Positions 1 through 34,629 of a stretch of 34,629 nt of DNA are shown piece by piece. Position 1 is the stretch's first letter. Every line of letters begins with the position of its first letter. The DNA lies in assembly GCA_027038555.1 (NCBI GenBank), contig JALVVX010000032.1, forward strand, positions 1 through 34,629. The letters are read 5' to 3'. The stretch comes from Nautiliaceae bacterium. Its GTDB lineage: Bacteria > Campylobacterota > Campylobacteria > Campylobacterales > Nautiliaceae. The notes beneath the pieces were generated by a model. It saw nothing but the letters and a program-made list of their open reading frames with translations. It did not search any database and had not been told where the DNA came from. The translations under genes were made by a program, and so were the position numbers.

Positions 1-211
1 CTTTCAAAAGTTTATAAATTACTTCATTAGCTTCGTTTTTTCCCAAAGATTTTGAAATCAAATAATGAATGGTATCAATACTTGAAGCGCACAGATAACC
101 TTTTATTTTATTATTTTCAACTGCACTAAATAACCGGTATATTTCCTTAAAAAAAGGCTCCCTTTCCAAAAAGAAATCAAGTACTACATTTATATCAAAC
201 AAAATTTTCAT
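1..211 (-). CDS. PIN-domain toxin (VapC-like), 3' part outside window
   Basis: Reading leftward from ATG at 211, the visible 70 residues begin MKILFDINVVLDFFLEREP and continue without a stop to the window edge. The opening strand followed by an invariant-type Asp (D6) and a second acidic residue near D12 is how PIN-domain ribonucleases begin. The gene overlaps the preceding antitoxin-like gene by 4 bases (ATGA), the usual layout of a type II toxin-antitoxin pair. By family it would be a Mg-dependent endoribonuclease held inactive by its partner. The rest of the active site lies outside the window, so activity cannot be judged. Confidence 0.75.
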   Translation of the reverse strand, partial: MKILFDINVVLDFFLEREPFFKEIYRLFSAVENNKIKGYLCASSIDTIHYLISKSLGKNEANEVIYKLLK

Positions 212-435
212 AAATATTTATCCTCTATATGTTTACAAAAATCATCTTTATTTAAATTTTTACCTTTTAAAATTCCCGCAAGAGAATTAGTAACAGGTGC
301 ACTTTCTTCTTTTTCGAGCAGTGATTTAAAAAATTCATTTACAATCTTAGAAACACTCGTATTTTTTGATTTAGCATATTTTTTTATTCTTTCAATCAAT
401 TCTTTCTCAGAATAAAGTGTTATTTTAGTATTCAT
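208..435 (-). CDS. Ribbon-helix-helix antitoxin (DUF6364-like)
   Basis: This 75-aa protein starts with a short strand (residues 2-8, NTKITLY) followed by helices around residues 9-20 and 26-41, with SKNTSVSKIVNEFF in the second. That is the N-terminal ribbon-helix-helix pattern of DUF6364-type antitoxins. The C-terminal part (residues 45-75) is charged and probably wraps the toxin. AAGG seven bases ahead of the ATG is a reasonable ribosome binding site. It is the first gene of a two-gene unit with the PIN toxin and probably represses its own promoter, as family members do. The family assignment comes from pattern, not a search. Confidence 0.65.
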   Translation of the reverse strand: MNTKITLYSEKELIERIKKYAKSKNTSVSKIVNEFFKSLLEKEESAPVTNSLAGILKGKNLNKDDFCKHIEDKYL

Positions 436-459
436 CTTTTGCCTTATAGTTTTTCAAAT

Positions 460-465
460 ATTATA
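460..465 (-). promoter_or_regulatory. Candidate -10 element for the toxin-antitoxin pair
   Basis: Read leftward this is TATAAT preceded by TCG, 24 bases ahead of the antitoxin start. No convincing -35 is visible. It lies back to back with the -10 of trmH on the other strand, so the two promoters share about 60 bases. Confidence 0.45.
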
Positions 466-477
466 CGACAAATTTAG

Positions 478-483
478 TATAAT
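478..483 (+). promoter_or_regulatory. Candidate -10 element for trmH
   Basis: TATAAT lies 19 bases ahead of the TTG start of trmH, which implies a leader of only about a dozen bases containing AAAAAGGA. The short leader supports the TTG at 503 over the later in-frame ATG. Confidence 0.45.
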
Positions 484-502
484 TTCAACAAAAAGGACTG
501 AG

Positions 503-1126
503 TTGTATTTAGTAAGCGAAGAAAGACTTAATAAAATGAAAAAAATTCTCCAAACGAGACAGGATACTTTAAGGGTATTTATGGATTATGTATATTCTCC
601 GCATAACCTTGCAGCAATTGTCAGGACATGTGATGCTGTAAATATCGGAAAACTCTATTACAGACATCAAAAACAGGTACGCTTAAACAATGAAATTACA
701 ATGGGAGCCCATAAGTGGATATTTAACGAATACATTGAAGATATTGAAAAATTTTATCAGGATATTAAATCCGAAGGCTATCAGGTGGTTGTAACGCTTC
801 TTGATGAAGATACGGTGGATTTTAGGGAAGTGGATTATACCAAACCGACATTGGTGGTACTTGGGAATGAAGTTGACGGGGCAAGTGAAACAAGCATAAA
901 ATATGCTGATAAAAAAGTAATAATCCCAATGTATGGAATGAGCCAGAGTCTTAATGTCTCAGTTGCAAATGCTGTAATCTTGTATGAAGCCCAGCGCCAA
1001 AGAGCCGCAAAAGGAATGTACGAAACACCTCAGCTCTCACAAGAAACAATAGAAAAAACCCTCAAAAAATGGGCTTATGATGATATTATAGAAAAGGAAT
1101 TAAGAAGAGTTAAACATAAAAATTAA
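503..1126 (+). CDS. trmH: TrmH-type tRNA (guanosine-2'-O)-methyltransferase
   Basis: This 207-aa SPOUT methyltransferase carries the family's three motifs: NLAAIVRTCDA (residues 35-45) with the catalytic-type Asn and Arg, LVVLGNEVDGAS (117-128), and IPMYGMSQSLNVSVANAV (141-158), which forms the SAM-binding knot. The TrmH subfamily methylates the 2'-OH of G18 in tRNA; the closely related 23S rRNA methyltransferase RlmB is less likely because its N-terminal RNA-binding domain is absent. The start is TTG at 503, with AAAAGGA just upstream; the next in-frame ATG is residue 12. Its stop codon overlaps the last codons of the convergent lipoprotein gene. Confidence 0.85.
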   Translation: MYLVSEERLNKMKKILQTRQDTLRVFMDYVYSPHNLAAIVRTCDAVNIGKLYYRHQKQVRLNNEITMGAHKWIFNEYIEDIEKFYQDIKSEGYQVVVTLLDEDTVDFREVDYTKPTLVVLGNEVDGASETSIKYADKKVIIPMYGMSQSLNVSVANAVILYEAQRQRAAKGMYETPQLSQETIEKTLKKWAYDDIIEKELRRVKHKN

Positions 1127-1266
1127 TGCTCTTTATCTAAATCCCTCCATGCCTTATTGGCATCTTGTTTTTGTTGATAGATTGAATTATCTTTTTTTAT
1201 AATAACCTTTGAACCACATCCCGTAAAAATAAAAATACCAAGTCCTATTAAAAACAATTTTTTCAT
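1123..1266 (-). CDS. Small lipoprotein, 47 aa
   Basis: A short ORF starting MKKLFLIGLGIFIFTGCGSK. It has a positively charged start, a hydrophobic core (residues 4-14) and a lipobox FTGC with C17 as the lipid attachment site, leaving a mature peptide of about 31 residues rich in Lys, Asp and Gln. A strong AGGAGG lies four bases ahead of the ATG, which supports real translation. It is last in the minus-strand operon after the metallo-hydrolase (8-base gap) and its end overlaps the end of trmH by 4 bases. No function can be assigned. It is small enough to be missed by automatic annotation. Confidence 0.7.
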   Translation of the reverse strand: MKKLFLIGLGIFIFTGCGSKVIIKKDNSIYQQKQDANKAWRDLDKEH

Positions 1267-1274
1267 ATTTCCTC

Positions 1275-1970
1275 CTAAAATTCAATTATTCTTCCTACCC
1301 CTCCCGGAATATAATTTTCTCTGTAAGCTTCTTTAAACATTTCAATAGCCAAATCTCCCGTGCAATGAGTCGGAGTCACATACTCAACTCCTAAATTTTT
1401 CATCTCTTTTACAATTTCAATTATCTCTTCTTCACTGCTTCTCATAAGATGAAATCCACCTATTGCATAAAGGATAGGTTTGTTTAAAATCTCTTTTGCC
1501 CTTTTTACTATATTTGTTATCCCTGGATGAGAACATCCCACCACAACAATACCAAATTCTCCTTCATCTATCACTAAACTATGCTCTCCAATAGGATGCA
1601 TTACGCCCGTGGAATAAAAATTATCAAAAAGTTTTCTCGGATATTCATTTATTACTTTTACTTCCTTGCTAAGTCTTTTTAAATCTCTAATATAAAGCGA
1701 AGATAGACTATCGGGCAAATAAAGAATTAAATTTCTATTTACATCAACAACAGAATCAATTCCTCCTATATGGTCCCAATGAGGATGGGATATAAAAAGA
1801 TATTCCAACTTTTCAATATCAAATCCCATCTTTACCATATTTCTAATAAGAGCTCTTCCATTGCTTCCTGTATCAAATAAAAAATTGTCATTTATCATAC
1901 AAGAAAATCCCCAAAAGCTCTCTAATTTTTCATTTGCTTTGTAGTTATCAAATACTATTGAAAATCTCAC
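1275..1970 (-). CDS. MBL-fold metallo-hydrolase (COG1237-like)
   Basis: This 231-aa metallo-beta-lactamase-fold protein has the metal motif SHPHWDH (H62, H64, D66, H67), then GCSHPG near residue 145, GGFHLM and a late TPTHCTGD containing a further His. This pattern fits the COG1237 group, often labelled 7,8-dihydropterin-6-methyl-4-(ribofuranosyl)aminobenzene phosphate synthase-like because of its archaeal relatives; the substrate here is unknown. The start is GTG at 1970 and overlaps the stop of the preceding 57-aa gene as GTGA, indicating translational coupling. It is part of the DUF493-pyrC operon, with no obvious link to pyrimidine synthesis. Confidence 0.8.
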   Translation of the reverse strand: MRFSIVFDNYKANEKLESFWGFSCMINDNFLFDTGSNGRALIRNMVKMGFDIEKLEYLFISHPHWDHIGGIDSVVDVNRNLILYLPDSLSSLYIRDLKRLSKEVKVINEYPRKLFDNFYSTGVMHPIGEHSLVIDEGEFGIVVVGCSHPGITNIVKRAKEILNKPILYAIGGFHLMRSSEEEIIEIVKEMKNLGVEYVTPTHCTGDLAIEMFKEAYRENYIPGGVGRIIEF

Positions 1971-2140
1971 TTTTTATCCCTTATTACCTTAAAAGCACCA
2001 CCATCGCACTTTTTAATTTCAAATTTTAAATCATCAAAACTTTTACCATAAAAATTTTTGACGCATTCAAATTCTTCAACAATTTCAAGATGTTTTTCAA
2101 ACCACTCTTCGTGTTCACTTACTAAATTATCAAACAGCAT
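1967..2140 (-). CDS. Hypothetical 57-aa protein coupled to pyrC
   Basis: This short ORF begins MLFDNLVSEHEEWFEKHLE and ends GGAFKVIRDKK. Its ATG lies inside the last codons of pyrC (11-base overlap) and its stop overlaps the GTG start of the metallo-hydrolase by 4 bases, so it fills the space between two certain genes exactly. That fit is the main evidence that it is real. It is mostly charged and helical, with two Cys (C26, C45), no signal peptide and no membrane segment, so it is probably cytosolic. I do not recognise a family. Confidence 0.65.
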   Translation of the reverse strand: MLFDNLVSEHEEWFEKHLEIVEEFECVKNFYGKSFDDLKFEIKKCDGGAFKVIRDKK

Positions 2141-3104
2141 TTTTTACTTTATATCTAAATTTTTTACCCGCCCACATAGGTTTAATATCTCCTACAATAT
2201 AAGGAGCAATCCATTCTTCTTCTATAAGTTCAACTTGTCTTTCAGGCAGATTCAAATTAAAGTTTTCTCTTGCGTTATCGCTTATAAATTTTTGAAAAGT
2301 CTCATTATCTCCTTCAAAAAATTCGGCAAGTGCCGGCAGTATCACAGGAGCAGAAAATACTCCGGCGGCTCCTTTTAGTTTATTTTTAATCGGATGAGGT
2401 GCTGAATCGCTTCCGAACATAATTTTTTTATGTCCGCTTTTTACAAATTTTTGAATTTCCATTTTATCTTTTGGTGTTTTTATAATTGGTTTACAAAAAT
2501 AGTGAGGATTAAGCATTCCGCCTGCCACATCATCAAGTGTAAGAAGCAGATGATGAAGTGTTACAGTTGCATATAAATTTTCATATTCATCAAGCAAGCT
2601 AAGCAAATCAGCAGTTCCAACATGTTCCATTATGACTTTAAGTTTTGGAAAATCAATAGCTAATTTTTTATAAACAGCTCCAAATTCTCTTTCCCTATCA
2701 AGCACAAATCCGTTTGTTTCACCATGAACTGAGAGAGGAATATCAAGCTCTTGCATAATTTCAAGCACCGGATAGATAGCTTCTATTGATTTAACTCCGT
2801 TTTCAGAATTAGTAGTAATTCCCGCAGGATAAAGCTTTATAGCAAAAATATCTTCTGAAAGGTCTAAAAGTTCTTCTTCAGTATATTCTCTCATAAAAAG
2901 ATTCATAAGAGGAGTGAAATTCTCGCTATTTTCTAAGATTTCGGCTTTGTAACTTTCAAGTTTTTCTCTGTTATCCACAGGAGGAATAAGATTTGGCATT
3001 ATAACAGCCGCGGCAAACTGATTTGTGGTATAAGGAATAACATCTTTTAGTATTTTACCTTCTCTTAAATGCAGATGCATATCAATTGGAGTATTAAGTA
3101 TCAT
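2130..3104 (-). CDS. pyrC: Dihydroorotase, PyrC type
   Basis: This 324-aa dihydroorotase interconverts N-carbamoyl-aspartate and dihydroorotate in de novo pyrimidine synthesis. The zinc ligands are visible: DMHLHLR (H10, H12), K90 in FAIKLYPAG as the carbamylated lysine, H127 in SVHGET, H161 in IMEHVGT and D234 in FGSDSAPH. Length and motif order fit the short PyrC type found in enterobacteria and Campylobacterota. It follows the DUF493 gene by 18 bases and overlaps the 57-aa gene downstream. Its probable promoter is the TGATATAAT ahead of the DUF493 gene. Confidence 0.93.
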   Translation of the reverse strand: MILNTPIDMHLHLREGKILKDVIPYTTNQFAAAVIMPNLIPPVDNREKLESYKAEILENSENFTPLMNLFMREYTEEELLDLSEDIFAIKLYPAGITTNSENGVKSIEAIYPVLEIMQELDIPLSVHGETNGFVLDREREFGAVYKKLAIDFPKLKVIMEHVGTADLLSLLDEYENLYATVTLHHLLLTLDDVAGGMLNPHYFCKPIIKTPKDKMEIQKFVKSGHKKIMFGSDSAPHPIKNKLKGAAGVFSAPVILPALAEFFEGDNETFQKFISDNARENFNLNLPERQVELIEEEWIAPYIVGDIKPMWAGKKFRYKVKNAV

Positions 3105-3122
3105 AGTAAGCCTTTTTTATAA

Positions 3123-3368
3123 TTATAAAACAAATTTTATATCTTTGTGCTGTTGAAGTCTCTTAAAAAACTCATTTCTTTCTTCTTCGCTTGTTACATA
3201 CGCTTCAAATTTTTGTGAATGGTATTTACCATGTGAATTGTTATCTTCCACTTTACATTCCTGATTGTCAATACACTCTTTCACAGCCGCCCTCATTTTT
3301 TCTTTATCTTCTCCTATTATTCTAAATCCCCACATTCTCGGATATTCTATTTTTTTTTCATTAGACAT
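3123..3368 (-). CDS. DUF493 family protein (HP0495/YbeD-like)
   Basis: This 81-aa protein has the DUF493 layout: an N-terminal strand YPRMWGFRIIGED, a helix with a conserved-type Cys (MRAAVKECI), and a closing strand-helix pair, giving a ferredoxin-like ACT-type fold. Relatives include E. coli YbeD and H. pylori HP0495; their molecular role is not settled. A good SD (AGGAG) lies ahead of the ATG. It is the first gene of the leftward operon with pyrC. Confidence 0.75.
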   Translation of the reverse strand: MSNEKKIEYPRMWGFRIIGEDKEKMRAAVKECIDNQECKVEDNNSHGKYHSQKFEAYVTSEEERNEFFKRLQQHKDIKFVL

Positions 3369-3389
3369 ATATACTCCTTTTTTATATTA

Positions 3390-3398
3390 ATTATATCA
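3390..3398 (-). promoter_or_regulatory. Extended -10 promoter of the DUF493-pyrC operon
   Basis: Read leftward this is TGATATAAT, a perfect TGnTATAAT extended -10, 21 bases ahead of the first start codon. AAATTT tracts lie upstream, and no -35 hexamer is apparent. Confidence 0.6.
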
Positions 3399-3460
3399 AA
3401 TTTTTAAGGAAAGTTTAAGTTTTAAAAGAAGGAAAAGTGAGAAGTTAAAAATTCCCGTTT

Positions 3461-5431
3461 TTACATAAAGTAAACTACCGGGACTATTGTAGGATATTTT
3501 TTTGTTTTTCTAAACACATGCTTTCTGATGACGTTTCTAAGTTCGTTTTCAAAAATTCTGTTTTTTTCATATACATAATCTTTTGCATGGTCTATATAAT
3601 TTACAAGCAAATCTTCCATCTCTTTTGCAAATACTTTATCTTCTTTATCCGCAATAATTCCGTATGTAGTAACCCTAGGTCTTGCTATAAGTTTTTTGTT
3701 TTTCTTATCAACCTGGGCTACTATCATAATAATACCCTCATTTGCAAGTTTTTGTCTGTCAATTACCACATCATTTTCAATCTGTTCGTTAATTTGATTG
3801 TCTATATAAATTTTTCCTGTCGGAACATTTTTAACTTTTCTGACTCTTTTTGGTGTTATTTCCCACTGTTCCCCATCTTCCATCACAAAAATATTTTCTT
3901 CCGGAATATCTACACTCAGAGCCGTTTCTCTGTGTTTCATAAGGTGATTGTATTCACCGTGAACCGGGAAGAAATATTTTGGTTTAGTAAGTCTTAACAT
4001 AAGTTTTTGCTCTTCCTGGCTTGCATGACCTGAAACATGAATTTCACTGAAATCATGATATGCTACTTTTGCACCCTTTTTCATTAAAAAGTTAATAAGC
4101 TGTGATACAGTAGGTTCATTTCCAGGAATTGCTTTTGCACTGATAATAATCTGGTCGCCTTCTTTAATTTTTACGTGTCTGTGCTCATCAATAGCCATTC
4201 TATAAAGCGCGCTCATACTCTCACCCTGGCTTCCTGTCGTAATAATCAAAATCTCTTCGTCTTGGTATTTTCCTATTTCATACGGGTCTATAAAAATATC
4301 GCGAGGAAGTTTTATATATCCTAAATCCATTGCTACATTCAGGTTTTGTTCCATACTTCTTCCGATAATACATACTTTTCTTCCAAATTTAATACCCGTA
4401 GCAATTGCCTGATAAACTCTATGAATATTGGAAGAGAATGTAGACATAATAACTCTTCCTTTTGTTTTCATAAATAAATCTTCAAATGTTTTTCCAACTA
4501 CACTTTCACTTGGAGTTACTCCCGGTTTATATGAATTCGTTGAATCACTAAACAGAGCCAATACGCCTTTTTCTCCATAATATGCAAGTCTGTGTAAATC
4601 AGGTGCATATCCGTCAATTGGTGTATGGTCTATTTTGAAATCACCTGTATGGATAATAGTCCCAACCGGTGTTTGAATAGCAAGAGAAGAAGCGTCAATA
4701 ATTGAATGGGTCATATGAATCCACTCTATTTTAAAATCCCCTATTTGGATAGGGGTTCTTTTTTTTACACTTCTAAAATAACTTCTATATTGAAGAAGTT
4801 TATGCTCTTTAAATTTGTTTTCTATCATTGCAAGAGGCAAACTTGTCCCATAAATTGGAAATTGCATCTCTTTAAATAGATATGGAACTGCCCCGATATG
4901 ATCTTCATGACCGTGAGTAATAATAAGACCTTTAATTTTATGTCTTATTTCTCTAAGATATGAAAAATCAGGAATTAAAATATCAACTCCGTGCATATCT
5001 TCATTTGGAAAGCTCATCCCACAATCAATTACTATCGCGCTGTTTTCTGTTTCAAGAACCGCGCAGTTTCCGCCTATTTCATCAAGACCTCCAAGAGGAG
5101 TAAATTTAACCCATCCTTTTGAATTTGTATCTATTTTATTAAAACATGAAAGTCTTGATTGATGTATTTTTTCATTTTCATCAAATGCTTTGTTTAAATC
5201 TTTAAACCATACAAAATTTTTAGGGTCTATTTTTTTATTTTGTTGTTGCATCGGATATTTTTTTTGAGGTCTGTTACCATTCTTTTTTATATTATTTTGA
5301 TTATTTTGCGAATTAAAAATCTTTTCATTTTTTCTTTCATAATTTGAAACTGTTTTTTCAGTTTCATTTTTCAAATTCTCTTCTACTGTATTTTTAATTG
5401 CTTGTTCAAGATTTGTTTGTTCTTTTTCCAT
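3461..5431 (-). CDS. rnj: Ribonuclease J with N-terminal extension
   Basis: This 656-aa RNase J combines 5'-exonuclease and endonuclease activity in mRNA turnover and rRNA maturation. The beta-lactamase core begins near residue 108 (VKFTPLGGLDEIGGN) with zinc motif ITHGHEDH (H173, H175, D177, H178); a later HVSGHAS and the FFPVHGEY motif mark the beta-CASP region. Residues 1-105 form a basic, Gln/Asn/Lys-rich, probably disordered extension, a feature also of H. pylori RNase J. The open frame runs further upstream, but ATG at 5431 has AAAGGAG eight bases ahead and the extra residues would be ksgA sequence. It overlaps the 3' end of ksgA by 26 bases. Confidence 0.93.
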   Translation of the reverse strand: MEKEQTNLEQAIKNTVEENLKNETEKTVSNYERKNEKIFNSQNNQNNIKKNGNRPQKKYPMQQQNKKIDPKNFVWFKDLNKAFDENEKIHQSRLSCFNKIDTNSKGWVKFTPLGGLDEIGGNCAVLETENSAIVIDCGMSFPNEDMHGVDILIPDFSYLREIRHKIKGLIITHGHEDHIGAVPYLFKEMQFPIYGTSLPLAMIENKFKEHKLLQYRSYFRSVKKRTPIQIGDFKIEWIHMTHSIIDASSLAIQTPVGTIIHTGDFKIDHTPIDGYAPDLHRLAYYGEKGVLALFSDSTNSYKPGVTPSESVVGKTFEDLFMKTKGRVIMSTFSSNIHRVYQAIATGIKFGRKVCIIGRSMEQNLNVAMDLGYIKLPRDIFIDPYEIGKYQDEEILIITTGSQGESMSALYRMAIDEHRHVKIKEGDQIIISAKAIPGNEPTVSQLINFLMKKGAKVAYHDFSEIHVSGHASQEEQKLMLRLTKPKYFFPVHGEYNHLMKHRETALSVDIPEENIFVMEDGEQWEITPKRVRKVKNVPTGKIYIDNQINEQIENDVVIDRQKLANEGIIMIVAQVDKKNKKLIARPRVTTYGIIADKEDKVFAKEMEDLLVNYIDHAKDYVYEKNRIFENELRNVIRKHVFRKTKKYPTIVPVVYFM

Positions 5432-6176
5432 CTTTACTCCTTTCTGTGGCCAATTCAGAAAAGAGCCGGAAAAAAGCAGAGCCGTCAACCTGGTGAGGTC
5501 TTACAGTGTCTTTAAGTTCGAACTTGGAAGGGTCGAACTTGTAAAGAGCAGATAAATTTTTTTTGAGTGTTTTTCTTGGATTGGCAAAAGCCACTTTTAA
5601 AAATTTTGCAAAATTCTCATCATAAGTATCTTTGAATTTTTCAAATAAAATCACACTGCTTGTCACCTTCGGAGCAGGTACAAATGCTCCGGGAGGCACA
5701 TCAAAAAGTTTTTTTACATTTGCAACACTCTGTGCCAAAATCGCTAATGAAGAATAATTTTTATCACCAGGTTTGGCTGAAAATTTATCTGCAACTTCTT
5801 TTTGTATCAACACTAATATATTTTGAGCGTTTTTATCTTTTAGCGCTCTTAGGATTATATTCGTAGCAATATAGTATGGCAGATTTGCTATTAAATCATA
5901 TTTTTCTTCTGCCAAACTATTTTGCCAATAATCCAAAACATCACCACATTTTAATTCTAAATTTGGAAATTTTTCTTTCAAAATTTCACACAAATCTCTA
6001 TCTATTTCTACTGCCAGAACTCTTCTTTTTTCCAGCAACTTTTCTGTTAAATCGCCTAACCCAGGCCCAATTTCTATTACAAGATTTTGTGTATTGGGCA
6101 TCGATTCGACGATTTTGTTCAAATAATGTCTATCTTTTAAAAAATTTTGGCCAAACTGTTTCTTTGCCTTGATTAT
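5406..6176 (-). CDS. ksgA: 16S rRNA dimethyladenosine transferase KsgA, non-canonical start
   Basis: KsgA dimethylates A1518 and A1519 of 16S rRNA late in small-subunit assembly. Seen: the SAM motif IEIGPGLGDL, the catalytic NLPYY, and PPGAFVPAPKVTSSV. The first standard start codon (TTG at 6122) would cut off the family's N-terminal motif. Upstream in the same frame are codons for IIKAKKQFGQNFLKDRHYL, which match the usual MxKAKKxxGQNFLxD start. Between that motif and the preceding in-frame stop (6189-6191) there is no ATG, GTG or TTG. AAAGGA stands six bases before ATA at 6176, so ATA (or ATC at 6173) is the best start, giving 256 aa. A sequencing error is the alternative. Confidence 0.85.
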   Translation of the reverse strand: MIKAKKQFGQNFLKDRHYLNKIVESMPNTQNLVIEIGPGLGDLTEKLLEKRRVLAVEIDRDLCEILKEKFPNLELKCGDVLDYWQNSLAEEKYDLIANLPYYIATNIILRALKDKNAQNILVLIQKEVADKFSAKPGDKNYSSLAILAQSVANVKKLFDVPPGAFVPAPKVTSSVILFEKFKDTYDENFAKFLKVAFANPRKTLKKNLSALYKFDPSKFELKDTVRPHQVDGSAFFRLFSELATERSKDGKRTNKS

Positions 6177-6203
6177 ACCATATCCTTTTCAAATTTTGTT
6201 AAA

Positions 6204-6212
6204 ATTATAACA
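6204..6212 (-). promoter_or_regulatory. Extended -10 promoter of ksgA
   Basis: Read leftward this is TGTTATAAT, a perfect TGnTATAAT. A transcript starting about seven bases later would carry AAAAGGA and then ATA/ATC, so the leader includes the proposed non-canonical start. A second TATAAT (6172-6177) lies across the proposed start codons and could instead drive a TTG-started product. Confidence 0.5.
6206..6211 (+). promoter_or_regulatory. Candidate -10 of hisF
   Basis: TATAAC, 17 bases ahead of the hisF start and overlapping the ksgA -10 on the opposite strand. An AAAAAAGG ribosome binding site follows directly, so the leader would be very short. Confidence 0.35.
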
Positions 6213-6228
6213 AAAAAGGTAATTTTTA

Positions 6229-6990
6229 ATGGAATATTTTGCTAAAAGGATAATTCCCTGCCTTGACGTTAAAAACGGAAGAGTTGTAAAAGGTGTCAAT
6301 TTTGAAGGTCTGCGCGATGCGGGAGATCCTGTCGAAGCCGCTATCAGATACAATAAAGAAGGTGCGGATGAGCTTACTTTTCTTGATATCACGGCAAGCT
6401 ATGAAGGCAGAAAACCAATAGTCGATATTGTAAAAAAAGTGGCAAAAGAAGTTTTCATACCTTTAACTGTTGGTGGAGGAATAAGCTCATTAAGCGATAT
6501 TTATGACTTGCTAAATGTTGGGTGTGATAAAGTATCTATAAATTCAGCTGCTGTAAAAAGACCTGATTTTATAAACGAAGGGGCAAAAAGATTCGGAAGT
6601 CAATGTATTGTCGTGGCAATTGATGTAAAGAAAAAACCTGACGGGAAATGGAATGTATATATAAAAGGTGGAAGAGTTGATACTGGACTTGATGCTATTG
6701 AATGGGCAAAAGAAGTGGTAGAAAGAGGTGCCGGGGAAATACTTCTGACATCAATGGATACGGACGGAACAAAAGCGGGTTTTGATATAGAAATTACCGA
6801 AAAAATTTCTAAACTTGTAAATGTGCCTGTTATTGCAAGTGGAGGTGCAGGTAAAATGGAACATTTTAAAGAAGTTTTTGAACACTCTGCCGATGCCGCA
6901 CTTGCCGCAAGTATATTTCATTTCCGAGAAATTGATATAATGGATTTAAAAAAATATCTAAAAAATGAAGGAATAAGTGTAAGACTGTAA
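6229..6990 (+). CDS. hisF: Imidazole glycerol phosphate synthase cyclase subunit HisF
   Basis: This 253-aa TIM-barrel subunit uses ammonia from HisH to form imidazole glycerol phosphate and AICAR in histidine synthesis. The catalytic Asp pair is visible as D13 in [14 protein letters not shown] and D132 in VVAIDVKKK. Phosphate-binding loops are VGGGISS (81-87) and [16 protein letters not shown] precedes the ATG by eight bases. No hisH or other his gene is near, so the pathway is dispersed, as is common in this phylum. It probably starts the rightward unit running through rlmN. Confidence 0.95.
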
Positions 6991-7009
6991 AAATGGAAAA
7001 TGTAAAATG
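6990..7009 (+). repeat. Mini-ORF leader motif, copy 1
   Basis: The gene starting at 7007 is preceded by AAAATGGAAAATGTAAAATG. It contains a five-codon frame ATG GAA AAT GTA AAA TGA whose stop overlaps the real start. Near-identical leaders precede the genes at 7496 and 29554. The embedded TGGA may act as a weak ribosome binding site. Confidence 0.5.
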
Positions 7010-7450
7010 AAAAATGTAAAATTACTTTTAATATTAATAATATTATTTTTACCATTGTTTGCATTTAAGGTTGAATTTACAAAAGTTTATAAAGAATATA
7101 TTATTCCAAAACAAGAAGCTATATTTATCAAAACTCATAAAAACGATTTAACTTTTCCTTTTAAATTTTATAAAGTAAAAAACGGTTATATTTTAATTGG
7201 AGATATGCAGCAAATCAATGAATATTTAGATAATGAATTTTATGCACCTGATGATACCGAGTTTCGAAACATCAAAATAGCAATTGTCGATATGGATAAA
7301 ATCCAATATAAAATTATTCGAAAAATTAATAAAATATATAAAAAATGTGAAATTAAAAAAGTTATTTTCCTATCACCAGATGAAGAAAAAATCATTTTTA
7401 AACCACAAACTATTTCAACCAGATATAAAATAATGCTGGAATGTAAATAA
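7007..7450 (+). CDS. Hypothetical secreted or membrane-anchored protein
   Basis: This 147-aa protein begins MKNVKLLLILIILFLPLFAF, a basic start and hydrophobic stretch to about residue 19, typical of a signal peptide or N-terminal anchor. The remainder is rich in Lys, Ile and aromatic residues, apparently mostly beta-strand, with two Cys (C113 and C146) that could form a disulfide in the periplasm. I do not recognise a domain. It lies 16 bases after hisF and directly before a parS site. Its leader is the recurring ATGGAAAAT motif rather than a normal SD. Confidence 0.7.
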   Translation: MKNVKLLLILIILFLPLFAFKVEFTKVYKEYIIPKQEAIFIKTHKNDLTFPFKFYKVKNGYILIGDMQQINEYLDNEFYAPDDTEFRNIKIAIVDMDKIQYKIIRKINKIYKKCEIKKVIFLSPDEEKIIFKPQTISTRYKIMLECK

Positions 7451-7466
7451 TGTTTCACGTGAAACA
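7451..7466. promoter_or_regulatory. parS: parS site 1 (ParB/Spo0J binding)
   Basis: TGTTTCACGTGAAACA is a perfect 16-base palindrome matching the chromosomal parS consensus TGTTNCACGTGAAACA. It begins at the base after the stop codon of the 147-aa gene. It should nucleate ParB spreading for chromosome segregation; the parAB genes themselves are outside the window. Confidence 0.93.
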
Positions 7467-7477
7467 AATTATATATA

Positions 7478-7498
7478 AAAAATGGAAAATTAAAAATG
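7478..7498 (+). repeat. Mini-ORF leader motif, copy 2
   Basis: AAAAATGGAAAATTAAAAATG ends at the start codon of the phosphorylase gene (7496-7498). It contains ATG GAA AAT TAA (7482-7493), a three-codon frame that stops two bases before the gene starts. Confidence 0.5.
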
Positions 7499-8053
7499 AA
7501 AAATGAAAAAATAGCAATCATTAGCTCAGGAAATAAAGAGATATTTAATTTTGCTATACCTATTGGTATTGGTCTTATTGACTCTGCAATAAACCTTACA
7601 AGACTCTGTCTTTTTGATAAACCCGATATGTTGATTTTTATCGGAAGTGCTGGAAGTTATGGTAAATTAAATATTTTTGAACTTATAGAAACTTCCACAG
7701 CATCAAATATTGAACATTGTTTTTTAAAAAAAGAGTGTTACACTCCTATTGATAACATAATTTCACTTAATGTTTCACGTGAAACAGTAATAAATTCATC
7801 AAACTATATTACACAAAGCAAATTAATTTCGAAAGCATATTTAAAATTAAATATTGATGCCGAAAATATGGAATTTTTCTCTGTTGTAAAAGTGGCAAAA
7901 GAATTTAATATTCCTGTAAAAGGAATTTTCGTAATTACAAATTATTGCTATGAAAATGCACATAAAGAATATATCAAAAATATAAAAAAAGCAAAAGAAA
8001 AACTCATACACTATTTAATAGATAAAAAAATCATAAAGGAAATAAATGGATAA
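7496..8053 (+). CDS. Purine nucleoside phosphorylase-like protein (HP1530-like)
   Basis: This 185-aa nucleoside phosphorylase/MTA-nucleosidase-fold protein would be expected to split purine nucleosides for salvage. Seen: the phosphate/base loop MLIFIGSAGSYGK (residues 45-57), a substrate-type AENMEFFSVVKVAKE motif (about 122-136) standing where the family has its Glu-Met-Glu, and FVITNYCYENAH near the end. It is shorter than standard 230-aa enzymes, resembling the reduced Campylobacterota form. Residues V93-T97 (VSRET) are encoded by a parS site. It overlaps rlmN by 8 bases. Confidence 0.75.
   Translation: MKNEKIAIISSGNKEIFNFAIPIGIGLIDSAINLTRLCLFDKPDMLIFIGSAGSYGKLNIFELIETSTASNIEHCFLKKECYTPIDNIISLNVSRETVINSSNYITQSKLISKAYLKLNIDAENMEFFSVVKVAKEFNIPVKGIFVITNYCYENAHKEYIKNIKKAKEKLIHYLIDKKIIKEING
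7771..7786. promoter_or_regulatory. parS: parS site 2, inside coding sequence
   Basis: A second perfect TGTTTCACGTGAAACA, 320 bases after the first and wholly inside the phosphorylase gene. In frame it reads GTT TCA CGT GAA ACA, residues V93-T97 (VSRET). The DNA site and the peptide are therefore under joint selection. I found no third copy in the window. Confidence 0.93.
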
Positions 8054-9125
8054 AAAAATATTTATGGATTATTTACCGGAAGATTTACTTAAAATGGGTA
8101 TTGAGCCAAAATTTAGGGTGAAACAATTATATAATTGGGTATACAGAAAATATGAAACTGATTTTGAAAAAATGCAAAACCTCCCAAAAGATTTAAGGTC
8201 AAGATTAAAAGAAGAATTTATTGTAAATCCGCTTGAAATGGTAAACCACGAAGTGGCAAGTGATGGAACGGAAAAATTTCTTTTTAAACTTCATGACAAT
8301 CATACGGTTGAGACAGTTTTAATTAAAATGAAAGATGAGCGAATCGAAAACGGAAAAGTAAAAGAAGCAAAATGGACTGTTTGTGTATCCACTCAGGTAG
8401 GATGTAAAGTAGGATGTGCTTTTTGTCTTACTGCAAAGGGAGGATTTGTAAGAAACTTGTCTGCCGGTGAAATTGTCGCTCAGGTATGGTTTATGAAAAA
8501 GTTTAAAAATTTTGATGAAAACAAAGCGTTAAACGTTGTCTATATGGGTATGGGAGAACCTCTTGATAATTATGATAATATGGTAAAAGCAATTAAAATT
8601 ATTTCTCATCCGGACGGACTTAACATATCGACAAGAAGACAGACTATTTCAACATCAGGTATTGCCCCTAAAATAGAAAAACTCGGAAAAGAAAATTTAG
8701 GAGTACAGCTTGCTATATCTCTTCATGCAGTAGACGATAAATTAAGAGAAGAACTCATTCCTCTAAATAAAGCCTACAATATCCAAAGCGTAATAGATGC
8801 AATCAGAAAATTTCCTGTTGATAAAAGAAAAAAAGTAATGTTTGAATATTTGGTTATTAAAGATGTAAATGATGATATAGCTTCGGCAAAAAAACTCGTA
8901 AAACTTTTAAATGGAATTCCAAGTAAAGTAAATCTTATCTATTTTAACCCGTATCCGGGAAGTCCTTATAACAGACCTGACGAAGAAACAATGAAAAAGT
9001 TTCAAAGATACCTGCTTGATAGAGGAATTACTTGTACGATAAGAGAGAGTAAAGGTATAGATATTTCAGCAGCATGCGGCCAGTTAAGGGAGAAGGAGTT
9101 AGTAGAAAGTAAAATAAAAGGATAA
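8046..9125 (+). CDS. rlmN: 23S rRNA/tRNA adenine-C2 methyltransferase RlmN
   Basis: This 359-aa radical SAM enzyme methylates C2 of A2503 in 23S rRNA and A37 in some tRNAs. The cluster ligands are C120, C124 and C127 in VGCKVGCAFCLTA. MGMGEPLDNY is the SAM-binding GEP motif. The methyl-carrier Cys is in SAACGQLREK near the C-terminus (about 346). The ATG overlaps the phosphorylase stop region, and a run of AAAGGAAATA just ahead serves as SD. Confidence 0.95.
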   Translation: MDKKIFMDYLPEDLLKMGIEPKFRVKQLYNWVYRKYETDFEKMQNLPKDLRSRLKEEFIVNPLEMVNHEVASDGTEKFLFKLHDNHTVETVLIKMKDERIENGKVKEAKWTVCVSTQVGCKVGCAFCLTAKGGFVRNLSAGEIVAQVWFMKKFKNFDENKALNVVYMGMGEPLDNYDNMVKAIKIISHPDGLNISTRRQTISTSGIAPKIEKLGKENLGVQLAISLHAVDDKLREELIPLNKAYNIQSVIDAIRKFPVDKRKKVMFEYLVIKDVNDDIASAKKLVKLLNGIPSKVNLIYFNPYPGSPYNRPDEETMKKFQRYLLDRGITCTIRESKGIDISAACGQLREKELVESKIKG

Positions 9126-9128
9126 AAA

Positions 9129-9464
9129 ATGGCTGAATTAAAATATGTTCCAGCAGGAATAAGACTTCATATAAAAGAAATATTTTATAAATTTACTGAT
9201 AATTTAGAAGAATATTACTATTTTCATTTTGAAGATATTCCAACAGGATTAAAAGCAGAAAAACTTTTAAAAAATGAAAATATAAAATCAATTCCCGTCC
9301 CGAATGAAATATTCAAAGAGTGTGGAGTGGCAATTTTAAGCAAAGAAAAAGATAAAATAAGAAACATTCTTAAAAAAAATAATATAAATTATGAAATATG
9401 GATAAAAGAAAAAGAATTTAAAAAAATTGAAGGAAATATAACAGCCAAAAGCTGTCAATTATAA
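9129..9464 (+). CDS. DUF3343 (putative Se/S carrier-like) protein
   Basis: This 111-aa protein has the DUF3343 core: YYYFHFEDIPTGLKAEKLLK followed by IPVPNEIFKECGVAILS with the conserved Cys (C65). The family is a small fold proposed to carry selenium or sulfur; direct evidence is thin. The C-terminal tail (residues 85-111) goes beyond the usual domain and ends in a second Cys. It starts three bases after rlmN with AAAGG ahead, so it is probably cotranscribed. Its last 10 bases overlap the convergent SurA-like gene. Confidence 0.7.
   Translation: MAELKYVPAGIRLHIKEIFYKFTDNLEEYYYFHFEDIPTGLKAEKLLKNENIKSIPVPNEIFKECGVAILSKEKDKIRNILKKNNINYEIWIKEKEFKKIEGNITAKSCQL
9441..9455. terminator. Weak hairpin between convergent genes
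   Basis: ACAGC, loop CAAAA, GCTGT at the ends of two converging genes, followed rightward by an AT-rich run with five T. A five-base stem is short, so terminator function is only plausible. Confidence 0.3.
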
Positions 9465-10270
9465 ATTTTTATATCGGCTCTGTTTTTTATTTTATCAAAA
9501 TATTCTTTTAATATTCCATTTCTTTTTTCTTGAATAAGTTTATTGGCAATTATATTTTTCACTTTATCAAAAGGTAAAATCACTCTACCCTCTTTTTTCG
9601 TAATATAATATGTGGAATATGAAAGACCTTCATTTATAATAGGTGTAAATGCACCCTCTTTTGTATTTTTAAAAAGATAAAGTTTATCAAGAGGAAGTTC
9701 ATTCCATTTGTAAATTTTTGTTTCATTTAAAATATTTTCATCGGTATAAAAAGGATTACTGTATAAACTTTTTAGTGATTGCGGATTTTTTGAAGTATAT
9801 TTTACCACTTGAATCGTATTGAAAATACTAAATTCATCTTTATGAGAATTATAGTAATTTTTTATTTCATCAGGAGTAATTTTGAGTTTTGCATTTACTA
9901 TATTAGCAAAAAGTTTTTGTTTAAGTAAATCTTGTTTTAATTTTGCTTTAAATTTTTGAAGCTCTCCTCTTTGCGTTAAAATATTTTTAAATTCAAAAAG
10001 AGTCAAATTATTTCTTTTTGCAATTTTATCCATTGCCTCATCGATTTCATAATCATCAACACTGATACCTCTTTTTTTGATTTCACTATCAATTAGTTTT
10101 TGGTCGATTAAAAAATTAAGTGTTTTGTTTGGAGGAAGATTTAATTTTTTCGAAGTCTTTTCAATATCATAAGAGGTAATAGGTTCGCCGTTTACGCTTG
10201 CCACTACCTTATCAACAATTTTCGCCTCTAATGAAAGAGTAAGTAAAAAAGCTAAAAATAATTTTTTCAT
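9455..10270 (-). CDS. SurA-like periplasmic chaperone/peptidyl-prolyl isomerase
   Basis: This 271-aa protein has a signal peptide MKKLFLAFLLTLSLEA (cleavage after about residue 16). The SurA-type N-terminal helical domain follows: KVVASVNGEPITSYDIEKT, a second helix pair LIDQKLIDSEIKKRGISVDDYEIDEAM in two steps, and EIKNYYNSHKDEF leading into a PPIase-type region (about 150-235). Parvulin signature residues are not obvious, so chaperone activity is more secure than isomerase activity. It would help outer-membrane proteins fold in the periplasm. A hairpin and extended -10 lie directly upstream, after tpx. Confidence 0.75.
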   Translation of the reverse strand: MKKLFLAFLLTLSLEAKIVDKVVASVNGEPITSYDIEKTSKKLNLPPNKTLNFLIDQKLIDSEIKKRGISVDDYEIDEAMDKIAKRNNLTLFEFKNILTQRGELQKFKAKLKQDLLKQKLFANIVNAKLKITPDEIKNYYNSHKDEFSIFNTIQVVKYTSKNPQSLKSLYSNPFYTDENILNETKIYKWNELPLDKLYLFKNTKEGAFTPIINEGLSYSTYYITKKEGRVILPFDKVKNIIANKLIQEKRNGILKEYFDKIKNRADIKIYN

Positions 10271-10271
10271 T

Positions 10272-10293
10272 AATTCCCTTTTTAAAGGGAATT
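10272..10293. promoter_or_regulatory. Perfect inverted repeat over the SurA-like gene's ribosome site
   Basis: AATTCCCTTT-TT-AAAGGGAATT is a perfect 10-base inverted repeat. Read leftward, its second arm AAAGGGAATT ends just before the ATG at 10270 and contains the SD AGGG, so a full transcript reading through from tpx would hide it. It could also act as a terminator for tpx. Confidence 0.45.
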
Positions 10294-10299
10294 ATATCA
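10291..10299 (-). promoter_or_regulatory. Extended -10 promoter of the SurA-like gene
   Basis: Read leftward this is TGATATAAT, partly overlapping the inverted repeat. A start about seven bases on would fall inside the hairpin, so a transcript from here would lack the first arm and leave the ribosome site open, unlike read-through from tpx. Confidence 0.5.
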
Positions 10300-10308
10300 A
10301 AGAAGGGC

Positions 10309-10827
10309 TTATTTAGAAGCCGCTTCTTTAAGTGCAGCAAGTGCCGCTTCGTAATTAGGCTCTTCCGTAATTTCAGGAACAAGTTCTTTATATGCTACTT
10401 TTCCGTCTTTGCCAACTACAAAAATAGCTCTTGCGCTAAGACCTCTAAGCGGACCTTCTGCTATTAAAGTTCCGTATTGAGTTGAGAAACATTTTTCTCT
10501 GTAATCACTTAAAACTTGAAGATTTTCAACACCTTCTGTTGAACAAAATCTTTTAGCCGCAAACGGTAAATCCATAGATACCACACATACTGCCGCATTT
10601 TCAACTTTTGCCGCTTCTTCGTTGAATTTTCTTGTTTCAGTTGCACATACAGGTGTATCAAGGCTTGGAACTGCAATAATTAATTGAGCTTTATCGCTTG
10701 CTCCACCAATAGTTACTTCTTCAAGTGCTGTATTTGGCAAAGTTACAACCGGAGCTTTATCTCCTACATTTACCTGATTTCCGTAAAGCGCTACGTCGTT
10801 TCCTTTTAATTTTGTTGTTACTGGCAT
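10309..10827 (-). CDS. tpx: Thiol peroxidase Tpx
   Basis: This 172-aa atypical 2-Cys peroxiredoxin reduces hydroperoxides using thioredoxin. The peroxidatic Cys is C61 in PSLDTPVCATETRKF and the resolving Cys is C95 in AKRFCSTEGV; the Thr (T58) three residues before C61 completes the active site. The frame is open further upstream, but ATG at 10827 has AGGAGG seven bases ahead and gives the usual MPVTTKLKGN start. It has its own promoter (TGTTATACT) and is followed by the SurA-like gene. Confidence 0.95.
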   Translation of the reverse strand: MPVTTKLKGNDVALYGNQVNVGDKAPVVTLPNTALEEVTIGGASDKAQLIIAVPSLDTPVCATETRKFNEEAAKVENAAVCVVSMDLPFAAKRFCSTEGVENLQVLSDYREKCFSTQYGTLIAEGPLRGLSARAIFVVGKDGKVAYKELVPEITEEPNYEAALAALKEAASK

Positions 10828-10848
10828 AGAGCCTCCTTTTTTATTTGG

Positions 10849-10857
10849 AGTATAACA
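10849..10857 (-). promoter_or_regulatory. Extended -10 promoter of tpx
   Basis: Read leftward this is TGTTATACT, 21 bases ahead of the tpx start, followed by AAAAAAGGAGG. It fits TGnTATAAT with one change. Confidence 0.5.
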
Positions 10858-10913
10858 TACCACTTATTAATAAAAGATTAAATTTATCCTATTTAAAACA
10901 AAATGTTACTTTT

Positions 10914-11642
10914 TTACACTTCTTTTATAAAAGCATCAAAAGTATTTTTTACTTTCCCTTTAAAATAAAGTCTGTTGTTACGAATAGTAATAATGAGTTC
11001 CTCCCCGCTTTTCGGATATACTTTTACACTATCTCCAATAAGTCCAGCTTCTCTTGCTTTTAAAAAACTTGCACACATACCTGTCCCGCATGCAAGAGTT
11101 TCATCTTCCACTCCTCTTTCGTATGTCCTGACATATAATTTGCCATCTTTTACATCCGCAACATTTACATTTGCATTGTATTTATTTCTTAATTCCCTAC
11201 ACTCATTTACATCAAATGTGTCCAAATTATCGATTTTTACAAGGTGAGGCACTCCCGTATCAAATAAAGACCATTCTCCATAATCCCCTATTCTTTTGTA
11301 AGGTGTAAGCTGAGATTCTACAATATCCCCGTCAACCTCAGCTTCTATAATACCGGCAAGTGTTAAAAATTTCATTTTTGCAGGTGCGAGATTATTTGTA
11401 TAAGCATAATGGGCAGCCGCCCTGCTCCCGTTACCGCACATTTCAGCTTCACTTCCATCGGCATTATAAAACTGCCATTCAAAATCATATTCATTATGAG
11501 GCAGTATTACAATAAGTCCGTCAGCCCCTACTCCGTTAAACCTGTTACAAAGTTTTTTAGCTAATTCGCTTCTGTTTTCTTTTTTGAAAGTATGAAAAAT
11601 TACAAAATCATTACCGCTTGCAGAATATTTTGAAACTGTCAT
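10914..11642 (-). CDS. dapF: Diaminopimelate epimerase DapF
   Basis: This 242-aa enzyme interconverts LL- and meso-diaminopimelate for lysine and peptidoglycan synthesis. Its two catalytic Cys are C69 in SEAEMCGNGSR and C185 in TLACGTGMC, each in the canonical loop, and the N-terminal SASGNDFVIFH strand is also typical. It is slightly shorter than the roughly 275-aa enterobacterial enzyme, with shortened loops as seen in Campylobacterota. It is divergent from kdsA, sharing a 43-base promoter region. A weak TTAACC precedes its ATG in place of a strong SD. Confidence 0.95.
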   Translation of the reverse strand: MTVSKYSASGNDFVIFHTFKKENRSELAKKLCNRFNGVGADGLIVILPHNEYDFEWQFYNADGSEAEMCGNGSRAAAHYAYTNNLAPAKMKFLTLAGIIEAEVDGDIVESQLTPYKRIGDYGEWSLFDTGVPHLVKIDNLDTFDVNECRELRNKYNANVNVADVKDGKLYVRTYERGVEDETLACGTGMCASFLKAREAGLIGDSVKVYPKSGEELIITIRNNRLYFKGKVKNTFDAFIKEV

Positions 11643-11659
11643 AGTTAACCTTTTTTAGT

Positions 11660-11671
11660 TATAATTATAAT
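11660..11671. promoter_or_regulatory. Divergent -10 elements for dapF and kdsA
   Basis: TATAATTATAAT reads as two tandem -10 hexamers rightward (kdsA). The same stretch holds TATAAT leftward at 11664-11669 (dapF). Each is followed by a short run and AAAAAAGG. Only one direction can be occupied at a time, so the two genes may compete for polymerase. Confidence 0.5.
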
Positions 11672-11685
11672 AAAAAAGGCAAAAA

Positions 11686-12471
11686 ATGATTTTAATAGCA
11701 GGTCCTTGTGTGATTGAAAGTAAAGAGCAGATTTTTAAAATTGCCGAATATCTAAAACCTTACAGTGAAAAATACGACTTTTATTTTAAGGCAAGTTATG
11801 ACAAGGCAAACAGAACTTCACTTGACAGTTACAGAGGTCCGGGAATTGATAAAGGGCTTGAAATTTTAAACGAAGTAAAAGAAAAATTTGGATATAAACT
11901 TTTAACAGACGTGCATGAAACCTGGCAGGTAAGTAAAGCTGCCGAAGTTGTAGACGTTTTACAAATACCGGCTTTTCTTTGCAGACAGACGGATTTGCTG
12001 GTAGAAGCGGCTAAAACGGATAAAATCGTAAACATCAAAAAGGGACAGTTTATGAACCCTAATGATATGAAATATTCGGTACTTAAAGTTCTAAAAACCA
12101 GAGGATGTGATGAGGTAAATTATGAAAATGCCAAAAAACACGGGGTATGGCTGACTGAGAGAGGTACGACATTTGGATACGGAAATTTAGTAGTCGATAT
12201 GAGAAGTCTTTATATTATGAGAGAGTTTGCACCAGTTGTTTTTGATGCGACTCACAGCGTTCAAATGCCAGGAGGCGCAGGCGGTAAAAGCAGCGGAAAA
12301 AGGGAATATGTAAAACCTCTAAGCCGTGCGGCGGCGGCTGTGGGGATAGACGGCTTTTTCTTTGAAACTCATTATAATCCAAATGAAGCTTTGAGTGACG
12401 GACCTAATATGATAACACCCGATATGCTTGAAGATGTTTTAAAAGATATTGAATGTATAAACAAATGCTAA
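11686..12471 (+). CDS. kdsA: 3-deoxy-D-manno-octulosonate 8-phosphate synthase KdsA
   Basis: This 261-aa enzyme condenses phosphoenolpyruvate with arabinose 5-phosphate to form Kdo-8-phosphate for the lipopolysaccharide inner core. Signature stretches are [10 protein letters not shown] (residues 3-12), [12 protein letters not shown] (with the PEP/A5P loop), GQFMNPNDM, and [12 protein letters not shown]7 in GPCVIE corresponds to the metal-site Cys, so the metal-dependent class is possible. It leads a rightward operon with ribH, a small membrane protein and nusB. Confidence 0.95.
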
Positions 12472-12483
12472 AAGGAGAAATGT

Positions 12484-12948
12484 ATGAATCTAATTGAAGG
12501 AAATTTAAAACTTGAAGGAATTGAAAAGGTTACAATAATTGCCAGCAGATTTAACCATCTTATAACTGACAGACTTATCGAAGGTGCAAAAGATGCATTC
12601 GTAAGAAACGGTGGAAATGAAAAATATTTGGATCTTGTTTTGGTACCGGGAGCATTTGAAATACCGTTTGCATTAAAAAGAGTTCTTAAAAAAGGTTATT
12701 ATGACGGGGTAGTATGTCTTGGAGCAGTAATAAGAGGGGCGACACCACATTTTGATTATGTTGCGGCAGAGGCTACAAAAGGTATAGCTAATACAACTTT
12801 AAACTTTGACACGCCGGTGACATTCGGTCTTTTGACAACTGACACAATTGAACAGGCAATTGAAAGGGCCGGTACAAAAGCCGGTAACAAAGGCTTTGAA
12901 GCAATGACAGGTTTAATTGAAATGATAAATCTATATAAAGTTTTATGA
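12484..12948 (+). CDS. ribH: 6,7-dimethyl-8-ribityllumazine synthase RibH
   Basis: This 154-aa enzyme makes the lumazine precursor of riboflavin from 5-amino-ribitylaminouracil and dihydroxybutanone phosphate. [12 protein letters not shown] gives the aromatic and Asn substrate site (F23, N24), [10 protein letters not shown] the ribityl-binding loop, [16 protein letters not shown] the phosphate and catalytic His region (H89), and [12 protein letters not shown] the closing strand. Length is typical of icosahedral or pentameric forms. The SD AAAGGAGAAATGT lies ahead of the ATG, 12 bases after kdsA. Kds-rib-nusB neighbourhoods are common in Campylobacterota. Confidence 0.95.
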
Positions 12949-13145
12949 AATTCAAATTTGATTTAAAAAACAAACTTGATTTGGCTATTGTTATCAGCGG
13001 TATGATATTAGTGTTAACAGGAGCTTTTTTGAGATTTTTTAAATACTTTTTCGAGCCTATTACACTTGAAAAAGTCACTTACGCTTTAATTCCCGAAACA
13101 TTAATTTTTTTGGGATTATTAGCTTATAAAATATGGAGGATATAA
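12945..13145 (+). CDS. Small two-helix membrane protein
   Basis: This 66-aa protein has a charged N-terminus ([11 protein letters not shown]) and two hydrophobic segments, about residues 13-31 and 46-62, separated by a short loop with FFEPITLEK. Its ATG overlaps the ribH stop by 4 bases and its TAA shares one base with the nusB ATG. The coupling on both sides argues that it is translated. No family is recognised. It probably sits in the inner membrane. Confidence 0.7.
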
Positions 13146-13549
13146 TGGCAACAATAACACATGCAAGAGAAGCGGTGGTTCAAACCCTTTATGCGCTTGA
13201 ACAGGGTAACGACCAGGCGATAGAACAATTTGACGAATTACTCAAAGAAAAAAAGATAAGAAATAAAAAAGCAGAATTTGCAAAAGAGCTTTTAAAAGGT
13301 GTACTTAAACATAAAGATGAAATAGACAAAATTATAAAAGAGCATCTTATCGATTGGAATTTTGATAGGCTTGATAAAATTGACAAACAGATTTTAAGGC
13401 TTGGGGTATATGAGCTTAAATATACAGATACGCCATTTCAAATAATAATAGACGAAGCTGTAAAAATAGCAAAAAACTTCTCAGAAGACAAAGCAAAAAG
13501 TTTTATTAACGGTATACTTGACAGGGTTGCAAAAGAAGTAAGGGCTTAA
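13145..13549 (+). CDS. nusB: Transcription antitermination factor NusB
   Basis: This 134-aa all-helical protein works with NusE (S10) at boxA of rRNA operons. Typical segments are REAVVQTLYALEQG (residues 6-19), then WNFDRLDKIDKQILRLGVYEL in the middle, and IIIDEAVKIAKNFS with SFINGILDRVAKE at the end. An in-frame ATG lies four codons earlier, but GGAGG directly ahead of ATG 13145 identifies this one as the start. It follows ribH and the small membrane gene and ends in a hairpin shared with the opposite gene. Confidence 0.93.
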   Translation: MATITHAREAVVQTLYALEQGNDQAIEQFDELLKEKKIRNKKAEFAKELLKGVLKHKDEIDKIIKEHLIDWNFDRLDKIDKQILRLGVYELKYTDTPFQIIIDEAVKIAKNFSEDKAKSFINGILDRVAKEVRA

Positions 13550-13559
13550 TCCCCTACTT
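13536..13559. terminator. Candidate bidirectional terminator holding both stop codons
   Basis: AAGTA-A-GGG, loop CTTAAT, CCC-C-TACTT forms a nine-position stem with one mismatch. The nusB stop lies in the loop and the stop of the opposing gene lies in the right arm. T-rich sequence follows on both strands only loosely, so efficiency is uncertain. Confidence 0.45.
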
Positions 13560-14027
13560 TAATATTTCAGGCTTAAATTCATCTATCAATTTGTTTTTAT
13601 CTATTTTTAATAAATCTTTTTTAACAATTCTGAATATTTTATTTTTATTTTTTACTTTTTCTAAAATATCATCGGCTACAATCTGCGGCAGTGATAAAAA
13701 TACTTTTTTATCTCCAAATTCATCAATTAACATATCTATATCTTCCGCTACACATTTTACCGCTTCTTTATATATTTCATCTTTAAGATTATGTTTTTCC
13801 CCGCTTGCGGCTCTGTTTAAAAATCCTGCTTTTTTAACTCCTTCATCAACTCCTGTTATCAAATCGTTAAGCTTTTTATGTGCGTGAACTATATCAATGG
13901 CTTTAATTAAATCAAGTTTAACTTCATTTGGTTTAAGACCGGCTTCCGCTTCTGGTGTGCGAGGATTAGCTTTGTATGCTTTTATTTCTCCAAGAGATGC
14001 AACAATTACCAAATCTCCAACTTTCAT
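13554..14027 (-). CDS. baeRF/host-attachment-like protein (tentative)
   Basis: This 157-aa protein opens with the strand MKVGDLVIVASLGEIKAYKA, resembling the start of the Host_attach/baeRF domain (release-factor eRF1-like fold), where a conserved strand is followed by a short loop and acidic residues. Later it has GFLNRAASGEKHNLKDEIYKE and a strand KKVFLSLPQIVADDILE, like the SAPPRFLG-type segment of that family. The cellular role of the family is unclear; the name does not imply a proven function. It has AGGAG ahead of the ATG and its own -10. Assignment is by pattern only. Confidence 0.5.
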   Translation of the reverse strand: MKVGDLVIVASLGEIKAYKANPRTPEAEAGLKPNEVKLDLIKAIDIVHAHKKLNDLITGVDEGVKKAGFLNRAASGEKHNLKDEIYKEAVKCVAEDIDMLIDEFGDKKVFLSLPQIVADDILEKVKNKNKIFRIVKKDLLKIDKNKLIDEFKPEILK

Positions 14028-14046
14028 TTCCTACTCCTTTTTTTTT

Positions 14047-14052
14047 ATTATA
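14047..14052 (-). promoter_or_regulatory. Candidate -10 for the baeRF-like gene
   Basis: Read leftward this is TATAAT, 19 bases ahead of the start, followed by a long A run and GGAG. The rest of the 14028-14138 gap is AT-rich with nothing else recognisable. Confidence 0.4.
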
Positions 14053-14138
14053 ACTGAAAATTTCGGTAAATGTAAATTTTTAAATATAAAACTATTACAA
14101 AAGGTTAATATACAAATCAAATTATAATTCTTACAAAA

Positions 14139-14606
14139 TCAAAAATTTTTAATCCTTTGTGCATGCGTCAGGGCGACTGCAATCGCGTCTGTAATATCAA
14201 GCGGTTTAATTTCGCCTTTAAGTCCCAAAATCCTTTTAACCATAAATGCAACCTGCTCTTTTTTGGCTTTTCCATTACCAGTCACCGCTTTTTTGACCTG
14301 CAAAGGAGTATATTCGGCAAAATTGCCATGCTTTTGTAAAATCCTAAGAGAAAGAGCTCCTCTAAACTGAGCAAGTTTAAGCACAGTCTTAGGATTATAG
14401 GCATAAAATATATCTTCAATAGCTACTTCATCAATATCATCACTTAAAATCATATCAAGCCCTTCTATAAGCTGGGTCAGTTGGTATTGAAGAACTTTTT
14501 CGGTAATTTTTATAAATCCTGCATCAATAAGATGAATTTTAGGAACAGTTTCTATTATTGCGTAACCGCATCTTATTGTTCCGGGGTCAATTCCAAGTAT
14601 TTTCAT
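14139..14606 (-). CDS. ruvC: Holliday junction resolvase RuvC
   Basis: This 155-aa endonuclease cuts Holliday junctions in the RuvABC pathway. The four catalytic acids are visible: D7 in ILGIDPGT, E64 in VAIEDIFY, and D137 and D140 in [27 protein letters not shown] is the conserved DNA-contact loop. It runs away from dnaA, and its upstream region is the DnaA-box cluster, so origin binding could affect its transcription. Confidence 0.95.
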
Positions 14607-14624
14607 TCATACTTCTTTCAATAT

Positions 14625-14746
14625 TTTTTCACATTTAATTCACTATGTGAATAACTATGATAGACATTTTAAAAAGGTTATGTTAAAATAATATTCACAT
14701 AAGTATTCACCGTAATTTCACATATGTGAAAAATAAACTATTCACA
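14625..14746. other. oriC: Origin part 1: DnaA-box cluster between ruvC and dnaA
   Basis: Boxes close to TTATTCACA are dense here. The exact match is on the minus strand at 14646-14654. Near matches are TTTTTCACA 14625-14633, ATATTCACA 14691-14699, GTATTCACC 14703-14711, AATTTCACA 14714-14722, TTTTTCACA on the minus strand 14725-14733, and CTATTCACA 14738-14746. A TGTTAAAAT extended -10 (14681-14689) lies among them and probably drives dnaA, so DnaA may repress its own gene. In Helicobacter the origin is bipartite around dnaA, and this fits. Confidence 0.8.
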
Positions 14747-14758
14747 AAAGGTATACAT

Positions 14759-16063
14759 TTGCTATTTGATAAAATTAAAAATCAGCTTAAAAGTGAAAAC
14801 TCTGTGAATTATAATAAATTTATAAAAAATTTGGAATTCGATGAAGATGCAAGTGATTCCGCAAGACTTGTAATAAAAGCACCTAATATCTTTATAGCAA
14901 ATTACGTAAAAAGAAAATATACCAAAAAAATACTTGACCTTTATAAAAAAGAAACAGGGCTTGATGCAGTTTTGGAAGTAATTACAAAAGAAATTAAACC
15001 AAAAAAATTTGAAGAATATGAAGAGATAATATCAACACCATCAGTTTTGATACCTGAGTATACATTCGAAAGTTTTATTACAGGTCCTTCAAATCAATTC
15101 GCCTACTCAGCCGCAAAAAGCGTAGCTGAAAATCCTGGAAGAAGCTACAATCCGCTCTTTATTTACGGAGGTGTGGGACTTGGTAAAACTCATCTTATCC
15201 AGGCTATCGGGAATTACCTAAAAAACAGACTCAAAGTCATATATGTTACAAGCGAACAGTTTATGAATGAATTCAGAGAAAACGTTCGAAACCACACAAT
15301 GGACAGGTTTCATGAAAAATATAGAAATTGCGATGTTTTATTAATAGATGATGTGCAGTTTTTCGCCCAAAAGGAACAAACCCAAGAAGAATTTTTTCAT
15401 ACATTTAATGAACTTTACAATCAAAAAAAACAAATTTGCCTAACAGCTGACAGACCTCCTAAAAAACTTCATGATTTGGTAGATAGACTAAGAAACCGTT
15501 TTGAAGCCGGACTTATAGCCGATATTCAACCTCCTGAACTGGAAACGAAAATAGAAATTATCAGAAAAAAATGCGAAATAAACGGAATTTATCTGCCAGA
15601 TGATGTAATAGAATTTATAGCTACAAAACTTGATAGCAATATTAGAGAAATTGAAGGAATGATAGTAAAATTACACGCCCTTGCTAAACTTCTCGGAGTT
15701 AATGAAATAACAATAGATTTTGCAAAACAAGCACTTAAAGAGCACATAAAAGATAAAAAAGAAAAAATTACGCTTGAAGACATAATCGAGCTTATTGCAA
15801 AAGAGTTCAATATAAAACCAAGCGAAATAACATCAAAAAGCAGAAACCAAAATATTGTAGCGGCAAGAAGAACTGCAATTTATTTGGCAAGAGAATTCAC
15901 AAAAGAATCGACACCTACAATTGCAAAATATTTCGGACTTAAAGACCATAGTGCAGTAAGTCATTCAATAAAAGCTTTTAATAAAAAATTAAATGAAGAT
16001 AATGATTTCAGAATCAAAATAGAAGAGCTGAAAAATAAAATATTAATCAAAAAAGGTGAATGA
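14759..16063 (+). CDS. dnaA: Chromosomal replication initiator DnaA
   Basis: This 434-aa AAA+ initiator begins MLFDKIKNQLKS. Domain I spans about residues 1-80; a short linker follows; domain III has Walker A GGVGLGKTHL and Walker B VLLIDDVQF; domain IV ends with the DNA-binding signature AARRTAIYLAREFT and KDHSAVSHSIKAF. The frame is open back to GTG 14726, but that codon sits inside a DnaA box with no ribosome site, whereas TTG 14759 has AAAAGG seven bases ahead and gives the usual N-terminus. It is the first gene of the rightward arm. Confidence 0.95.
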   Translation: MLFDKIKNQLKSENSVNYNKFIKNLEFDEDASDSARLVIKAPNIFIANYVKRKYTKKILDLYKKETGLDAVLEVITKEIKPKKFEEYEEIISTPSVLIPEYTFESFITGPSNQFAYSAAKSVAENPGRSYNPLFIYGGVGLGKTHLIQAIGNYLKNRLKVIYVTSEQFMNEFRENVRNHTMDRFHEKYRNCDVLLIDDVQFFAQKEQTQEEFFHTFNELYNQKKQICLTADRPPKKLHDLVDRLRNRFEAGLIADIQPPELETKIEIIRKKCEINGIYLPDDVIEFIATKLDSNIREIEGMIVKLHALAKLLGVNEITIDFAKQALKEHIKDKKEKITLEDIIELIAKEFNIKPSEITSKSRNQNIVAARRTAIYLAREFTKESTPTIAKYFGLKDHSAVSHSIKAFNKKLNEDNDFRIKIEELKNKILIKKGE

Positions 16064-16175
16064 AGTGAATATAAAAGTTTTTCACATTCACTGCCGTTTT
16101 TTACAAATACCGGGTGTTTTAAAGTTTTTTCACCTATTCAACATAAACTACTATTACTACTATAAGAATTTAAAA
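16055..16175. other. oriC: Origin part 2: DnaA boxes and unwinding region between dnaA and dnaN
   Basis: In order rightward: minus-strand boxes GGTGAATGA (16055-16063) and AGTGAATAT (16064-16072), plus-strand TTTTTCACA (16078-16086), a more GC-rich patch with ACCGGGTG, TTTTTCACC (16126-16134), CTATTCAAC (16134-16142), then a CTA trinucleotide run and the AT-rich ATAAGAATTTAAAAC. This box-trio-AT-rich order is the basal unwinding layout known from Bacillus, so this side is the likely melting site. Confidence 0.75.
16148..16162. other. DnaA-trio array
   Basis: The plus strand reads CTA CTA TTA CTA CTA. The complementary strand read 3' to 5' is GAT GAT AAT GAT GAT, five consecutive matches to the DnaA-trio rule 3'-(G/A)A(T/A). 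It begins five bases after the last DnaA-like box and runs into AT-rich DNA. Confidence 0.7.
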
Positions 16176-16188
16176 CAAAGGAGAAATC

Positions 16189-17241
16189 ATGCATATTAAA
16201 ATCCAAAAACCGGTCTTTGAAAGTATTGTAAATCAAGTTGTACCGTTTACAGAGAAAAAAGATAATACACAGATAACATCTCATGTACTTATTATAGCCG
16301 ATGAAAATCTTATACTAAAAGCAACCGATAAAGAAATTGGAATAAAAATAAAAACAGAAGCCCAAATTTTGCAAAAAGGTAAAATTACAATAAATGCAAA
16401 AAAACTAAACGATATTATCAAAGCACTTCAAAATAAAGAAATAGAAATAAAAAAAGAAAACGATACGATAGTAATAACACAAGATACTTCCGTTTATAAA
16501 CTCTCCACATTCAATGCAGACGAATTTCCGGAATTTCCAAATCCCAATGATTTGAACGAACTTCAAATAAAAAATGAGGAATTTACAGACGCAATTAAAA
16601 AAATATTCCCGGTAATTGATAATAACAATCCCAAATATGAACTAAACGGGGCACTTTTTGATATAAAAGAAAACACTAACTTCGTATCGACCGATACAAG
16701 AAGACTTGCACTTTATAAATCTAATGCAAAAGGAAAAGAAGCAAAAATAATTGTTCCCAAAAGAGCAATAAGCGAAATAAAAAGAATTTTCAATAATGAT
16801 ATGAAAATATATTATGATGACATTTATTTGATATTAAAAGACGAGAATATTATGTTTTTCACAAAACTAATAAATGGTAAATATCCGACATATGAGAAAA
16901 TCATACCGCAAAGTTTTAAATATGAATTAACTTTACCTAAAAATGAGTTTATATCGCATCTTAAACAAATAAGCGTTATTTCAAACGAAGTAAAAATCAA
17001 TATAAAAAAAGATGAAATTATTTTTGAGAGTTTTGGTGACGAAACAATGGAAGCAAAAACAAGTTTTAAAATAAATACGAATATTGATGAATTCAATTTT
17101 GCTGTAAACAGTAGATATTTATTAGACTTTTTAAATACTATAAACAACGAAAATTTTGATTTGTGTCTTAATGAACCTAATATACCTTTTGAACTAAAAG
17201 ACGGCAATTTCATAACAATAGTAATGCCTCTTAATATTTGA
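16189..17241 (+). CDS. dnaN: DNA polymerase III beta subunit (sliding clamp)
   Basis: This 350-aa protein has the three-domain clamp architecture. The start MHIKIQKPVFESIVNQVVPF corresponds to the first clamp domain, VSTDTRRLALYK in the middle is the family's conserved stretch, and the C-terminal GNFITIVMPLNI ends with the expected MPL-type tail. It tethers Pol III to DNA and also docks other repair and replication proteins. AAAGGAG lies seven bases ahead of the ATG. Its stop codon supplies the TGA of the gyrB extended -10. Confidence 0.95.
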   Translation: MHIKIQKPVFESIVNQVVPFTEKKDNTQITSHVLIIADENLILKATDKEIGIKIKTEAQILQKGKITINAKKLNDIIKALQNKEIEIKKENDTIVITQDTSVYKLSTFNADEFPEFPNPNDLNELQIKNEEFTDAIKKIFPVIDNNNPKYELNGALFDIKENTNFVSTDTRRLALYKSNAKGKEAKIIVPKRAISEIKRIFNNDMKIYYDDIYLILKDENIMFFTKLINGKYPTYEKIIPQSFKYELTLPKNEFISHLKQISVISNEVKINIKKDEIIFESFGDETMEAKTSFKINTNIDEFNFAVNSRYLLDFLNTINNENFDLCLNEPNIPFELKDGNFITIVMPLNI

Positions 17242-17247
17242 TATAAT
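17239..17247 (+). promoter_or_regulatory. Extended -10 promoter of gyrB, overlapping the dnaN stop
   Basis: TGATATAAT; its first three bases are the dnaN stop codon. The gyrB ATG lies 26 bases after it, with AAAAAGGA between. gyrB can therefore be transcribed separately from dnaN, for instance in response to supercoiling. Confidence 0.6.
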
Positions 17248-17272
17248 ATTAAAAATCTCAAAAAGGAATTTA

Positions 17273-19549
17273 ATGGCAAATTACGGTGCAGAAAATATTA
17301 AAGTCTTAAAAGGACTTGAAGCTGTAAGAAAAAGACCGGGGATGTATATCGGTGATACATCACTCAAAGGTCTTCATCATCTAATTTATGAAGTGGTAGA
17401 TAACTCAATCGATGAAGCAATGGCAGGTTATGCTACTGAAATAAAAGTTAAAATCAACAAAGACGGAAGTGTAACAATATCAGATAATGGTAGAGGAATT
17501 CCAGTTGATATACATCCTCAGGAAAAAATTCCGGCGGCGACAGTTGTTCTTACCGTACTTCATGCCGGAGGAAAATTTGATAATAAAACATATAAAGTAT
17601 CAGGTGGTCTTCACGGTGTTGGTGTATCTGTCGTAAATGCACTTAGTAAAAAACTTATAATGACAATCAAAAGAGACGGTAAAATTTACAAACAGGAATT
17701 TGAAAGAGGCAAACCGGTAACTGATCTTGAAGTAATAGGGAATACAAACAGAACCGGTACGACTATTCAGTTTTGGCCTGATGAGGAAATTTTTGAAACA
17801 ACAGAATTTAAAAGCGATATTTTAAGAAAAAGACTTAAAGAACTTGCTTATTTAAATCCTAATATTACAATCTATTTTGAAAATGAAATTGACGGAGTAA
17901 AAGAAGTTTATCATTTTGAAGGCGGAATTAAAGATTTCGTAAAGACTTTGACAAATAAAGAATGTATAACTGATGTAATTTATTACAACGAGCATTATTC
18001 TGACGAAGAAAAGGCGCTTGATGTTGAGGTGGCTCTTTGTTATGATAGCGGGTATGATGAAAAAGTACTCAGTTTTGTAAATAATATCCGAACACCTGAG
18101 GGCGGAACACATGAAAGCGGATTTAAAGCCGGACTTAGCAAGGCTGTAATTAACTATATAAACAAAAATATGAAGTTAAAAGACAATATTAAAATAACTG
18201 GTGATGACGTAAAAGAAGGGCTTAACGCAATAGTTAGTGTAAAAATGAGCGAGCCTCAGTTTGAAGGTCAGACAAAAGGAAAACTTGGAAGCTCTTACGT
18301 AAAACCTATCGTTCAAAAAGTAACTTATGAATACTTAACAAGATATTTTGAAGAAAACCCTAATACTGCCAAACTCATAGCTGAAAAAGCAATTGCAGCG
18401 GCAAGAAGTAGAATAGCAGCTAAAAAAGCAAGAGATTTAACAAGAAAACAGGCAAAAGTAGGGGTTGGAACACTTCCCGGGAAACTTGCTGATTGTCAGA
18501 CAAAAAATGCGGATGAAGCGGAACTTTATTTGGTTGAAGGGGATAGTGCGGGAGGAAGTGCAAAACAAGGAAGAGATAGATATTTTCAAGCAATACTTCC
18601 GCTTAGAGGAAAAATTCTTAATACTCAAAAATCAAGCGATGCCAAAGCACTTAGTAGCGAAGAGATTAAAAATATAATTACAGCACTTGGTACCGGAATA
18701 GGGCAGGATTTTGACGCGGATAAAACAAGATATAAAAAAATCATAATAATGACGGATGCCGATGTTGACGGAAGCCATATTCAAACATTAATTATGACAT
18801 TTTTCTTTAATCATTTAAGAGAATTAATTGAGAGAGGTTATTTATATATTGCTCAGCCGCCTCTATACAGATATAAAAAAGGAAAAGTTGAAAAATACCT
18901 AAAAGACGATAAAGAACTTAACGAATTTTTAATAGAACAAGGTATTAATTCCATTGAAATTGAAGGTGTGGGAAAACCTGAACTTAAAGAACTTTTAAAA
19001 AATGCGGCTTATTATAAATTATTGCTTGAAAAACTTACAAACAGGTTTAATATTCCGGAGGTTATCAGATTTTTGATTGAAAATGGGAATCTTGACGAAA
19101 TGGAAGAGTATCTTAAAAAATTCGGGTTTAATATTGTTTCAAAACATGACAATCATTACTATATTCAGACAAATAGGGGTTTAGAAGAAATAACAATTGA
19201 CGATAAATTATTAAACCACCCTTTGTTTATAGAAGCCAAAAAAGTTTACGAAAAACTAAAAGAGTATAAAGACTTGGTAAAAGGTGATTATCTTGAACTT
19301 CTAAACGAAGTGATTGATAAAGCAAGAAAAGGAGCCCATATCCAAAGATACAAAGGTCTTGGTGAGATGAATCCTGACCAGCTTTGGGATACTACTATGG
19401 ACCCTGAAAACAGAACGCTTATTCAAGTAACGCTTGAAGATGCGGAAAATGCCGCCAAACAATTTGAATTGTTTATGGGCAGTGAAGTTGGACCAAGAAG
19501 AGAATTTATTCAGGCTAATGCAAAAGAGGTGGAAAATATCGACGTATAA
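17273..19549 (+). CDS. gyrB: DNA gyrase subunit B
   Basis: This 758-aa ATPase subunit of gyrase introduces negative supercoils together with GyrA. The GHKL ATP site shows as ISDNGRGIPVD and GGLHGVGVSVVNA. The TOPRIM metal site shows as VEGDSAGGSAKQGRDR and IIMTDADVDGSHIQ. The C-terminal tail has the conserved RYKGLGEMNPDQLWDTTMDP. Residues about 550-690 contain the usual insert of Gram-negative enzymes. It follows dnaN on the same strand but has its own promoter. Confidence 0.97.
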   Translation: MANYGAENIKVLKGLEAVRKRPGMYIGDTSLKGLHHLIYEVVDNSIDEAMAGYATEIKVKINKDGSVTISDNGRGIPVDIHPQEKIPAATVVLTVLHAGGKFDNKTYKVSGGLHGVGVSVVNALSKKLIMTIKRDGKIYKQEFERGKPVTDLEVIGNTNRTGTTIQFWPDEEIFETTEFKSDILRKRLKELAYLNPNITIYFENEIDGVKEVYHFEGGIKDFVKTLTNKECITDVIYYNEHYSDEEKALDVEVALCYDSGYDEKVLSFVNNIRTPEGGTHESGFKAGLSKAVINYINKNMKLKDNIKITGDDVKEGLNAIVSVKMSEPQFEGQTKGKLGSSYVKPIVQKVTYEYLTRYFEENPNTAKLIAEKAIAAARSRIAAKKARDLTRKQAKVGVGTLPGKLADCQTKNADEAELYLVEGDSAGGSAKQGRDRYFQAILPLRGKILNTQKSSDAKALSSEEIKNIITALGTGIGQDFDADKTRYKKIIIMTDADVDGSHIQTLIMTFFFNHLRELIERGYLYIAQPPLYRYKKGKVEKYLKDDKELNEFLIEQGINSIEIEGVGKPELKELLKNAAYYKLLLEKLTNRFNIPEVIRFLIENGNLDEMEEYLKKFGFNIVSKHDNHYYIQTNRGLEEITIDDKLLNHPLFIEAKKVYEKLKEYKDLVKGDYLELLNEVIDKARKGAHIQRYKGLGEMNPDQLWDTTMDPENRTLIQVTLEDAENAAKQFELFMGSEVGPRREFIQANAKEVENIDV

Positions 19550-19561
19550 AGGGATTAACCG

Positions 19562-21445
19562 ATGAGCCTTTTTAAAAAGTTTGTTTTGTGGTTTGGAAGT
19601 ATTGTATTGGTGTTTTTGCTGGTTTTTGTCAGTGTTTATTTTGGTGTAAGAAAAATTGAAAATTCAAAAGAGGTTTTTAATGATCAGGTTGTTTTAAAAG
19701 ATCTTGTTTATAATTTGAATCTCGCGGAAAAAGACTTTTTTTTAAAAGAAGATAAGCAGAGTGAGAATATCGTATGGAATTACATAAATAAAATCAAAGA
19801 CCATATAGAAAACACTCAGGGAAGCTTGGAAGAAGATATTGGAATGCCGGCTGATATAAAAGGATTTGAGAAGGTTTTTTCAAAATATGTAAGAGCTGTT
19901 GATCTTGAAAACAAATATGAAGAAGATGCTCATAAAAATCTTAATAAAGCTAAAAAAGCCTCTGAAATGTTAAGAAACGAGGCTTTAAAACAGCTTGAAA
20001 GCCTAAAAGGTGAATTAAGAGATGATATTGAAACTCTGAAAGATCAGATTTTTTTACTTGACAGGGTAACGGAAATTAAAATAAAAGAAAAAGATTATCT
20101 GTTGTTTAGAGATGACAAATATTATAATCTTATTTTAAAACTTTTAAATGAAGTTCAGGTACATATAGAAAACACACCCGGAGATTTGGAAGAAAATGCT
20201 GGAATTCCCAAATATTTGAATAATTATAAAAATGATTTGATTAAGATTCATAAATATTTCAAACAAGAAGATAAGTACAGGGCAGAATTAAATCAATATT
20301 CTGATAATTTGTTAAACAAAGCAAATACTCTTTTAAACAATTCAAATCAGTGGATGGATGATGCAATTAAATCCATAAAAATAAGTCTTGGAATAATATT
20401 TGTTATTGCATTTGTTATTATGGGAATAATCTTGATTCTTATGAAAAAACAGATAATCGAAAGAATAAAAATATTAAGCGATAAAATGGAAGATTTGGCA
20501 GAGGGTGAAGGTGATCTTACAAAAGTTATTGAAGTCAAAGCAAATGATGAAATCGGTAAAATCGCCAGAAGTATTAATATTTTTATTGAAAAATTAAAAA
20601 ACATTATTCTTCATTTAAGACATTCCGTATCTGTTGCCGACAATGTTTCCAAAACTATTACGGAAAACAGTGTTGTGGTTTCAAATGCAGTAAAAGACCA
20701 GCAAAAAAGCATTGTAAAAATCAAAGGGTATATCGACAATATTAAAAACGATTTGGATCCTTCTGAAGAGAGTGTTAAAAAAACGGCGGAAGATATTAAA
20801 GAGACTCAAAAAGTTTTGGAAGATTTGGTTGAATCATTGAAAAAAGTTGTAAATGAAATTCATTCATCTGCAAATAAAGAAATTGAAACTGCAAATAAAG
20901 TAACTTCTTTGGCAGAGCAAACGGAACAAATTAAAGAGATTATAAGTATTATTAAAGAAATTGCAGATCAAACTAATTTGCTTGCACTTAATGCGGCGAT
21001 AGAAGCGGCAAGGGCCGGAGAACACGGAAGAGGATTTGCGGTAGTAGCGGATGAAGTTAGAAAACTTGCCGAAAAAACTCAAAAAAGCGCCGGTGAGATT
21101 GACAGTGTTATTCAGATGATAATTCAAAGTGTAGAAACCACAAAACAAGAAATTGAAGAAGTTGCTTCTAATTCTCAGCAAATTGCTGAATCTACTAATT
21201 TATTGGTAGAAAAAGCAGATAATACAAATTCAAAATTAAGAGATACAATAGAGCTTTCAAATGAGGCTATTGAAGAAACGATCAAAATTAACAATAATGT
21301 AAGATATTTAATTAAAGAAATCGATAATTTATTAAAAGATTCCGAAGTTACTGAAAAAATAGCAAAAGAACTTGAAAAAATTTCAAAAGAATTAAAAGAG
21401 ATTACAAGAGAAATTAATGAAGAAATAAATAAATTTAAGGTGTGA
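19562..21445 (+). CDS. Methyl-accepting chemotaxis protein with helical bimodular-type sensor
   Basis: This 627-aa transmembrane chemoreceptor has TM1 at about residues 7-28, a periplasmic sensor (29-270), TM2 (273-293), a HAMP domain with [12 protein letters not shown], and a cytoplasmic signalling hairpin containing [20 protein letters not shown] then [20 protein letters not shown]. The sensor has two related halves, each with EKD(F/Y)xL, then HIENTxGxLEE and an xGxP(A/K) turn, the style of the HBM sensor domain. No C-terminal CheR-docking pentapeptide is seen. It starts 12 bases after gyrB, an unusual partner. The ligand is unknown. Confidence 0.9.
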
Positions 21446-21447
21446 TA

Positions 21448-21834
21448 ATGAGATACGGAGAAAAAGAAATAGTGGAATTCAGTCCTGATAAAATGGAAAT
21501 ATGGCCTAATAAAAACAAAAAAAACTATAAAATCAAAATAACCTTGCCTGAATTTATGTGTAAATGTCCGCGCTCAGGTTATCCTGATTTTGCGACAGTG
21601 TATCTTGAATATATTCCTGATGAATGGGTAGTTGAACTTAAAGCTTTAAAACTATATATCAACTCGTTTATGAATAGATACATCTCCCATGAAGATAGTG
21701 CAAATGAAATTTTTGATACTTTATATAATAAACTAAAACCTAAATGGATGAAAATTGTAATGGATTTTAATCCAAGAGGTAACGTTCATACTGTAATAGA
21801 AATAGATAGCGATACATTTCAAAAAGAAATTTAA
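21448..21834 (+). CDS. queF: NADPH-dependent preQ0 reductase QueF
   Basis: This 128-aa unimodular QueF reduces the nitrile of preQ0 to preQ1 in queuosine synthesis. FMCKCPRSGYPDF holds the nucleophilic Cys (C40) and D47; ELKALKLYINSF is the family's NADPH-binding motif; RYISHED carries the substrate Glu/His. A GTG two codons earlier is in frame, but ATG 21448 has AAGG at a better distance. The start follows the chemoreceptor stop by two bases. With queH at 27999 the window holds two steps of the queuosine pathway. Confidence 0.93.
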   Translation: MRYGEKEIVEFSPDKMEIWPNKNKKNYKIKITLPEFMCKCPRSGYPDFATVYLEYIPDEWVVELKALKLYINSFMNRYISHEDSANEIFDTLYNKLKPKWMKIVMDFNPRGNVHTVIEIDSDTFQKEI

Positions 21835-21843
21835 CTTCTTTTT

Positions 21844-21852
21844 TGCTACAAT
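21844..21852 (+). promoter_or_regulatory. Candidate extended -10 of thyX
   Basis: TGCTACAAT matches TGnTATAAT with one change and lies 18 bases ahead of the thyX ATG. It sits in the inverted repeat TTTTTGCTA-CAAT-TAGCAAAAA, which might instead be part of a terminator for queF. Confidence 0.35.
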
Positions 21853-21869
21853 TAGCAAAAAGGCTCTTT

Positions 21870-23219
21870 ATGAAAGTAACTGCTCTGAATTCTTTATACA
21901 AGCCAACGGATATAGCAGTAGGAAGCGCAAGAAGTTGTTATTTTGGTAAAAATATCGTAACTCCCGAGAGTGCTGCTGGGTGGGATAAAAAAAACGACCT
22001 TTTGAATTCAATATTTAAAGCGGGACATCATACAACTTTAATGCATTATAATTTTACGTTTTTGATTGAGGGAATGAGCCGCCTTTTAATTTGGAGGCTT
22101 TTGCATTCTCATCCTTTTTACAATTCCGAACAGGTATCTCAAAGATACGCAAAAATGAAAATCGATAATTTTACATACCCGAAAAATGCTCAAAAGGCTA
22201 AATGGCAAAATTATTATCAAAAAATGTTTGAATATTATGAAAAACTGATTGAACTTTTAACACCTGAAATTGAAAAAGTGCTTCCAAAATTCAAAAAAAA
22301 AGAAGCTACTAAAAGAGCTCAGGAATTTGCAAGATATCTGCTTCCTCTTGGAATGAATGCACATCTTTACCATACAATAAATGTAATTACGGCTCTAAGA
22401 TACATTACAGCCATTAAATCAATCCCGGAAGCAAAGGATGAAGCTGAAGAGTTTATAAGACAGATAGAAAGAGAAATGCTTAAAATCGATAAGGATTTAG
22501 AGCCTTTAATTGAATTTGCCAAAAATGCTCCTTCAAAATTTCCTAATATTAATATAGAAAAAATTAAAAAAGAAAAAAATATCAAAAAAGATGTTGAGGT
22601 TTTTGATATAGTTGATTATGATTTTGAACTCAATGAAAATTACGCAGGAGTTTTGAGACTCTCAAACATATGGCTTGATGAAAGTATCTTAGGAAGTTTT
22701 AATTCTTATATAAAACTATCTCTATCTGCTGATGCTCAAAATCAAAGACACCGCCGCTCACCTGCTGTTAGAGCAAAGTTAGAAGATATTTACAAAAGGG
22801 ATTTTTACACTCCTCTAATTATAAAACAAAATAAAGAAATTGAAAAACTTTATAATGAAGCAGTTGAATTTTCATATGATTTTTTTGAAAAACAAAAAGA
22901 AATTCTTGGATTTGGCGAAGCGGCATATGCTCTTTTAAATGCACACAATATTGAAATAATAGAGCATGATGATTTTAATGAATTCGCCCATAAAGCTCAA
23001 ATGAGACTATGCTATAACGCACAAGAAGAGATTTTTGATATAACTTATAAGCAGGTAAAAGAGTTAAAAGAAAAAGGAGTAAAAGCGGCTGATAAATTCC
23101 TGCCACCTTGCACAATAAGAAAAATGCAAGATATAAAACCCGTTTGTCCTGAGGGTGAGAGATTTTGCGGTGTTAAAGTTTGGAAACTTGATTTTGATGA
23201 ATATGAAAGGCTTATTTGA
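21870..23219 (+). CDS. thyX: Flavin-dependent thymidylate synthase ThyX, long two-lobed form
   Basis: This 449-aa protein is about twice the usual 210-260. ThyX methylates dUMP to dTMP with methylene-tetrahydrofolate, FAD and NADPH. The first half has GHHTTLMHYNFTFLIEGMSR and LLHSHPFYNSEQVSQRY; the second has LSADAQNQRHRRSPAVR (R293, H294, R295) and HKAQMRLCYNAQEEI. The hallmark RHR-x7-S is divided: the first half keeps the His and final Ser (H81, S90), the second keeps RHR. This suggests an internal duplication forming a pseudo-dimer. The C-terminus adds a Cys-containing tail (FLPPC and CPEGERFC). The ATG at 21870 was chosen for its position after the promoter. Confidence 0.85.
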   Translation: MKVTALNSLYKPTDIAVGSARSCYFGKNIVTPESAAGWDKKNDLLNSIFKAGHHTTLMHYNFTFLIEGMSRLLIWRLLHSHPFYNSEQVSQRYAKMKIDNFTYPKNAQKAKWQNYYQKMFEYYEKLIELLTPEIEKVLPKFKKKEATKRAQEFARYLLPLGMNAHLYHTINVITALRYITAIKSIPEAKDEAEEFIRQIEREMLKIDKDLEPLIEFAKNAPSKFPNINIEKIKKEKNIKKDVEVFDIVDYDFELNENYAGVLRLSNIWLDESILGSFNSYIKLSLSADAQNQRHRRSPAVRAKLEDIYKRDFYTPLIIKQNKEIEKLYNEAVEFSYDFFEKQKEILGFGEAAYALLNAHNIEIIEHDDFNEFAHKAQMRLCYNAQEEIFDITYKQVKELKEKGVKAADKFLPPCTIRKMQDIKPVCPEGERFCGVKVWKLDFDEYERLI

Positions 23220-24112
23220 TGGAGGAGATTTTTTTTGAAAGAATAAATAAAATAAATCCCAAAATTCTTGAAGGGCTTAAAGATAAAAAAGAGTTTTCTT
23301 TTAGGATAAATAGACATAAGGCTGATTTGGAAGCTATTGATGAGCTAAAAAAAGAAGGTTATAATCCAAAAAAAGTAGCTTGGAGTGATTATGTTTATAC
23401 TCTCCCGATTGAAGATAGAAAAAAAATTACAAAATCTGCTCCTTATACCCAAAATAAAATTTATATCCAAAACCTCTCTTCAATTATAGCTGCTAATTCT
23501 CTTGATATTGATGAAGACGACTGGGTGCTTGATTTGGCAGCGGCACCTGGTGGAAAAAGTCTTATTTTTAGCGAAAAAGCAAAAAAGGTTAGTGCCGTTG
23601 AGCCTGATAAAAAGAGATTTTTCAGAATGAAAAGAAATTTTAAAGAACACGGAGCAAAAAATATCCAAACATACAATAAAGACGGAAGATTTGTATATAA
23701 AGCCACGGGGGAGATGTTTGATAAAGTATTTCTTGATGCACCTTGTAGTAGTGAGGCTCATATAGAGCTTGATAAAGGAATTACTTGGTGGAATTTAAAA
23801 AGAGTAAGGCGTTTTTCTAAACTTCAAAAAGAACTTATGATTTCCGCTTTTGAAGCATTAAAACCGGGTGGAGAGATGATATATGCAACCTGTACATTTT
23901 CCCCAGAAGAAAACGAAGAAAATGTAGATTTTTTACTCAAAAAATATCCAAATGCCGAGATTTTAGAAGTAAATCTTCCAATTGATAATATTCAAGAGGG
24001 AATTACTAAATGGGAAGATAAAGAATTTAGCCCTGAGGTTAAAAAAGCCATTAGAATTCTGCCAAAAGATGCTTATAGTGGATTTTTCTTTTGTAAGATA
24101 AAGAAAAATTAA
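23219..24112 (+). CDS. RsmB/NOP-family RNA cytosine-C5 methyltransferase
   Basis: This 297-aa SAM-dependent methyltransferase carries the family's motifs: SAM loop LDLAAAPGGKS (about residues 103-113), DAPCSSEAH with the first catalytic Cys, and YATCTFSPEENEENV with the second. It forms m5C in rRNA or tRNA. The NusB-like RNA-binding domain of E. coli RsmB is absent, so the target site cannot be named; RsmF-like or archaeal-type enzymes are alternatives. ATG 23219 overlaps the thyX stop by one base (TGATG), so the two genes are translationally coupled. Confidence 0.85.
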   Translation: MEEIFFERINKINPKILEGLKDKKEFSFRINRHKADLEAIDELKKEGYNPKKVAWSDYVYTLPIEDRKKITKSAPYTQNKIYIQNLSSIIAANSLDIDEDDWVLDLAAAPGGKSLIFSEKAKKVSAVEPDKKRFFRMKRNFKEHGAKNIQTYNKDGRFVYKATGEMFDKVFLDAPCSSEAHIELDKGITWWNLKRVRRFSKLQKELMISAFEALKPGGEMIYATCTFSPEENEENVDFLLKKYPNAEILEVNLPIDNIQEGITKWEDKEFSPEVKKAIRILPKDAYSGFFFCKIKKN

Positions 24113-24177
24113 AAGCGCAATTTTATCCAAGATTTATTTTTGAGCTTTTTGTATTATACTCCCTAAAAAGGGTGTAT

Positions 24178-24579
24178 ATGAAAACGGTTATTATTTTAGA
24201 GCCTCGTCAGCCTTTGGGATTACTTATAAATACAGCTTCAATTTTGTCAATTAACATTGGAGATATTGTAAAAAATATTAGAGGAGAGGATACAATAGAT
24301 GCAGATGGAATTAAACATTTAGGTGTTATTAAAACTCCTCTTCCTATATTATCAGCAGATTCTGATACTCTTAGAATCATTTATGAAAAAGTTAAAAACA
24401 ATGATAAATTTATTATAGCCGATTTTACTAAATTAGCTCAGTCTTGTAAAACATATGAAGAATATGTAGAAAAATGTTTAAATACCAAAAATTGTGATAT
24501 GGAAATATTGGGTTTGGCAATTCACGGTAAGCGAAAAGATATTAATAAAATTGTTGGAAATTTAAAAACGTTAAAGTAA
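24178..24579 (+). CDS. DUF2000 family protein
   Basis: This 133-aa protein begins MKTVIILEPRQPLGLLINTASILSI and has LGVIKTPLPILSADSDTLR in the middle and LGLAIHGKRKDINKIVGNLK at the end, fitting DUF2000, a small fold related to peptidyl-tRNA hydrolase 2 with unknown function. A GTG two codons earlier is in frame, but ATG 24178 follows AAAAGGG at a suitable distance. A candidate -10 TATACT lies at 24155-24160. In other genomes DUF2000 genes often sit beside AraC regulators and transporters, as here. Confidence 0.65.
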   Translation: MKTVIILEPRQPLGLLINTASILSINIGDIVKNIRGEDTIDADGIKHLGVIKTPLPILSADSDTLRIIYEKVKNNDKFIIADFTKLAQSCKTYEEYVEKCLNTKNCDMEILGLAIHGKRKDINKIVGNLKTLK

Positions 24580-24601
24580 ATAACAAAAGGAAAAATTATT
24601 A

Positions 24602-25474
24602 TTGAAATCAAGTAAATTATTAGGTCATTTTGTTGCATTTTTTACAATATTTTTATGGAGTTTAACTTTTGTTCAAACAAAAATTTTATTAAAATTTTTA
24701 ACACCGATAGAAATATTGCTTGATAGATTTAGTATAGCTTGGTTATTATTTTTTATTTTTACTCCAAAATTAATTAAAACTTCATTAAAAGACGAATTTT
24801 TGTTCGCACTACTTGGTGTCAGTGGAATTTTTGGTTATTATTTATTTGAAAATTTATCTCTTAAATACAGTGAAGCGATAAATATAGGTGTTATTGTTAC
24901 AACTGCTCCTATTTTTACTGCACTTATTTTAATATTTTTTAAACCTTATAATAAGAAAACCGTAATCTTCACTTTTATATCTTTTAGTTTTGTTATGATA
25001 GGTTTATTCTTTATGGGATTTAATTTTAAATTTAATTTTGGAAATTTTTTGGCTTTAATAGGTGCTGTATGTTTTGGTGTTTATACCGTGTTACTTGGAT
25101 TAATAGATAAAAAATACAATATTTTAATTGTTACCAGAAAAAGTTTTTTTTACGGAGTGATTTTTTTGTTGATATATTATTTATGCACTGGAAGTTCTTT
25201 TAATTTAGATTCTTATAAAAATATTGTAGTATGGGGTAATTTACTTATACTTTCACTAATAGCTTCTGGAATTTGTTTTATTATGTGGAATTATGCAGTA
25301 AAAAAAATAGGCTCTTCTTCTACTTCTTTATATATATATTTGGTTCCGGTAATTAATGCAATTGCGGCAGTTGTAATATTAAATGAAAAAATAACATTAA
25401 ACTTACTAATTGCTTCTTTTTTTATTATTGCAGGATTGTTAATAGCTCAAAAATCCAGCATAAATGAAGATTAA
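24602..25474 (+). CDS. EamA/DMT-family transporter
   Basis: This 290-aa inner-membrane protein has about ten hydrophobic helices in two EamA repeats. The first half has FFTIFLWSLTFVQTK and EAINIGVIVTTAPIFTALI; the second has YLVPVINAIAAVVILNEKI, the family's second-repeat signature. DMT exporters typically move amino acids, metabolites or drugs outward; the substrate is unknown. The start is TTG 24602 with AAAGGA upstream; there is no early ATG. Its last 4 bases overlap the convergent AraC-type gene, which may regulate it. Confidence 0.85.
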   Translation: MKSSKLLGHFVAFFTIFLWSLTFVQTKILLKFLTPIEILLDRFSIAWLLFFIFTPKLIKTSLKDEFLFALLGVSGIFGYYLFENLSLKYSEAINIGVIVTTAPIFTALILIFFKPYNKKTVIFTFISFSFVMIGLFFMGFNFKFNFGNFLALIGAVCFGVYTVLLGLIDKKYNILIVTRKSFFYGVIFLLIYYLCTGSSFNLDSYKNIVVWGNLLILSLIASGICFIMWNYAVKKIGSSSTSLYIYLVPVINAIAAVVILNEKITLNLLIASFFIIAGLLIAQKSSINED

Positions 25475-26283
25475 TTTTTAATACCTTTTCGGTATTGATA
25501 AGGTGTGCAGGCGACAATTTGTTTAAATACTCGATTTAAATGACTTTGGTCATAAAATCCAGTTTCTAATGCAATTTCTGAAATAGGTTTGTTTGTATTT
25601 AATAATTTTTTTACTTTTTCTATTCTTATGTTAAAAAGAAAGTTTTTAGGAGTTATACCGGTAGTTTTATGAAAGGTTCTAATTAAATGGTATGGGCTTA
25701 AATTTGCAATATTTGCAAGTTCTTTTATTGTGATGTTTTGATTAAAATTTTCTTGCATATATTCCATTACGGTTTTAATTTTTTTCTCATTTTTTTTGAT
25801 TGAATTAATTTTGTTTTTATTGCAATAGTTTGTAAATAAAGTAATGGCAAAATTTTCTATTGCTTCTTCTTTTTCCAAATTGATAGTATTTGAAAATAAG
25901 ATATTTATCAAATTTAAATATAAATTGATTAGATTTTTATCTTGTATTATTACTTTATTAATTGGAATGTATTCGTTTATGTTATCAAATATTGTAGATT
26001 GGATATTAAAACACCATTGTTTATCTAAATAAAGCATTGTATAGCTTCTTGCTTCGTTTTTAACAGGATTGCAACAATGCACATTATTTGGATTAATAAC
26101 AGCTAAAAATTCAGGTGTTAATAAATAAGAATTATTTTCAAGTGTAAAATTAGTATTTCCGTCTATAACCATTCCAATTGACAAAGAGTTGTGTAGATGA
26201 GGTTTATAGTGAAGTTTTGAATCAGTAGTATATCGACACTCTATATAAGGAATTTGAAAGTTTTTAAAAAATAAACTTTTCAT
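25471..26283 (-). CDS. AraC-family transcriptional regulator
   Basis: This 270-aa regulator has an N-terminal cupin-type ligand domain (HLHNSLSIGMVIDGNTNFTL, then NPNNVHCCNP) and a C-terminal double helix-turn-helix: ITIKELANIANLSPYHLIRT followed by PISEIALETGFYDQSHLNRV with the closing TPYQYRKG. The first cupin His pair could bind a metal or small ligand. It faces the EamA gene with a 4-base overlap at the stops, so it probably controls it and DUF2000. No clear SD precedes the ATG, and the gene starts 12 bases after the 77-aa gene, perhaps read through from it. Confidence 0.88.
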   Translation of the reverse strand: MKSLFFKNFQIPYIECRYTTDSKLHYKPHLHNSLSIGMVIDGNTNFTLENNSYLLTPEFLAVINPNNVHCCNPVKNEARSYTMLYLDKQWCFNIQSTIFDNINEYIPINKVIIQDKNLINLYLNLINILFSNTINLEKEEAIENFAITLFTNYCNKNKINSIKKNEKKIKTVMEYMQENFNQNITIKELANIANLSPYHLIRTFHKTTGITPKNFLFNIRIEKVKKLLNTNKPISEIALETGFYDQSHLNRVFKQIVACTPYQYRKGIKN

Positions 26284-26295
26284 TACTAAAAAAAA

Positions 26296-26529
26296 TTAAG
26301 AAGAAAATTTCTTCTTAGCTTCTTTGAGAGCTTCGATTACATCATCTATATTTTCATATGGGATGTGTGCTTTCCAATCAGGATTATTTTCTTCTCCGTT
26401 TAGTGAAATACCTATACTTACCACTGGTTTGCTTCCTTCTCCGTAAGGCTCTTCAATATGAGATACTGTAATGATGCCTTCTTTTGTATTTGCAAGCGGA
26501 ATTGTTTTTAGCAGTTTTGTTTTTTTCAT
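26296..26529 (-). CDS. Hypothetical 77-aa protein
   Basis: A small soluble protein: four strands are suggested by LLKTIPLANTKEGIITVSHI and KPVVSIGISLNGE, then DWKAHIPYENIDDVIEALKE forms a last strand and helix. The strand-rich start with a closing helix is reminiscent of PC4-like single-strand-binding folds, but I would not assign that. It has a strong AGGAGGGG ahead of the ATG and an extended -10, so it is well expressed. The AraC gene follows 12 bases downstream. Confidence 0.7.
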   Translation of the reverse strand: MKKTKLLKTIPLANTKEGIITVSHIEEPYGEGSKPVVSIGISLNGEENNPDWKAHIPYENIDDVIEALKEAKKKFSS

Positions 26530-26549
26530 ATTCCCCTCCTTTTTTCTTT

Positions 26550-26558
26550 ATTATAACA
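26550..26558 (-). promoter_or_regulatory. Extended -10 promoter of the 77-aa gene
   Basis: Read leftward this is TGTTATAAT, a perfect TGnTATAAT, 20 bases ahead of the ATG, followed by AAAAAAGGAGGGG. It may also serve the AraC gene. Confidence 0.6.
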
Positions 26559-26591
26559 AAAAGTTATGAAAAAAAGTTGATATTTATCAAC

Positions 26592-27161
26592 TTAACTTAT
26601 CTTTTGTAAAAATTTTTCTATCTCTTTTTGGAGGTGTTTTAAATCTTTTGAGTTATCAATTACGAAATTGGCTTTTTTTCTTTTTTCTTCAATATCCATT
26701 TGGTTGTTAAGAATGGCTTTTGCATCTTCTTCGCTTACATTGTCTCTTTTTGTAACTCTTTGGATTTGAAGCTCTTTTGGGGCATAAACAACTAATACTT
26801 TATCAAATTCATCATAATTTTGTTTTTCAAAAAAAAGAGGTAAATCCACAAAATAGGGGACATTGTCTTTTTCAAGTAAAGCGGCTTTTTGTAAGACCTC
26901 TTTTTTTACTTCCGGCAAAATCAAATCTTCTAAGATTTTTAGTTTTTCTTTATTATTAAAAACTATTTTTCTAAGCTCTTTTCTATTAGTTGTGCCAAAA
27001 ATTTCTTTTATTTTATCTTTTTTCTTTTCAAAAACTTTTTTGCTTATTTCATCGGCGTCAATTATTTTATAGCCGTAGAGTTTAAGAAAAGAAGCAACCG
27101 TACTTTTGCCGGTGCCTATTCCTCCGGTTAATACAATAGCATTTTTAAATTTTGATGACAT
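26592..27161 (-). CDS. coaE: Dephospho-CoA kinase
   Basis: This 189-aa P-loop kinase adds the 3' phosphate in the last step of coenzyme A synthesis. VLTGGIGTGKSTVASFL is the Walker A loop, IIDADEISKKVFE the following Asp-containing helix, PYFVDLPLFFEKQ the substrate lobe, and RVTKRDNVSEEDAKAILNNQ the lid with its Arg residues. It overlaps the spermidine-synthase-like gene by 17 bases and so is second in that operon. Confidence 0.93.
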   Translation of the reverse strand: MSSKFKNAIVLTGGIGTGKSTVASFLKLYGYKIIDADEISKKVFEKKKDKIKEIFGTTNRKELRKIVFNNKEKLKILEDLILPEVKKEVLQKAALLEKDNVPYFVDLPLFFEKQNYDEFDKVLVVYAPKELQIQRVTKRDNVSEEDAKAILNNQMDIEEKRKKANFVIDNSKDLKHLQKEIEKFLQKIS

Positions 27162-27639
27162 CTTTTATTTCTTCAAAAATATATTTTGGCAGTATAAAAC
27201 TTCCATAATGAACGTCAGTTGTATAGTAATTTGTGCCTTCAACGAAATCGCTTCTGTGTCTTATGATATCAGCTTGAGGATGAAATTTTTTACTTGCAAA
27301 CACAAGAGGTTTTGCATTTAGGTTTTCATCTAAATAATAAAAAGGCATTACAATCCAGAAAAGTTTGCTGAGATTTGCAAAGAGGTCTCTATCAGTCAGA
27401 CTTTTTGGGGTTGTGATATATATACCTTTGTCATTTAGTTTTTCATAAATTTTAATAATATCACTTGGAGTATCTTCAATAATTAAATCATATTTTTCGC
27501 TGTTGTCATCTGTATGAATATCAAATTTTGCCATTGTGATTTTTTTGAATTCATCTTTTAGATTTTTGGGAATAAGTATCTTTGTACCTTCACTCGTGCA
27601 TCCGCCAACTAACGCCATCATTTCGTTTTTAATACTCAT
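27145..27639 (-). CDS. Shortened spermidine synthase-like (SpeE) protein
   Basis: This 164-aa protein matches the C-terminal half of H. pylori-type SpeE (about 262 aa) as I recall it: FWIVMPFYYLDENLN, FASKKFHP, YYTTDVHYGSFILPKYI. The N-terminal beta domain and the first Rossmann half with the aminopropyl-donor glycine loop are missing; the remaining start is NEMMALVGGCTSEG. The gene has its own promoter and a good AAAAGGA, so it looks intact rather than truncated by decay. Whether it still makes polyamine is doubtful. It is cotranscribed with coaE. Confidence 0.6.
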   Translation of the reverse strand: MSIKNEMMALVGGCTSEGTKILIPKNLKDEFKKITMAKFDIHTDDNSEKYDLIIEDTPSDIIKIYEKLNDKGIYITTPKSLTDRDLFANLSKLFWIVMPFYYLDENLNAKPLVFASKKFHPQADIIRHRSDFVEGTNYYTTDVHYGSFILPKYIFEEIKDVIKI

Positions 27640-27658
27640 AAAAATCCTTTTTTGGCTT

Positions 27659-27667
27659 AATATAGCA
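27659..27667 (-). promoter_or_regulatory. Extended -10 promoter of the speE-like/coaE operon
   Basis: Read leftward this is TGCTATATT, one base off TGnTATAAT, 19 bases ahead of the start with AAAAAAGGA between. Long A/T tracts lie upstream. Confidence 0.5.
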
Positions 27668-27732
27668 AAAAATTTTTAAAAAACAAAAAAATTTGATATA
27701 TTTCGGATAAAATTTATCTTAAAGGAGTAACA

Positions 27733-27951
27733 ATGTACAAAGTTGATATAGAAAAAAAATGCGGATGTGTAAAAAAAAGCGGGATTGAATTCCCAAAAAC
27801 TTTTGAAGATAAAAAAGAGGCTGAATTTGAAGCTTTAAAACTTGCAAACTATATGAATGCAAATTTTTGTAAAAAACACAGATTTTTTGTAAATGAAGAA
27901 GGAGATACATTTAAAATTTATGTAGAGCTTTCTTGTCCTCAAGTTAGCTAA
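27733..27951 (+). CDS. Hypothetical 72-aa Cys-rich protein
   Basis: This small protein has Cys at positions 10 and 12 (KKCGCVKK), 46 (FCKKHRFF, with H49) and 68 (LSCPQVS). Four Cys and a His are enough for a zinc or Fe-S site, though spacing matches no motif I know. The middle is helical (KKEAEFEALKLANYMNANF). AAAGGAG precedes the ATG by six bases. It lies between the divergent speE-like gene and queH, and no function is proposed. Confidence 0.7.
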   Translation: MYKVDIEKKCGCVKKSGIEFPKTFEDKKEAEFEALKLANYMNANFCKKHRFFVNEEGDTFKIYVELSCPQVS

Positions 27952-27967
27952 TCTCTCCTTTTTTTCT

Positions 27968-27973
27968 TATAAT
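27968..27973 (+). promoter_or_regulatory. Candidate -10 for the queH-fabZ-lpxA operon
   Basis: TATAAT, 25 bases ahead of queH, followed by AAAGG. It may begin a long transcript running through clpX and mreBC, since no other strong promoter interrupts the closely spaced genes. Confidence 0.4.
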
Positions 27974-27998
27974 TACTTACTTCACTTAAAGGTTTAAT

Positions 27999-29072
27999 AT
28001 GATTGCTCATCTTTGTTGCAGTGTAGATGCCGGATATTTTTTGAAAAGATTAAAAGAGGAATATCCAAATGAAAAAATAATCGGATTTTTTTACGACCCG
28101 AATATTCATCCTTACTCGGAATTTAAATTAAGAAGTCTTGATACGAAGAGAATATGTGAGAAACTCGGAATTGAATATGTTGAAGGGGATTATAATTATG
28201 AAGCGTGGTTAAAGGCTGTAAAAGGAAAAGAAAACGAACCGGAAAAAGGGAGCAGGTGTTCGGTATGTTTTGATTTTTCGCTTGAAGAAGCCGCAAGATT
28301 TGCAAAAGAAAAGGGTGATAATAAAGTAACAACTTCGCTTCTTATGTCCCCTATGAAATCACACGAGCAGTTGGAGGCTATCGGGAAAGTTATAAAAAGA
28401 AAATACGGTGTTGATTTTATAGCGGTTGATTACCGCAAAAAAGGCGGAACCCAGGCTCAGCAGGAGTATGCTAAGCAAAATCAGATGTACAGACAGGATT
28501 ACTGTGGATGTATTTACGGTATCTGGCAGCAAAAGAGCGAACAGGAAATTATAGATGAGCTTATTTCTCCTTTTCCATTCCAAATACTTCCGGCGAGTAT
28601 AGAAGAAAAACTTTCATTTTATGAAAACAGACTTAAACTTGAAAATGAAGGAATTAATTATAAGATTGTAAAAGAGAATTTTTTAAATTATCGTCTTTTA
28701 AAATCACTTATAACTTCTAAAAAAAAGCCAATTTTTCATTATACTCTGTTTTATTCTTTGCTTGATAGACCTCAGCGTGTTAGAATTGAAACTCAAAAAG
28801 ATGGTATAGGATATGCAAACAGAGCTCAAATTATTTTTATAAAAATCAGTAAAATTAATGAACTTTTAAACAAAACATATAAAAATATCAAAGAAATTTA
28901 TCAAAAACCTTTAAAATTGGATGAAGAGTTAATCATTAGGGAGAAAATTACAAATACAAAATATTCTCTCTCTCCGATAATTGTTTTGGAAGAATTTGAA
29001 GAAATAAGATATGATATTGATATAGATGCAAAAATTTATCCTGACAATAAAGAAATTTTGATAAAATTTTAA
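27999..29072 (+). CDS. queH: Epoxyqueuosine reductase QueH with C-terminal extension
   Basis: This 357-aa protein reduces epoxyqueuosine to queuosine in tRNA, the last step of the pathway, without cobalamin. The QueH core (residues 1-190) has the adjacent pair C6-C7 in HLCCSVDAG, the CxxC in SRCSVCFDF and the YRQDYCGCIY motif, which hold the Fe-S cluster and metal. About 165 further residues (LPASIEEKLSFYENRL onward), Lys- and strand-rich, are outside the core and may bind tRNA. The TATAAT and AAAGG upstream support ATG 27999. Confidence 0.9.
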   Translation: MIAHLCCSVDAGYFLKRLKEEYPNEKIIGFFYDPNIHPYSEFKLRSLDTKRICEKLGIEYVEGDYNYEAWLKAVKGKENEPEKGSRCSVCFDFSLEEAARFAKEKGDNKVTTSLLMSPMKSHEQLEAIGKVIKRKYGVDFIAVDYRKKGGTQAQQEYAKQNQMYRQDYCGCIYGIWQQKSEQEIIDELISPFPFQILPASIEEKLSFYENRLKLENEGINYKIVKENFLNYRLLKSLITSKKKPIFHYTLFYSLLDRPQRVRIETQKDGIGYANRAQIIFIKISKINELLNKTYKNIKEIYQKPLKLDEELIIREKITNTKYSLSPIIVLEEFEEIRYDIDIDAKIYPDNKEILIKF

Positions 29073-29087
29073 AAAAAAGGAAATTAT

Positions 29088-29528
29088 ATGGTTTTTGATA
29101 TCAATCAGATTCAGGAAATGTTACCTCATAGATATCCTTTTTTGCTTGTAGACAGAATTACAAATGTAAAAGAAGGCGAAGAAGTAGAAGGATATCTTAA
29201 TATCTCCATTACTAATCAGGTATTTCAGGGACATTTTCCGGGGCATCCTATATATCCGGGAGTGCTTATAATCGAGGGTATGGCTCAAACAGGTGCGATA
29301 CTTCCATTTACAATAATGAGTAAAGAAGAATTAAACGACAAAGTTGTATATTTTATGAGTATTGACAAGGCGAAATTTAGAAAACCCGTGCTTCCGGGAG
29401 ACAGACTTGTATACAGGGTAAAAACCATTAAACACAGAGGTAAAATCTGGCAGCTTGACGCAAAAGCGTATGTAGATGATGAACTTGTAGCAGAAGCAGA
29501 GCTAAAAGCTATGATTATGGATAAATAA
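29088..29528 (+). CDS. fabZ: 3-hydroxyacyl-ACP dehydratase FabZ
   Basis: This 146-aa hot-dog-fold enzyme dehydrates 3-hydroxyacyl-ACP in fatty acid elongation. The catalytic His and Glu are H49 in [13 protein letters not shown] and E63 in [11 protein letters not shown], at the canonical 14-residue spacing. [13 protein letters not shown] is the usual N-terminal strand. It lies 16 bases after queH and 25 before lpxA. The fabZ-lpxA pair is conserved because both draw on 3-hydroxyacyl-ACP. Confidence 0.95.
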
Positions 29529-29535
29529 CAAATTA

Positions 29536-29556
29536 AAAAATGGAAAATTAAGAATG
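29536..29556 (+). repeat. Mini-ORF leader motif, copy 3
   Basis: AAAAATGGAAAATTAAGAATG ends at the lpxA start codon. It has ATG GAA AAT TAA (29540-29551) two bases before the real start and matches copy 2 at all but one position. Confidence 0.5.
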
Positions 29557-30312
29557 AAAAATATTAAAGGTAAAATCGGCAAAAACTGCCAAATAGGCGA
29601 AGGTGCAATAATTGATGAAAATGTTGTAATAGGCGATAACTGTATAGTGGAACCTTATGCCGTTATTACGGGATATACTGAAATAGGAGATAATAATCAT
29701 ATTTTCTCCCATGCTGTTGTAGGTTCAATTCCTCAGGATTTGAAATATAAAGGCGAAAAAACAAAACTTGTTATTGGAAATAATAATAAAATCCGTGAAT
29801 TTACGCTTATTAATCCTGGAACCGAAGGTGGTGGAGGAGTTACAAAAATAGGTGATAACAATCTTTTAATGGGTTATGTTCATATAGCACATGACGTAAT
29901 TATAAAAAACAACTGTATTTTGGCAAATGCCGCTACACTTGCCGGGCATGTGGAACTTGAAGATAATGTAGTAATTGGCGGTATGACGCCTATTCATCAG
30001 TTTGTAAAAATAGGAGAATTTGCAATGGTTGCAGGTGCAAGTGCCGTAAGCCAAGATATTCCTCCATACTGTCTTGCGGAAGGAAACAGGGCAAAACTAA
30101 GAGGACTCAACCTAACAGGGCTTAGAAGAAACTTACAAAACAGAAGCGATATTGATGAGATAAAAAAAGCATATAAAGAACTTTTTGAGAGCGGTAAACC
30201 TATAAGGGAAGTTGCGGAAAAATTAAAAGAGAGTCAAAACCAATATGTAAGACATCTTGCAGAGTTTGTATTAAATTCGAAAAGGGGAATACCTTATGAT
30301 AGAAAAGTGTAG
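29554..30312 (+). CDS. lpxA: UDP-N-acetylglucosamine acyltransferase LpxA
   Basis: This 252-aa left-handed beta-helix acyltransferase adds a 3-hydroxyacyl chain to UDP-GlcNAc, the first step of lipid A synthesis. Hexapeptide repeats such as IGDNC and VVIGGM run through residues 10-190. The catalytic His is in [10 protein letters not shown] (H113), and [16 protein letters not shown] with [10 protein letters not shown] are signature loops. The C-terminal helices begin near [13 protein letters not shown]. It starts after the mini-ORF leader and overlaps clpX by 17 bases. Confidence 0.95.
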
Positions 30313-31513
30313 TTTTTGCGGCAGTGTTGAAACGGAAGAAAATCCACTTTTAGCTGCACCTGATAATAAGGCTTTTATTTGTAAAAATTGTGTTTTACAA
30401 GCATATGATATTATAATGGGCGCAGTTAAAAAACAAAATAAAAAACCAGAAGGTATAAAACTTCTTACTCCAAAAGAGATAAAAAAACATCTTGATGAGT
30501 ATGTAATAGGACAGGAAAGAGCCAAAAAAATCATTTCGGTAGCCGTTTATAATCATTATAAAAGAATTATGTTTGGAAGTGAAAGTGATGTAGAGATTCA
30601 AAAATCAAATATTTTGATGATAGGACCGACAGGTAGCGGTAAAACGCTTATTGCAAGAACGCTCGCAAAACTTCTTGATGTGCCTCTTGCTATTGCCGAT
30701 GCCACATCTCTTACGGAAGCTGGGTATGTTGGAGAAGATGTTGAAAATGTGCTTTTAAAACTTTATCAGGCGGCTGATGGGGATTTGGAAAAAACTGAGA
30801 GAGGTATTATATTCATAGATGAGATTGATAAAATTTCAAGAAAAAGCGAAAATCCTTCAATTACAAGAGATGTTTCGGGAGAAGGTGTGCAACAGGCGCT
30901 TCTTAAAATAATAGAAGGAAGTGTTGTAAATGTTCCGCCTCAGGGTGGCAGAAAACATCCACATCAGGAATTTTTACAAATTGACACGTCAAATATTTTA
31001 TTTATATGTGGCGGTGCTTTTGAAGGGCTTGAAGAGATAGTCCAAAGAAGGCTTGAAGGTGCTACAATGGGATTTTTGGGTAAACCGAAAGAAAAACTTA
31101 CAAAAGACGATATTTTATCTTTTGTAGAGCCTGAGGATTTGGTTAAATACGGGCTTATTCCTGAGCTTATAGGAAGACTTCCTGTAATTGCCACTTTAAG
31201 AGAGCTTGGAAAAGAGGATTTAATAAGAGTTTTAACCGAACCAAAAGATGCTTTAATTAAACAATATCAGGCTCTTTTTGCACTTGATGATGTAGAGCTT
31301 GAATTTGAGCGAGATGCGCTTGAAGCAATTGCGGATATGGCAATTAAAAGAGGTACGGGAGCAAGAGGTCTTAGAGCGATACTTGAAGATGCAATGGTTG
31401 ATATTATGTTTAATCTTCCTGAATATAGAGGATATAAAATTGTAATTACAAAAGATGTGATTGAAAAAAAAGTAGAGCCCATTTTGATAAAAAAGGATAA
31501 TAATGCTAAATAG
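30296..31513 (+). CDS. clpX: ATP-dependent Clp protease ATPase subunit ClpX
   Basis: This 405-aa AAA+ unfoldase feeds substrates to ClpP. The N-terminal zinc-binding domain has C4, C7 (KCSFCGS) and C29, C32 (FICKNC). Walker A is [14 protein letters not shown], the pore loop [11 protein letters not shown], Walker [11 protein letters not shown], and the IGF-type ClpP loop is probably the TMGFLGK segment. [14 protein letters not shown] is the sensor-2 region. It starts inside lpxA and its end overlaps mreB by 11 bases. clpP is not in the window. Confidence 0.95.
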
Positions 31514-32528
31514 AATTCTTGGACTTTTTAGTAATGATTTGGCAATTGACCTTGGAACTGCAAATACACTTGTCAGTGTAAAAGGAAAAGGCATCGTAAT
31601 AAACGAACCGAGTGTTGTAGCTATAAAAGAAGGCAAACACCGCACAAAAGTTTTGGCTGTCGGTAAGGAAGCAAAAGATATGATAGGGAAAACCCCAAAA
31701 GACATTGTGGCGATAAGACCTATGAAAAACGGGGTTATTGCCGATTTTAGTGTAACTGAGGAGATGATAAGATATTTTATACAAAAAGTTCATAACAGAA
31801 AAGGTTTGATTAGACCGAGAATTGTAATATGTGTGCCTTACGGACTTACTCAGGTTGAGAGAAAAGCTGTTAAAGAATCCGCTATGAGTGCTGGGGCCAG
31901 GGAAGTGTACCTTATAGAAGAGCCTATGGCGGCGGCTATTGGGGCTGGACTTCCTGTAAAAGAACCTCAGGGAAGTATGGTTATTGATATTGGTGGGGGA
32001 ACTACCGAAATAGGGGTTATTTCTCTTGGTGGACTTGTAGTGTCTAAATCAATCAGGGTTGCAGGGGATAGGTTTGATAAAGCGATAGTCGATTATATAA
32101 ATAAAAAATATAATCTTGTAATCGGTGAAAGAACGGCAGAAGAGATAAAAATAGAAATAGGAAGTGCAATTAAGCTTGATAAAGAGCTTAAAATGCTTGT
32201 GAAAGGTAAAAACAGAATTTCAGGTCTTCTTGAAACAATTACCGTAACGAGCGAAGATGTAAGAGAAGCGCTTAAAGAACCGATTAAAGAACTTGGAGAA
32301 GCTCTAAAAGAAGTATTAGAAGATACACCGGCAGACTTGGCGGGGGATATTGTTGAAAACGGAATTGTTCTTACTGGTGGTGGAGCTTTGCTTAGAGGGC
32401 TTGATAAATATTTCAGTGAACTTGTTTCTCTTCCTGTTTATATAGCCGAAGATCCTCTTTTGGCAGTAGCCAAAGGTACCGGGAAAGCACTGGAACAAAT
32501 AGAATTATTATCTACAATAAATGAATAA
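31503..32528 (+). CDS. mreB: Rod-shape actin homologue MreB
   Basis: This 341-aa bacterial actin guides sidewall peptidoglycan synthesis. Nucleotide-binding segments are [11 protein letters not shown] (phosphate 1), [14 protein letters not shown] (phosphate 2), and [15 protein letters not shown] (adenosine loop). [20 protein letters not shown] is typical of MreB. AAAAGGA precedes the ATG. It overlaps clpX by 11 bases and mreC by 8, so the group is expressed as one unit. Confidence 0.97.
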
Positions 32529-33291
32529 AAGATATTTATTACTTTTCTTAACGGGCTTTGTCCTGATTCTTTTTGTTTTTAAAACTCAAATAATTGATTT
32601 TTTTAATTTTATAAAATTAAATATTAATAAAATAGAAACGAATATTTCCGAAGAATTAAGCTCTCTTAAAAGTAAATCTTTGCAAATAGAAAAATTGAAA
32701 AATGAAAATAGGTTTTTAAAAAATAAAATTGTATATCTTGATTCACTTGTATATAATTGTAAAGATTTAAAAAAACTTATAAAAGATTCTAATTTAACAC
32801 TTGCCAAAACCATTTCTTATGCAGCTTTACCTGATTTTTCTATGATTTATATTGATTATAAACCAAAAGGGAAATTCCCAAAAGGACTTGTTTACAATAA
32901 TCTCGCAGCAGGGATTGTTGTTAAAAGTACAGGGGATTATTCTTTGGCATTATTGAATTCTAATAAAAAGACATCTTATACCGTATATATATTGGATGGA
33001 AATAATTCTGTTCCCGGTATTTTTTATGGGAAAATAGATACTGTTAAATATATTCCTAAATTTAAAAATATAAAAAAAGGCGATTTGGTAATTACAAGCG
33101 GACTTGACGGGATATTTTATAAAGGTGTAAAGGTTGGAATTATAAAAAATATAAAAGAAACTAATTTATATAAAGAAGCAAAAATAAAACTTTTTTATAA
33201 TGATTTAGAGCCGAATTATTTTTATGTAGTTGATAAATTTGATAAAATAGAAAAAAAAGAGGAGGGGAAAAATGGAGATGCAAAACATTGA
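32521..33291 (+). CDS. mreC: Rod-shape protein MreC
   Basis: This 256-aa bitopic inner-membrane protein has a transmembrane helix at residues 4-22 ([18 protein letters not shown]), a periplasmic coiled coil (about 35-75) and two beta domains: [35 protein letters not shown], and [22 protein letters not shown] with VKVGIIKN, the motif that recurs in MreC. It links MreB to the elongation machinery. No mreD follows; the next gene encodes an unrelated acidic protein and overlaps by 20 bases. Confidence 0.93.
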
Positions 33292-33814
33292 AAATACACT
33301 TAAAAAAATGGGGCTTGTTTTAGAAAAAGTGGTTCAAAAAGTAGATGAAATCGATAAAAGGGTAGCAAAACTTGAAGAAAAATTAGGAGAAAATGAAAAA
33401 AAGTTTTCAAGCGCGGATTTGAAAGTAATACCTCAAACGCAAACCAAAACTTCTACTTCAAGCAGTTTTGGAAGTGGCTTTGAAAGTAGCTTTTTGGGTT
33501 CGATGGCCGGAGCCGTTGCAGGGATGGGGCTTTATAATCTTTTATTTAACCATTCCGTATCACCTGCTGAATTTGGTCATAAGCTTGGTATGAACGAAAC
33601 TGAAATAAATGAGGCGATTGAGAGTAATTTTGATGAAATAGATTCAAAACTTGACGAAATTGATGCAAAGATAGATGAGCTTGATTCAAAAATTGATAAT
33701 TTTGAAGATAATGATGTAATGAGTAGCGATTATTTTGAGAATTATGACGAAGAAGGTATCGGTAATGATTTTGAGGGCGATTTTGATGATTTGGACGGGT
33801 TTGAAGATATTTAA
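33272..33814 (+). CDS. Acidic coiled-coil protein downstream of mreC
   Basis: This 180-aa protein of unknown family has an N-terminal coiled coil (about residues 5-43), a Ser/Thr-rich linker, a small Gly/Ala-rich hydrophobic segment SFLGSMAGAVAGMGLYNLLF (73-92), a second coiled coil built of three heptads (121-141, DEIDSKL and variants), and a very acidic tail ending FDDLDGFEDI. GGAGG six bases before ATG 33272 supports the start. It sits where mreD is often found but has only one weak hydrophobic segment, so it is not MreD. It may be a cytoplasmic or peripheral partner of the cell-shape complex (inference). Confidence 0.75.
   Translation: MEMQNIENTLKKMGLVLEKVVQKVDEIDKRVAKLEEKLGENEKKFSSADLKVIPQTQTKTSTSSSFGSGFESSFLGSMAGAVAGMGLYNLLFNHSVSPAEFGHKLGMNETEINEAIESNFDEIDSKLDEIDAKIDELDSKIDNFEDNDVMSSDYFENYDEEGIGNDFEGDFDDLDGFEDI
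33632..33694 (+). repeat. Three 21-base tandem repeats in a coding region
   Basis: Three 21-base units starting at 33632, 33653 and 33674 encode DEIDSKL, DEIDAKI and DELDSKI. A fourth partial unit begins DNFED. The unit equals one coiled-coil heptad, so copy number could change without breaking the frame. Confidence 0.8.
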
Positions 33815-33819
33815 ATATT

Positions 33820-33828
33820 TGATATAAT
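33820..33828 (+). promoter_or_regulatory. Extended -10 promoter of the mannose-1-phosphate guanylyltransferase gene
   Basis: TGATATAAT, perfect TGnTATAAT, 36 bases ahead of the ATG, just after the preceding gene. TAAGGA serves as the ribosome site. Confidence 0.6.
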
Positions 33829-33864
33829 TACAAAAATTAACCGGATATTAATGTAAGGATTTAA

Positions 33865-34629
33865 ATGGTAAATGTTATTTTATGCGGTGGAAGCGGAACA
33901 AGGCTTTGGCCTATAAGTAGGGAAAATCTTCCTAAACAGTTTTTAAAAATGTTTGATAATAAATCTTTGTATCAAATGACTTTAAAAAGAAATAATGTTT
34001 TTTGTGATGAAGTATTTATTGTAGCCAATGCAAATCAATTTTTTTTAGCTCTTGATCAGTTTGAAGAGATAAAAAACGACGTTAAATATAAAACTTTTAC
34101 AGCATTGGTAGAACCATTTGGAAGAAATACGGCAGGAGCAATTGCTTTTGCAGCGTTTTTAAATGATGATATTTTATTTATAGCGCCGTCTGATCATAAA
34201 ATTGATGCAAATAAAAAATATTATGAAGCTGTAAAAAAGGCTGAAAAATTTGCAAAAGAAGGATATTTAGTTGTTTTTGGAATTAAACCTAAATATCCTG
34301 AAACAGGATACGGATATATTGAGACAGATGGTGAAAATGTTATTAAATTTCATGAAAAACCAGATTTACAAACTGCACAAGAATATATTAAATCAGGGAA
34401 TTTTTACTGGAATAGCGGTATGTTTATGTTTCATTCCAATACATATCTTGAAGAACTTAAAAAATATGCACCTGAAATTTATGAAAATGTAAAAATTGCA
34501 ATAGAAAAAGCGAAAAAAGGTGAGTATATTAGAATTTTAAGTGAGGATATGGAAAAAATCCCTGATATAAGTATTGATTATGCGGTAATGGAAAAAAGTA
34601 AAAAAATAAAATTTGTAGAGCTTGATGTA
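33865..34629 (+). CDS. Mannose-1-phosphate guanylyltransferase, 3' end outside window
   Basis: The visible 255 residues begin MVNVILCGGSGTRLWPISRE, the nucleotide-binding GGxGTRLWPxSR loop. LVEPFGRNTAGAIAFAA and FIAPSDHKIDANKKYY follow, then GYGYIETD and FHEKPD, all typical of GDP-mannose pyrophosphorylases. The enzyme makes GDP-mannose for surface polysaccharide. Bifunctional versions (with phosphomannose isomerase, about 460 aa) are common in Campylobacterota, but the second half lies outside the window. The start follows AAGGA and its own promoter. Confidence 0.9.
   Translation, partial: MVNVILCGGSGTRLWPISRENLPKQFLKMFDNKSLYQMTLKRNNVFCDEVFIVANANQFFLALDQFEEIKNDVKYKTFTALVEPFGRNTAGAIAFAAFLNDDILFIAPSDHKIDANKKYYEAVKKAEKFAKEGYLVVFGIKPKYPETGYGYIETDGENVIKFHEKPDLQTAQEYIKSGNFYWNSGMFMFHSNTYLEELKKYAPEIYENVKIAIEKAKKGEYIRILSEDMEKIPDISIDYAVMEKSKKIKFVELDV

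Follow-up and report, generated by a model that had tools for sequence, protein, structure and literature searches.

In a member of the Nautiliaceae whose dnaA gene is flanked on both sides by clusters of DnaA boxes, which of the two gaps, ruvC-dnaA or dnaA-dnaN, holds the site at which the chromosome origin opens? The window (the whole stretch of 34,629 nucleotides analysed here) carries ruvC on the reverse strand, followed by dnaA, dnaN and gyrB, the names being taken from the translations and, for dnaA, also from Pfam. The order ruvC-dnaA-dnaN and the box clusters in both gaps are those of a bipartite oriC, and the ruvC-dnaA gap is likely to be oriC1. The original prediction placed the melting site in the dnaA-dnaN gap (125 bases, 16064–16188), where it had read a run of DnaA-trios behind a DnaA box. 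We consider it about 90% probable that the unit in this oriC2 position represents the basal unwinding unit (BUS) of the origin, at which DnaA would load from the boxes onto the lower-strand trios and open oriC. We favor this reading because the boxes and the array are in place, the array is conserved in phase, its spacing follows the boxes, the genome has no second such unit and the class provides precedents.

Results

A box-trio unit between dnaA and dnaN

The lower strand of the array CTACTATTACTACTA, which is present once in the window, reads 3'-GAT GAT AAT GAT GAT-5', that is, five trios that all fit 3'-(G/A)AT-5' (Table 1). The count of five is right since the next step, TAA, has the wrong middle base; ATAAGAATTTAAAAC follows from 16162. 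The letters and coordinates predicted for this place, five trios located five bases after CTATTCAAC with AT-rich DNA next to them, were thus read correctly. The choice of the anchoring box needed to be amended: CTATTCAAC is indeed present, but it is the weaker member of an overlapping, co-oriented pair with cores 8 bp apart, and TTTTTCACC matches better the core TTCAC of the epsilonproteobacterial DnaA box (PMC5043019). The box to anchor the array on is the tandem pair TTTTTCACC + CTATTCAAC.

A BUS has been defined by a DnaA box that departs from the lineage consensus at no more than two positions, three or more 3'-NAN-5' trios in a row, and a spacer of 0–16 bp between box and trios, 13 being the commonest length in the published survey (PMC8287927). 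Compared with HWWTTCACH, TTTTTCACC has no mismatch and the second box has one, the array consists of five consecutive trios, and the first trio is separated by 13 bases from box 1 and by 5 from box 2.

The mechanical list of open reading frames starts dnaA at GTG 14726, within the upstream box cluster; TTG 14759, preceded by AAAGG, looks likelier as the start and is used in Table 1.

Table 1 Features of the dnaA region in the window.
Feature	Position	Strand	Remarks
ruvC-dnaA gap	14607..14758		seven perfect boxes at 14625–14746
dnaA	14759..16063	+	Bac_DnaA E 3.3e-69; 8btg_A match E 1.8e-103
far-end gap box, opposite orientation, ATATTCACT	16064..16072	-	GTGAA kept in nearly all relatives
second tandem box pair, TTTTTCACA (16078–16086) + ACATTCACT (16084–16092)	16078..16092	+	
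DnaA box 1 of tandem pair, TTTTTCACC	16126..16134	+	matches epsilonproteobacterial core TTCAC
DnaA box 2 of tandem pair, CTATTCAAC	16134..16142	+	weaker member; core 8 bp downstream of box 1
spacer ATAAA, box 2 to array	16143..16147		sequence free to vary
DnaA-trio array CTACTATTACTACTA	16148..16162	-	+ strand CTA CTA TTA CTA CTA; DnaA would bind the lower strand in single-stranded form
AT-rich tract after trios	16163..16176		holds conserved AATTTAAA at 16167–16174
dnaN	16189..17241	+	ribosome-binding site AAAGGAG at 16177–16183; conserved homologues

Conservation of the array in the Nautiliaceae

We aligned the dnaA-dnaN gaps of 20 Nautiliaceae genomes from four genera (DnaA identity 63–100%, the genome of the window included) and counted parsimony changes per site on a tree built from DnaA and DnaN. 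The array took 0.93 changes per site versus 4.7 in the middle of the gap, and it is the slowest-changing stretch of the gap, save for a window shifted by one base over the same bases. The five spacer bases changed 3 to 10 times each; third codon positions took 3.3 changes per site in the tail of dnaA and 5.4 in the head of dnaN. The trio phase is kept in all 20 gaps, a consistency test that stands outside the published BUS criteria. The expectation that the trios would stay in relatives while their surroundings vary was therefore borne out.

The 14 changes within the array are distributed over trio positions 1, 2 and 3 as 10, 2 and 2. All ten at position 1 exchange C and T, which is G and A on the bound strand, matching the degeneracy expected of 3'-(G/A)A(T/A)-5', while T at position 2 and A at position 3 are each invariant in four trios. 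Four relatives depart from the pattern in trio 4 or 5 (CCA in L012 and L013, CTG in L009 and L010). According to the cryo-EM model for B. subtilis, DnaA captures the first and second bases of a trio, and the third faces away (PMC10721633); the near-fixed third base in the Nautiliaceae is thus stricter than this base-capture model by itself calls for.

TTCA of box 1 is invariant in the 20 genomes. The two tandem boxes (16126–16142, and the same place in L002–L021) trade strength with each other: 13 genomes combine TTCAC in box 1 with a weak box 2, 5 show the opposite arrangement, 2 have TTCAC in both boxes, and none has two weak boxes. The weak box 2 in those 13 genomes is TTCAA or a form shorter by one base. 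This tally is a direct reading of the alignment; the automatic count is off by one, with an alignment gap lying inside box 2 of L021. Beyond the trios, AATTTAAA is nearly invariant in the same genomes (4 changes over 8 sites), though only AT-richness would be expected there.

The array keeps its distance to the boxes

Most of the other sampled families repeat the order box, spacer, trios, and Bacillus sp. 28A-2 (L086) shows the equal layout (TTATCCACATATTCACAAGCCCTACTAGTACTTCTA), in agreement with the predicted likeness to Bacillus. Not all of the wider genomes fit, some arrays having a degenerate middle trio or an interruption, and in the stretches examined dnaN does not follow dnaA in four genomes. 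Across many families, 13 or 14 nt lie between the TTCAC core and the array in most genomes measured. In further families of the order the distance from the array to dnaN is usually 19–32 nt, but 77, 78 and 123 nt in L035, L025 and L048. Because the former distance is steady while the latter ranges widely, the array is anchored to the boxes, not to dnaN.

This tie speaks against the array being part of a dnaN leader or promoter, conserved for the expression of dnaN rather than for opening of the origin. Such a role is suggested by the position of the Nautiliaceae array, which ends about 19–33 bases before the dnaN start, beside the ribosome-binding site. However, the box distance is unchanged in the three loci where dnaN lies far away, no sigma-70-like promoter overlaps the array, no Rfam family fits it, and the triplet pattern of the changes would be left unexplained. 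Genera g3 and g5 have TATAAT-like -10 elements upstream of the boxes instead. We consider a dnaN leader highly improbable. The -10 elements of g3 and g5 (L015, L016, L018, L019 and L020) are of the TATAATGG type and lie in the middle of the gap; since they are upstream of the boxes, transcription of dnaN in these genera would traverse the unwinding site.

Comparison of the two gaps

If the origin melted in the ruvC-dnaA gap, the array between dnaA and dnaN would be a relic or a secondary element. The former gap holds seven perfect boxes (0.11 expected) versus three, besides several near ones, in the dnaA-dnaN gap (about 0.1 expected), all scored by the TTCAC core. It also holds a weak duplex. 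By calculated duplex stability, the 30-bp stretch at 16143–16172 belongs to the least stable 1.4% of the window, but the ruvC-dnaA gap has an equally weak 30-bp stretch at 14666–14695. Equally weak stretches of 20–50 bp are in fact found in both gaps, and we rejected the thermodynamic argument for the dnaA-dnaN gap; the AT-rich tract, to which the original prediction had appealed, carries no weight by itself in the choice between the gaps. As the weakest 30 bp are equal on both sides, melting energy does not discriminate between the gaps and architecture alone does. GC skew was also considered for placing the origin and was set aside, being too uneven in the window, with a cumulative minimum near 6 kb and a rise after 17 kb.

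The architecture differs. The dnaA-dnaN gap contains a box-trio unit, as expected of this gap in an epsilonproteobacterial bipartite oriC, whereas on neither strand of the ruvC-dnaA gap is a box followed by three or more trios. Moreover, all 20 Nautiliaceae genomes show constraint on the array. P1 nuclease mapping in A. butzleri, S. denitrificans and W. succinogenes, all three of which have a DnaA-trio, located the opening exclusively between dnaA and dnaN (Jaworski et al. 2016, PMC5043019). We regard melting in the ruvC-dnaA gap as highly improbable, and the gap between dnaA and dnaN, as originally predicted, is supported as the putative melting site.

Expectation by chance

How often would such a motif arise by itself in DNA of this composition? 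In a 34.6-kb first-order Markov sequence, both strands included, a TTCA(A/C) core with five YTA trios behind it should turn up 0.003 times, and 0.28 times if the motif is loosened to YTW, so that the YTW motif by itself would prove little. Bare trio runs were rejected as evidence, with six occurrences of five YTA trios in the genome (1.48 Mb) versus 13 for the reversed control. The tandem-box pattern TTCACNNNTTCA alone is not enriched either (28 matches versus 29 in the control). On the other hand, the combination of TTCAC, 10–17 nt and four YTA trios occurs once in the genome, at the dnaA-dnaN gap, and not at all in the control, and across the family 20 of 21 matches to the TTCAC-plus-four-YTA unit, among those listed, are at the dnaA-dnaN gap. 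A chance run of CTA and TTA in an AT-rich gap, with which the 0.28 YTW runs per window and the lack of enrichment of bare YTA runs would agree, is refuted by the in-phase conservation across 20 species and by the reappearance of the array at the corresponding site in most other families, and its probability is practically negligible. We judge the array not to be a product of chance, and the decisive evidence is conservation.

Register of the array in other families

Fifteen aligned arrays, from Sulfurovum-type genera (g36 and g37) and from another family of the same order, have the form CTACTACTA-Y-NTACTA, that is, three trios, one extra base (a pyrimidine) and two trios, with the box spacer unchanged. 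These arrays lie in the dnaA-dnaN gaps of L151, L152, L153, L155, L160, L161, L163, L164, L170, L182, L184, L186, L187, L033 and L041; their second block has TACT without exception, followed by A in 14 of the 15. Named Sulfurovum loci show the register-slipped array too. Our tentative suggestion, which we hold with less than even confidence, is that trio arrays may not always be in one register, a box-anchored 3+1+2 arrangement being conserved in Sulfurovum-type genera, unlike the unbroken array of the Nautiliaceae. Should the slip have a function, a DnaA oligomer bound to single-stranded DNA would have to tolerate a single step of four bases or else assemble as two distinct blocks. Our literature search found no paper combining Sulfurovum and the DnaA-trio. 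In the dnaA-dnaN gap of L031 (G059) the array reads CTAACTAACTATTACTAACTA, with trios mostly four bases apart; this exact pattern was not found in the other 59 family genomes searched.

Discussion

The DnaA protein encoded in the window aligns with the DnaA of entry 8btg, which we took for B. subtilis DnaA, judging from the agreement between its numbering and the residues cited in PMC10721633. According to the cryo-EM structure, E183, N187, K222, E223 and E228 of B. subtilis DnaA contact the trio bases or the adjacent backbone (PMC10721633), and the equivalents of all five are kept. Two B. subtilis contact residues differ, I190 corresponding to R173 and R202 to H185, which speaks against the BUS reading; I193 is replaced by V. 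However, positions 190 and 202 vary in other members of the class as well.

On the BUS reading, DnaA-ATP would bind the co-oriented overlapping boxes TTTTTCACC/CTATTCAAC as duplex DNA. From there a helical DnaA oligomer would grow beyond the 13 spacer bases and reach the trios of the lower strand (3'-GAT GAT AAT GAT GAT-5'), in each of which neighboring protomers would capture the purine and the adenine in the middle. Opening would begin at 16148 and proceed to the right through the AT-rich TATAAGAATTTAAA, in the direction of dnaN. A role in raising the local DnaA concentration or in regulation would fall to the upstream boxes of this gap and to the ruvC-dnaA cluster (oriC1), as in the bipartite origins of relatives.

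The proposed unit resembles three known systems to different degrees. With the BUS of B. subtilis (boxes 6/7 and DnaA-trios) it shares overlapping boxes in the same orientation, the short spacer behind them, lower-strand trios of the 3'-GAT type, an AT-rich tract and the location in the dnaA-dnaN gap, but its boxes have the epsilonproteobacterial core TTCAC instead of TTATCCACA, its spacer (ATAAA) is not GC-rich, and it has five trios, while six are described for B. subtilis. In the bipartite oriC of the epsilonproteobacteria (PMC5043019), too, the genes run ruvC-dnaA-dnaN-gyrB, box clusters flank dnaA, the boxes have the TTCAC core, a DUE-distal box points the other way and a DnaA-trio lies in the dnaA-dnaN gap; the difference is only in the species, the Nautiliaceae unit being predicted from sequence. 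In oriC2 of H. pylori (ts1/ts2 boxes; PMC8235120, PMC8287927) tandem fused boxes likewise stand directly before trios of equal strand and orientation, whereas dnaN does not adjoin dnaA, the upstream box ts1 is weak and a GC-rich spacer is present.

The Nautiliaceae unit is not new for the class, since both location and motif are already experimental in Arcobacter, Sulfurimonas, Wolinella, Campylobacter and Helicobacter. Besides the three species cited above, P1 mapping of C. jejuni in 2018 found the same location, with a degenerate trio (PMC6052347), and in H. pylori the opening was mapped with P1 in 2021 (PMC8235120) and essentiality was shown (PMC8287927). Our literature search found no paper on origins of the Nautiliales and no opening data for this order. 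The present analysis extends, by sequence, an experimentally known origin-opening module to the Nautiliaceae. The natural variation in the family, that is, the purine exchange at position 1 and the near-fixed positions 2 and 3, offers independent evolutionary evidence on which trio bases matter.
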